64,000 nt of DNA from Gerris lacustris (taxonomy: Eukaryota; Arthropoda; Insecta; Hemiptera; Gerridae), in the NCBI GenBank assembly GCA_951217055.1, contig OX578276.1, forward strand, positions 29,721,505 to 29,785,504. Reading direction: 5' to 3'. Numbering within the stretch: position 1 is the stretch's first letter; the number at the start of each line of letters is the position of its first letter. This document shows, one piece after another, positions 1 to 64,000 of the stretch. The position numbers and the translations under genes were made by a program. A model generated the notes under the pieces. The model searched no databases, was not told the DNA's origin, and saw only the letters and a program-made list of their open reading frames with translations.

Positions 1-1032
1 CTGACAAAACCAATCAATAGTGGAATAAATTTAAAATCATTGAAATGGTATTTTACAAGAATTATATGTATTATACTTTAAAATTATTACGTCTTAGAGT
101 GGGACAAAAACAAAGCCATTTCATTTGGAAAAGTCTCATTTATACATCCTTAAACAACCCACAAAAAATAAGATTTGGCTTTGAATCCTAGATTAACAAG
201 AAAAATATTCTTATTAATGATGGACAGCGAGATCTTATATCTTTCAGCCTATATTTTTGAGATATTAGAGTTAAAAATTATTAATTGAGCATTTTCAGCA
301 GTAAAGAAATGTAGGCTATAAAAATAAAAAATAGGGGCACCAGGTTAATTAAAAAAAAATTAACTGTAATATCTCAAAAACACCAAATTTAAAGATTTGA
401 GGTCTCGCTGTTAGCAGGACCGTTGCTTTAAATGTTATTTCAACAATCAGTGACTTGCTATGGCAACATTTGGCTGAGACATAGAGTTCCATTTAACTTT
501 TTTTTAAAAGTAAGCTCAGTTACATATTTAAATTTACAATTTGTAACAGTTAAACATAAAAAATTGATTGAATAGTTAAATAATCAGTAATTTACACCTG
601 ATATTGATAAAACTCTATCAATTAACACCCTGTCAGGACAATATGGGCATAGTGTTAAAGTATACTTAGGCATGATGACAAAAAGGAACTGGCTTATCTG
701 ATAAAAGCAAAAATAGCTAGAAAAATCAAAAACTTTCAATCACTCCCATTTCTATCTAAATTTCAGTTTAAAATAAAAATTTGGGCCGAATAGGACGGGG
801 TGTTCCCTAGGGTAAACTGAGTAGCTCTTGCTAAAAAATGTGTCTCTTCCGCAACAACACAAAACCAGCTAGCTAACAGTTAGTCTCCAAAAACCTGGTT
901 AAAGGGAAGGGCCTCTTAAAAAAGAGGGTACGGTACAGTATACCAGTAGGCTAGGGCTCTAATAACCCATTCCCAAATGACACTACCTATCAATAGAAAC
1001 AAAATAAAAATTAATTTACTTTTTTCACTTAC
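1..1032. other. Intronic sequence with no recognised exon
   Basis: This is the 5' part of the intron downstream of exon 33. I see no dynein-like reading frame on the minus strand and no clear transposon ends. It is AT-rich with short A and T runs. Confidence 0.5.
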
Positions 1033-1200
1033 CCATTTAATATATTGTTCGTTTCTTCTAATGAAATGCTCAATCCAGCCACCAAGTGATTTCCTGGTCT
1101 GAGGAGCTAATTTTCTCCAATCATCTGGTATCAGTCCATTAAACAAAGACGTGGATATATTCTCTAGTACTGAGTCCATACCAATTTCACCAGCTAAGGC
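1033..1200 (-). CDS. DNAH10: DNAH10-like exon 33: C-terminal region, last exon in window
   Basis: Residues 1811-1866. It reads [33 protein letters not shown] and [20 protein letters not shown]. It ends with a good donor GTAAGT in phase 0. The final part of the C-terminal domain must follow before position 1. Confidence 0.92.
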
Positions 1201-4200
1201 CTAAATAACATTTAATTGGTAGTAGTGGTTAGAGATTTGATACAGGATTTGATAATAGGAAGAGTAGTGGTAGTGGTTAGGCTGCGAGGACAAACCACTT
1301 GTTGGAACCTAGCAATCAGGCCACATAGGGCCTATTTTACTAACCAAGAGGAGGAGAGTTTCAGCCGCTTACCACATCATACCTATACATGGTACTGCCG
1401 AAGCAGGTATGGTGTAGTCATTAGTGAGCTATTTAAATCAGAGCATTTGGCATGGGATCGAACCCATGATCTTGACTCATTGATAGTTGGGTAGATGCCT
1501 AGAGCCCCTCAGTCACACTGGCTCTCTGGATACCAGGAAGAGAATCTCAACATTAAGAAAGACTACTACCAAGTGAAGCTAAAATTGACAGGTTTAAAGC
1601 TACTTAAATAGTACTTCGTTTTTTTCTTTCTTGTCCCTTTTATATTAACTAAAGGTCTAGATGTGGGTCGTGAAGGGTAATAAAACGATGTGTGTTTAAA
1701 ACTTAAGAATGGCTATATTTCGCCCCACTCCGGGGCATAGACGTTCCTGAAACATCATTTTAACTTCATATAAAATACAGTTCTGACTACGTGAAAAATA
1801 AACTATGCATAAGAAAAAAACTACCTATTTTAGAAATGAGATCAAATAAAACAATTAATATTACTAGAACCTACCGGTAAACGAAGGTTAGGTTACATGT
1901 TTAAAAATTAGTCAAATTCATCTATATAATTAGACTCGTCTTTAGACGTCACTCTACTACTAAACTCAAAACTAACTGGTTGAAAGAAACATAACATAGG
2001 TATTTGAACAACTTAACAATTAACAATTAAAAAACAAAAATTATCACATAGAAGCTTGAGGTAACCTGAGTTTAAACCTACCGTAAAGTTCATTTTTCAC
2101 CTAGTCAGAACTGTATTTATATGAAGTTAAAATTATGTTTCAGGCACGTCTATGCCCCGGAGTGGGGCGAAATATAGCCATTCTTAAATTTTAAACACAC
2201 ATCGTTTTATTACCCTTTACGACCCACATCTACACCTTTAATTAAAAAATACTTATTTTGAAGTTTTTTTTTTTTTTATTTTTACTAAATATTTAAACCC
2301 AAGAATGGAACAAAAAAGTAAATATAAAGATGTGACATGCATCACAGGTTTACAGAACCTGTTTATTACTGAAAGAGGAGTTTCTTCTACACTAAAAAGA
2401 GAAAGAACTAGTTGTGAAAGAATTGATATGTAAGAGTAAGCATAAAAAATTCCTGACATGCTAGCACCAGTGGCAGGACAGGGGGGAGAAACCAAATGTT
2501 CGAACCTTGTAATTATGCTACTTATTTGGGCTCTATTTACAGTCACAGTATGAGGTTAGTAGACAATAGTAAACTGCACACCATTACGGCTAAAGTGAAT
2601 AGGTGAACAATAGTGAGCCATATAAATTAATGTGGCTAGGAGTAGGATTGAACCTGTTACCTCCACGTTAGCTCATAGATGGGTAATCAGAAGTTGCTAA
2701 TGTCTTCAAGATCACACCTTCTTAAAACCCCTTTTGACATGCTAAGGAGCAAAATATGTTTGAGAAATAAAAAAAAAAAAATGACCTTTCTCAACTGTAC
2801 AAGAGTAATAGCCAACTTCTTAATGAGTAAGTTAAAGCGCTCCAACTCCTGAAATAGAACCACTAAGAGTGGTGTTATGACTCCTTCATATGCCTTCCTG
2901 TGCTTGAGAATGTCATATTCATCTGGAACTTTCTTAAGTATATCTACAGCCACTGCATCTATAAAATCTTCTCGTGACATCTTCGAACCAGACGCAGCTA
3001 AAAATCAAAATATAATATTGATTAATAATTAAAATATTAAATTTGGAATGACACTATTACTTTGATACCTCCCAATTTCATTGAAAATTTAACATGACCT
3101 GGGTGGGTTTGAAAATTAGATAAAGGAATAGTATTTGTCTTAATAGTTAATTAGGCTAAGGGATATTACAGTACAGTCTCGCTAATTCAGACCCCGCTAG
3201 TCCGGACATCCGGTTAATCCAGATGAACCTCAATAATTTTCTAATAATGTACAATCAATAAACTTTGAATTTATATCAATAAGATGGTAAAATTTGTATC
3301 CCAAATCAATTGGTAGGATTAAAAAGTGCATCCTTAGGTCCACTTTTAACATTGATTTTAATAGTTTTACATAGCTAAAGCTAGTTTTATTTTACAACAT
3401 TTTAAAACTGATTCCGTTTACTCCGGACTTTCTGTGATCCGGGCTGTGCCCAAACCCATCAAATCCGCATTAGTCAGATTCCACTGTATCACTTTTATAG
3501 ACAGAAGTGTAATATTCCTTCGTCCCAAAGTACTTTGGAGTAAATATATATTTGTATTAATATTTAAAGAGGGTACTTATCTAAAGTTTTGGCTCATGTC
3601 TCCTATTTTACTTTGGTACCACCTTTTAGGAGGGTACTAAACTAAAAGAGTACCTTCTGATTAATATAGCCAAGTGAATAGTTAAAAAATCTAAAAGGCT
3701 TTAAATATTTTTTAAAAAAATGGATATAATGCACAATAGAATTAAATACAGTAGAGTCTCGCTAATCCGGACCCCGCTAGTCCGGACATCCGTATAATCC
3801 GGATCCGATGGGCCAAAAAGATGTACAGTTTGGAACTAGGGTCTATTCAGATTTATGAATTATTAAGATTATCAGGGTTTCTGCTTTTATTGTCTATTAC
3901 CATTTATAAAATTGTTCCTAGTATAGTTTACAGGTGTACATTCCAACGTTCGACACAAGGAATACCCGGTACTTCTGTTAAAAATAAACAGATTTAGAAT
4001 AAGTAAGAACATTGATAAATCTGTTTGGATTCCATACAAATGTAGGGCGGAAGATATAAAGGTAGTGTATTCCAGGAAATACAATTATATGTGACTGAGA
4101 TGAGGAGAGGATTTAAAGAAACATGTAGCGGCGGTTCAACGGAGTTCCGTGAAATGCCGCCAAGCCACCAGTGTACAATGTCTTAACTTCTTGTGAAATG

Positions 4201-7200
4201 ATTAGCCGAAGCTCGAATTTCATTTCGGAACACAGCTTGTTTCCCAGGAAGTCTCTTCTATACCTGCACCAGCGTAATTTCATTTATTTGATATTCGGAG
4301 TGGTGACAAAACAGTCTCTGAGACTAATAGAGGTATTTTTTAATCGTAAATCTCTTTTTTAATAGTAAATCTTGATTTTAATAGTTTTACCCAACTAAAA
4401 CTTGTTTTACAGACATTTTAAAACTGAGTCCGTTGAATCCGGATTTTCGGTAATCCGGACTGCGTCCGGTCCCTTCAAACCCGGATTAGCGAGACTCTAC
4501 TGTATACATATTAAAATTATTTCATGTACACAAAGTGTTCAATAAGTTCTGCAGCTGAATTTTTGTACTAGAAACAAGTGTTTATCTCTCTCAGATAACT
4601 ATAAATCTATGTAGAATGAAACTTCCTCTCCTGCCCATAGTTGTTTTGTGATGGTAGGTGGCTGTCTTGCCTTGTGTCGTAGTGATGCACATCAGCGCGT
4701 TTTTATGTAATGATATTGTTTACAAAATGGAGCAACTTGCTACAATCATTTTTTTAAAATGCAATTACCTTAGTTAAAGTAAAGTGCTTGAATAATTTTG
4801 ATATTTTATGAATGGTCGTGACGCCTTAGAAGACAATCCTAGTACTCGTAGACCGCTGAGCTTCACTCTATCTAACGAATAAGAATAAGCAAAATAACAA
4901 TGTAGGTGAACTCACTGTTGCTGTAGGCACTTTTCATAAAATCATGCATGACAATTTATCCATGCAGAAGGTGTGTGCAAAGTTTATTCCACATTCGCTG
5001 ACACACAAGCAAAGAGAGCAGCACATGCAGGCGTAACTATAAATCGTTGTTGCTGTAGGCACTGTTCACAAAATCATGAACTTGTTCATCGAAAACTTTG
5101 TTGAGGTGAATACGGACGCAATCTTTTTTGTTTCTCCCTATTTGCCTCATTTGGATACAACAGACTCTATGCTCTTCCCTAAACTCAAGTGTGCACTTAA
5201 GGGTGAGCATTTTTAAGATGATGCATCGATTCAAGCCTAAGTGATGTCAGTTTTGAACAGCATTCTAGTCGACGATTTAGTAGGTAAGATAAAACAAAAG
5301 AAAATACTAAAAAACAATTACCGGCAGTAGAAGAAGCTTCATTGTACATAATTCTATAGTTATATGAGAGGTAGCGACCCTTGATCACATACAAAAATTC
5401 AGTCCCGGAACTTATTGAACCCACTTTGTATTTTCTTTAAAATGAATATGTAAAAAAAATTACCTGTTTGGGGTTGAAGCTCAATTAAGAATCCCCACAT
5501 TGCTTTGACTGATTGAGTATAGTAACCAATTTCAGCATTTGGATGTAAACCAAATACTCCAGGTACATTCAGCAGAGGAAGTTCTTCTATCTGAGCTGAA
5601 GAAAAAAAAAATTATAAATAAATATGTAATGCTGTGCTTTATGAAACCCTATACTTAATACATTTTATTGTTAGTAAAAAAGTAATTAAAACACAAAACA
5701 AAATAATAATATAGTTAAATTTTTAGTTATAGCAACATCCAAGTTAATCAAAATTTGACTGTAGGTATCAACTGTGTTTAATTAATTAATACCTAACTAC
5801 TAACTCTGTCAATATGTTTTTCAAAGTTTTCTGATATTTTAGATTTTTATCAATAATTGAGTACAGAGGTGGTTAGAGTGATTCAGAATTAGGTATCAAG
5901 AAATAAGGTAAACATTTAATCCCCAAAATTTATATAAACACGGCAAACACTGTTTTTAAAACTATAAATACTCAATTTAAAGAGCATTGGTGTGAAATTT
6001 AAGCAAAATATATCTGTACCTCTGACCATACTCCTCTAAATTGTTGCATGGAGCACAACAACACACTGGCTAAATGAATAACTAGAAATTACATAAAGAT
6101 TTTTAAAATGGAAAGCATATCAGTGGCATAAGATCTGTGGGATGCAACTGAGATCATTCTATCAGCTCTTTTGCTAAGTACACCTTTGTATTGTCACCCA
6201 CCCTCAGGCGTAACATTCATTTTTAACTTTAAAACAAACTTAACTTAATAAACAATAAAACTTTATTTAATTGTTACCTAAATACTCATCCCTTGTTCCT
6301 TCTTTAGGAATACGGAAGTCAACTTCATCATCATGATAGAAATGATAGACTTGAAATGTGTCGAAGAGGAAATCACCCATATATTCATCCATGAATGTTC
6401 CCACTATTCTTCTATCGAATTCGTCTATAACTCGTCCACCATACATAACCTATAAATGTAAATAGTAATTAATAATAAAAAAAGGAATATAAGGGTAATA
6501 AAGCTATAGAACTAAAGAAAAAAAATGGCACAGGGATTATCATTTGTAAAGGTACAATTAATTCTTAAGGAACAAATTAACAAGACATATTCTGCCGTCA
6601 TTATGTTAAAAGGCCCTATCTCCAAAGAACAAAATTTTACAGGAAATAAGGAAAACAAATTTCTTCCCCTGCATCAAAGTTTTGATACTTTTAAAAGCTT
6701 TTATTGTGTATATTTTGTTGTTTTAATGTTACAACTTTGTGTTAATGTTAATATAATTGATTTTTAGTTATTTTATAGAAAAAATGGATTTATGGCTTTT
6801 GTTAAAAAAAGTTTGCTGCCGTAAACTAACTCCTATAAGGGAGTTAGGGCTTTTTATCTTCATAATAATCACGTTTACTATCCTTAAATAATAGCATTGC
6901 ATACAACACATTTTTGTGGATTTAGGATGTTTTTAGTATTTATTTGTTACATAGGGCCTTTATTGTTACTGTATTGGTTTTAGGGCTTTTTAATAACATA
7001 AATATGTGTATTATTTTTTTTTTTTTTACCGATTCGGAAACGCTAAAAAATGCATTTAGAAAAAAGTTGGAGTTAGGGCCTTTTAACTTATGACGGCAGT
7101 ATTGATAATTGAAGAAGAGGAATAGAGAATATTGTAGATATAATGGAATAAACCAAAAACAGAAATAAGTTCATTGCTTGCAATATTATAGATGATTGGA

Positions 7201-10200
7201 TTTTCTTGTGTGAACACCTTCAGTCAAGGTTTAGATATTTCAACTTTTTTACAAAGTGGACAATTTTGTTATTGAAAAATTAAAAGTTAATCTCTTGCCA
7301 GCTGCATCTCAGCAAGTTTTGAAATTCAACTCACATAACAGAAATGTTTGAATTTAAAGAAAGACTATTCAAAGAAGCTAATATGAACTAAGATTGGACT
7401 GCCAGAACCCTTGAAGCCCTTTCGAAAAAAAAGGATTACGATGTCAGTGTGTCAAATCTGTCAGCAGACAAGTAGTATAGGGCATGAAACAGTGTCTGTG
7501 TCGACAGTGAAAAAAAGTATGTGTGCCTTCAGTGATAGTGTTTTAAGTCAATAGCATTTTCCTCTTCTCAAAATTGAATGATTGCCCACAACTGTGTATC
7601 GCAAGTTAATCATGTGTTTCTATCAAATAAGTGTCAATAGTAAGGAAGATATCGTCTTTCTGGATGTTGGATCCAGATAAATTGGTGTTCCAACTTTGGA
7701 ACTAAAGTAGAGCCCTGGACATTTCTTGACTACAATAACTTAAATAACTGCTGCCACTAGACATAAGGAAGGTATGTACAAATAATCCATAAAATATTAT
7801 GTTTATAAAAGAACCTAAAGTTAATGATATCCCTATATAAAATACTGAAATATTTTCAACAACTAACTTACCTCTCCTACAAGATATTTAAGAGTGCTCC
7901 ATGGAATCCGATCCTCCTTGTTATTAAGAGATTTTGTTAAGTAAGTATCAATAATTTGAGTACAAACAAAGAAATCACATTCTCCAAAATCGTAGCTGAT
8001 GTTCCATCCAATTTTATCATACTTTCTTCGTTCCTGTAACATAATCAAACGTTTTTTCTAATCGGTGTTTATAATCTAGTGTAAAAAAAAAAATCATCTT
8101 GAGCATAAATTATGATCAAAAAACCAATGACATAGGCCAGAATACAATAAATGCAGGCTGATTGCACTCATTATTATAAAATTTGTCTATAATAAGCTAG
8201 GTGAACCCAGACCTAGATGCCTTTTATTTTATTATTTTACTCTATGTTTTATTTCGGTCTCAACTCTTTTATTCAGCCAATTATGATAGTTTTAAGATTT
8301 TTAATTACTTTTTGTTATAAATAACTTATTTTATTCAAATATACTTTTAAAAAGTGTAAACTGAGATGTGCCTGACTTAATTCACAACAGGAATTAAGGA
8401 GCCTTGACAGTCTTCGATGGCCCTTAACAACTCTTGTAGTAATAGATGACATGTTGTAGGCTCATCCCACCAGCGGTGTTACATGGCTTAAGAAGCCAAT
8501 GGTTTTTCCAATGATTTTTCAAGACAAAATCATAAGTTAATATTCCAATACTCTTGAAATAATGTAGTAAAAGTAAAAAGTAGTCCAAACTTAATTTTTG
8601 ACAATAAATAGTTTTAATTAAATTAAGGATTATTATCAATTTTAAATTTCTCTTTAGTAATATTTAGAGTATTTGTAATTAATTTGTACTTTCCCATTTA
8701 TTATGACTATATTTCACCTCCCTTAGGGCACTCTCAGTCTTAATAGAAAATTATTTTTATTTTAAATAACATAATATACATAACATAAACATAGTAACAA
8801 TTAACATATCTAGTAGATGTTAATATAAACTTTTTTGTAAAACATAATCTAAAATTATTCTTGTTTACAAAAGTTAATGTTCTGTTATGAATGAAAACAC
8901 AATTTTCAAAACTTTTTGAGTCAATACAGCTTTTTATAGGATCATTATTTCTTCTTGAAAGCATTTCCATTCAGGATGAAGTTATAATATAACAAACACG
9001 ATTGAGGATTGAGATGTAATCATGAAAATCTCAAGAGCAAAGTGCCGATGGGCCATATTTGGATTAAAAATGGGCAAAATAAATTAACGCACACTCTTAT
9101 GGTTCATATTGATACCCCCCATTATAAAAGAGTGACGAGGAGAGGAAGAGCAAAGCTGCAAATGGGAAGATGAAAATATAAAAGAGGTTGGACAACAGTA
9201 AAGGTGGTTGGCTCAAGTCTAGGATAACTAAACCCATCAAATAGAGATAGGCAAAGCCAGAAATAGGCATGATTCTACTCATTCAAAAATAAAAATAATA
9301 TAATTCAGTTTTGGGATTTTTAAAAAAAAAAAATATATATATATAAATTATATTATGAGGTACTACTTAGCCAACTCTTAATGTTTAAAACATTATCATG
9401 TAGATTTATTATTTTTTAAAAATGTGAAATCTCCAACTGATAATAATATAACACTGAAAATAATATACCTGGACAACACCGTGGAAAAATGCTAGTACAT
9501 ATATAAGAGTTTTGTATGATGGATGAGAACAATTATCTAGAAGAGTTGGATCCATTTTTAAATATGTGTTTCTTAAATTCAATTTTAGTCCATTAGGTGC
9601 CTCCGTTACAACTGAAATATAGAGGTGTTTGTACAAAAATTATTATCATACAAAGGAAAAAAAAAAAAATATATATCAACCCAATATAAATCTAATTTCA
9701 GATTACACAGGACTGGAATAGAAATATTGTTTATAATAGTGGTTTCTTAGAATTTTTAATTTGCTAATTATATATAAATATAGCATTAATTATTTTTATT
9801 TTTTAAAATAAGGATATTCCATTAGTAGTAATAAGTATGTATATACACAGTGTGTCCCATAACTTATCTGCCATAGAGCAACAGGTGCTACTAGAGATCA
9901 AAATAAGAAGATTAAGTCAATACATGTGTTGGCAAATATTAGTCATTAAAAAGATACAGGGTGTTGAAAGTGAAACTTTATTTTTGAAAAATTACAGTAA
10001 TTTCAAAACGGTTGAAGATATCATATTCAAAATTGAAGCAGTAGGGTTTTTGAAGGAGAGAAATCCAAATTCGGTACTAGTTTGAACCTAGTTCCTAGAG
10101 CAGCTTGCTACATACTTTGTGATGAATTAAATCCTGCATATTTTTCCCCCTGTAACGCTCGAAATGTTTTGATTTTAACCTAGAAAAGAGACATAATTTC

Positions 10201-13200
10201 CACATAAAAAACATTGTGGTTAATATCGATATCTCAAACTGTAGGCCAGATATTGTCTTTGAAAGTAAAAATACCGATGAGAAAAAAAAATACAATTTAA
10301 TTTTTTCTATTTTTTTTTTTTTTTAAATTTACTTTAACAGGTCTTGAAAATTTCCACCGTTTACCTTAATACACTTTCTTAGGCTCTTTAATTAACTGAT
10401 GCCTGACATTCAGAAAGGTATTTTTTTGTCATTTTTAATAATATTGGCCGCTTGTTGAATTTTTTTGTAAAAGTTTATCTCGTTTATTTATTTTACTATA
10501 GTATACTAAAGACTTCATGTGAACCCACAGATAAAAATCTAACGGATTAATGTCTAGACCCCTGGGGGTAATATGTAGCCCAGATGTGTTATTTCCTCCT
10601 CTACCGATTCTTTTCTCTTTCATAGAAGTCTATATGACTTAAACTACCCTAAAATAGAGAGATACTCAATAAACCCTTTTTTTTATAAATTCAAGATTTT
10701 TGTTTTGCAAATTTATAAGTGGTATATTAGGTCAATTTTAACCTTTTTGAGGATAAAAAAGGCAGTGTTTTTGTTTTCAAAAACATTTTTTTGTTCAAAA
10801 AAGTTCCCATTAGTATCGGTGCTTGAGTGCCACTTGTGTCTTAGGCTCCAGATTACCATATTGGCTTTATATATTAAATTATTAATTTATCTACCTTTCA
10901 TGTTTAATATAATAACAAGTTAATCAATCTTCTGGGTAATATTTATTTTAAGTGAACCCTGGCCAGTACCTCTAAACATAACACTCTAACAAATTTGAAC
11001 TCATGATATATTTCAGTTTAGGGTTACATTTCGAGAAATCAGCAATAAAACCCTAAATTGCCTATAACCTAAGCTGTTTACATAAGCTGAGTTATTAAGA
11101 GCTACAACTCATCACATTTTGTCTTCTATTGCCAAAATGAGCCTTTTTCACATATTAGCATTAATGTACAAATTTTTCCACCAACTTCTAAAAAAACTTC
11201 TATTTTTACTACTCTAATCATAGCGATATGATAGATAAGTCTGAAAAAAAACACACTATTCAGTAAAAAAGTTTGCTTTTAGATTTGGCAAAGGAATTTA
11301 AATTTGATTATTAATTTACCCTTAAGAGATCCTTGCAGGATGCCTATAGGGAAAGATGGTGTTGGGTCAGTAGTCATCCAAAGTCTGAAGTCTGGATGAG
11401 GTCTCTCCATTCTCTCAAGCCTTTTCTCTATATCCTTCATGAAAGTTAACAATAAGTGACAGTTCTGGTACATTAACCATAATCCTCGACCAGTAGCATC
11501 AGAAAGCATCATTAGGGCAGCCTACAAACAAACAAATGGGCGAAATTGATTTTTGCTCATTGTAATAGGAAAGCCAAGTCTAAAATATTCTAGGAAACCA
11601 GTCTAGACCTTAGACTAGCAAAGGCTTGAATTTCTGTCATGTGGTGCTTTCCCCCACCAGAAATCTATCAGACTAAACTCTAGCGTAGAGTAATACAAAG
11701 ACTCTGATCTTAGCTCTGGAGGTGAACACATCATACAATAATATCTCGTACTTGAAATCATATCAATAAATATGTTACCACCCATAACCACACTCACAAC
11801 ACTCTCTCAACGTATGTACTAGTTATACTAGGCATCGCGGGGCTCTATCATTGAAGCGAGCGTAATGGAATAAATTTTAGATATTAAGAAAATAGTTAAT
11901 AATAATAGAGAATGATTGTAAAAGAGAGCCGTGTGGTGGGGGAGAAGGGAACCTTTCTACATTTTCCTTAACCTACATGCTCCGATAATCTTCATTTCAA
12001 CTATTATAAAATGCATCACTTCACTACTCAAAAATTTCTGCTTGTATCAAGTTGAAATTTTACATTCCTGTTTCAATTGTAGATCAGACGATGTATATGC
12101 AGTTTTATTAAAATCGTTGCATTATAACGTAAGATATTGGTAAAAACGTTTTCTCTACTTTAAAAGTTTAGGTCCGCTTTAATAGACTTAACGATCTTTA
12201 TCACTTCATAGCGAAGTCACTGTTGGTTTTACTAAAAACTTTTTATTTTAAAAAATGTTTTTCTCATCGAATAGGTGATGATAGGATCTTTTCACGCCCT
12301 GCAATTCCAATTTTACATTTGAAGCTCATGTTTAAGCGAGGGTTGCGTGCAAACTCTTAGATGGTTAACGCTGTCAAACGAACTTAGCGTGAGCATTAGA
12401 AAAAGGAACATGTATACTAAAGCTGTAGAATTGGGATAATTGGGTTTCAGGCTATATTTAACTTTCTCACTATGTTTTATTTGACAGAATTTCGCTAATA
12501 CACCCTATCATTATGTTATATTACCATCGTTATTCAAGGATAATAAAAAATATATACATATAAATGCTGTAATTACCTTTTCCTGTCCCTGACCAAGGGA
12601 AATAAATTTAAATTTGTCTCCCATCCAACAGGCATCAGCCAGTTTCATCAGTTCACTCGTTGGATCAGATCCAGGGCTTAGTATAAAAACAACAGGACTT
12701 CGACTCGTGCTTTGTTCATATATCATGTCGAAACTAAAATATAATCATTATTATTGTATTATAGTGATATTTTATTTTGTTATGTTAATATTATAATAAT
12801 AATAACAATACTAACAAAACACTGGACCTGGCAAAGGTTGTAATTAACTATTATGTAGTGAACAGCTTGGTTTTTTGGTGAAATCCGCATCACGAAGAGG
12901 TTGAAGTCCTATGTATGTCTTGTTGCTTCAAGTAAACATCATGATGCACCACACCCCTGGTGGAAGCATCAAGATGCTTTCAGCAGTGGAAGTGAAACGT
13001 TGGACTTCAACCCCTTCGTGGTGCTGATTTCACTGGAAAACCATTTATTATTTTGTTTATTACGAGCCTACCCATGGAAGCCAGTGCACCAAGTATTTAT
13101 GTAATGGATGATATGGATTTGCCTTGCCTCCATCAGCTGAGTAAATACCATATACTTTTTTTTTTTTTTTTTTTAAGTACCCATTTTAAAAGAAAATCAT

Positions 13201-16200
13201 ATTAAATAGTTAATTAACAAGGTTTCTAGGCTCCACTCTGTGGATTAAGATACTTTTAGTGGCATAGAATGAGTTAACGTGTAAAGAGGCCTATAAGTTC
13301 ACTTTACTACTTTCAAAAGATATTGAATAAAACTTTTGATTAATATTAAAGATACCTGACATAAGGTGGAGTAATAAATTTTTCTCCCATCGTCTCCTCA
13401 ATATAATCACTAACACACTGATAAACACGATCAATTCTAAAGCATCTCATCAACATCAGTTTACGAAACGGTCTCAGTTTTTCCGAATAGTTATTGGGAA
13501 GCTCTACTGCTTCAGGCTTGTCCAAATCATACCACTGTAATAAGAAAGATTTTCTAGCAATCAAATCTTCAATTTTTAATGAAGTTAACATAAAGAATAG
13601 AATTGGTAAAGTATAGAGTGCAGAATCCTCTTAAGTCAGGTGGGTTCATAGTCCCCAATGGTATAGACCAAGAGTGGCCAGCATTAGTATATGTTAGATA
13701 CAAGAAGAGAACTGGATAATAAAAAAGACATAAAGACTGGGTGGAGATAATTTGAGTGGTGTGACATTTTTACCTATATAGGCTCCTTGATTACAGAGAA
13801 TAACAGCATATCGAAAGAAATAAAAGCACTTTAGAAACCAATGATACTATACGCTTCTTCCTATTTTAGGGTCCATTATTAATAATGGAGATCCAGCGTG
13901 GCCGAGGGTCTTAAGGTGCTCGCTCAGTTATCAATAAGTCGAGGCATATTGAGGTCGTGGGTTCGATCCCGTGCCATGATACTCTGAATTGCATCAATGA
14001 ATCGCGGACGGTGCAGGGAGAGGGACACCCCTTATGGGGGGGGGGGGGGGGGGGACTCTTCCCCCACTCTTTGATCTGGGTCCGATCCGTGTCATGATGA
14101 TGTGATTTGTATCTATGGTTCGAGGACGGAGCAGGGCAAGGGAGACCCCCTATGGGGCACTCTTCCCCCACGCTTCGACGCAAGCTTATATAGCTTACTA
14201 ATGACCACACCATACTTGCTTAGGTGGTACAATGTACAAATGTATAATGTGTGAAGTAGCTGGAACTCTCCACCACGGGACGTAAAAAGGGCCTAAAATA
14301 TGGCCTAATTGCAAGGTTCGAACAAGTGGTTCGTCCTACCCGTTCTAGTAGGAAGTACTAGACTACTTCTAAGGTCCAATAATATTAGCAGCAGGACAAA
14401 GGATACTGTTTTCCAGTGTGCCTTTTATACCAAGACGAGGATACTGTTGTCCACGACAAAGAGAAAAAGATATTTGGAAAAAGGTTCTGAGGAAAATTTG
14501 TGAGGCTATATATGTTAATAGGCAGCTGAGCATAAGAACTAAAGAGGGAATTCAGAGATATTATATGGGCACCCTGATATGGTAAAGGAATGAAAGGGAA
14601 CAGGGTATGATGGTTAAGGCATGAGGATGGATGCAGAAAGAAGCCTCAAGATTACTACAATCACTGCATGAAATGCCGGGCAGAAGAAGAAGGTAGGGAA
14701 GGCCTGAAAAAAGATGCTTAGAGGATGAGGAAAAGGATTTGAGAGGTAGAGCCTTGCATCAAGAGGAGTGGAGATCTATTGTGAAATAGGCCAGAGTCCA
14801 CCATATGCTGTAGTGCCATTGAGTAAGTAAGTAGCTAGCAAAGACACAAGCTGGCCAGACAAGTTGCAGTATAACTGACAAGCAAATCGGAGCATGTGTG
14901 CTTTCAAGTTATGACAAAACTCCACAGTGGCACAGTACATACACTCTGGGTTATCTGTACATGCTGGGAGGCGGACTGAAGTAATTCTCAAACTAGCATC
15001 TTAAAAAATATTACCTGAATAAAATTTTTTAAAAAAAACATCTGTAATAACAGTTTCACATTATTACATTTAACTGTTAAGAAAATATAAAGGATAAGAC
15101 TTATAGACTGATAAATAGATTTGATTAAAGTGTCTGCATCAGAGATAACTGCCCCTAAACATCCCATCGTAGGAGGTTATATATTGTAAAATATAACTAA
15201 AAAGTAGGTATAAAAATGTAATAATCAAAGAATATTAGCTACATGGTATGATAAAACTTACATCTTGCCACTCTTGGGGGTGGGTGCGTAAATTCAAAAT
15301 GAGATCAGCAAAATCATCAGGAAAATCTGCTACCAATTTTATTATATCTTCCCAACCCTTTGAAAACAAATAATAAAATAAAATATTAAAGGTTAAAATA
15401 ATATTGAAAAAATAATCACTGTTAGTTCTTCTCTATTAAAATAACTATCAAAGACGAGTCAAATCAAATATTCACAAAGCTAATGTCAAAATAAATTCAT
15501 CCAAAGTTTTAAAATAAAATAGTATACTTTTCTATTACACAAATATCACTCATTGTGGCACGAATCATCAACTACAATCCTATAGTACTATCCTAGCTCT
15601 ATGGCAGAGCATGATTTTTCATTATACTTGTCTTTAATAAGTTTGTTTTATTTATAATTCTGATATCTAAGAAGTTAATTTTTATTATTTTATAAAGAGA
15701 ATAGAGAACATGGCGGTCGTTTAATCCTTTAAAAATATTAAAGGTATTTTTCCACAGAAAATGATAGCAGCTCATATTTAGGGCCAAAAATGATCAGAAG
15801 TAACATTATTATAACAATATCATGTGTTATTTCAGAAGAAACCAAAAAACTTGGATATTCTTGTACAAAAATAGATTATTTCTTAGACATCTCAATGTTG
15901 ATTTTTACTTTTAAAAAATAATAGTTTAAATATTGATTGTACGAGCTTTCACTGCTCAATTCTACTAGGGTAACAGTAATGCACTGTAAAGTACCAGATC
16001 ACATTTGAGGCGATCCGAATAGTCAGGGTGCCCATAGGCAAAAAAGTCACTTTTACATCCTCTTTCCAAACCTTTTTGTATGGCTTGTTTAGGCAAAGTC
16101 TGACAACGTTTTCCTTTGTGACTTTTTTTAGTTTTGGGGCGTTTTTTTATTATTTGAACCCTAAAATTTTGACGCGTCAGACTGAAAAATCGGAAAAAGT

Positions 16201-19200
16201 TCTGCGTCAGACAATACTAAAATGTTGATTTATAGGGTTCAAATAATGTATCTTGAGAAAATCAGCTGGTTATTAATCAATGATATTAATTAATTTTAAT
16301 TAATATTAATTAATTTGAACTAATATTAATTAATGATTAATAACCAGTTGATTTTCTCAAGATACATTATTTGAACCCTATAAATCAACATTTTAATATT
16401 ATCTGACGCAGAACTTTTTCCGATTTTTCAGTCAAAATTTTAGGGTTTAAATAATAAAAAAACGCCCCAAAACTAAAAAAAAACTGAAGTCACAGGGGAA
16501 AACGTTGTCAGACTTGGCCTAAACAAGCCATACAAAAAGGTTTGGAAAGAGTATGTATAAGTGACTTTTTTGCCTATGGGCATCCTGACTAGAATACGAA
16601 GGGCGAACTCAACATTTGGTGTGTACTATAACACTAACTAATGTAATAATATATAGTTAGAAAAAATTAAAAACTTTTTAAAAATAGTACACACAATAAA
16701 TAATAGCAACAGTGATTTGCACCAAACAACTTGTTACTACAAAATAGAAAAAAAAAAAAAAAAACTGGAGAGAACAGACTCGCTGCTTGATAAGATTTAG
16801 GAATGAGAGAAGGCGGAATTAAAGGCAAACTCAACACAAAAACTATTCAGGCAAAATCTTAAGACACCAGATGATGGCAAGGAAAAAAAAAGTTGGATGT
16901 TGAACTCATTTAAATCTATTAAAAAAAAAATAGGATTTATTTTTTAATGGAGGATTAACAGCAATTTTTTCCCAAATGCTTTGACTGTAATGTAATATCA
17001 TAAAAACACTGAATAACTACTTGAACATACAAAGAACTACTTGACACTTTGAACATACAGTCTCACTGTTACCAAAGATAAGAAGGCTGGCTGCGACAGC
17101 CTAAAATTCCTAGATTTTACATATGTATAAAAATAATACAAAATACAACAATGTTTAACTCATAAGGCAGATTGAGATAGATTTAAGAGATAAATAATGA
17201 AACCTGTGGAGATATCCATGCAGCAGGACAAGGTAATGTTGACTTTTCCAGAGACAGATTACCTTTAAGAAAAAACTCAACTTCATCTTGAGATATATTA
17301 TTAACACTCTGCTCTAATTTTACTGTCATTTGCAATGCAAACAGCAGTTTATGCCTTTCAAATATGCCTGTAAAAAAAAAAAAAAAAATCATATACCTTT
17401 TTAGCTTACATTTTTTATACTCAAAACATACATTAGGCCATTTTAAAATAACACTGAAGTTGATTTTAACATATTTATTGGTGAGTTTGAGTTTTAGAGT
17501 TTAGTATGCCCTGCCAATAAACTATAAATATTTAACAATTAGAAATCCAATCCAAAACAACTCAGACAATTAGTGCGGCACAAAGCTTTCTTGTGTTCTA
17601 TGAAGTACAGTAGAACCCCCCATATCTGACCTCGGAATATCCGATCGTGACACCCCTTGGTTTTTTTAAAAAAAGTTTAATCTGACACGACCGAACTTCA
17701 CTCTTATCATATTGAGTATAAAACAATAAAAGCAGCTAGTCCAGTCTTCTTTATCGTACTGATACTGATGGCTAGACTTCGTACTTATTATCGTGAGTGT
17801 CATTGTATATTTATAAGCCAGTGTGTTAAACGTTATATTTTTAGTGAATATGGCGGCTCAACTGAAACAAAAACGGGTTGTGTGTACATTACTGTAACTT
17901 GAGTAAGATGAGTCCGTTCTAAAACTAGCTTCAGAGTTAGCAGTTGGTGTAACAACAATTAAAGATTGGAAAGAGGGTCTGAAAGACTTTGAAGCGCATT
18001 CCTCAACTGGATTAGTATGAATATTCTTATAATATATTCAGAATAGAGCACGAAAGTTCATTTTTAATAATTAAGATTTAATTTTTACTCTGAAAAATTC
18101 GCTTTTCTTTGTTCCTTTGTTATCCAACCTTTGTTGTGTTCCGACCATGCTCTGGTCCCATAGGTGACGGATATGGGGGCTTCTACTGTACTTTAATGAT
18201 ATGTTGCTTTTATGACCATTATTGTCTAATTTATTTATTTTTAAAAATTTGTCACAATTGTCTTTGTTTTTTACATAAATAAAAGAACAAATTAAGCCAG
18301 ATTAAATTTGTCCAGAGGGTTGAAATTAATATGGAACGATCTATAGGCTAGTTCTAACAAACAATCCAAATGCCTTCAAAATTGGTTAAGTATGTTAATG
18401 GGGAAGGGAGTTGGCGCAAACGGAAGAGAAAGAAATGGACACAAAATCCTGAAATTAATATGTGACCAATGGGCTAATTATGATCTACCATCTAAATTTC
18501 ATCAAGTATTTAGCAAAAATGTAGAATGACAGACAGACCAACCAACTTGATTTCAACAGATTTTATCAAAATCTGTTCAGTAGTATGGGCTTTATAATAT
18601 GTGGACAGATGAAGATATGTGGAAGAGGGACCTATATAAATATAAATCCATCTAAACTTATTCATAAATAGCCTTTATAGTGGAATTACTTTACTTCCTC
18701 TCTATTGTGTTCATGAATGTGTGTACCATGTTATTATTTTTAGTTGTTGACATTTTAGATTATTATTAACTGAATTATTTTGATTCTTGTATAAAATATA
18801 TTCGTTCAGAACTTTACGAGGTACTCTTCGAATCCTAAAACGTAACAATATGAAATATAGTCCGTAGATTTTTATTGGTGGGTTCACATGAAGTCATTAG
18901 TAAACCATGATAAAATCAATACACGAGATGAACTTTTACCAAAAAAATTCAACAAGCGGCCAATACTATAACATATGCTAAAAATACCTTCCTGAATGTG
19001 AGGTACCACCTAATAAAGAGCCTAAGAAAGCGTATTGAGGTAAACGAGCCGCTTTTAACACAAGAAGTTAAAGTACATTTTTTTTAAAAAAAATCGGAGA
19101 CAAAAGTTTTTCGTTCTCAAAAGTGAACACAATGCTTCCATTACCTTTGGTAAGCTCGGAAGCAAAATATTTATTTTGAATAAATTGAGTTGTATTTTTG

Positions 19201-22200
19201 TGTTCATATGAAAATGCGTACAATATCTGACTTCACTACAGGATTTTTTGTATAGGCAATATCTCTGGCTTAATGTAACTTTTGAAAAAAACAAAACAAA
19301 AAAAACTAACTAACTAGCCTATCTTGTAGAGCTTGAAGTGACGCAGATAGGTTTTGTATCCAACCTCTCTGGCGCCCTTTAGTGCCAAAAAAGGTGTTTT
19401 TGATAGTGTATCCTGTTATTACAAGAGTTTTTTTAAGTGAAGACCAAACCAAATAAAGAGTATCCTATCTTGTAGATTTTAGAGAACACTTTGGAGATGG
19501 TACCCTAATGTGAACATTTACTCCAAGTGGAGTTATAAGCCTCCAAAGTTGTGTGATTTAAATTTTTTTTTTTTTATGATTAGGGGTTGATTTATTTTTT
19601 GATGAGGGTAGGATTGGAAATGATAAGGTTGAAGCGCTCTTATTAAAGACTAAATACAAATTAAGAGAAAACTTCATTCTATTGCAATTTAATTATTTCT
19701 GCCCTTTTCATATGAACACCCTGAATTCGGGTTCTACCTAATTAAGACTTTTTTAAAAAAAATGTATACTATGTATATGAGAAAGTGAAATAAATAATTA
19801 CCTGTGCATCCATAATCATATATATTGGTGGTTAAAGTTGCTATAATATTGTTAATCCTTTTCTTGAGAAGTGAGTGTGGAAGGGCTTTTTTCAATGAAT
19901 ATGCGAATACTCCGAGATAAGAATTCAATGAGTATTGGTACATGGGATTGACCGATGCCATATCTGTCAGTAAGAAGAATAGAATAGCTCCTCTCGTAGC
20001 AACAGGTAGATAAAGCATTCGGAGCTTTTCAATATCTACTCTTGTAACTTCAGCTAATTCTAATTTGTGAAATACCTGTAATAAATGATTAAAGTAAAAG
20101 GAAACATTAGTAAATTTAATTAATCATTATTTAAATAAATAAATTTTACTTATCGACCTAATTAAACTTTAACTTTATCTGTAGTGTAAGAACTATGAGG
20201 CTTGGTCCAACCAGATGGCACTTTACTTCTGTAATAAATTTGATTTACTTGGTACATTTGGTGGTTAATTAATTACTCTCTTAGCCTGTAGCACAGCATT
20301 GTTGATTAATGCATTCACAAACAAAATATTAAAATTTATAATTGGAATTTTGTTGCTCCATCAGCTGCATAAACCTTATAATTGGCAAACACAACCAGCT
20401 AGTTGCCACTTCACATACCATGCTGAAAATAATTTATGAGAGTGGGGGGGGGGGGCATTCTTGGAATTGAACCATCACCATTTTCTTCGATTTAGCTTCA
20501 CTATGGAAGGACGGCGTAATATTAATCCTTCAACTTACTCCGAAGATGAATTACTTCAACTTTTTGATAACAACATTAAATTATTATTTGACAACAATAC
20601 CAATCAAAGTATTATTTGGAATCTTAAACATATTAATGTTAAACAAAGTAAATGTTAATTGTTAATTTTATTGTAATGAGCTGTGATGAACCTTTTAAGG
20701 TTGTATGATCGTGAGTAAGGATATAGATTAATTTATTTAAAACTAATGTTTTGACGAAGGAACGATTTTGTTCCAATTTACTATTGAATTTACACATCAT
20801 GTAACGATCCTCACATTATTACATTACAGGTATGATAGTCAATTGTAGTCAAATAAACTTTTGTAGGTAATTTATTACGCCGTTTTATTAAATAAATTAT
20901 ATTTTCTAGGCTTGAAAATGGCCGGTCAGGCCGAAACGTCGCCACATAAATGAGAGTTTAAATCAAATTATAATTATTATTAACTACGGGAAACAGACAG
21001 AGAAAAATACACTCCAGCGCCGGGATCCACACTTCAGCTCCAGGGCGCTGGAGTGTATTTTTCTCTGTCTGTTTCCCGTAGTTAATAATAATTATAATTT
21101 GATTTAAATTAAAATTTAATCTTTCTGTAGTATGAATACTACCAAAATGGTAAAAAATAAATGAGAGTTTTGACTTATTACCCTGAAAGGATCCAAACCA
21201 TACATACAATTATTAAATAGTGTACAATCTTGGAATTAATTATAATTGACATACACAACAAGCAAATTGCCACTTCACATATCCAGCTGAAAATAATTTA
21301 TGAGAGGGGGGGGGGGGGGGGGGGGGGCATTCTTGGAATTGAACCCAGATCAAACTTAAATTCCAAGTTGTGACCACGCCCGATGCTGTTTAACTTTGTT
21401 GATATAAGAGCCCATTTGCTCTCCTATACGAGTTTCTACCTGCCCATACTGTATAGTACCTATACTCCCCATAAGAGCTCCTATAAGAGCCCCCCATTAT
21501 ATAAATTGTAAAAGAGTTGTATAAGCCCTTTGGCAGGCGTACCAGTGTGTTATGAGACGAAACATTATTATTATTATTAATTATTGAATTGCTTAAACAA
21601 TAGTTGATAACTGCAAAAACTTAAAATGAGTAAAAATTAAATCTGTGAATTCATATTTAATCATTAAGTGAGAAATCATGGAGATATCTTACCTCGCCAG
21701 CCTTGCTCTTGGTATCATCCAGAGTTTGAATAAGTTCAGTATTATCCAACATGTTTCCAGTTGATGTAGCCAATTCTCTGAGAAGTGAATCTTCCAACCC
21801 TTGAAGAAGATTTTTATTCTGACTTGTTTCCACTATCAAGGATTCTCGCTGCTCCTCGAGATCAGGTCTTTCGTTTCCAACCACCACACTTAGTAATTGA
21901 TCCTCTAAACCCTACAATATTTAGAGTTAACTAATAAATAAAAAAAGTTTTTTGAACTAAATGTTTATAGTACGTTTGTAATTAAATCTTAAGATAGTCA
22001 ATTAAAGATATAAATGACTTACAGTTTGAGTGACTGAATAATTGATAACCAATGCTTTGCCAAAAGCAGCAGGATTCAGAGGTGGGTTGGAGAGTTTAGT
22101 CGTCAAGAACAATCTGAAACTTGGATCATAGTCCACCTCTTTATCTCCTAATTCAATGAAAACCCGACCAGTTGCAGCTAGAAAAAGATATAAAAATAGT

Positions 22201-25200
22201 ATATAGAAAATTAAATATCAATAGCAGTGCTGTAACATTCATTTATTAAGGTTATTGTTAAAAAAAAATATACAAAAAAAAAAATAACAGTAATAATAAA
22301 ATGGAGAAGAATTTAGTTGTGTATCAGTTGTCACAATTTTCCATTCATTTTTCCATTTATTTCACACATCACATTTCTTGTTCGGCAATAATGAAGGAGA
22401 GAAAATTTCTGTGGAAGAAAGGGAAGATAACAGAGCTTGCTTGTCTAATTCATCTCCCTATTGACATTGTACTTCATAATACAGTGGAACCTCGATAATT
22501 CGGACTAATTGGGACCAGACACTGTCCGAATTACAGATTTGTCCGAATTTTCGAATATGCTGTAAAACAACTTTTTCGCAGACGAGAGGACCTGATAAAG
22601 GTGCGCTTGAGCTTCTTCTTTGGGTAAACCATATGTACATCGCATCTTCTAAAGGGTATTATTTGCCGTTCGCTATGTTTTCCGGTTTTTTGACCCCTCT
22701 TCAGAATCTAGCTTTGACTCGTATCCCAGTATGCTCGTTTTCGTTTTAGTATCTCGTTTTCGTTTTAGATGACCCCACACCATACTTTTTTGCAAGAGAT
22801 GTCCCACTTTCACCTTTCAGAATTTTTTTTTTTTTTTATAGAATTTCTAGTTATTAAATTTTTCAGTAAGCAGTCCGGATTTTCGAGGTTCCGGATTTTA
22901 GAGGTCCGAATTATCGAGGTTCTACTGTACCACAATTAAATGGGTTTCGACAATGTAATATGACTGCTTCCATATTGTTTATGAAGGCTACAAATTTCAA
23001 AAGTCAAGTCAAATGGTCCTGTGTTTGTTATGATTGAACTCTCATTTAACAGCATATGCACCACATGTCTGTCTGTAATTTTCACGCATGTGATGATAAC
23101 TTGAGTAAAAGTTGACTGATTTAATTGAAATTTGGCGGCACAAATGTTTCTTTTATCAATGCTCAGGCTAAGTTGCTTTGACAGTGAGGGAGATTATCTA
23201 AGCCTTGTCCACACTAGTAGACATGTGCGATTTTAGTCTCAGAGACATGTCTAGTGATTTGTCTATAGACATCGGCTAGACAAACGGCGTCTACGGTCTC
23301 GTTGCTTGACCAACAATCACATGTCTATGGTTTTCCATTCTAAATGCTAGACACGGTGCAACGTTAGGCATGTTGCGCAACGTGTCTACAAGTGTGGACG
23401 CTAGACCTAGACAATAGACGGTCTCAGCAGATGTCTATAGATACGTTGCGCAACGTGTCTACTGGTGTGGACTAGGCTTTAGGTACCCCCTTTAAATTTG
23501 AACACTATCTTCAACTTTTACACAATATCTTGATAAAACTATTGTCAAAATGTTCAATATTCATTATAGTACACTCCCTTCAATGTTAGAGCCACTCGAA
23601 GCCTAGTTTAATATATTCTTAGGTGTATCAAAATCTGATAGTATTCAACAAACTCCAGTCGAAGATTTAATATAAAGCAGGGTAGATAAGAATAACTACC
23701 CACATTACTAAAGTAACACACATTTTAGTAGAGAGAACCTTACTAATAATTTACTGTTTCTTTAAACAACAAAACATATCAAATTAAAAACAACATAATT
23801 GTATGTATTAATATTTTCCTAAATTTTAAAACTTAAATTAAAGTGCACTAAATGTGATTAATATTATTTAACAGTGCTCAATTTATAGATTATGTCTGTC
23901 TAATGTGCAGTGCCGCAGTGCACTTAGATGTCTTGAATACTTCTTACTTTTGATATTTTTCTCTAAAGCATTATCGACTACTGGATCAATATAATCAACA
24001 TCTTGGAATAGTATAGAATAACCGTATTTGATAGCCATTTCCAAATGTTTTAAGAAATCACTGTCATTAAAAGTTAATATTTTCAAGTTATTCTTCTCTT
24101 CTCTCTTTCTGATCCAGTTAAGAGCCTGAGAAGAAATATTATTATCAAAAGATTATAGTAAATATTAAATATTAATTTAAAGCATTTTCAATAAAAATTA
24201 TCGTTTATAATTTTTAATAACATCATTAAAAAATAGTATAGTAAAATATCAATATTAATATGATAATAAGCCAATTATAAAAGAACATTACATATAAGAT
24301 TAAACACAATACTTCCTTCAGAGTATGGAGGAAGCTGACTAATTAATAGTACAATGTTGTACTGTGTAAAATTTGAGCAAATGACATGAAGGCTTTTGGA
24401 AGCTTAAATGTCTGCCATTACAAATTTTCCCAAAATTATGAAAGAAAAAAATTACTAACAAAGAAAATCAGCAGAGTTCGGAGAAACATCTGTTGTAAAC
24501 TAACCAAAAAAAAAAATCCAGGTGAGGTGGGATATAGGATTTAGAAAGAAAACAACTTGGGACACTATGTATCCGAACATCATTTCTCAAGACACTAGGC
24601 CAAAGGAATTTGGGACAGACACCGTAATGCCACTCGGTGTTGGTGTCTATAACACCAAATCCAATTTGTAATTTGTTTAATTTTTTATTAATTTCTGCAG
24701 TCATTCACTATGCTAGAACCAGAGGAGGTTGCTGCAATAGCAAATGTTTTTGGGTGCAAAAAACAGAAAGAAAAAGTGTGGGGCAATGTGGGTGCATCCA
24801 ATTATTTCGATTATTTATTTAAAATTTAATTAGAATATTCATCAAAAGTATTGCCCCTAAGAGATAGTCTTTCCCAATTTAACTCAATTAAATGGTCAAT
24901 ATCTAAAGAAGCTCGTAATTAAATATGTCTCGTTTGAATTCTCGCATCAACTGAATATAGAGGAGTGGCGGAGGCATCAGCGAAGTGTACTGGCATTCAC
25001 CTTGCCATACACTAACCACTGACACCAGTGGCGTAAAGACACAGTAGCTTATCTGAATGTCTTTTTACGAGAAAGAAGAGTCTGTACACAAGAGTGTACA
25101 ATCTGAAAAAGCCCTAACTCTCAGATACCTTTAAATTTCAACACCCATTTAAAGTACTTAAAAGAAATAGTATATAATTGATGGTTATTATTTAAAAATG

Positions 25201-28200
25201 GGACAATTGTGATGCAATAACTATTAAAGAATGATTAAAATTAAATGATGGATTCAGACCTGCTCTTGTGGATCAATACAAAGTGGGAATCTAGAGCCTT
25301 CAGTAGTGAGAATACCATTCTGAACAGAGAGTTCATCTGGAGGCAGTCCTTTGGGAATTCCATCTAAACAAAATAATAAAATAATGCTATCATGCAATAT
25401 AAAAAATAAGTTTTTATACTTCCAAGGATACTTCCGACAATGGAAATGGAGGTGGCACAAGTTCATAGCATGAGTAGAAGAGTATTTTGAAGGACCATAT
25501 TGAGTTATCTGATTAATTGCCAAATAAAAATTATATACAACTTTAGCAAGAATTTATGGGACAATCCACTATCAAGTGAATGTCAAATGGTTAATTCCCT
25601 CCCATCCAGCATATCATGCAATGGGTTTTCTCAATAGACCCACCGATGTCTTAGGACTGAAACCCAAACCTTTGAGTCCAACATTTCCGAACGCAGAAAC
25701 TCCTTTAAACAAGATGTGTGGAGCGTGGTTCTAATCCACTACCTATGAAATCAAAAATTCTAATGCAATATAATTACTTGCTGATTTCAACATCTGTAGT
25801 GAGGTATTCTTCAAGTCTGAAAGGTATGTTAAGTGGTATTTCCAACTCAAGTAGATTGTTAAACCAATCCTTATAGACCATTTCAATTCTGAATTCATAA
25901 CTGAAAGGGGCAGCGTAAGCTAGGAATCCTGCACAAAGGATGCAATTTCCTATCAGTTTCTCCTGATCTACTTTCAGTCTCGCCAAATCATTTAACCACC
26001 TGAAACAAAATAAAAGGTAATTATCTTATTTTTATTATTACTACGCTCACTAACTAAAACAGCTCTTAAAATCAAGCCTACACGATCTGAAAGAACAAGA
26101 GATACTGTAAAAAACAGCGATTTGGGCAAGATTTGTGATTTATGCAGAAATGAAAGATGAGTAATTTGACAAGTAGGCATCTTTGGTTAGTAATAATAAA
26201 ATTATAAATTCAAATTTTTGGTAGTATTCATACAACGGAAAGATTAAATTTTAATTTAAATCAGATTATAATTATCATTAACTACGGGAGACATACAGAG
26301 AAAAATCGACCCCAGCACCGGGACTTGAACCACGGGCCTCCTGTATATCCGTTACAGGCGCTCTAACCAACTGAGCTATACTGGAGAATGATTTTCCCTG
26401 TCGTTACCAATACCAAGTCCCGAATCCAAGCTTTCAATCTTTTCTAGAAGTCTAACAAGCCAATATTCACGGCAATAGAACTAAACTGAGAATTAACGCT
26501 TATAATTATAACGGATATATAGGAGGCCCGTGGTTCAAGTCCCGGTGCTGGGGTCTATTTTTCTCTGTATGTCTTCTGTAATTAATGATAATTATAATTT
26601 GATTTAAAGTAAAATTTAATCATTCCGTAGAATGAATACTACCTAAAACTTAAAAATTTGAATTTCGAATTGATTGTACTAGGTACAGGTACTAATTGAG
26701 TACTTAATAATTATAAGCGTTAATTCTCGGTCTAGCTCTATTGCCGTGAATATTGTCTTGCTAGACTTGTAGAAAAGATCTATGTTTCCCGTATTAATGA
26801 TAAATAAAATTATTGGTTTTCACCTTTTAAATACCAAGGAACAGAAGATATTCCATGAAATTCTAGAGGGAATGGTGAATCCACATTATCTCAATTTTTA
26901 AAAGCTAAAGGTGGGGGAGGGGAAGGCCAGGACTCTGCTAAGGTTGTTTTGCCTTTTAACAATAAGTAAGTAAGAAAAAATAACTAATGGTAGTCTAATA
27001 TTTTAAATTAGTACAATCATATTCTATGGATACTAAAATTTACTAGAGGTTGCTCCACTCTACAGGGATCAACCTGCGTGAGTGTCTAGTGGCAGAGCAC
27101 TAACTAATGCCTGAGAATGTGCACACCAATGTGACTTGGTTTGAAAGGGTTAATCAGACTCTGCTATCGTAAGCCTTTGCTAATTGAACCTTTTGTTTTA
27201 TTATTAAAGTAGATTTGTTTTTTATTTTATACAAATTTTGTACACCATATATTCTTTAACATTATAAAACACCGACATTTTATAGTTATTATTTACCTTT
27301 CCCTTTCACTGACAAAACCAGTAATGAGTTTGTCTGCAGCAAAGAGTCGCCTCTGCATTAGATCGGTTTCCTCTTGAAGTATCTGTCTCTCAGTCATCGC
27401 AGATACATACTTATTGTTCAGTTGATTCAACTGATTTTCAACTGTTTCTACTTCTTCAATCAGTTTATCTAATTGGCTTTGGGCCTGATATAAACATAAA
27501 ATATATAAGTAATTTTGACCTACTTAAAATAACATGTTTGTCTTAACAAAATGGTACTTAAAAATAATTTCTTCATATAAAGTATTGATACAAGAAAAAG
27601 CTGATTAAGTGGTTGTATCGAGAAAGAAAAAGTGATACACTCAATGTGAGATAAAAGTACAGTCTTTTGAGGTAGTGCTAAACTGTATTCAACAATCACT
27701 CAGGATTGCAGCAGTGAATCCATGTAATTTTGCCCTGAGCTAGATACTGACAGACAAGAATATTTAGAAGACAATAAGCTTAGGGTCTTTAACCACGATG
27801 GCGAAGCATTTGAGCTCGGAGTGTCAAAATTTGATTTTGGGTTCACTTGATCAGTGGAACATCTTGAAGAAATCTTTAATTTTAATTTACCTGCTATCAG
27901 ATTTGGATAAAAATACATACACATGGCTATAGTACGGAGTCTCACATAGCTGAGTTCTAGTGGTGGCATCCAGTAAAGAAAGGCCACATTTGAAATCCAA
28001 GAAATAATTGTCTCAAGGAAAATTAAAAGAGGCTTCATATTTATTAGTGAAAATACCAAATTAATTTCATACATTCATGAAATGTTTTTAATAAAAGCTT
28101 GACATTACCCTCGACAGTTCCTTTTCTAAAGCAGCTACTTTTTCTATTTTAGGTTTGACTTCTTTGTACACAACAAAATATCCTAGAATAGCATCAACGA

Positions 28201-31200
28201 ATTTAAGTAAACCAGAACCAGCTTTACTTATAGATGCCATCATGGCCATTTTCTCTGATGTCTGAAATTAAATAAACAAATAATTAATCGATATTTATTT
28301 TGATTAACATGTTGTTTAAACATTCAATTATAGAAATTTATTTTAAAAATAAAAGCTGAAATAAATAAATAAAACTTGTTAAACATTTGTTTGCTAATAC
28401 ATATTTGTAAAAAAACAACAACATAATCCAGTGATTTTAAAATGTGACATGATCTATATTGAACTTTAGTTTAAGGTTAATGATTGTGGTTCAGATAAGA
28501 AAATCCCCCTAATAATATCAGCTCTTATAACCATCAAACTTTTTTTTTAATTGAAGCGAGTGTAAGAGAGCTTCTTACATTCAACAGAATATGCATCCTG
28601 TCTGACTGTCTGTCAGTAACGTTTACATGTCCGATGATAACTTGAGTAAAAGTTGACCGATTTAGTTGAAATTCAGTATAAATCTTCCTTTTACTAATGT
28701 TCAGGCTAAGTTTATTGGAAAGCATTATCCATCTAAGAGTTTGGGCGCAACACTTGTGTAAATATAAGCTTCTAATGCAAAATTGGAATTTCTGGGCGGG
28801 AATAGATTCTATCATCACCTATTCTGATGATGAGGCGAAAATTTGGGCACTTTTATAGAAAAGGGCCCCCCACTTTTTTTTAATCTAATATACCTTCTGA
28901 CAACCGAATTCACACTTTTTTATGCAAAAGTGTGATATTCCTTCGTCCTAAAGCATATTGGACTGAATATCCCTTTGTAATAGGTAGTTAGACTAAAGGA
29001 TACAAACTCTTCTGTATAAAAAACAAAAAGGGGGGCCCTTTTCTATAAGAGTACCAAAATTTGTTTGAAATAAAATTTTATAGTAAAACCAGTAGTAAGA
29101 TCGCTTTGAATTGATAAAGATCGTCCTAAAGCGGACCTAAACTTTTAAAATAGAGAAAACAATGTTTTTACTGATATAATATGCTCTAATGTAACAATTT
29201 TAATAAAACTTTATATACATAATCTAAAGCAGCGTTCTCAACCTTTTCAACCGTCAACCCCCCGACCCAACAAATTTGTTTGAAATCATTCCACGGTCCA
29301 ATGCTTACATACCCAATTATGTTTTGTGGGTTTAGTATGTTTAACCTTAAATTTGAGTCACCTGAGTCACATTCACTTTGGTTCAGTACAAATGCAATAA
29401 CAGGTATACATATAAATTATCATAATTTTGTTTAAAATATATCTGCAATTTTAAGAAAAAAATCTTTTCCTTTATATTTGTAGTAGGAAAACATTGATAT
29501 CGGCGATTATTTAAATTAATTATGAATGCTTATCAAACCAAAACCAAAACTACGATATAAAATCTGTGGATTACTGGATAATGGGTTAAATATAAACAAA
29601 CATGCGCATAAATTAGAAGGACTCCCTCCACTTCATAGACATAGACTATGGCCAACCATTATTATTTTACCATCCCTTTTTCTAATGTCCCTCATTCTCT
29701 CCCCACCGAATACAACTTCTTGGCAAGTCGTATTCAGTGTCAATACTGACTGACACTGCAGTATCGCTGTACTCGATGAAATTTGAAAAAACGGAATGAA
29801 CTCGAATTCGATTCTGCGTAGCTCTAGACTGCTGTATTTTATCTTTCACTCTAATTCTTGCTAATTCTTACTCATTCTATTGTAATACTACTACAGAAAT
29901 AAAAAATAGTTCTTCTATTTCTTTTCCTTTTTATGCATGCATTTTATTTATTTTTATTTTACGAATTCCTTCTCGACCCCAAAAAAATGTACCCCGACCC
30001 AAATTAGTTTAGTAACAGCTTTATTAGGTGCTGGCAGTTCATAACCAAGCAATTACAATTTTCACCAAGATTCTTCCCTTCCTGATACAAGCTAGCTACG
30101 ATAAGAGCTAGCTGTAACAGATTTTAAAACACAATTTTTATACAGCCAATACTTCAGGACCAAAGGACTGACTTCACAGATACTCTATATCATTGGTTCC
30201 CAAAGTGGGGGGCGCGCCCCCCAAGGGAGGCGTGAAGATAAGTCAAGGGGGGCGTGGGACCTCGAGATCGAGATAGCTTTGCCATCCGATAATCTAATGC
30301 GATTATATAAAAATCCAAATATCAAACCAGTTGGAGAACCTCACTGACGAATTCAACAGATACTTTCCTAACACATGTGATGACAACATTTACAAATTAA
30401 CAATGGATCCTTTCAGTGTCAACATAGATTCCCTGCCAGAAACACTCCAAGAAGAAGCTTTAGAAATAAAAAAAAGGTTCTGCTGCTGATTTTGATAAAA
30501 TGGACAAATCATCGTTTTGGGTTAAGTATTACAAAGTGTACCCCAATATATCACAGCAAGCACTTCGATTGTATTTACCTTTTTCAAGCACTTATTTGTG
30601 CCAAAAAATATTTTTCAGCACTTTTTTGCAATAAAAACAAAGTATCGTGGCAAACTTGATGTTGCTGTGCTTGATTTTCGTTGTGCACTTTCTAATACTC
30701 ATACAAGAATAGGGAATCTTGTAAAAACAATACAAGCTCATCCATCTCATAAGATCCCATAAGATTATCTTGTAATGTTATAAAAATAATAGTAATACAA
30801 ATAAATGAATGGTTATTCAATGTAATAATGGTTTATTTTATTTTTTTCATTATCTCATACAATTGTGAAGGGGGGGGGGGATTTATTCTTGACTGTGGGG
30901 GGCTTGGTAAAAAAAACTTTGGGAACCCCTGCTCTATATTACGGTATTCAGCTTTAAAAGCGTGAAATTCGGGTAGCTAAAAAAAATAATTAAATAATAA
31001 AAAAAATACAAGTTTGAACAAAATAAAATTTTTAATATATTTAAATATAAATTCTTTCAACATTAAGGTCTTTACATATTTATTTATCATAATTTGGCAG
31101 AGATTAGGCTTTTATTTTCCTTTATAATAAAACAATTAATTTTCTTTCATTAATATTTTAATTAAATTTTCTTATGAATATTTATTATATTTTTTTTATT

Positions 31201-34200
31201 TATATATTTTTCTATTTATATGAACCCTTTATTTAGTTTATATACATAATTAAATAGATTATAATATTTAGAGTGAAGCTCTGATCATACTCGTAAATTT
31301 CTGTTGTAATACAAACAATGTGGCATGAAAGTGTGGCTTCGTGATTTTTGGAGGGAAACCAAATTTTAAGGAAATTTGTATTCTTAAAACGCTGTAAGAT
31401 GAATTTATTCTTGTTGAAGTTAATGATGAACGTTGTATAGATCATTAATACCAAGTTAACGATCCATAGCGTGAAATCACAGCAAAACAAAATAGAGTCT
31501 TTTAAAATAAAGTTGTGAAGCAAAGTAAATGTAGAGTTAAGAGTAGAGTGTAATAGAGTAAGGTAGAGTAGAGTAAAGTAAAGGCCGATTAGCATCGGCT
31601 GTAGTCAACTCTAACGAAATAAATTTTGAGTAGAATAAAAAAAATTATTTATTTTTGTGACTCCCACGAGTCTTGACTCAACAACAAATGAGTTTAACAC
31701 AAACTATATACTACATATACGACCTGGATATAAAATTTTACATCTTCCGATGGACTTCTCGTATGCACGTCACGCCAGTCTCGTGTCTGCAGGGCAAGTG
31801 GAGAGCGTTTCCCCTACCATGACCCTCCCTACGTCGCCTTACAACTTAGGGACATCGCGCAGGTCTAAAAAAAGGTTCACGCCCTAGTTGTGACGTCATA
31901 GAACAGTTTAACCAATATATAACTTAATAAATACTAAAATAATAATTAAATTAACGTTAATATTCTTCATCAAAATAATTAAAAAGGGTTCATTAACATT
32001 TTCTTAAATTTTACTATTTTAAGTTATTATAATAATTATTTATTACAGTACATTTTACTATATTTATATGTGGTATATTTCAAGATACCACAATATGAAT
32101 ATATTATATAATTCTTAATCAGTTGACACTTTAGACATTCATTCTTATTGATATTTAATAATAATATTTTTAGATCCATATTACGTTCTTCTAATCCTTC
32201 ATTCAGGTGTAAAATATAAACTAACCTTTAAGTGGGCTTTGACCATATTATACTGTTTCTGTGTTACTGCGTTAACATTCATTTCTCTGAGTTTATTCAA
32301 AAAGTTTGGATCCGCCATTATTCCTTTAGCTGCTTTCCAGTTGATTTCTGGACTGCTTTGTAGGATGCATATGCACTCACATACAACCTTTACTGGTTCA
32401 GGAGGTGTAGCAAAAGATCTGGACAAGAAGAAAAAAAAAATTGGAATTCAAGAAAGGTTACTAAGGTAGATAAAATAACAAATGTTTCTTTTTTAATAAA
32501 AATGTTATTTCTACTCTTAAGAAGCTTTTTCTAGCTTTAACTAAAAGAAATCACAGCAAAAAGTGGAAGCGGTAAACTAAACTAAAAAAACGAAACGAGT
32601 CGCGAATGGCGAAGGCGACAAGTTGAAGTTGACTATGGAACTGAAAGAGAAAAAAAAGGGCAAAGAGGCATCTATGTATGAAAGATAACGCATCGCTTAC
32701 TGGAGTGATTCCGAGACTAGAGCTCTCATCCTCACTCCATTACTCTACTCTACTATACCCAGTGCTCAATTTCTAGAAATTGAGGTGCTACAATGGAACT
32801 ACAACCTACCCTCTCTTTATTTTCCCGGACAAAAGATCGGGCCAACTAGGCAAAGATAAATGTCTCTAGTGGAGGGGAGAGGCCCTCTGGATAATAGTAT
32901 AAGAAGGCTTCGTAGTGGCTTTATTTTTTCCCCCAGAGAGGTAGGCCAATCTGTGTGTCACTCAATTTCCCGCGCTGTTAACACATCGATTCTAGTTGTG
33001 CGAAGACTGTAGTTAATAAATTGCGAGCTAGTCTAGGGTAATACTATGGTGTCAGTTTAATACATGATATCCTTAATCAAATTTGTAGTCACTCACTGAC
33101 AAACAAAATTTTAACTAAGGATTTAAAAAAAAATCTTAGTGCCGATAATTTTCTCTTTTATTTATCAGAGAGAGAGGTCTCAGAACGCCGTTCCGCCTCA
33201 AATTGAGCCCTAACTATACCTATACAAGACATGCACAATAATAACATCTTTCATTCCAGCTTGGTGGAACTAGTTTTGCTTGGAACTTGGAACGAATCTT
33301 TTACGTTCCCTCCTTGTCAGTTACAGATACAGTTTCGTTACATTTTCTCGTTCCCATTTCCTCTTTAATTAGTTACGTTATGTTTTTGTTTTGCCTGAAA
33401 CTTGGAGGAACGAAAACTCGTTCCCCCAAGTTACATTCCCTCCTCGTTACATTCCCTTTAGTAGTAGTAGTCTAGTACTTTCTACTAGGACGGGTAGGAC
33501 GAACCACTTGTTCGAACCTTGCAATTAGGCCATCACTTAGGCCCTTTTTACACCCCGCGGTAGAGAGTTCCAGCCACTTCACACATCATACCTCTGTACA
33601 TAGTACCGCCAAAGCGAGTATGATGTGATCAATAGTGAGCCATATAAATCAGAGTGTCACGGCGAGGAATCGAACCCCGTCTCGTTCCAAACCCCCACGG
33701 CTACGCTAGCTCCCTACATTCCCTTTAAATAAGTTGTTTAATTTCGTTGATGTTTGCTTTTGCTCATTACTGTTTCCTCTTTAATCAGTTACGTTTCGTA
33801 TTAATTTGTTCCATAATCACTTAAATGTATAATTTTTAAAAAATGGTATAACAAATGTGTATTGATTCAAGCAATAAAAATTTATTAAATAAATAAAAAT
33901 AGACATTAGTATAAAATAAAAATTTGAAAGTCATTCTTCCAAAAATAACATATTTCCATGAAATTTTGGAACGATTTGAACCGTTCCAACACAGGAACTA
34001 GTTATTTTTATAGTTACGTTCCGTTCCGCCCATCCCTATCTGGTTTATTTCCCATAGAGGTGACAAATTTTTTTATTTAATGATCACAGCAAGTAGATGT
34101 GTAAATTAACTTATTGAAGTGACTGACATAAGTCTACAAATAGATTGTTTTGTTCACATATTCTGATAGGCAACACTATTGTTTACCCCTGTATCTCGTG

Positions 34201-37200
34201 GTTTATTTTAACAAAGTATTCTTGCTATTATTAATAAGTTCTCATTTTTGTTAATTAAAACCAACCTAAAGTTTAGTAAGGTATTCTTAGTGGTTTAATT
34301 ATTACAGTGACTATATTAAACTCTTGAATAAAAAGCAATAAGAAATGGTGGTTAACAAATATTATATGTGCGAGAGTCCATAGAAGTCATCTTCAAGGAA
34401 TAACATAAATGGCTATTTAATTATTAATATGTACCTGCACAATTAAAGGGTTTAACTGAATTTACCTAATTTCAGTAATGTCGTTTTTGTCAAGATCACT
34501 CAGAGCAAGTTTGGCCATTTCAAGAGCTGGCATAGCATCCTGCAATATAAGTTCAGCATCGGCTTTTTGTATAGATATTTCAGCTTTCTGTACTTCTACT
34601 TCTTTACTTTTGGTCAAGGCAAAATCTTTCTTTACAGTTGCAATATCGGTAGCTGAAAGAAAAAAAAAAATGCAATTTTAATTTTTTTAAACGAAAAAAA
34701 AAAAAAAAAAAAAAAAAAATCATGCATGAAGCAAGAAAACAGGGAGTTTTGCATTATTAATTAATTAATCTAAAACAGTATTAAAATCTCAAATATAGAA
34801 CAGTAAAGCTACCCTAAGGATATACTGCAATGGATAAACCTATAGTGGGCCAAGGTTACTGCCTAGGTTGTGGCACTAATCACTTCGCCACAAGGTGAAG
34901 AGGTACAGGTTGTACCCTTATACTCTACCTTTTTTGTAGGAGGACTGTTCATTGGTTAAAAAATATGTATATAGGTCAAACCTATAAATTTACATGCAAA
35001 CCGATGCACCTTTAAAGGAGAAACAGATTAAAAATACCTGCGGTAATCTGCTCTAAAAGTTTTTCACAGGCTTCAGTTTTAGCTGCAACAATGACTGTTT
35101 GAACAGCTAGTTTCTGATTTAACTCGTCCAATTGAACACTGGCTTCTTCAATTTTATTGACACCACCTTCTAACCTGGCACACTAGAAAGAAGTTATTAT
35201 TATTACAGTAAAACCTGGATAAGGTGACCACCGAAGGGACCGACCAAAAGTGGTCACCTTAGGCAGGTGGTCAACATACCCAAAATAAGTTTAAAAAAAT
35301 GCGCACGTTCTTGGTTTTTCTATAATGTTACACACATAAGTTTATAGAAAAGAGTCAACAAATTTGTAATTAGAGTAAAAAATAAAACATTTCTGAAGTA
35401 TCATTAGCTAATTTTTTACAATTTAGGCCAAAACGAGGTGAGACTTTTTTCAAGGTAATTTCAGCTCAAAATACACAATGCACGTAATAACATTAATAAT
35501 AGTTACGCCTTTCTTCTTTTAAATCAAACTAACAACTGAACAAGAAATAAAATCAGCTAACAGACAAAAAGAAGCTATTCCAAAGAAATGAGGTTGAATT
35601 GAAAAAAAAAAAAAAAATACAGAGAAATGTTGTACCTACTATTTATGGTTAAAATCTAAGAACCAACAAGAATTATTTCATTTTACTAATTTCTTTGAAT
35701 TAAAATCCTTCTAAATAGTTCTTATAAAACAGGAAGAAAGTAAAGAGGGTTTTATTCATATTGCAACAACTAGTATATGAGTTCTAAGAAATTAAATTAA
35801 AACCAAATGTATAATATTATTATTATTATTTATTTATTTTTTATTTTTTATCGTTTTTTTACTTTGGTCACTTTAACCGAAATAAATTTCCTTCGAGGGA
35901 CCAGAAGAAGGTGGTCACTGGTCACTATAGGCAGATGGTCACAATAAGCAGAACAAAATGTACATAAAGTATTGAATTTCTGAAGGGACCATGAAAAAGT
36001 GGTCACATTGACCAGGTGGTCAATATACACGGGTGGTCACTTTAGCAGGTTTTACTGTATTATTATTATTTTTTTTTTTTAAATACTCATTTACAAATGT
36101 AAATGCTGCTTAAATTCAACAATTAGTACACTCATTTAAGTCTAATTTAATAAACAAATTAAGAAAAACTTTAAAGCAATTTCCTTGAAAACTTAGGGCT
36201 GAAAATGAATTTACAAAACCACCACAGTTGCTGTAACATAACTCCAAGGTTCATCCTTGTTTATTCGTACCTTTAAGGTAAAAATTAAGGGGGAACAGAA
36301 TATGGTACAAGACCGTTTTGAATCTGTATCCAGATGCATGAGGTCAAAATTGTTCTGTGTCAAAAACAAATTAACAAATGCAGGGTAGTAGTGTAAATGG
36401 ATCAACAAACTGCTTTTGATATTAGTAAACACAGATAGAGGCATCTGGCAAATTCCTTGACATCATGCCACTAAAAATGTTATCAATGCAGATGTGCTGC
36501 TGTTAACTTATTGCCAGTTGGCAACTGCGTTACCAGCAATTGTTGCTGGGTCAATACTAGGTTTAAGGTCTGACATCTATATGAGTTTACCAAAGCTAAA
36601 AAATCAATTATGAGAAGAGACAAGAACTCCTGGAGCAGTCCGCAACCCATCCCTGCATTTTCTTGACTGTCCTAAGTCATCAATGGAAAAAAAAATGGTT
36701 CAGAGAGTCCAAGAGCCTTGAAGTATTCTTCTCACAGGCAACTAAGCCCAAATATCAAGAATATTCTGGATTTTATTCATAAAAGGTAAAACGTGTTACC
36801 TGCGCTAATATGTATAAATTCTTTTCATCGAGTAATCTGGAGTAGATACCAATAAAATCCAAATAATGTTTAGGAGTTAAATGATTTTTTCTTCTTAATT
36901 TCAGCAAGAAATCTTCAGTATAAGAAGCAACGGAGAGATGAGTGTGAACAATGTGTTTCACAATACCCTCTTTATAATGATCAGGAACATTTTCAACCTG
37001 CACAACAGTCCAATCAATAATTTGTTCAATTGCTTTGCTTTTTATGAATGAACAATTCAATAGCAATAATTGTTATGAATAAAAGATTTTATCACATTAA
37101 TTTAATTTCCTATATATCTTAAATATATAAAAGGACAAATCTATGTATAAAGAATCTTGCCAAAACCGAATCTAAATCGTGCCATTGATATGCCCCCATA

Positions 37201-40200
37201 TAAAAGACGGTAAGAGAAGAAAAATGTGCCCAAGATCGAGGGGGGGTTGTAAAGGTTTTTGCTTTTCCTTTCGTGTGCCATGAGCGCTCGGTATCCGTTC
37301 TAAAGTATAAATGTAGAAAGTGTTGTGACAGTGAGAAAATTTGATTTTAACAAGATTTTAAATTTCTTAACATTTACTTAGAGGCTTCTAAATTAACCAC
37401 ACAAGCTATTGTTTTCAGAAAAAAGAAAAATCTAATATGTTTTTATTTAAAAATAAATATATTTTTTTGCAGAAATCAGTGAAAGAAATAAATTTATTTT
37501 TCTAAATTGGTACACCCAATGTAACAAGGTTTTAATGAATGTGCTAGAGAATAAATATGCAGCCTTTATTAATCTTTTATTCATGCAACAAACAATTAAA
37601 ATGTAAACAAACCACTGCTTTGAATATGAAATAAAAATCCAACAAACTCGATTGCTTATTAGCAGCAGGATATTATGGGATCCACAAAAACATGTTTTTT
37701 AATGAACTAATGAAGTCAAACCATATGTCTGCTCTGTCTAGATTTGTTCTCCTCTCATAAAAGTCCGAGATTCCAGCAAATGAAGTAATTATTCTTTGAG
37801 AACCTTCCATGTTGTATTTTGTAGCAATAAGTCATTCAATGGACTTTGATTTTGCTTCTGAGCTTACCTAAGGTAACAGAACCAATATGATCGTTCAAAA
37901 GAACTTTTTTTTATGCCTCCAATTTTAAAAATTCCAAGACAGAAATCCGCTTCAGACATCAGGGTAGATTTTTTTGTTCCGTGTCTGTCTGTCGCTCAAT
38001 TTCGCAAACCAATATATATTAAAAACTACTCATCCGATTTTAAGGAAATTTGTATGGTAGGTCATAATTAGCCCATTGTTGGTACCATATAAGTTTCAAC
38101 CTTCTGTATTCATTAGTTGGGAAATTAAATAAATTTGATAATAATGGGTTTTAAAAGCTAAAATTATTAAAGTATACAAAATGAAGCTATGTGCCACACT
38201 AATTGACAGACTATTTTATATGGCAAAGACAAGAAACAAAATAAATTAATTAATTAAACACTGAATTTATTATTTTTATTATTTTTTTTTTTGTGTGTTT
38301 TTAATTAACACTTAATTTGGTTTATAGAGTTGTACACAATTAGTTGTAGTCATTGAATACGATCATAGATTAGTTACACATTTGTCTTTTTTCTATATAT
38401 CAAGCATAATAAATGGAAAGTTTCATTAACATTTGAAATAATCACACAAATACATAAATAAGTTAGAAAATTATACTTGCTGGACAGACTCCAGGGAAAA
38501 ACCTTGTGTGCAGCAATGTATGTACTCCTTGAGTTCACTTAAACTTAAAGTTCTACATAATTCTGCTAATGATAAGTTTACCTAATACAGTTTTAATGCT
38601 CTCCGGAATCTGCAAGTATTGACATATAAGCGCTTTATTAGTTTAAGTCATACAAATGCAATATACTTACATCGTTAAGGAACCTAGTAGCTACAGCAAG
38701 AAGAGCCTGCTTTGGCCAAGGAAAGACCCAGTTAATAGTAGTATTGTTCACTAATCCAGGGAAACTTCTACATCTCGTTCTTAGTTGATCTCCAGGTGCC
38801 ATTGACAAAAGAACATGTAAATTATCTTTACATTTCTTACTGAAGTAATTCCAGCATGCATCCCTTCACAAAACAAAAAAATATATTATTAACATTAATT
38901 AATAGAACAAATCTTAAATTAATAAATGTAAACAAAAATACTTAACCCTCTGCCTGGAACATGATTTGCACCCCCAAGTTTCGGAACATCGGTATTTTTT
39001 AATATTTTTAGGTTATTATTTCATTAGACATTCAGGATAAGACACATGCTTTGTAGAAAACACAATTAAAGACCCTTATAACTATCCATTTGTAAAAATC
39101 ATTGAAATGGCGGTAAAAATTATCATTAGAGTGCTGCAATAATGGTAAAAAATTACGGGTTTAGTGATAAAACATCGGTAAATCTTACGGATGGGAACAA
39201 AATCTAACCAAATGTGGAACACCGGTAGATTCTACCGACAGAGCTCAAAGATACCGATGATTATGCCCAGAAAAAATTCAGGTAGCGGAGCAACAACCCT
39301 TCTCTCCTTTATGGTAAGATGTCAACTAAAGTGTCTTCGGGCCACAACTATATACAAGCGTTCACTTAAAGTGCTACCGGCAAATATTTAGTAAACTGTA
39401 GCAGTGAAAAATACCGATGTTCCGGGCAGAGGGTTAATTAGTAAAATGAAGATAATATTTTAATTTAAATTTAAGTGAATAAAACTCAAAAAATAAATTT
39501 ATTTGTAACAAAAAACGCCACTCCAGCTAAATTTTAATGTGTTTTATACCACTTTAGTTGGTCATCATCATTGAACTTCTGAAGTATATTTGAATTTGGC
39601 GATAATATTTGTGTTTGTATTTAACACCACTACTAATTGTGGCCACCTTCTGTATTATGGGATTGTTTATTATATTATACTTCTGTAACTATTTTGTAAA
39701 CATATAGTATTTTTTTGTGAATGAAGCTAAGAGTATTTTGTTTGCATTCTGTTTTTCCCTTGGCTATCCCTACATTCTTAATTTTCGATTATTAAACATT
39801 CATTATTAATGAAAGGTATAGGGTCTTGTGGGTTTTGTGTTGAGATTTATATATAGCATTGTAGGGTTGTTAAACAGAGTTGCTTGTTAGAAGCAATTAG
39901 AAACATAAGAGAACTTCAATTGCAACGTAATTATATCAGTTCACTGATGATTGGAAAAAAATAAATATTAGACCAACCTGGTGAAGTAGCATAAAGTGCA
40001 GTTTGCAATGAGCTTAAGGGCTCAAAGTTTGCAATAAAAATTCAGTTATGAAACTGAAACATCTTGAAGAATTTACATATATCTTACATTGACTGTATGA
40101 TACATTTATAAAGTATTAAATATGTTTATTTACCAATCTTACTTAACATCTCTTAACCAATTCAAAAATATTTTACAATACACATACTTAGAAAGACCAT

Positions 40201-43200
40201 AACCCTCTTCTTTGGCAGGATTTCGTACTTGTGAAGTAATTCCATCCTTTTCTTCATCAGTAAAAAGCGCAGGAATCATACCAATAGTTAGCATATTGTT
40301 GATGATTTCAAGGAAACCTTAACAATAAGAGAAAGAAAATATGAGAGACAGTTCCTCACAAGAACATATTATGAGACATGTTGCACACAAATGATCACAA
40401 ATGATTTGAATATGAGTAAAGTGGCTGATACCTCATCCTCTAATAAGCTAATGTTTTGTTGATTAGAAAAAAATACATCTAAAAAAAAAAAATTAAATTA
40501 GAAATTCGTCACCACTCTGGTAAAACTGCATCTTGTCAATTTTTCAATAGAGCCAAAAAACAATTTCCACTTCTTATCAAAAATAGGTTTTTGCAGGCTA
40601 ATAGTTGGTTAAATATGAGAATCTAAACAACCTTTAGACCAAAAGAAACCTGTTTTAGATGGAAAGTCATATTTTGTTTGCTTTGTTCATCTAAAAAAAT
40701 TGATAAAACATAGTGTTGCAAGTTTGGCAGTGTGTGAATGAAACTAGAGGTCGACCAAGAAGTCATGGAAATGTGAGGAGTGCGCTAGTGGCGTAATGTA
40801 CAGTCAGTTTTTGATATAATAGACCACGGTCAAAAAACACAGTGTTGTTCTTTTGTTATTAATAATTTTATGGTCTAACAGCAACATGAAAACAGGAAAA
40901 CAGTATGAAATAAATTATTTCAATACAATCAAGGATTAAGAAAGTTGACTTTACTGGCTATCTATTTCTATGGATTAAACCCTAGAGAAGGAAATGAGAG
41001 ACAATCAGGTTTAATAACAACAGTTAGGTACGGCGCTTCAGGAGAGCCATCATGGCTAAGTGGATTAAATTGCTTAACATGTTTGCTCGGCCATTTACGA
41101 CTCAAGGGCAGCACAAAGTCATGGGTTTGATCCCTCACTGTGACCCTCAGATTTATATGGATCACTAATGATCACACCATACTAGCTTAAGCGGTACAAT
41201 GTGCAGAAGTATGATGTGTGAAGTGGTGAGCAAAACATAGCCTAATTGCTAGGTTCAAGTGGTTTGTCCTAACCGTCTAGGAATAGTACTAGGACCTTAA
41301 TACTACAAGGTCCCCTTTACAAGGTGGCAGTTGCGCCACCACAGGATCGAGTGAAAGGAATAACTTGGTAGTAGGAATATGGTAACTACTCAGGTCAGAG
41401 AGTGAGTCGGTTGTACTAGACATTATGGACTCTTTCCCACTGGTGGCACGTCGTTAGAAAGACCCCTTATATAGTTTCTATTGCTGACTTGGTGGCGCCA
41501 CCATAGTGACTTCTTGTGAAGGGGACTTTAATAAAACAGTTTGGTTTCAATATGAAATTATATCATATCAGATTAGACTATAAAATTAAAGTATATTAAG
41601 ATTTACCTTCTTCTGCAATTTGAGAAGCTGTAAAGAGAAAACCGGTGACTTTTCGGGCCACTCCAAGTTGGTTATAAAGTTTCTTCATATCATCTCGGAA
41701 ACTTGTTTCATTGTAACCTCGACTCAAAGTAATAGAGAATAGTTTGCACTCTGTAACAGAAAAATAGTTTATTACATTCATTGCAGGCTTACAATGTAAG
41801 TAATACACTAAGTTGTGATAAATAAAGTTTTAAGTGCAATTTTAATAGAGAACATAATATTTCTGAGAAAAAATAATCAAGTCAAATTAGTAACTCATTT
41901 AGTTGTGACGTAAAATTATCCAAATAATATTAGGGCTAACTAGCATTTCTTGTAGTACTACTTATACTTCTTGTAGTACTACTTATACCTTTAGCCTAAA
42001 ATCAATAACTATCTAACATCTATTGTAATAAGGATTAACAAATAATTAAATTGCAGGTTAAGGTAGTTTTTAAGTTCTTTATTTGACACGTTATAACAAA
42101 ATATAATGACTAATAGCTAATAGCAAATAGCAATTGATACTTTTAATTAATTTAAAATAAACATTTGTTTTAATTATAGCAACTGAAAAAACTCTTAAAT
42201 GATAACTTAAAATAATTGTTAAATAGACTAATAAATGTTAATAAATTTAGTTTTCGCGTTTTCAGTAGAAGAAAAAAATCCAACACCTAGTATTTCATAC
42301 CGAAATAATATAAAAGAAAGTTCAGTTAACGGCGGTAGAGTTTATTATTTTTTGGTGTTAATTAGTGTCCATTGAGTGGTTCCCAGGAGTACAAAAATGA
42401 TTGAAATTCTCCTACTCCCCTGACATATTCCTTCCACAACACCAATCCCCTTTCCTCTAAATCCCTTTTTAATTACTTATAAATAGGGTATCACACATTT
42501 ATAAATGGCAAAAACACCTTGAACAAAAAATCAATTTAGTCAATAGAGTTGATTCCTAACTTCTCTTACATCTTCCTTCCTTTTTTCTGAGCACTCCTCT
42601 GGCGTCTCTTTTCTTAATCTCTCTCTACACATAAGGACTGTATAGGGGAGAGCGGGGTTGGTTGGGACAGTGCCAGTGGGATGAATTGGACACTGCTGTT
42701 TTTAGTTGAAAAGAAGGTATGATTAGCAACTCTGGTGGACCAGTCAGTAGCCCTTCAGTTGCTATTCAATCCCTCAAGTGGTCTAACGTCTTGTTGATCA
42801 CCATTGATTTTAAAAAAAATAAATTCGATTTGGAGGCAAGCTGATGTAAAATTTGAGACCCACGTCGGAAGCCTTCCAGCCCCTCTAAAATATTCTTCGG
42901 AGTTTCTACTATTTTTACCTGGTAATGGATTTATTTATGATTACCAATCACTTAGGTTACTTACTGTGGAACCATGGGTTCCAATGTTGTTTGTGTTTTT
43001 TTTTAAAAAAAATGGCGTCGAGGGATGAGTTGGACAGTAAGGCCCATTCATCCTAAACTGTCCCACTCATCCCCCATATCACACACACACCATACCTATT
43101 TCTTCTTTTGGTTGCCTACTTTCTTACTTATTTAGTATTCTTTCTAATTGATAATACTATTTCATTAAGTACTCAAATAAATTGTTTTTATGATTTTATT

Positions 43201-46200
43201 TGCAAAATCGGGAGTTTTTGTATGTGTCCAAAGTATCCCACCCCTGTGTCCAACGTATCCCACCCATTGGGATACATTGGACAAGGTAAAGGTTTTGGAA
43301 AAACATAAAAAATAGTATGATAATGTTTTTTTAAGTCGCTATAAGTCTGGATTATGTTAGTTAGGATCTCTATGCATGATAATCATACAAAAGCGAAACA
43401 GTTCATGCAAAACTGTGGCTCTCACGGCCTCTTCAAAAAAAGTGTCCCAACCAACCCCGCTCCCCCCTACAGACCAGATTTGATGATGATCGAGCACTCA
43501 ACAAGGTATGGAGATAAAAACCAGGAAGAGTAAGGCTAAGCGCACACAGGAGTCTTTTTGCCCGCAGACAATTTTGTCACTACCTCATGGGCTTATACAG
43601 TTTATGGGAGTGCGCACACCGGAGGCAAAGACAGGAGGAAAATATAGTCCTTCAGCCTAGAAAATGTCCCGACAAATTCCTGTCTGCAGACTGTTATGTA
43701 CAAATCACAGCAATTTCCACAAGATCCATTTCGCTGGGTACAAGATACGCAACTGTCTTACCTCAATTGCACAAGGTTGTAGCAAAACAAGTGTGACAAG
43801 GCACATGCAACGAAGACAGTTCAGAAACAATCTGCAGACTGTATGTCTCCAGTGTATGCCTGGCTTAAGCAAAAGAGGCTGGCCCAGGTTGAGGTGGGCA
43901 GATGGCCAGGAGGTAGACCTGAGGAGTATTGAAGGGAGGAAGTGGCAGTAGCCTAGAATAGAGAAAGATGGAGGCATAATATAATTGGTCAGGCCCCAGC
44001 TCTATATGGGCTGTTGTGCAGGGGATTAAAGTAGGTATTTATAGCGAGTTTGTAAAGCAAAAAATTGTAAGCAAAGAAATTTGTAAAGCAAATTTAACTG
44101 TAAAAAGAGTAACATAATAAAGTATGACTTTCTCTCTAATTTAATCAATTCCATTATAATTAAAGTACAAGGGAGCGTTAAAAGTGAAGACATCTCAACA
44201 CTCAAATATTTCTGCAATACCGCCCTGGGTATTTCCACATCAAATGCATCATATCACCAGGTAACACCACTTGCATCGTATCATCAGATAACACCACTTG
44301 CATAGTATCACCAGGCAACACCACTAAACCATCAAATTTCTTACTTTTCTCTTAATATATTATTTAAATAATTTTATATTATTGTGAGACTTTTTTCCAG
44401 AATATTCAATAAATAAGTTGTGAAATGAACTCACCAGCAGCATGAGCAGCTAGTTTAGTCAAAGATTGCTTTCCACTTCCACCCACTCCGACAATCATCA
44501 TATGACCCTGGTTCATTCTAAGGACTCTGTGAATCCTAGTTACATGTTCCAATGCATCATCAAACAATACTATATTCATCTTTGAGTAACGCTCATTGTA
44601 GTCTTCTAATATCTAAAACATATAATTGAATAGGAATAATATGGCATTCACTGATACTTTCACATATCACATCATTTTACCTAAAGACATATATTTAATA
44701 AGTTAAGAATAATGGTTTATCATTAATCATTACTATCAGATGGAGAAAAGTGAATAAAAAAAGTTACTCAAAAACATGTTCCATGCTAACAAGTGGCTTA
44801 AATTTGGAGACAACAAGTAATGCTAGATGCAGGTAGGGAGAAAAAGTAAACTAATATGTTTCTCCAATATAAACAAATAAGAGCACCACCTATTGTTTTG
44901 TCTAGAGCTGCAGAAGGCTAATGAATAATTTATAGGTTTGTTCCAACTAAGCATTGTACCGTCCACGGGATCGTCACGGGCATGCGCAATGGATAAAAGC
45001 CTTCCAAGCCGACTTGTGACAGTGTTTCGTACCGTCCACGAAACTGTTCCAACCAGGGCAGGGATCGTTTGCGAACCGTTCACTGTACGGTCCCAACGAT
45101 CCTCTGACAATACCATGTACTGTTTGTATGACATGCGCAGTTGTGTATGTCAATAGTCTCAATTATCAACAAGAAGGTTCCCCAACTATTAGGTTTCCTT
45201 GCATGTTTTTAGTACGGTGCGAACTATAGCCCTAAACCCGTTCCAACCTGACATGATTTTATTACAGTACAATGTTAGCGCATGCGTATAAAACCTGTCC
45301 TAAACGATTCTTGAACGATCCGTGGGACGATACAAAGGACGGTACAAATAGGGGGGTTGGAACAAACCTAATGTAACCCTAATAATTTAATACATCAATA
45401 ATATTAAAAAATTGAATACATCCCAAACTTTTTTAGACAATATTTTTTTAAAATACTTTTTCCCTTTAAATGTGATAGCAAATGTGAAATATAGTGATAA
45501 AACACTTGATTAGAGCAAAAACAGTTTTATTGAAAATCAAGAGAAAATATTATCATTTTTTTTTTAAATTTGGTTTAGCTACTTGTACTTCTTTAAGTGG
45601 GTGAGATCATTTTAATTTATATTCTTTTCTTAGCCCAATTCATTGACTAAATACAATTATTTATGGCAACGAATAATTAACTAGGTGCTTATACTAAGAT
45701 TTGATACCCTCTTAATTCATACATGTGAAGTGACATATTTGAAAAATTAGTGTTAAGTGATAATCCGACCCCATGTAAGCTATATCATCAAATACACAGG
45801 TACAGGGTAAGTGTAGAATTACTCTTTGGGTTGTTCATATTAATACAAAATGAAGTAAATACAGTAATTTTCCTGAATATTTTTTAAGCACTAAATATTC
45901 AAATTGGTTTATGGAAATCAGAATGATGTGTCACTTATCCCATCTGTAAACTGGGGTCTTGATATTATTATTATAAGGTGAATATACACTGGATAGATTT
46001 AGACTAAATAAGAAAACCCTCGGATAATATTGGAAAAAGGTATAATAAACATATTGGATAGCGGACAGTACAAAATGAAAGGAAGTAGTGTATGAGAGGC
46101 AAGCTCTGAAGAAATACTGAAATAATACTAGCCCATAAAAACGAAGTTTTTATTAAAAATCCTTTACATTCAGCATTTTGGTTGTGTGAGGGTAAATGTA

Positions 46201-49200
46201 ATGTGTGTTAATTTAGAAAAATAATATTTATATATTTTTTTGTTTTATTTTAATTTTTTTAAACTAATTAATTAATTAAAAATACTAATTAATTTATTAG
46301 AATTTTTTTTGTAGATGTACAGAGCGTATGTGCCAAGTTTCAGTTTGATTGGATGACTGGAAGAGGTTTAATGTGCCCTCTAAAAATGTTGACGGCAAGC
46401 ATCGACAAACAAACAAAAGTGAAGTTAATAGGAAATTATTTTAAAAAAAGGAGAGAAGGGAAGAAGTATTCCCCTACTACTGCAACTTTTTTTTTTTTTT
46501 TTTTTTAATTTTTATTGAATAACACAACTACAATTTAAATTGCAATAAGTGATAATGATAATAATGTTATGTGGCGGGAAAGACATAAAGAAGAAGTAGT
46601 CCAGTGACTACACTTCCTTAGCAGTAAATACATATAGTAAAATATTTATAATACAGAATATCTAATGATAAAATAATGATAAAGTGGATTAGATTAATTA
46701 TTATAGAAGTTTAACATAATATAAGGGAAAACAATATTTTAAGATAAGAGATCTCTAGGCCACCTCCTCTTCAAACGTCTTGGTGGATTGCTTGGGATAA
46801 ACTGAGAGGACAGAAGTTGTACAAGAGGATTAGGATGGTGGGATATAGATTCATGGAATTTTCTATATCGGGATACGGTTAGATCTCGGACAAAAGGCAC
46901 ATTTAAATCTTCATGGAGAGTTAGGTTAGAAACATAAAAAGGAGCATTGGTTATTTTTCTAAGGATTTTTGACTGCAGGATTTGGAGACGATGGGAATTG
47001 GAAGGCTTGGTGCTGCCCCACACTTCTAGACCGTAGGTCCAAGCTGGTTTTAGAACTACGTTATAAATACAAAGCTTGTTGTTAAGAGAAATCTTAGACC
47101 TACGATCAAGAAGACTGAGCAGTAACTTGTATCGTCGTGTGATATCAGTACGTTTTGTTTTTGTGTGTAGTTGCCATGTTAATCGTCGGTCAAGGAAAAG
47201 GCCAAGGTATCGGACAGAGTCGGACTGAGGAATGGGAACTTGATTAAGGGTGACTGAGGGACAGGTGTTATGACGAAGAGCAAAGGTGACGTGCACACTT
47301 TTCTGTTCGTTTATCTTTATCCTCCATTTCCTTAACCAAGGTTCGAGAAGTAACTAATGACTTTGGGTATTATCGGATGCAAGGAGGTGGTTCTCTTGGA
47401 CAGAAAGGATTGCCTTATCATCTGCAAAGGTGGCAAGGAATGTTAAGGGATGCTGGGGAATATCATGAGTATATATGGAGTAGAGGAGAGGAGACTACTG
47501 CAACTAAGATTCATATTATGCCCATGTTTCTACTTCCCAACAGACACTTGTTAAACATATAGCAAACGGAAAAAAAGTTACGGACTCAATTAAAGGAGTA
47601 AGCAATGCTTCATATAACAGCAATAGATAATTTATATTTAACAATGACAAGGTACTAAACTTGACAATATATTATCATCAATACAGATGAAATAATTATT
47701 ATTATTTTACCATTTTCTTTTATGTCCTGATCAACACATTATTAGGGTTATTAGGACAGGAGATCTGTCATCTAACACAACTAATCGACATGATCATTAG
47801 TGTGAAATATGTCTCACCTCCCCAGGGTTGGGTCCAGATATGTTGGTGTTGACCTAGGTTTCAGGTAATTTCCAAGAACTCTAATCAACCATCAATTTTG
47901 CTGACCATAATATTATTAATAAGACTAATGATCACAAAACAACAAGAATAAATAAAAACCATTAGTATGGTGATAAGGGCGGATGTGGGCACCGGGAAGA
48001 CAGGAAATTTCCCTAAGCGCCGCCAAGCCGATTATAAAAAAGTAAAAGTTTTCCAACAAATCCAAAAACTTTTTTATATCAATATGCTATTGCATTAGTG
48101 TGGCGCCAGGGATAAAATAGCATAATTTAAACTTCTTAAAAAGTGTCTAAATGACATTTCTGACAGCAATAGATGGGTTATAAGGACAAAAAGTGTCTCT
48201 ATGCTATAAAAGGTGCTCCTTGTGGTGCTCCAGATAGAAATATAAAATAATAATAATGATTAAAAGAATAATAATGTGACAATCAGGCGGCAGAAGTTTA
48301 GTATCCATCAGCAGAGCCCCAAAAATGCTTTTGATTAGTTTCCTCCTTCGATCTGTTACTGATAGAGCAATTGCAAGTATTCTAGCGAAGCAATGTTGTA
48401 TTTATTTATATTGTTGGATCGAAATGCAATTTTCTGGTGCCAATTTTATTTTGTAATAAATTTACCACTATTTTATAACAGATTTAGTTATCGCATTATA
48501 AAATAGCAATAGAATAGTTTAGTATGTTTTGCAAATAGGAAATGCATTTAGTCTTCAAAGTTTGATCCATTTTGCTCCATTTACCAATTCTAAGCTTTTT
48601 GCTTAATTGTTCTTTCACTGCTAACTTTAGATTAGCCACAGATAATCACTACTAAAGAGAATATCCGTATCGTATCGGGGTAATAGCAACTCCTATCAGC
48701 CCAATTTATAATAACGGAAGCCTGAACAAAGATCACCTGAGATCTCGCTCTTGACTGATACAGCAACGACTCAACGTAGAAGGAAAAAGCTCTCACACGT
48801 GGCTATCATATCTCTATTGAAGTGTCAGAAGCATAAAGGGCACTACACAAAATGCTAGATAACAAAAAACTCAATATTTTACAAACAATAGCTCACCTCA
48901 GTAAACAAATGGAAAATGGCAGTGTAATCAAGTAAATCTTCATAGAGTCTAGGTTCTCCTTCATTCATCGTATTACGGTAGTCACCATAAAGCAAGGGGT
49001 CCACCATAACTATATCCATATCCGTTAAATTTCCAAAGTGATAATCGGCTACAGTAAAGAAATGCTTTTTCATCAGCTCTATATCCTGTAGAAATGCTAC
49101 ATCATTTGATCAAATTAAATAGAATATAATTAATAAAAAGCAAAGATGAAAGATGAAATTATGATAGGACTTTGCTAGCTCAAAAAAAGATAATATTAAT

Positions 49201-52200
49201 AAACAAATAATAATAATCAAACATTCATCTTCACATTTTTATACTGATAAAAAATCCCTGTCTAAATTCCTCTTTTAAGGACATATTTTTAGCTCCCTAT
49301 CCCCAATCAATGTGAGCCATTAACTCAGAAAAAGAATCTGTTGAATTTAAAATACTATTTCATTTATCTGACCTATCTTATTTATGCATATTTTAGATTT
49401 TAGAATATCATTAGCTCCAATGGCAGCTCCCGTACTCTGTTGGTTTAAAAATGAACTTTACTTAATTTCGACGATAGTGCTCCATGAAAACATGAAAAGA
49501 TTCCTGCTTGGTTTCTATCTTCTTCCTCAGAACTCAGCCGTGTTTGGAAGTAAGCATCAAGAGATTAGATCCAGTCTGATATCAGCTATGCTGTCTTTTT
49601 CCCACAGTTAATTTTTACAAATTTTAAACTCGTACCAACCATGCTTCTCCGCCATATTTGTAATTAAGAGTACTATAAGTTTTAAATTTAATTTACTGGT
49701 AGAATACTTATTCCATTTTTATACATATTCAAATCTCCTTCCGTGTGACGAGATACCGGCACTTCCCTTTAAGTCAACGGAGAAACTCAATCCAGGTGAG
49801 CCAATTCTACATCATAAAATTGCTGGGGCTGAAATTTTCTTATATATATTTCATTACACACTTAGCCCTATTTTTTATATTCTACATATTTTACGTTCAC
49901 TATACGCCTCTCGCTTACCAGCATGCCCATTGGCAGGGGAACATTCACAGTATATTGAAATTCCCAAAACCTCCAAAATCCATAAAAATCTATAATTCGT
50001 GCTTTTGTGGCATCAAAATACATTCTTTATACATAAAATATTAATGAAAAGTATAAAAGCTTTTATTATGCTCTTTCATACTTAAGTTGCAATAGCCAAC
50101 TAAATTATAATTTAAAAGTTTGTTTAATTCCAGATATTAAGTAGGTGGTAATAATGAATTACTTACTCTATCGTTGTTTAATCTGTCACAGATAACTCTT
50201 GTAAATTCATTTCTCCAAATTCTTATAAACTGCTCAGGAGTTTTAAACAGTTTTACATTCATTAGACAAAGTCCAGCAACTATTCGAGACAAATCTCTCA
50301 GAGTGAATATATAATGAAACTTGGACGGAGTCGGAGGTAATTCCACTGTTATTATCTGAAAACAACCAAATGAAATTACTTTAAAAATTATCCCATAGAA
50401 CTTTAGATTTAAATTTTATACAAGGAATAAAGCAGGACGGAAATATTATAAAAGTATATACAATAATGTAAACAAATTATATATATCATTGTTGAAATTT
50501 TTTGTATGCATTATTTTTGTGAAATTTGTTTTTATTGGAGGAAATAAATATTATTTTACGATTTTGGTAGTATTCATACTACGGAAAGATTAACTTTTAA
50601 TTTAAATCAAATTATAATTATTATTAACTACGGGAAACAGACAGAGAAAAATACACTCCAGCGCTGGAGTGTATTTTTCTCTGTCTGTTTCCCGTAGTTA
50701 ATAATAATTATAATTTGATTTAAATTAAATATTATTATTATTATTATATAGAACATGAAAATTTTTTTTTTGGAAGAAACATTCGACGGAAAATTATTCA
50801 TTCAAATAATTAATTGAAAATTGTCCAAATCATACATTTGCAAATGACTAAGAGATCACTTAGATGATCTGGGAACCATCTATGAATCTTACCAGATCAC
50901 TGCTTTTACTCGAAAAAAAGCTGCCATTTTTTGACAGGCATTCTTACAGGACACAGTCGACTAAATCGACATCTACACCTATTTGGTCTTGTTGAAAGCC
51001 CAGCAGGATATGTGAGGAAGAGGATGAAACCCCTTCTAACCTTATTAGCAGATGTTCTGCATTAACTCATCTGAAGTGGGAAATCTTTGGCTTAGCCATT
51101 CTGCCTACTAGAGAACTAAGGTTGCTTTCCCTGAGCAAGGTACTTACTTTCTGTCATTCTGTTCTACTTTGTGGAAAGAGCTCTATAAGAAGGTTTGCCA
51201 AAGCAGGTATATAAAGTAGGTAAGGAAGTCTGTGCAACACTTAAACCAGCCGTTCACTGTCCAACTTGATCGTATGGTACTCGATCCAACGAGCCAATGT
51301 GGTATGACAGTTGGACTGTGAGTGGGGTGGTTGGCAACATGTCGTACGACAAGGTCGATTCTGATTCCCCGTGCATCCAACAAGCCCCGTCCCGTGCCAT
51401 ACGACCAAGTTGGACCGTGAATGGCTGGCTTTAGCCTAAAATTGAATCATGTACGGACAACCCCTACTCCTGGCCATACCCCCTATCAGTTGTAACCCTT
51501 TCTTAGTGCCTTCCCCCAAATTCAAAGGTGATTAAGTAAAATTGTTGTCTGCTAGACTTTACAAATGAACAGGCTTTCTTGTCCATGGATTAGAATTAAG
51601 GGGGTGATGCAATGTTCCCTCGTGGAATTAGCATGAATGGCAACCACCCCCAATCTTCAAGAAGAAGTTAAACAGTTTCGGAGAACACATTATTTATTTT
51701 TACTACTATTAATTAGTTTATTAAAAATTATTTAATAAAATAAAATTATTTTTTTATAATGTTAGCCTTCAACATAAAAACAGAATAATATAAGTCTCAA
51801 TTACAATTTAGGTTGAAGCAACAATTTAAAGTTGAACCACCAAGTTTTTACTGTGCTTTTCTGGTTAGAGTTAGAGAGAGTTCATTAGCCACATTTAAAC
51901 ATAAGTTATGAAAATGATTTTGCATCACATTCCAATAATAATTATTCTAAAGATATTTTAATTCAACACTGATAGTCATTAAATAAATTCACCCCATCTC
52001 GTTCAATGCACATCACTTTCACAATCCTAATTTATTGGCAACTTTTTTATATATCCAGCCGGAACCTTCTGCGGGCTACTCCCGAGGCTCTCACAGACTA
52101 CCTGGTGGTCCGTAGACCAGTTGGGGAACCAATGTTCTTAAGAAATAATTAAAAAATGAGCAATTTATTATATATCCCTAATGTTAAGGAGTTTTATTCA

Positions 52201-52718
52201 TTTTAATATTTTTTTGCTAATAGTTAACAAGTTTGATAATAGTTTTTTATATTATTAATTTGACTGCTTACTTTGTACAGCTTTAGTGTGGCCCTGATAA
52301 CATCTGCAACACAATCTCTCAAATCTTGTGGAAAAGCTTGGGTATGCCCCTTTAGAATGGACAAGAAGATGTGGTTCAACGTTGAATCTGATGGGAAAAC
52401 CATGTTAAACACACAAAACATGGATACAAATCTTTGATCCACTTCATTTCTTCCTCCTCCTGCTTTACCCATGGCTCCAAATAAACCTGTGAACATACGA
52501 TAGGATCAAAAAAGCTCTTAATATAAGATGGCAGACAAGGAAAAAAAGAGAGGGATGGATTAAAAGCACAGACAAAAATATTTATTTGATAATAATATAA
52601 CACCACAAAAAATAGGGATTGTATACAAAGTTACTATGATACATACTTCACTATAGTGACCCTAACATGTCCTTACTCTGCTTGTCTCACATTGGAATTG
52701 ACTGTAAAGGTTGTTTTC

Positions 52719-52751
<33 letters not shown>

Positions 52752-55700
52752 TTTTACCAGGACGTCAAAAACAATCTTGCCTGTGGTGGCAGAAAGTATA
52801 GTGCAGTGTTTTCCATTGGATTCCTATGAATGGAAAGAGAAAAAGAGGAGGGCCAAGAAGATGAAGAGATGTGTTTAAAGAGAGGCTTAGTAGAATATGA
52901 CACTATTTTATTCCTTTATAAGATAATTAAGAAGAATAGACAACCAAATTTTTCAAGAGACCTCATTACACCAGGTAATAAATAAAAATAAAGTGACATC
53001 AATAATTAAAAAATTGGCTTACTTGATTAAATGCCCAAAAGTCAAAATACAGAGGCTATCTCTAATTCAAACTAGTCTCTATCATCTCAAAAATTTAAAA
53101 GCACTGATTAAAAGATAAATAATCAATAAAATATTAGCAAATAACTTACATATTTTCTTGAAATTTTTCCAATTGAGTTCTTTTCCTCTGTCATACATTC
53201 CACCTCTTTCAACAAATAGTTTTAAAAGGGCAATAGGTTGTTGGGTACCGTAAGTGTCCACCTTAAAAATGCAATATATAGATTAGTAAATAAAAAAATA
53301 ATAGGTTTAGTGAGATTAAAATATTGTATTGAACATTAAAGTAAATTAAACTTGAAGAGCAAAATTGATCAGTTTGTTGTAAAAAAAAACTTTATTAACC
53401 CGTAACTGGTGAGGTTGGGTGTCAGATACCCATGGAAGACTTTGTTGATAAATTATCACTAGAGGGTTATTGCAGGGCCAGTGTCCTCTCATGTACCTTC
53501 AAATCAGTTAATTATCTGTTGGTTTGAAGATCTTAGGTTGCGCTAAACGTGAGTTGTTTTGTTTTTTGGGCTATTTCCAGAAATTCAGGGTATTCCTAAC
53601 CCAACCTCACCAGTTTACTTTACTATGTAATTTTATACGTTTTACTACGTAATTTGTATAGTAAAAACTGTTTTTATAAAATAACAATTTAATTTTAAAT
53701 TTTATTACTAGTATTAACATTAAATTTCATAATTATAATAATATTTCCTCAAAATTTTAATTAAAATATTCAAATTATTTAAATTAAACAATACACAAAA
53801 TTTTTATCGTACTTTTATTTATTTATTTATTTTTTACTTTTCTTATTTGTTGGCCCCATTTAGTTTTTATGTGCAAAGAATTGGTTTAGATTATAAATAA
53901 AAGTTACTTTTAATACTTTATGCAGCTATTTGTTATTTATCCCAACTAGTAAATTTTCTGAGAGGGGGAAAAGTTCTGGATATCAGTAACCCAACCTCAC
54001 CAGTTAAGTAACATAAAAAGCACCTCACCAGTTATGAGTTAAGCCATTTTAGCAAGAATTCATATTTTGATAAGTGCGTTGGAATGCCTGGTGGTTTTGT
54101 CCTAATGTATCATCCCATAATGCAAATTGAGTCATTTCTATCTTACATAATTTTCTTGTACCTTGTAATTTTCAATACTTAAAAAAGAAAATTGTCTTAA
54201 TCTAAACTATCTCATCAGATTTAAATAAAAATTGCAAGGAAATAAAAACAAGAACTAAAACTGAATACAAACTTAAAAAGGTAGATGAATTATAATGAGC
54301 CACACACTACAAATTTTTTCTTTCATAAAATATTTTTCAACCCAAGACATATGACAAAACCTAGTGATTACTGCAGTGATACTCTAAACTACTAGAAGGC
54401 TTCAAGTAGTCCATAAGACAATAAATGCCACCCTCTCTTAAAGCACCTCTTCAGTCCCAAAAAAATTAATGCAGATCAGTTTCAAACAATTCTTTAGTTA
54501 CTTCATAGCCACGGTAGCTCATACAAGGGAACAATGAACAGTTGGGTCTCCTATTAATAAAGTTAAACAGCGTTCAGCATGGTCACTCACTTCTTGTATG
54601 GGTGATAAGATAACAGATCTGGGTTCAATTCCCGGACCAGGCTTCCTCACTCAGTGTTCACAAAAGTGACACATTAACCTCATCATAGTTGTATAAGCCC
54701 TTTGGCAGGCCTAGACCCTCACAGGCTGTTACACCATAGAGGTTGATCGTTTTTTCAGTAGTTCACAATCAGTGAATTGATGATATCACTTCCCGATTTG
54801 AGTTTTATTCTCTGTGAATTAATGTAACCTAAACGAATATCCTGTACCGTGTGAAAAAAATCCTATACGTGTAAATGGGGGGGGGGGGGGGCCAGGGGGA
54901 GAGGATGACTGAGGAAGGCATGGATGCATGATTTGGAAGAGGACCTAAGCAAATTAGAAGTTCATAATTTGCAGGAGAAGGCATGGATGCAAGATGCGGA
55001 GAAAGGCTTAAGCACATTAGGTATCCATAATTGGGAAGAGGAAGTAATAAAATGGAGGAAGATCACTAGAGGAAGCTAGAGCCCACTCCGAGGTATCACA
55101 CTGGAAATTACAATCTACGTAAAAACAAATAACTAAATTAATAATATGACCACAGCATTCACTCTTACCTGTGGCATATTCATATCATCAATAAATATAA
55201 TCATATCTTTGCCAATCGGAGGTCCAAATGTATCTTTTGTATATTTCTCTACTGATGATTCTATATTTCTTTGTACATCCAATGAAGTAGTTCGGGAGGA
55301 GAAATTGATAAATAATTGTACCTGTAAACATTTACAAATAATTAAAAGTAGTTCTATTTTGGCTGTATATCTCAACAAGATTTAAAAGTAGTTCTATTTT
55401 GGCTGTATATCTTAACAAGATTATTAGGTCAACATATCATGGAATTGGGTCAACAAGATAATTCCAATCCTACAATGACCTCTGTTGATAGAAACAATCA
55501 ATTCTCAATTCAAATGTAATAGTACATTACGCGTCGAGTTTTTGCATTGAATTTTGCATGCGAGTGTGGAGTTTGCACCCGAGCGACAGTGAGGGTAGTA
55601 AAACCACACGAGCAATGCAAAATGCCGTTTTCGCACGAGTTGCGTACCGTACTTTATCTACGACTGTTAGATTTAAATAATAAATACAGAAAGAAATAAA

Positions 55701-56257
55701 CTTGCTGTATGTAAGTTCGTATCTCTTCTCTTGATAAAGATGGCATTAATATTGAGTTGTATTTTTTGCCGAATTAATTATTTCCGGAGGATTATTAATC
55801 TCTACATTTTCGTCAAAGCCACTTGATTCATTAATTGTTTTTCACTAAAAACTCGATATAAACAGTTACTTTAATAAAAGAATAGCAAATTCGTTTTTAT
55901 TAAATGTAAACAAAATTGCTTATCGTGCGTAAAGCTGAAGAATTCCTCTTCTTTACCGCGCTAGCGTGGTAAAGAAGAGGAATTCTTCAGAACTATGAGA
56001 CGCGCATGCGCAATGAATACAAGTACATAAATAATCACTTTCTACGCATTTAAACAGAGATATAATGTTTATATTTTGTATCAATCGTAGATAAAATTAA
56101 TTTTAAATTTTACTTTTACTAATTAATTTTTGTATAATTAAAATAAGTAAAGATCACAACTCACATATTTCTGAGGATCTAAGTGTCTGAAAAATTCCAT
56201 CATTGTGGCAGTTTTTGAGGTTCCTGATTCACCAACAAGCACAACTGGCCTTTTAAC
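1033..56257 (-). CDS. DNAH10: Axonemal dynein heavy chain 10-like gene, C-terminal half (33 exons, partial at both ends)
   Basis: The gene encodes the motor part of an axonemal dynein heavy chain, an ATP-driven minus-end microtubule motor of the inner dynein arm. Thirty-three exons on the minus strand join into about 1866 codons. Seen in order: AAA3 P-loop GESGTSKT, Walker [12 protein letters not shown]4 P-loop GVGGSGKQS, stalk helix CC1, microtubule-binding region, CC2, AAA5 ([18 protein letters not shown]), AAA6 ([26 protein letters not shown]) and part of the C-terminal domain. Assignment to DNAH10 rather than another axonemal heavy chain rests on recalled similarity along the whole length, for example in [24 protein letters not shown] and [15 protein letters not shown]. 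The family is about 4,500 residues long, so the tail, AAA1 and AAA2 must lie beyond 64000 and the last 130-165 residues before position 1. All exon junctions keep the frame except a one-base excess in exon 18. Introns are loaded with transposons. Confidence 0.93.
1266..1528 (-). mobile_element. tRNA-derived SINE, family A, copy 1
   Basis: On the minus strand a tRNA-like head contains the RNA polymerase III B box GGTTCGATCCC (complement at 1454-1465). A body follows with the family-specific run about a pattern of GGTATGATGTG and CCTAATTGC-like stretches. The 3' side ends in a CTA/TAG-rich simple tail near 1216-1270. Four other copies with the same order of parts occur at 2487, 13888, 33465 and 41044. 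Confidence 0.7.
1649..2241. mobile_element. Fold-back MITE with about 150-bp inverted repeats
   Basis: The left arm (about 1649-1804) and right arm (about 2087-2241) are near-perfect inverted complements, both carrying CGCCCCACTCCGGGGCATAG in opposite sense. The 280-bp centre is AT-rich and has no reading frame. No superfamily can be assigned; the ends read TAAAGGT. Confidence 0.75.
2487..2690 (-). mobile_element. tRNA-derived SINE, family A, copy 2 (diverged)
   Basis: It shares the order of parts of copy 1: GTTCGAACCTTG near the 3' side, a GAGCCATATAAAT run, and a B-box-like AGGTTCAATCCT (complement at 2644-2655). It is more diverged and shorter than the other copies. Confidence 0.6.
2786..2997 (-). 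CDS. DNAH10: DNAH10-like exon 32: C-terminal region
   Basis: Residues 1740-1810. It reads [20 protein letters not shown] and [20 protein letters not shown]. The donor GTCATT is weak; it was chosen because exon 33 continues exactly in frame (QLRK then ALAGEIGM). Confidence 0.9.
3169..3486. mobile_element. Tigger/pogo-type MITE, copy 1
   Basis: Terminal inverted repeats begin CAGTACAGTCTCGCTAATTC and end in the related TAGTCAGATTCCACTG. The element is flanked by TA on both sides (3167-3168 and 3487-3488). It has the same ends as the 3749-4502 element and lacks coding capacity. Confidence 0.75.
3749..4502. mobile_element. Tigger/pogo-type MITE, copy 2
   Basis: The TIRs read CAGTAGAGTCTCGCTAATCC at the left and GGATTAGCGAGACTCTACTG at the right, with TA target duplication (3747-3748, 4503-4504). 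The TIR type and the TA target fit the pogo/Tigger group of Tc1/mariner. No transposase is recognisable inside. Confidence 0.85.
4529..5428 (+). mobile_element. Mariner-like element, internally deleted, dead
   Basis: Inverted ends around CACAAAGTGTTCAATAAG are flanked by TA. On the plus strand near 4910-5035 the reading [10 protein letters not shown] then [18 protein letters not shown] resembles the mariner N-terminal helix-turn-helix end. Near 5165-5215 the run [14 protein letters not shown] resembles the C-terminal end of a mariner DDE domain. Stops and shifts separate them and the catalytic core is gone. Confidence 0.75.
5464..5595 (-). CDS. DNAH10: DNAH10-like exon 31: C-terminal region
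   Basis: Residues 1696-1739. It reads [20 protein letters not shown] and ends LIELQPQT. Acceptor CTTCAG, donor GTAATT, phase 1. Confidence 0.93.
6278..6449 (-). CDS. DNAH10: DNAH10-like exon 30: C-terminal region
   Basis: Residues 1639-1695 plus one base. It reads [20 protein letters not shown] and [17 protein letters not shown]. Donor GTAACA, phase 1. Confidence 0.94.
6591..7100. mobile_element. MITE with inverted ends around CTGCCGTCAT
   Basis: The left end reads CTGCCGTCATTATGTTAAAA then GGCCCTA; the right end is its inverted complement, finishing in ACTTATGACGGCAG. An internal copy of the GGAGTTAGGGC motif lies near 6840. No coding capacity and no clear superfamily. Confidence 0.7.
7101..7871. 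other. Intronic, possible old transposon debris
   Basis: Short broken plus-strand readings such as [13 protein letters not shown] and [12 protein letters not shown] look protein-derived, but I cannot name the family. Otherwise it is AT-rich intron. Confidence 0.3.
7872..8033 (-). CDS. DNAH10: DNAH10-like exon 29: C-terminal region
   Basis: Residues 1585-1638. It reads [20 protein letters not shown] and [14 protein letters not shown]. Acceptor TTACAG, donor GTAAGT, phase 0 at both ends. Confidence 0.94.
8034..9468. other. Intron between exons 29 and 28, nothing recognised
   Basis: AT-rich sequence with A runs and a short TA-type repeat at 9340-9352. No transposon ends or conserved frames were recognised. 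Confidence 0.4.
9469..9611 (-). CDS. DNAH10: DNAH10-like exon 28: AAA6 end
   Basis: Residues 1537-1584. It reads [20 protein letters not shown] and [12 protein letters not shown]. Acceptor TTTCAG, donor GTATAT, phase 0. Confidence 0.93.
10315..10640 (-). pseudogene. Transposase C-terminal remnant (Tc1/mariner-like, IGRGG type)
   Basis: The minus strand reads [20 protein letters not shown] then [16 protein letters not shown], and further on [14 protein letters not shown]. This matches the last part of an insect transposase family whose end normally reads SPDLNPLDFFLWG-MKSLVY and ends with a NGGHFE-type motif. Stops and a frame change lie between. A second copy lies at 18850-19060 on the plus strand. 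Left-hand element sequence may reach about 9840. Confidence 0.65.
11320..11521 (-). CDS. DNAH10: DNAH10-like exon 27: AAA6
   Basis: Residues 1470-1536 plus one base. It reads [20 protein letters not shown] and [20 protein letters not shown]. Acceptor TTGTAG, donor GTAAAT, phase 1. Confidence 0.94.
12141..12240. repeat. Interspersed repeat shared with 29085-29172 (inverted)
   Basis: Both places carry AAAAGTTTAGGTCCGCTTTA followed by CGATCTTTATCA in opposite orientation. Probably two copies of one unclassified element; borders not defined. Confidence 0.55.
12577..12733 (-). CDS. DNAH10: DNAH10-like exon 26: AAA6
   Basis: Residues 1417-1469. It contains [20 protein letters not shown] and [10 protein letters not shown]. 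This is the degenerate, non-hydrolysing AAA6 core. Acceptor TTTAG, donor GTAATT, phase 0. Confidence 0.94.
12866..13042. mobile_element. Small fold-back MITE
   Basis: The left arm GGTGAAATCCGCATCACGAA then GAGGTTGAAGTCC is matched by the inverted GGACTTCAACCCCTTCGTGG then TGCTGATTTCAC. Arms are about 45 bp with a 90-bp centre. Confidence 0.65.
13356..13534 (-). CDS. DNAH10: DNAH10-like exon 25: AAA6
   Basis: Residues 1358-1416 plus two bases. It reads [16 protein letters not shown] then [20 protein letters not shown], a conserved AAA6 run. Acceptor TTACAG, donor GTATCT, phase 2. Confidence 0.92.
13888..14385 (+). mobile_element. tRNA-derived SINE, family A, copy 3 (with internal duplication)
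   Basis: The plus-strand head reads AGCGTGGCCGAGGGTCTTAA (A-box-like) and carries the B box GGGTTCGATCCC at 13959-13970. The segment near 13975-14060, with ACTCTTCCCCCAC, is repeated at about 14090-14180, interrupted by an 18-base G run. The body with CACACCATACTTGCTTAGG follows and the copy ends in CTAGACTACTTCTAAGG. Confidence 0.75.
14510..14830 (+). pseudogene. Possible LINE 3'-end fragment
   Basis: Translated pieces read [20 protein letters not shown] then HQEEWRSIV, the pattern GRP-RW-D-ED-R that closes many non-LTR retrotransposon proteins. Frame breaks are frequent. Clade not assignable. Confidence 0.45.
15262..15357 (-). CDS. DNAH10: DNAH10-like exon 24: AAA6
   Basis: Residues 1326-1357, a short 96-nt exon. 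It reads [20 protein letters not shown] and ends HPQEWQD. Acceptor CAAAG, donor GTAAGT, phase 0 at both ends. Confidence 0.9.
16020..16591. mobile_element. Near-perfect long inverted repeat (572 bp)
   Basis: The two halves, about 285 bp each, are inverted complements from the ends (TAGTCAGGGTGCCCATAGGC and its complement) to an AT-rich centre of TTAATTAATATTAAT type near 16290-16340. Only a few mismatches are seen. There is no reading frame. It is either a fold-back or MITE with very long TIRs; transcription in either direction would make a long hairpin RNA. Confidence 0.85.
17204..17367 (-). CDS. DNAH10: DNAH10-like exon 23: AAA6
   Basis: Residues 1271-1325. It reads [20 protein letters not shown] and [20 protein letters not shown]. 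Donor GTTTCA is weak but follows CACAG and fits the frame and the next exon. Confidence 0.91.
17608..18188 (+). mobile_element. Tigger/pogo element, internally deleted, with HTH remnant
   Basis: Ends read CAGTAGAACCCCCCATATCT and the complement GATATGGGGGCTTCTACTG, flanked by TA (17606-17607, 18189-18190). From the ATG at 17850 one frame reads [15 protein letters not shown], stop, LE, stop, [20 protein letters not shown] then WKEGLK. This is the CENP-B/Tigger N-terminal helix-turn-helix with two in-frame TAA stops. The DDE domain is absent. Confidence 0.85.
18846..19060 (+). pseudogene. Transposase C-terminal remnant, second copy of the IGRGG family
   Basis: The plus strand reads [20 protein letters not shown] then [14 protein letters not shown], the same segment as in the copy at 10315-10640. 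It is broken by stops after that. Confidence 0.6.
19802..20075 (-). CDS. DNAH10: DNAH10-like exon 22: AAA6
   Basis: Residues 1180-1270 plus one base; the longest exon here. It contains [20 protein letters not shown] and [20 protein letters not shown], ending NIYDYGCT. Acceptor TTACAG, donor GTAATT, phase 1. Confidence 0.94.
20380..20480. repeat. Repeat family B fragment (G-run, CATTCTTGGAATTGAACC), copy 1
   Basis: TTGCCACTTCACATA, GCTGAAAATAATTTATGAGA, a G run and CATTCTTGGAATTGAACC recur in the same order at 21255-21350. The final part is the complement of a polymerase III B box, so a tRNA-derived SINE read on the minus strand is likely. Confidence 0.55.
20909..20943 (+). ncRNA. Hammerhead-like stem motif, degenerate
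   Basis: GGC, then CTTGAAAA, a TGGCC/GGCC hairpin, GAAACGTC and GCC. Order and spacing match hammerhead motifs known from Penelope-like elements, but the core CTGATGA is changed to CTTGAAAA, so it is probably inactive. A fold-back begins 15 bp downstream. Confidence 0.4.
20958..21143. mobile_element. Fold-back family C, copy 1 (22-bp loop)
   Basis: Arms 20958-21021 and 21044-21107 are perfect or near-perfect complements (TAACTACGGGAAACAGACAG within). The outer right end GTAGTATGAATACTACC survives; the left outer end is missing. Same family as 26220-26643 and 50563-50729. Confidence 0.8.
21255..21560. repeat. Repeat family B, copy 2, with 21-base G run
   Basis: The same block as 20380-20480, extended to TTGAACCCAGATCAAACTTA. 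Further on ATAAGCCCTTTGGCAGGC at about 21520 also occurs at about 54695. Likely SINE material of one or two families; the borders are uncertain. Confidence 0.5.
21693..21911 (-). CDS. DNAH10: DNAH10-like exon 21: AAA5-AAA6 connection
   Basis: Residues 1107-1179. It reads [20 protein letters not shown] and [19 protein letters not shown], followed by [14 protein letters not shown]. This is one of the most conserved DNAH stretches. Phase 0 at both ends, donor GTAAGA. Confidence 0.94.
22023..22177 (-). CDS. DNAH10: DNAH10-like exon 20: AAA5
   Basis: Residues 1055-1106. It contains [20 protein letters not shown] and [16 protein letters not shown], conserved in all axonemal heavy chains. Acceptor TTCTAG, donor GTAAGT, phase 0. 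Confidence 0.93.
22482..22927. mobile_element. Tigger/pogo-type MITE, copy 3
   Basis: Ends read CAGTGGAACCTCGATAATTC and its complement GAATTATCGAGGTTCTACTG, with TA at 22480-22481 and 22928-22929. No coding remains seen. Confidence 0.85.
23201..23479. mobile_element. MITE with nested inverted repeats
   Basis: Ends AGCCTTGTCCACACTAGTAG and the inverted CTACTGGTGTGGACTAGGCT. The inside repeats ACATGTCTA and TTGCGCAACGTGTCTA several times in both senses. No coding capacity. Confidence 0.7.
23948..24125 (-). CDS. DNAH10: DNAH10-like exon 19: AAA5
   Basis: Residues 996-1054 plus one base. It reads [35 protein letters not shown] and [15 protein letters not shown]. Compared with recalled vertebrate DNAH10 a Glu is missing in the DVD-YIDP run, without frame change. 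Donor GTAAGA, phase 1. Confidence 0.93.
24126..25259. other. Intron between exons 19 and 18, nothing recognised
   Basis: AT-rich sequence without transposon ends or conserved frames that I can identify. Confidence 0.4.
25260..25363 (-). CDS. DNAH10: DNAH10-like exon 18: AAA5, with a one-base frame break
   Basis: Residues 961-995. The exon encodes [20 protein letters not shown] then [10 protein letters not shown], the hallmark of AAA5. With the GT donor of exon 17 the first codons read K-W-N-S-Q, exactly what the family expects before GLPPD. However, the DNA has CCCAAAGG where CCCAAGG would keep the frame, so one base is in excess. The exon is 104 nt where 103 would fit. Using the GC donor of exon 17 shifts the frame back and replaces S-K-W-N-S-Q by N-G-I-P-K. 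An assembly error is the other explanation. The downstream donor GTCTGA is weak. Confidence 0.85.
25778..25999 (-). CDS. DNAH10: DNAH10-like exon 17: AAA5 entry
   Basis: Residues 887-960. It reads [36 protein letters not shown] and [15 protein letters not shown]. The usual donor is GTAATT after AGCAA (phase 2). A second possible donor, the GC-type site GCAAGT, lies 4 nt upstream, with the exon then ending at 25782. The choice decides whether exon 18 is in frame. Confidence 0.9.
26220..26643. mobile_element. Fold-back family C, copy 2, with tRNA-like interior
   Basis: Outer ends GGTAGTATTC and GAATACTACC, arms of about 125 bp. Inside the left arm, read on the minus strand (26386 to 26322), is a tRNA-like sequence: TAGCTCAGTTGGTTAGAGCG, an anticodon-like stem CTGTA/TACAG, and GGTTCAAGTCC. 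The right arm holds the other half inverted, without the D arm. The loop carries a further segment that recurs inverted at 26686-26790. Position 33 of the anticodon loop is C rather than T, so this is a derived sequence, not a working tRNA gene. Confidence 0.75.
26686..26790. repeat. Inverted copy of the loop segment of the 26.2-kb fold-back
   Basis: GAGAATTAACGCTTATAATT, CAATATTCACGGCAATAG and TTTTCTA occur at about 26440-26515 and as reverse complement here, with about 10 percent differences. It shows a second, nested inverted repeat. Confidence 0.65.
27297..27484 (-). CDS. DNAH10: DNAH10-like exon 16: stalk CC2
   Basis: Residues 825-886 plus two bases. It is a continuous coiled coil ending [19 protein letters not shown], the return helix of the stalk into AAA5. 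Acceptor ATCAG, donor GTAAAT, phase 2. Confidence 0.93.
28109..28261 (-). CDS. DNAH10: DNAH10-like exon 15: MTBD to CC2
   Basis: Residues 774-824. It contains [20 protein letters not shown] and the motif [14 protein letters not shown] that starts stalk helix CC2. Acceptor TTTCAG, donor GTAATG, phase 0 at both ends. Confidence 0.93.
28540..28735. repeat. Interspersed repeat shared with 23036-23190
   Basis: Both places carry CTGTCTGTC-type sequence, GATGATAACTTGAGTAAAAG, TTGACTGATTT and GTTCAGGCTAAGTT in the same order and orientation. Similar CTGTCTGT plus CCGATTTTAAGGAAATTTG text lies at 37975-38060. Type unknown. Confidence 0.55.
28837..29062. mobile_element. Small MITE with GGGCCC-rich inverted ends
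   Basis: The left TTTATAGAAAAGGGCCCCCC and right GGGGGGCCCTTTTCTATAAG are inverted complements about 150 bp apart. The inner run AGTGTGATATTCCTTCGTCC is also found at about 3505-3545. Confidence 0.7.
29228..30010. other. Possible hAT-type element or MITE
   Basis: The left edge GCAGCGTTCTCAACC and the right CTTCTCGACCCCAAAAAAAT resemble hAT ends of the TTCTCAACC type, but the right border is not clear and no transposase is seen. Confidence 0.3.
30191..30931 (+). mobile_element. hAT element, internally deleted and decayed, with intact 8-bp target duplication
   Basis: The element is flanked by CTCTATAT on both sides (30183-30190 and 30932-30939), the 8-bp duplication of hAT transposons. Ends are CATTGGTTCCCAAAGT and complement of CAGGGGTTCCCAAAGT. 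Plus-strand pieces read [40 protein letters not shown] and [20 protein letters not shown], the C-terminal dimerisation part of a ZBED/Charlie-like transposase. Stops and shifts break the frame. Confidence 0.88.
30940..32225. other. Intron flank, simple AT-rich sequence
   Basis: Contains a CTCTA-type simple repeat near 31530-31585 (AGAGTAGAGTAAAG). No gene or clear transposon is seen. Confidence 0.35.
32226..32418 (-). CDS. DNAH10: DNAH10-like exon 14: microtubule-binding domain
   Basis: Residues 709-773. It reads [19 protein letters not shown] and [20 protein letters not shown], the small globular head at the stalk tip that contacts tubulin. Acceptor TCCAG, donor GTTAGT, phase 0. Confidence 0.94.
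33465..33720 (-). mobile_element. tRNA-derived SINE, family A, copy 4
   Basis: The minus-strand copy starts with a tRNA-like head with B box GGGGTTCGATTCC (complement at 33666-33678). It continues with the body containing GGTACTATGTACAGAGG and CCTAATTGCAAGGTTCGAAC, and ends in the TAGTACTAGACTACTACTAC tail. Confidence 0.8.
34466..34652 (-). CDS. DNAH10: DNAH10-like exon 13: stalk CC1 toward the microtubule-binding domain
   Basis: Residues 647-708. A Lys- and Glu-rich helix ends in [20 protein letters not shown] then TEIR, the invariant run before the microtubule-binding head. Acceptor TTTCAG, donor GTAAAT, phase 2. Confidence 0.93.
35038..35182 (-). CDS. DNAH10: DNAH10-like exon 12: stalk CC1
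   Basis: Residues 599-646 plus one base. It reads [20 protein letters not shown], a coiled-coil heptad region of CC1. Donor GTATTT, phase 1. A TA-flanked transposon begins only 23 nt upstream of the acceptor. Confidence 0.92.
35206..36057. mobile_element. Tc1/mariner (pogo-like) non-autonomous element next to a splice acceptor
   Basis: Ends read CAGTAAAACCTGGATAAGGT and the complement of CAGTAAAACCTGCTAAAGTG, flanked by TA. The inside repeats GTGGTCAC and its complement near both ends. There is no transposase. Its left edge is 23 nt from exon 12, so the element lies across the usual branch-site window of that intron. Confidence 0.85.
36800..36997 (-). CDS. DNAH10: DNAH10-like exon 11: start of stalk CC1
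   Basis: Residues 533-598. It reads [20 protein letters not shown], the entry to stalk helix CC1 of axonemal heavy chains. Acceptor GTGCAG and donor GTAACA; phase 0 at both ends, so the open frame reading into both introns is accidental. Confidence 0.92.
36998..38670. other. Intron between exons 11 and 10
   Basis: Apart from the CTGTCTGTCTGT-type repeat at about 37975-38160, I see nothing identifiable. It is AT-rich. Confidence 0.35.
38671..38863 (-). CDS. DNAH10: DNAH10-like exon 10: AAA4 end
   Basis: Residues 468-532. It contains [20 protein letters not shown] and [20 protein letters not shown], matching the dynein signature before the stalk (here SMAPGD where many heavy chains have SPVGD). 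Acceptor TGAAG, donor GTAAGT, phase 0. Confidence 0.93.
38946..39433. mobile_element. piggyBac-like MITE 1
   Basis: The element lies between two TTAA sites (38942-38945, 39434-39437). It has inverted ends CCCTCTGCCTGGAACATG and the complement of CCCTCTGCCCGGAACATCG. TTAA targets and CCC ends are characteristic of piggyBac. Inside, ACCGGTAGATT-type and TACCGATG motifs repeat. No transposase. Confidence 0.85.
40188..40317 (-). CDS. DNAH10: DNAH10-like exon 9: AAA4
   Basis: Residues 425-467. It reads [20 protein letters not shown], the conserved AAA4 stretch after Walker B. Acceptor TTAAG, donor GTATGT, ends in phase 2. Confidence 0.92.
41044..41315 (+). mobile_element. tRNA-derived SINE, family A, copy 5
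   Basis: The plus-strand head reads GCCATCATGGCTAAGTGG with B box GGGTTTGATCCC (41123-41134). The body contains GATCACACCATACTAGCTTA and CCTAATTGCTAGGTTC, and the tail GGAATAGTACTAGGACC. Same order of parts as copies 3 and 4. Confidence 0.8.
41607..41750 (-). CDS. DNAH10: DNAH10-like exon 8: AAA4 core
   Basis: Residues 377-424. It reads [20 protein letters not shown] and ends [12 protein letters not shown], the AAA4 Walker B region. In many dyneins this strand has a D where FTAS stands here; human DNAH10 has FTDA by recall. Donor GTAAAT, phase 1. Confidence 0.92.
42642..43471. mobile_element. DNA-transposon-like element with GAGCGGGGTTGGTTGGGACA ends
   Basis: The left TAGGGGAGAGCGGGGTTGGT and the right inverted ACCAACCCCGCTCCCCCCTA are about 800 bp apart. 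Motifs of the TTGGACA/TGTCC type recur inside. No transposase frame was recognised; superfamily not assigned. Confidence 0.7.
43536..43880. mobile_element. Probable MITE
   Basis: Imperfect inverted ends: GCTAAGCGCACACAGGAG at the left, and CTCCAGTGTATGCCTGGCTT at the right. GCAGACAATTTTGT and ACAATCTGCAGAC are matching inner parts. Confidence 0.45.
43860..44030 (+). pseudogene. Possible LINE 3'-end fragment
   Basis: The reading [20 protein letters not shown] then SIEGRKWQ resembles the closing GRP-RW-D-ED-R pattern of many LINE proteins. It has few other supports. Confidence 0.4.
44435..44612 (-). CDS. DNAH10: DNAH10-like exon 7: AAA4 P-loop
   Basis: Residues 318-376 plus one base. It contains [20 protein letters not shown] and the AAA4 Walker A motif [18 protein letters not shown]. 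Donor GTGAGT, ends in phase 1. AAA4 binds ATP in dyneins and tunes the motor. Confidence 0.94.
44935..45368. mobile_element. MITE with TA target and GGTTTGTTCCAAC ends
   Basis: Left GGTTTGTTCCAACTAAGCAT and right complement of GGTTTGTTCCAACCCCCC, flanked by TA. GTACCGTCC motifs recur in both senses. No coding capacity. Confidence 0.75.
46488..47493 (-). mobile_element. Jockey-type LINE, 5'-truncated, with target duplication and poly(A)
   Basis: A 12-bp direct repeat ACTACTGCAACT flanks the element (46476-46487 and 47494-47505). The minus-strand copy ends in a poly(A) of about 20 bases (the T run at 46487-46506). It carries the end of a reverse transcriptase: FADDKAI, then [38 protein letters not shown] and [20 protein letters not shown]. 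This order is typical of Jockey and related insect LINEs. One in-frame TAG interrupts it at 47354-47356. The stop of the protein is near 46739. Confidence 0.9.
47506..48896. other. Intron between exons 7 and 6, lower part
   Basis: AT-rich. The run GCGCCGCCAAGCC near 48017 and GGTGCTCCTTGTGGTGCTCC near 48208 may belong to an unclassified repeat. No gene seen. Confidence 0.3.
48897..49085 (-). CDS. DNAH10: DNAH10-like exon 6: AAA3-AAA4 linker
   Basis: Residues 255-317. It contains [20 protein letters not shown], the segment leading to AAA4. Phase 0 at both ends, acceptor CTACAG, donor GTGAGC. Confidence 0.92.
49086..50166. other. Intron between exons 6 and 5, nothing recognised
   Basis: No transposon ends or conserved frames were seen. 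Confidence 0.4.
50167..50355 (-). CDS. DNAH10: DNAH10-like exon 5: AAA3 small domain
   Basis: Residues 192-254. It reads [20 protein letters not shown] and continues with [16 protein letters not shown], the helical lid of AAA3. Phase 0 at both ends, with TTTCAG acceptor and GTAAGT donor. Confidence 0.93.
50563..50729. mobile_element. Fold-back family C, copy 3: perfect palindrome without a loop
   Basis: The left outer end GGTAGTATTCATACTACGG is followed by 67-bp arms, 50596-50662 and 50663-50729. By my reading these are perfect complements with no spacer, centred on CCAGCGCTGG. The right outer end is missing. It is the same arm sequence as in the copies at 20958 and 26220. Confidence 0.88.
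51244..51434. mobile_element. Small fold-back MITE
   Basis: CCAGCCGTTCACTGTCCAAC then TTGATCGTATGG at the left is mirrored by CCATACGACCAAGTTGG then ACCGTGAATGGCTGG at the right. Confidence 0.7.
52050..52135. repeat. Possible hAT terminal fragment
   Basis: The complement strand starts TTGGTTCCCCAACTGGTCTA then CGGACCACCAGG, resembling hAT ends. It is a fragment only, with no partner found. Confidence 0.35.
52272..52486 (-). CDS. DNAH10: DNAH10-like exon 4: AAA3 sensor region
   Basis: Residues 120-191. It contains [16 protein letters not shown], the AAA3 stretch that includes the sensor and arginine region, followed by [16 protein letters not shown]. Acceptor CACAG, donor GTAAGC, ending in phase 0. 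Confidence 0.93.
53150..53261 (-). CDS. DNAH10: DNAH10-like exon 3: AAA3 core
   Basis: Residues 83-119 plus one base. The sequence reads [20 protein letters not shown] and continues [11 protein letters not shown], matching the segment after Walker B of AAA3. Donor GTAAGT; it ends in phase 1 and joins exon 4 to make a Cys codon. Confidence 0.92.
53399..54038. mobile_element. piggyBac-like MITE 2
   Basis: Flanked by TTAA (53395-53398, 54039-54042). Ends CCCGTAACTGGTGAGGTTGG and complement of CTCATAACTGGTGAGGTG. The motif ACCCAACCTCACCAGTT recurs inside near 53600 and 53990. No coding capacity. Confidence 0.75.
54570..54740 (+). mobile_element. tRNA-derived SINE fragment, second family
   Basis: A tRNA-like part with B box GGGTTCAATTCCC at about 54621 is followed by GTATAAGCCCTTTGGCAGGC, which also occurs near 21520. 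The head is diverged. Confidence 0.5.
54868..55100. other. Low-complexity G run and direct repeat
   Basis: A G run at about 54878-54890 is followed by two related copies of GGCATGGATGCA-GAT plus GAGGA-type sequence about 60 bp apart. Function unknown. Confidence 0.4.
55169..55321 (-). CDS. DNAH10: DNAH10-like exon 2: AAA3 Walker B
   Basis: Residues 32-82. It contains [16 protein letters not shown] and the AAA3 Walker B strand [10 protein letters not shown], typical of axonemal heavy chains. It is phase 0 at both ends with donor GTAAGA. The acceptor lacks a good pyrimidine tract, and a 40-bp tandem duplication starts about 20 nt upstream of it. Confidence 0.93.
55342..55421. repeat. 40-bp tandem duplication upstream of exon 2
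   Basis: AAAAGTAGTTCTATTTTGGC then TGTATATCT-AACAAGATT occurs twice with period 40 (starts 55344 and 55384). One C/T difference separates the copies. Confidence 0.85.
55935..55990. repeat. 56-bp palindrome
   Basis: Arms CTGAAGAATTCCTCTTCTTT then ACC, and their exact complement, flank GCGCTAGCGT, which itself nearly pairs. The stem is therefore almost continuous with one G-T pair. It lies in the intron between exons 1 and 2, in sequence richer in CG dinucleotides than the surroundings. Confidence 0.85.
56165..56257 (-). CDS. DNAH10: DNAH10-like exon 1 in window: AAA3 P-loop
   Basis: This exon gives residues 1-31 of the partial protein. It carries the AAA3 Walker A motif in [17 protein letters not shown], which binds nucleotide and regulates the motor. 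The acceptor is TTAG at 56258 and the donor is GTGAGT. Both junctions are phase 0. The intron upstream runs past 61 kb and holds the LINE and Penelope copies. Confidence 0.93.
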
Positions 56258-56498
56258 CTAACATATAAATATGCATTTTGTTTAAAATAACTAATCAAAA
56301 TAGAATAAAAAGATAAATTAACCTATATTTTTTCTGTACTTTTGAGAGATTGATAGTTAGAATAGAATAGAATAGAATAGAAAAATATTTGTATTTAAAG
56401 CAAATAAGCCTTATACAAAGGGGTGTAGCCAAATTACATTAAATTATAAATAACTAAGAAATAATAAAGAGCATTAACGACAAAAATTGGATTAACAA

Positions 56499-59400
56499 TT
56501 ACTCCTCCAGGATAAAAGATCTAGTTTTGAGAATATTTAATACATAATAAAATATGTTTTTACAATTGTTTTTGTTTTGGTAAGTTAATATGGAAGAAAC
56601 ATTAGTCGTGTCTGCCCATTCCTCACTAACTACGTGCATTGGAAGAAAGGATTTTCTTTGGAGCTCATATATTGGGCATCGTAAAAAAATATGACCTATA
56701 TTTCCTTGCTCCCCAAGATTACATATCGGGCAGATTTCATTTGTTTTTATTTTGTGGAGCATCCCTCTAATTGTTAATTTTAAACTATCGAAACCCGCTG
56801 TTCTAACCTGTGCAAGAATACGTTGTACTGAGTAAGGTAGAAATAATGATGTGTTTAGGTAATGATAGTCGGGGCTATTGCAGCTTGTTAATATTCTGTA
56901 TAAACTGGAGTAAGATGAGGTTTGTATTCTGTCCAAGTCTTTTTGTCTAAGTTTTAATCCGTATGCTGTCTGTGTGTTTTGTATAAATGTCGAAGAGAAC
57001 GGTGCTGTTAGTACTAAGTTGGGGTCGACGTCTATTGTGGCTAGTAACTGCTTTACTTGAGAAACCCAGTTATATTTTACAGTATTACCTTGAACCGAAT
57101 CTAAGTATATTAGACGATTAAAGCACTGCTTCACCAGACTATCGTCCTCCAAGCAATGTATTCTGTTTATAAACTTTAACACTTGACCGAGGATTTTAAT
57201 TGAGACATGTTGAACGTCGAACTCTTGCCTCACAATATAATGCGGAGTATTGACGTTTAACGAGAAATAATTTTTAAAGAAGTAGTTTTGTAGAGCTTCT
57301 AATTGCTTAAGGTATCGAAGAGACCATATCGGAGAGGCATACAAGAGAGTTCCAAGCACGGATGCGTTATATACTTGCTTGACAGCTTTAAAGGAGCGAT
57401 TGGATGCTTTAGCAAGAGTTTCTTTAACTGCACCAGATATCGCCCTGCAGCGTGCTACTGTATATTTAGTATTTTCTTCGAATAACCCTCTTTTGGTAAA
57501 ATATACTCCAAGGTAATTAAAACTAGTCACTTCCTCAAGAATTTGATTATTATAGTAGCACTTGGGGCGATTTTGGGACAGATTGCCCTTTGATACTATC
57601 ATGACTTTAGTTTTATTTGTATTCACTGTCAAACCGTTGTCTCGACAGTATTCATCGAGAATTTTCAAAGCTGAATTTAGCTGGATTACCGAGTCTGACA
57701 TTATAGTGAGATCATCTGCGTAGGCTAACAGACTAATGTTTGTTTCACCGTTGATGCTTACACCCTCGTATCCTCTTGCTTTAAAGAACGCGTCGATATC
57801 GCTAATGAAAAGGTTGAACAAAAGAGGTGATAATATTTCACCTTGAAGCACGCCTTTTAATATAGATATTTCGTTCGATTTTTCGTTTTTATAAAGAATT
57901 TTGGTTTTGGCTTGATTGTATAAACTGATTAATACCCGTAGAAATTTTGAGCTCAAGTTTACTCCCTGTAGTTTTTTTATTAGTAGGTGATGATCAAGGC
58001 TATCGAAGGCCTTTTTAAAGTCAACAAAAGCGACAAATAGTTTTCTTTTCGGTAGTCGGATATGATTTTGTATCAATGAATTTAATATAAAGATGTTATC
58101 GCAACAGCTTTTATTCTTTTTGAACCCTGATTGAGTATCAGGGATCAACTTATGTTTTTCTGACCAAAGTCGGAGCCGGTTATTGAGGATGGATGTGAAT
58201 ATTTTTGTAATGCAGTTAATGAGTGCTATTCCTCTGTAATTATTTAAATCGGTTTTTTCTCCCTTCTTGTATAATATTACAGTACATATCTGGGACCAAT
58301 CACTAGGAGTACTTTCCAGTTCTAGGATTTTATTATAAAATAAGTTAAGGTGTTGCAGCCATTCTTGGGGGAGATATTTGAAAAAGTCGTAGCTAATAGA
58401 GTCAGGACCGGGAGTTGTACCACTCTTACATGCATTGATAGCCAGTGTCATTTCTTTATTTGTAATGGGTGTGTCAAGGTCAGGGTCAGTCAACTCTGTA
58501 ATGTTATTGTCGGTCAGTTTTTGTTTGTTATCAGTAGCAGAGTACAGGTGTGAGTAAAAGTCTTCCCATTCATCTAATCTTATTGAGCCGCCTTTGTTTT
58601 GTTTGGTTTGTTTATATTTATTTATTGTTTTCCAGAATTCCTTGTTATCTTTAATATTTGAGAGTTTATTTATTATTTCTAATTTGTAAGATTTCTTTTT
58701 TAATCGGAGTGTTTTTCTATATTCATTGATACATTTTTTAACTTGTGATTTAAACGGTTCTTGAAAACAAGCTTTTTTACATATTCTAGCCGCCTTTCTT
58801 GCAGCTTTTTTTAGAGAGTTACATTCATTGTCAAACCACGGCTTGTTGTGTTTTTTAGGTGTTTCTCCCCGTGTATTGTGTTTGATTTCAATATGTTTTT
58901 TCATACCCAGATCGTCGGCTACATTTTTTATGGTATTTATAAAAGAACTATTTATAATGTTTAAGGGCACAGATTGCATTTTTACCATCAGATCTTCTGA
59001 TAAAGCTGATTTCATACTGGTTGCATACTGTGAGCGTAGATTTACATCCCAATTATATTTATCAATTTTCACTAATGGCCTATTTTGGTACAAAGGCGAA
59101 TCAAATAAACTTTTATCAAGGGTGAGCGAGAGAGGGAAGTGGTCCGATAATTCGTAATATTCTAATATTTTCATATCTATAATTTCGGTCAAGCCTGGGA
59201 GCCTACACCATACAAGATCTACTGTACTCTGTCCATTCCAGTTCATACAGGTGTAGCCGCCCGGCCTGTCCGAAAATGACCTTCCGTTTAGTAGTACAAA
59301 GCCGTAACCTTCAAGTAGTTCACACATTTCCCTCCCGCGCTTATTCACCGTAACATCTAAATAAGTTCTTATTTTACTTAAATTTCCTATGTTATCGCAA

Positions 59401-59981
59401 TCAGGGATTTCGTGGTTTAACCCTCCCACTCTCATATTGAAGTCCCCTCCTAAAATAAATATCTCGTCCTCCTCATTCCTAATTATATTAGACAAGCTAG
59501 TGCTTAATGTATCGTTCACGTGTTCCATATCTAAATCCGGTTTAAAATAGGCATTCCCAAGAATAATGTTTAAGCTTCCATATTGTAGTTTTACAAATAT
59601 CCAATATTGATTTTTCTCTATAACAGATATTTTTATATTAGGATTAAGTAGAAGAACAAGTCCTCCGCTGGAGCGGCCTCTGCTCTTCTCCCTGGTTGCT
59701 GGTGTGGAGACGGCCTGATAGTTGGACCACTGTCCGGTGTCCGGTGCCTTCACTTCATTTGTCTTCCACGTCTCACTTAGACACATCACCTCACACTCAG
59801 TAAACTCCTCGCAGTTCTCCAAAAAGTTGTCATAGCCTTTACAGTTCCAAAACAGCACAGTTAAATGACGGCTCCTTCCCCTCACATCCTCTACAAAGCA
59901 GTGCTGACCCTCGCTGACACCTATTACAAGCTCCTCGCCATCCCCCTGCCTCCTCCTCGGCTCGCCCGGCCCCTGCCGTTG
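56499..59981 (-). CDS. LINE ORF2 polyprotein: APE endonuclease and reverse transcriptase
   Basis: The frame is open from the codon after the ORF1 stop to 56499, about 1160 codons. The first 32 residues contain no Met; residue 33 is a GTG codon at 59885. Counting from that Val, the endonuclease shows FWNCKG (N14), SETW (E38), GGDFN (D148, N150), a YTC-run with D223 near WNGQSTVDLVW, and SDHFP (D248, H249). The reverse transcriptase shows PGPDSISYDFFKYLP, NNYRGIALINCITKIF, VDFKKAFDSLDHHLL, LKGVLQGEILSPLLFNLFIS and AYADDLTIMSDS (YADD at 722-725). Near the C-terminus CPICNLGEQGNIGHIFLRCP is a zinc-knuckle-like CCHC. The first Met is residue 34, after N14, so an AUG start would destroy the endonuclease. 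UGA readthrough, re-initiation or non-AUG start is needed. Confidence 0.92.
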   Translation of the reverse strand, partial: QRQGPGEPRRRQGDGEELVIGVSEGQHCFVEDVRGRSRHLTVLFWNCKGYDNFLENCEEFTECEVMCLSETWKTNEVKAPDTGQWSNYQAVSTPATREKSRGRSSGGLVLLLNPNIKISVIEKNQYWIFVKLQYGSLNIILGNAYFKPDLDMEHVNDTLSTSLSNIIRNEEDEIFILGGDFNMRVGGLNHEIPDCDNIGNLSKIRTYLDVTVNKRGREMCELLEGYGFVLLNGRSFSDRPGGYTCMNWNGQSTVDLVWCRLPGLTEIIDMKILEYYELSDHFPLSLTLDKSLFDSPLYQNRPLVKIDKYNWDVNLRSQYATSMKSALSEDLMVKMQSVPLNIINSSFINTIKNVADDLGMKKHIEIKHNTRGETPKKHNKPWFDNECNSLKKAARKAARICKKACFQEPFKSQVKKCINEYRKTLRLKKKSYKLEIINKLSNIKDNKEFWKTINKYKQTKQNKGGSIRLDEWEDFYSHLYSATDNKQKLTDNNITELTDPDLDTPITNKEMTLAINACKSGTTPGPDSISYDFFKYLPQEWLQHLNLFYNKILELESTPSDWSQICTVILYKKGEKTDLNNYRGIALINCITKIFTSILNNRLRLWSEKHKLIPDTQSGFKKNKSCCDNIFILNSLIQNHIRLPKRKLFVAFVDFKKAFDSLDHHLLIKKLQGVNLSSKFLRVLISLYNQAKTKILYKNEKSNEISILKGVLQGEILSPLLFNLFISDIDAFFKARGYEGVSINGETNISLLAYADDLTIMSDSVIQLNSALKILDEYCRDNGLTVNTNKTKVMIVSKGNLSQNRPKCYYNNQILEEVTSFNYLGVYFTKRGLFEENTKYTVARCRAISGAVKETLAKASNRSFKAVKQVYNASVLGTLLYASPIWSLRYLKQLEALQNYFFKNYFSLNVNTPHYIVRQEFDVQHVSIKILGQVLKFINRIHCLEDDSLVKQCFNRLIYLDSVQGNTVKYNWVSQVKQLLATIDVDPNLVLTAPFSSTFIQNTQTAYGLKLRQKDLDRIQTSSYSSLYRILTSCNSPDYHYLNTSLFLPYSVQRILAQVRTAGFDSLKLTIRGMLHKIKTNEICPICNLGEQGNIGHIFLRCPIYELQRKSFLPMHVVSEEWADTTNVSSILTYQNKNNCKNIFYYVLNILKTRSFILEE

Positions 59982-60785
59982 TCATTTCCTATTAGCTATT
60001 CTTCTTTCAAAATTGTGTAAAATAAGGCATGCATCTAGGCCAGTTATAGAGTTAAATTTTTCAAAGCCACATTCGTTTCTGTGAACTATGCCATCTAAAG
60101 TCTCTGTCATCGAAAATCTATTTCCTTCTATTAAGAGATAGTCCGTATTTAACTTTACTCTGCAATTGGTACTGTGCTTAATCTCTTTTTGTAATGCCAA
60201 GAGTCTTGCTCTTTTTTTCCGAACTAAAGTCGAAAAATCGCGTTGGACACTGTAATTTGTCCCCGCAAGTTTGTAGCAGTTTCGAAGTATGTTGAGTAGA
60301 TCGCTATCTTTGGGAAAATGAGCAATGATCGCCTTTTTAGGGCTCGAATTATTGAGAACATGGGCCCTATTAATTTCTGGTTGAAAATTCAGATGTAGTT
60401 TGTCTTTGCAGAATTGATCGATTAAATCAAAGCAATTTGATTTATCGGCAACTGGAAGACCCCAAAATACTAAGTTATTCCTTCTACCCCTGTTCTCAAG
60501 CTCGTCTACTTTTTTTGTTAGATGAATATTTTCCGTTCTAAGCTGTGAAATTTCGTCTTTTAAGAGCTCGTTTTGTTTAACGACGTCGGCTATAGTTTTT
60601 TTAATCTGATCTAAGTTTGTGGCCAGAGGATTAAGTTTTTTATCTAATAAGGCTTCAAAAGCTGAGAGATCCATGATTGGTTTTTTCTTAGGTGGATGAT
60701 TGGGAGAGGTGTTTTGAGGGGGACTAACTTCTGATCTCGCTCGTTTCGATGATTCTGTTACTAACCCCTTAACCAGTGGCTTCAT
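59982..60785 (-). CDS. LINE ORF1 protein (coiled coil plus RRM-like)
   Basis: An RNA-binding chaperone-type protein of 267 residues from the ATG at 60785. The codons just upstream are open but start without ATG. After a basic N-terminus (PKKKP) a coiled coil runs over about residues 50-95 (NELLKDEISQLRTENIHLTK). It ends in ENRGRRNNLVFWGLP, the entry to the RRM-like fold of L1-type ORF1 proteins. Later RAHVLNNSSPKKAIIAHFPK and YSVQRDFSTLVRKKRARLLA correspond to the RRM end and C-terminal domain. It ends with a TGA followed by C. The reading frame remains open in the same frame for all of ORF2. Confidence 0.85.
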   Translation of the reverse strand: MKPLVKGLVTESSKRARSEVSPPQNTSPNHPPKKKPIMDLSAFEALLDKKLNPLATNLDQIKKTIADVVKQNELLKDEISQLRTENIHLTKKVDELENRGRRNNLVFWGLPVADKSNCFDLIDQFCKDKLHLNFQPEINRAHVLNNSSPKKAIIAHFPKDSDLLNILRNCYKLAGTNYSVQRDFSTLVRKKRARLLALQKEIKHSTNCRVKLNTDYLLIEGNRFSMTETLDGIVHRNECGFEKFNSITGLDACLILHNFERRIANRK

Positions 60786-61141
60786 TAATCGCAATAAGTA
60801 AATAAATAAAATCGATTATTAACAGCGATATAGTGGAAAAGTGCGTTCGCGGCGGATCAATGTGAATTAGAATACAGAGTATCGATGATTACCTAATATC
60901 GATACAGTGGCGGCTACGTCAGCGGTCGAAACAGTGCTGCCTTCGTAAGGTGTTGACTATCGGAAGCCCGTTCAAGGACAAGATTACGGTGAAATCGGTA
61001 AGCCTCGTCTTGTAATATAGCTAATGGCCGTTTTTTCACAGTTTTTACTACAACTTTGACTTGTTATTTATGAAATTAAACTTACTGTTTTTCCAGATAC
61101 GAATATCAAACTCGAGAAAGCTTGAGATAATATCCACTTCC

Positions 61142-61240
61142 GATAGTTTGTTTTTTGTTGTTGTTATATTTGAATAAATGTTTTCCGAGAGATTGATAGT
61201 TTGTTTTTTGTTGTTGTTATATTTGAATAAATGTTTTTCT
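61142..61240. repeat. 53-bp-period duplication of host sequence at the LINE 5' junction
   Basis: GATAGTTTGTTTTTTGTTGT then TGTTATATTTGAATAAATGTTTT occurs at 61142-61184 and again at 61195-61238. The second copy is the host flank just outside the target duplication. The first lies inside the duplication, at the 5' end of the element. Confidence 0.85.
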
Positions 61241-61339
61241 CTTCTAGTAATAGGCTATTAATAATTTTAATCTTACTGTATGAATTGTAATTATTGGATG
61301 GCATAGTATGAATAAATAACAAAATATGTTAATTCAGGA

Positions 61340-61502
61340 CAGTGGCGTACCAAGGCGGGTGTGGGAGGGGTCACGAGCCTTTGGGGTGTGTTATTGTGGT
61401 AGAGAAAAAAAACAAAAAAAAAACACCCTAACATCATTTCTGAGGGGGTGATGACAAAATAACATCCTGCCCTGGGAGTCACAAGACCTTGGTACGACAC
61501 TG
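61340..61502. mobile_element. Small hAT-like MITE
   Basis: Ends CAGTGGCGTACCAAGG and complement of CAGTGTCGTACCAAGG. Eight-base flanks ATTCAGGA and GTTCAGGA differ at one base. No coding capacity. Confidence 0.7.
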
Positions 61503-61565
61503 GTTCAGGAACCCCTGTTGAGGTATCACTTCTGCTATCACTTTAAACTTAAGAGGACACACATT

Positions 61566-61738
61566 CTTTTTAGTGTTTACCCAAGTAAATGGGTAAGTGT
61601 TCCTGGACATTGTGGCATTGAGGGAAATGAGATTGCTGACCAGTTAGCTACAACAGGTTCCAATTCGACCCCAATTACAACAGAACCCGTTGTTGGTGTG
61701 CCACTTTGTGAATTGAAACATTCTATAAGGAAGGAATA
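61566..61738 (+). pseudogene. LINE RNase H domain fragment
   Basis: The plus strand reads KWVSVPGHCGIEGNEIADQL then ATTGSNSTPITTEPVVGVPL, the C-terminal half of the RNase H domain found in I, Jockey-related and R1 LINEs (VPGHCGIEGNE-AD-LA). It has no start and stops exactly where the Penelope-like 3' end begins. Confidence 0.8.
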
Positions 61739-61785
61739 ACAAAAATCGTCTCTCCACGTAAATTGAAACTGGTTTATTTAACAAA

Positions 61786-61821
61786 GCAGCTTTCAGCCTT
61801 CATAAGGCCATCATCAGTGCC
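61786..61821 (-). ncRNA. Hammerhead-ribozyme-like motif at the Penelope 3' end
   Basis: The minus strand reads GGCACTGATGA, a hairpin TGGCC-TTATGA-AGGCT, then GAAAGCTGC. The CUGAUGA and GAAA boxes around a closed stem II are those of the hammerhead family, which is known from Penelope-like element ends. The cleavage triplet is not evident, because GUC is replaced by GCUGC, so activity is doubtful. Confidence 0.55.
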
Positions 61822-61935
61822 TATAAGACCAAACAAGAAATTAATTAACTAAAGACTAAGTAAAAACAATAAAACTTAGAAAACACTTAAAAAACAAAAA
61901 GTTACCAATAATTAAAGGCACATATCAAGCTAAAA

Positions 61936-61936
61936 A

Positions 61937-62010
<74 letters not shown>

Positions 62011-62040
62011 CATACATACATATACACATACATACATATA
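61936..62040. repeat. Microsatellite (TA)n followed by (CATA)n
   Basis: More than 30 TA units followed by CATACATACATA and variants, inside the Penelope-like 3' region. Confidence 0.95.
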
Positions 62041-62244
62041 TACAAATAAATAAATACATAAAATTAAAATCAAAATAAATAAAAATAAAATACACAAAAA
62101 TCAGTCAGAAAAGTAAAAACTGAAAGAACACATTTTAAATCGGGAAACATTGAAATGTAAAAACAAACTAAATAAAGCAGCTTACCGATTGAGAAAGAAA
62201 AGTGTTACATAGAAAAGATAGAAAAAGATTATTGAGAGGTGAGC

Positions 62245-63708
62245 CTATACCATGTCGGAGATCGACATGAGACTGATTCTCGTAGGGACTGAAGCCAGAG
62301 TCCTAATCAGAAGCGAACCATCCCCCCTCTCGTTAAGGTTCCTCTCACTGGCTCTGCGTTGACTCCTTATTATTTCTAACTTCTCCAAAGAATCAAGCCT
62401 ACGCCCTTTCTGTGCATAATGGAGGAAGCCGATCTTGTGCTGCGCTTGCATGTGATTACGATCGGTTAGGTGCTGATAAAACGTACTATTAGATCGTTGA
62501 AGGTGTTCCTTCGTCCGTATCTTAAAGTTACGCCCCGTTTGACCAACGTATTCAGCGTCGCAGTCGCCGCAGACAATAACGTATACACCGCTTTTATTTT
62601 CCACGCTAACAGGGTCCTTCACATTACTAAGTTGAGCTTGTAAAGATTTATTCGTGCTGAAGCCCACATTGTACTCATACCTAGCTAAGATCTTCGCAAG
62701 CCGGTCCGAAATAGAGCCAAGATAAGGAATAGAGCACCACGTACCTTCTTTCGGTTCATTTCCTGTAGATGCACCCATAGCTTGCAATAATAACTTGCGA
62801 TTCTTTTTTATGATCATTCTGTCAACTAGCCCGTCGCTATAGCCATTATTGTTTGCTATTGTTTTAATGGTGTTAACCTCTTTCCTGTATGCTTCAGGAT
62901 CTAGAGGTAAGGTTAGAAGCCGATGAACCATCGAGTTAAAGGCTGCTAACTTATGGGCCCAAGGGTGATTAGAGTTAGCATGGATTACGGTGTCGGTTGC
63001 GGTAGGTTTTCGGTAAATCTCATATCTTAACGTGTCGGCTGTTCTGATGACTGTAAGGTCAAGATAATTTAACCGATTATTAACCTCAATTTCTACTGTA
63101 AACTTGATGGTATGAAAACATGTGTTTAAATAATTCAGGAAACTATAAAGTTGTACTGTTGAACCGGTCCAAATACAAAAAATGTCGTCGACGTATCTGA
63201 TCCATTTAAAAATATATTTATGAAACTGATTATGTGAACTATTAACAAACTCCTTATAAAAGTAATGTAAAAAGGCGTTAGATCCTAAGGCCGAAAGAGG
63301 GGCACCCATAGCCAACCCTTCCGTAGCTGAATACATCTTGTTATTATAGCAGAAGTAGTTTTGAGATAAACACAAATCTAATAGGTGGGTGAATTCTTGA
63401 ATTACCATTTTATTTGAACAGTGCTTGTTAAGGAGTCGGTTCAAAATAGCTAAAGTTCTATCTTTCGGAACGCTTGTGTACAGATCCTTAACGTCGAAAG
63501 ACACTAACATAGCCTGACAAGGCATCTTTATCGTATCTAATATTTTGACGAACTCCGCTGTATTTTTAACACTGTCTGCAGCTTGGAAATTGGTCATTGA
63601 ATAGAATAACTTGTTAAGATATTTAGCCAATTTATCCGTTGGAGATGAGCAGAATGATACTATAGGTCGAATAGGTATGCCGTCCTTATGCAGTTTAGAA
63701 AGAAGGTA
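62245..63708 (-). CDS. Penelope-like reverse transcriptase / GIY-YIG endonuclease, N-terminally truncated
   Basis: The frame is open from the junction at about 63708 (it reads SKLHKDGIPIRPIVSFCSSP, the first conserved RT block) to a stop at 62245. Positions count from the MAKYLNKLF-like start at 63630, which is a TTG codon. Motif A is FDVKD (45-49), motif B GLAMGAPLS (105-113), motif C YVDD (146-149) and the next block NYLDLTVIR (188-196). The GIY-YIG nuclease shows GVYVIVCGDCDAEYVGQTGR (348-367) with the cysteine pair typical of Penelope elements and KEH (374-376). Penelope proteins are about 750-850 residues, so about 300 are missing. No inner stop is seen. Confidence 0.92.
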   Translation of the reverse strand, partial: YLLSKLHKDGIPIRPIVSFCSSPTDKLAKYLNKLFYSMTNFQAADSVKNTAEFVKILDTIKMPCQAMLVSFDVKDLYTSVPKDRTLAILNRLLNKHCSNKMVIQEFTHLLDLCLSQNYFCYNNKMYSATEGLAMGAPLSALGSNAFLHYFYKEFVNSSHNQFHKYIFKWIRYVDDIFCIWTGSTVQLYSFLNYLNTCFHTIKFTVEIEVNNRLNYLDLTVIRTADTLRYEIYRKPTATDTVIHANSNHPWAHKLAAFNSMVHRLLTLPLDPEAYRKEVNTIKTIANNNGYSDGLVDRMIIKKNRKLLLQAMGASTGNEPKEGTWCSIPYLGSISDRLAKILARYEYNVGFSTNKSLQAQLSNVKDPVSVENKSGVYVIVCGDCDAEYVGQTGRNFKIRTKEHLQRSNSTFYQHLTDRNHMQAQHKIGFLHYAQKGRRLDSLEKLEIIRSQRRASERNLNERGDGSLLIRTLASVPTRISLMSISDMV

Positions 63709-64000
63709 CGTGGTGCTCTATTCCTTATCTTGGCTCTATTTCGGACCGGCTTGCGAAGATCTTAGCTAGGTATGAGTACAATGTGGGCTTCAGCACGAAT
63801 AAATCTTTACAAGCTCAACTTAGTAATGTGAAGGACCCTGTTAGCGTGGAAAATAAAAGCGGTGTATACGTTATTGTCTGCGGCGACTGCGACGCTGAAT
63901 ACGTTGGTCAAACGGGGCGTAACTTTAAGATACGGACGAAGGAACACCTTCAACGATCTAATAGTACGTTTTATCAGCACCTAACCGATCGTAATCACAT
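63698..64000 (+). mobile_element. Second Penelope-like copy, inverted, running out of the window
   Basis: The 303 bases are the reverse complement of 62450-62752, without any difference that I could see. The plus strand encodes the region from KEGTWCSIPYLGS through the GIY-YIG motif GVYVIVCGDCD. It starts abruptly at GAAAGAAGGTAC, sharing about 11 bp with the junction end of the minus copy. Confidence 0.9.

Follow-up and report, generated by a model that had tools for sequence, protein, structure and literature searches.

Mammalian LINE-1 (L1) shares with the LINE described here its two ORFs, the ORF1p fold (coiled coil, RRM and C-terminal domain, CTD) and the combination of an APE endonuclease (EN) with a reverse transcriptase (RT), and we count as a further likeness the reported dependence of L1 ORF2 translation on ORF1 (PMC2881922). 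The junctions differ, in that L1 is described as having a 63-nt inter-ORF spacer with a proposed restart (PMC5972666), whereas our LINE has a single UGA, one common frame and no AUG. In the silkworm element SART1, ORF2 expression likewise depends on the stop site of ORF1, but through a UAAUG overlap, restart and a downstream structure, according to the account given of it (PMC5972666). Our LINE has its ORF2 in frame 0, no AUG and no structure that we could find. In Paramecium, UGA is the sole stop codon. The Group 3 non-LTR retrotransposons of this organism also have ORF1 and ORF2 in one frame, and readthrough was suggested by the authors who described them (PMC5405496); this is the only earlier proposal of readthrough at a LINE ORF1 stop that we found, in a literature covered mostly outside subscription journals. 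However, these elements belong to a ciliate clade with other stop-codon usage, and the text available of that study makes no mention of UGA-C conservation. Type II viral readthrough (alphavirus, tobravirus, coltivirus; UGA-CGG, UGA-CUA) has UGA-C in common with our LINE, and CGG or CUA comes next after the UGA in 10 of 27 LINE families (see below), but the other 17 families have other codons, no general 3' stem-loop was found and the LINE is a cellular retroelement. In gammaretroviruses, which unlike our LINE are LTR elements with a protease, a structural protein and a polymerase are similarly fused by stop readthrough (Gag-UAG-Pol). Their signal is, however, UAG-G plus a pseudoknot (PMC3542737). 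The same source calls UGAC leaky and presents UGA-CGG and UGA-CUA as the classical type II contexts (PMC3542737), and UGA-CUA alone is reported to support 1.5% readthrough (PMC4132726). The comparisons below, made on sequence, indicate that ORF2 of the LINE clade studied here is very probably expressed by programmed UGA-C readthrough, as an ORF1-ORF2 fusion.

The window (the whole stretch of 64,000 nucleotides of Gerris lacustris DNA that was analysed) contains a complete L1-like LINE on its minus strand, at 61140-56359. It has the target-site duplication and the 3' simple-repeat tail of a LINE: the 5' copy of the duplication (AACTATCAATCTCTC, 61187-61201) is identical at 15 of 15 positions to the 3' copy at 56344-56358, and the tail consists of TTCTA repeats (56359-56384). 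At the 5' junction, a filler at 61142-61184 exactly repeats 43 nt of the flanking target at 61195-61237 (repeat family D1). The perfect 15-bp duplication, the TTCTA tail and the exact target copy show that the insertion is recent. Alignments of copies place the 5' end of the element at about 61140, seven of them (L011, L012, L013, L016, L018, L021 and L024) aligning only from this position. All on the same strand, the 5' UTR (60786-61140) is followed by ORF1 (59982-60785; 267 amino acids plus stop) and by the open frame of ORF2 (56499-59981; 1160 codons plus a TAA at 56501-56499).

The ORF1 product belongs with L1 ORF1p by fold only: its AlphaFold model (4 sequences, mean pLDDT 76) shows a predicted coiled coil, RRM and CTD, with human L1 ORF1p (2ykp) as best structural match (E 1e-7), and by sequence there was no match to L1 ORF1p in Pfam or PDB. 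The ORF1 ends of relatives P0036-P0038 fall at most one residue from that of the window. ORF2 encodes both an APE-type endonuclease (residues about 39-295, 59097-59867) and a LINE reverse transcriptase (residues 576-827, 57501-58256; Pfam RVT_1, E 2e-37). The former scores 24.6 bits against Pfam Exo_endo_phos, for a cut-off of 24.5, and its AlphaFold model (15 sequences) matches human L1 EN (1vyb, E 3.7e-13). In the ORF2 model, the first strand of the endonuclease is formed by residues 39-46, and residues 1-36 have a pLDDT below 50. A start at Met66 would therefore be predicted to lose both this strand and the catalytic Asn. In a tree of 34 RT rows without a named reference RT, the element groups weakly (63/45) with P0001-P0004 and P0034; given this placement and the lack of a named reference LINE, we give it no clade name. 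The best protein relatives of ORF2, among the 35 listed, are 21-35% identical over parts. The search of IMG/VR gave no useful relative (one 29% match, L001, was left out), those of GTDB and phages gave none, and the plasmid search gave 310 records, none of them a useful relative, all below 60% identity and to the RT part, the listed ones being mostly group II introns. The N-terminus of ORF2 used as a protein query found no relative. LINEs with 2A-separated products carry the motif D(V/I)ExNPGP; ORF1 and ORF2 of the window contain no NPGP, so our LINE is not one of these. The 2A-like motifs DVESNPGP and DIELNPGP were seen upstream of the coiled coil in two distant ORF1 relatives (P0042 and P0043), one of them from Ixodes scapularis.

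At the junction, ORF1 ends in AGG AAA TGA CAA CGG, with the TGA at 59984-59982 and the UGAC at 59981-59984. We confirmed the observation of an earlier note on this DNA that, after AAA TGA CAA, no stop interrupts the frame for 1160 codons, through the endonuclease and the RT. Between the stop and the endonuclease Asn lies an AUG-less linker of 45 codons in the frame of ORF1 and ORF2 (59847-59980, not counting its first base, C59981), modelled with low confidence up to residue 36. The earlier note was also right that no AUG precedes the endonuclease: no in-frame ATG occurs until codon 66, which is the same residue as its Met 34 counted from the GTG at codon 33 and lies past the catalytic Asn46 (59846-59844). 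With the first in-frame AUG in this position, and no Met before the Asn in 59 of the 67 related loci described below, we rejected an ordinary AUG start for ORF2. The start of the linker (59981-59862) is 62% GC, against 33-44% in blocks of ORF1, in an element that is AT-rich.

A UGA seen in a single copy could be a private nonsense mutation or an assembly error. We searched the 937-Mb assembly of 69 contigs to which the window belongs with a junction probe, and obtained 19 matches: 14 of full length at 99-100% (the window included), a partial match at 99%, another match at 79% and three short ones. All 13 other near-identical junction copies carry AAATGACAACGG; they agree with the window in the UGA-C, the frame and the first AUG and have no indel in the linker, so that the UGA is common to 14 of 14 copies. 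In ten of the 13, the aligned part shows neither a frameshift nor another in-frame stop, which indicates that the element does not use UGA as a sense codon throughout. L024, an older copy that is decayed elsewhere, retains AAATGACAA and an open frame-0 linker, even though this linker has a different sequence and, measured up to the common GTAATAGGT, is shorter by nine bases. The linker of L024 is A-rich where that of the window is GC-rich. Between the two linkers, pN/pS is 0.46 over 34 codons, and in 13 close pairs the pooled linker changes are 5 synonymous and 11 nonsynonymous (pS 0.023, pN 0.014); these values weakly suggest selection on the linker.

The ATG that overlaps the TGA (ATGA) begins an open frame of 48 codons in the -1 register, and AUGA is described as a known restart arrangement (PMC5972666, PMC3542737). 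The unusual length of this frame gave early appeal to a coupled stop-restart, in which ORF2 would begin in the -1 frame and the window copy would have changed frame within the linker. Of the 15 ORFs that start with ATG in the -1 register over ORF1 and ORF2, this frame is the longest (the next has 15 codons); a codon shuffle gives its length in a fraction of only 0.004-0.024, and over its first 15 codons it is favoured by a codon-position score. However, an amino-acid score does not favour it, the codon-position score is also misled by GC-rich control windows within ORF2, and synonymous resampling reaches the same run length in 20% of trials. Moreover, none of the 13 other junction copies has the linker indel that the change of frame would call for, L024 has a stop in the -1 frame after 12 codons, and ATGA is present in only 7 of 28 families. 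We rejected this explanation, which L024 and the families contradict and to which we leave barely any probability. Two ad hoc coding-frame scores on the linker were set aside because they contradicted each other, and the zinc-finger-like look of the -1 frame found no support in Pfam (best match YnfU, E 0.1).

The search was extended across the genome with the ORF1 protein as query, which gave 144 scored matches of 1054 candidates, at 100 to 29% identity. We took the 30 best loci (L025-L054), 20 by rank with gaps and 20 hand-picked for spread lower down, all without regard to stop context, and added the junction-probe loci L010-L022 and L024; removal of 11 duplicates and of L023, which has no ORF1, left 73 distinct loci. 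In 70 of these 73, the first in-frame stop after ORF1 is UGA-C, the exceptions being L082 (UGA-G), L090 (UAA-A) and L094 (UAG-U). An EN motif pattern, searched within 140 codons, was found in 67 loci and lies in frame 0 in 65 of them; the other two, L075 (UGA-C) and L082, have it in another frame. The six loci without EN by this pattern (L024, L040, L041, L042, L090 and L094) were left out of the family count; tblastn places the EN of L024 and L040 in frame 0, that of L041 in +1 and that of L042 in -1. L091, counted among the 65, has two in-frame UGA-C stops two codons apart (UGA-CAG-GAA-UGA-CGG) before its linker, and in L053 another TGA occurs in frame, just upstream.

Clustered at 80% nucleotide identity, the 67 loci form 28 families, of which 27 have UGA-C together with at least one copy with EN in frame 0. 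Thus, the idea of a private mutation or assembly error, to which we give next to no credence, is refuted by copies and families alike, and there is no majority of copies with a sense codon, with an ATG ahead of the WNCKG block or with ORF2 in a different frame, the outcomes that the earlier note had named as telling against its reading. Over the 27 families, the UGAC carries 2.0 bits per base, and any other base from -12 to +18 at most 1.01 bits. The number of residues before the Asn ranges from 13 to 61, and the linkers differ by eye. As UGAC is invariant while the lengths and sequences of the linkers vary, we infer that it has been retained against strong divergence, throughout the clade as it occurs in this one genome. 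In most families the endonuclease is not preceded by an AUG: counting from the last stop to the Asn, an in-frame Met is present in 8 of the 67 loci, and 5 of the 28 families include some copy with one. Frame 0 runs on without a stop through all of the sequence examined in 16 of 20 representatives. Both features expected of readthrough, in-frame coding beyond the stop and conservation of the stop with its context, are present.

Part of these observations would also be compatible with termination at the UGA and an L1-like restart 3' of it, at a non-AUG codon in frame 0, which would yield a free ORF2 protein. Mammalian L1 makes its ORF2 by what has been described as an unconventional mechanism (PMC2951350, PMC5972666), and the linker of the window holds the near-cognate codons GTG 33, GTG 42 and CTG 43. 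L024, however, reads GTC, ATA and TTA at these sites; the codons are therefore not kept, and this includes the GTG from which the earlier note had counted. Furthermore, such a restart leaves the retention of UGA and its C unexplained when the linker itself is not kept. We regard it as unlikely. Because a non-AUG restart would not need UGAC, and the AUGA restart is rejected, readthrough is the explanation that we prefer.

As a control, the terminators of ORF2 itself are UGA-C in none of 10 families (nine read at the far end, plus the window): seven are UAA, one UAG and one UGA-A, and that of the window is UAA-U. The difference between the two ends (Fisher p 2.3e-8) is descriptive, since the families are related and all lie in one genome. 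Extrapolated by coordinates over about 3.3 kb of which not all letters were read, the frame of the ORF1 UGA closes on the common ORF2 C-terminus in 9 of 10 representatives; in L098 (copy L049), outside these nine, ORF2 ends in another frame than the coordinates predict. If the UGA were removed from the RNA, whether edited to UGG (A-to-I) or spliced out, an in-frame fusion would arise without any readthrough. However, the C conserved just after the stop is a determinant of termination and would not be expected under editing, and ADAR disfavours a G 5' of the edited A. We consider this route very unlikely.

Readthrough in this clade would not be of type II in the window, which has neither CGG or CUA as the next codon nor a predicted extended 3' stem-loop. 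Its next codons, CAA-CGG, correspond neither to type II nor to the full CARYYA. The excess of CUA and CGG among the families (p 0.001 against uniform use, 0.0003 by composition) was noticed post hoc. The search for a 3' RNA stem proposed in the earlier note predicted none for the window (z -0.55 and +0.60); z was -0.79 for the 3' fold of L024 and from -2.24 to +1.83 over the 28 family representatives, with only one below -2.

These data support the proposal of the earlier note that ORF2 is made by readthrough, as a fusion. Under the readthrough model, most ribosomes would stop at the UGA and free ORF1p. A small share would insert an amino acid at UGA-C and carry on into the endonuclease and the RT, across a linker that varies from roughly 13 to 60 residues. 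The resulting ORF1-ORF2 fusion could then join ORF1p trimers on the same RNA, which would provide both a Gag/Gag-Pol-like ratio and a tether, so that the RT may be held to the trimers by the fusion itself. We lean, with some reserve, toward a broader reading: that this is an old and diverse animal LINE clade in which most families have no independent ORF2 protein, the EN-RT existing only as a readthrough fusion within ORF1p trimers, in a Gag-Pol-like manner set by UGAC alone and without RNA structure. If this is true, one base (the C) should set the ratio of ORF2 to ORF1, and cis preference would follow directly from the fusion. With UGA-C readthrough as the only evident route to ORF2, the clade offers a clean and testable system, and the families supply 27 natural animal readthrough contexts with a common UGAC core and no recognised stem.

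As for its surroundings, the window also contains exons of a dynein heavy chain at 919-52505 on the minus strand (Dynein_C, AAA_8, AAA_9, AAA_lid_1 and AAA_7). An exon-like stretch on the same strand, GESGTSKT, noted by eye at about 56165-56258, lies some 85 bases from the 3' target-site duplication of the LINE. Together with the dynein exons, this suggests that the LINE is intronic and in the orientation of the gene. On its other side, an RT at 62245-63717 (minus strand) has a GIY-YIG match just under the Pfam cut-off, faces an inverted part-copy at 63699-63998 (plus strand) and is presumably a Penelope-like element. A small MITE-like unit with 16-nt inverted ends (I19) occupies 61340-61502, with TTCAGGA on both flanks, and an RNase H-like fragment recognised by eye at 61580-61739 on the plus strand (VPGHCGIEGNEIAD) is perhaps the remnant of another LINE.
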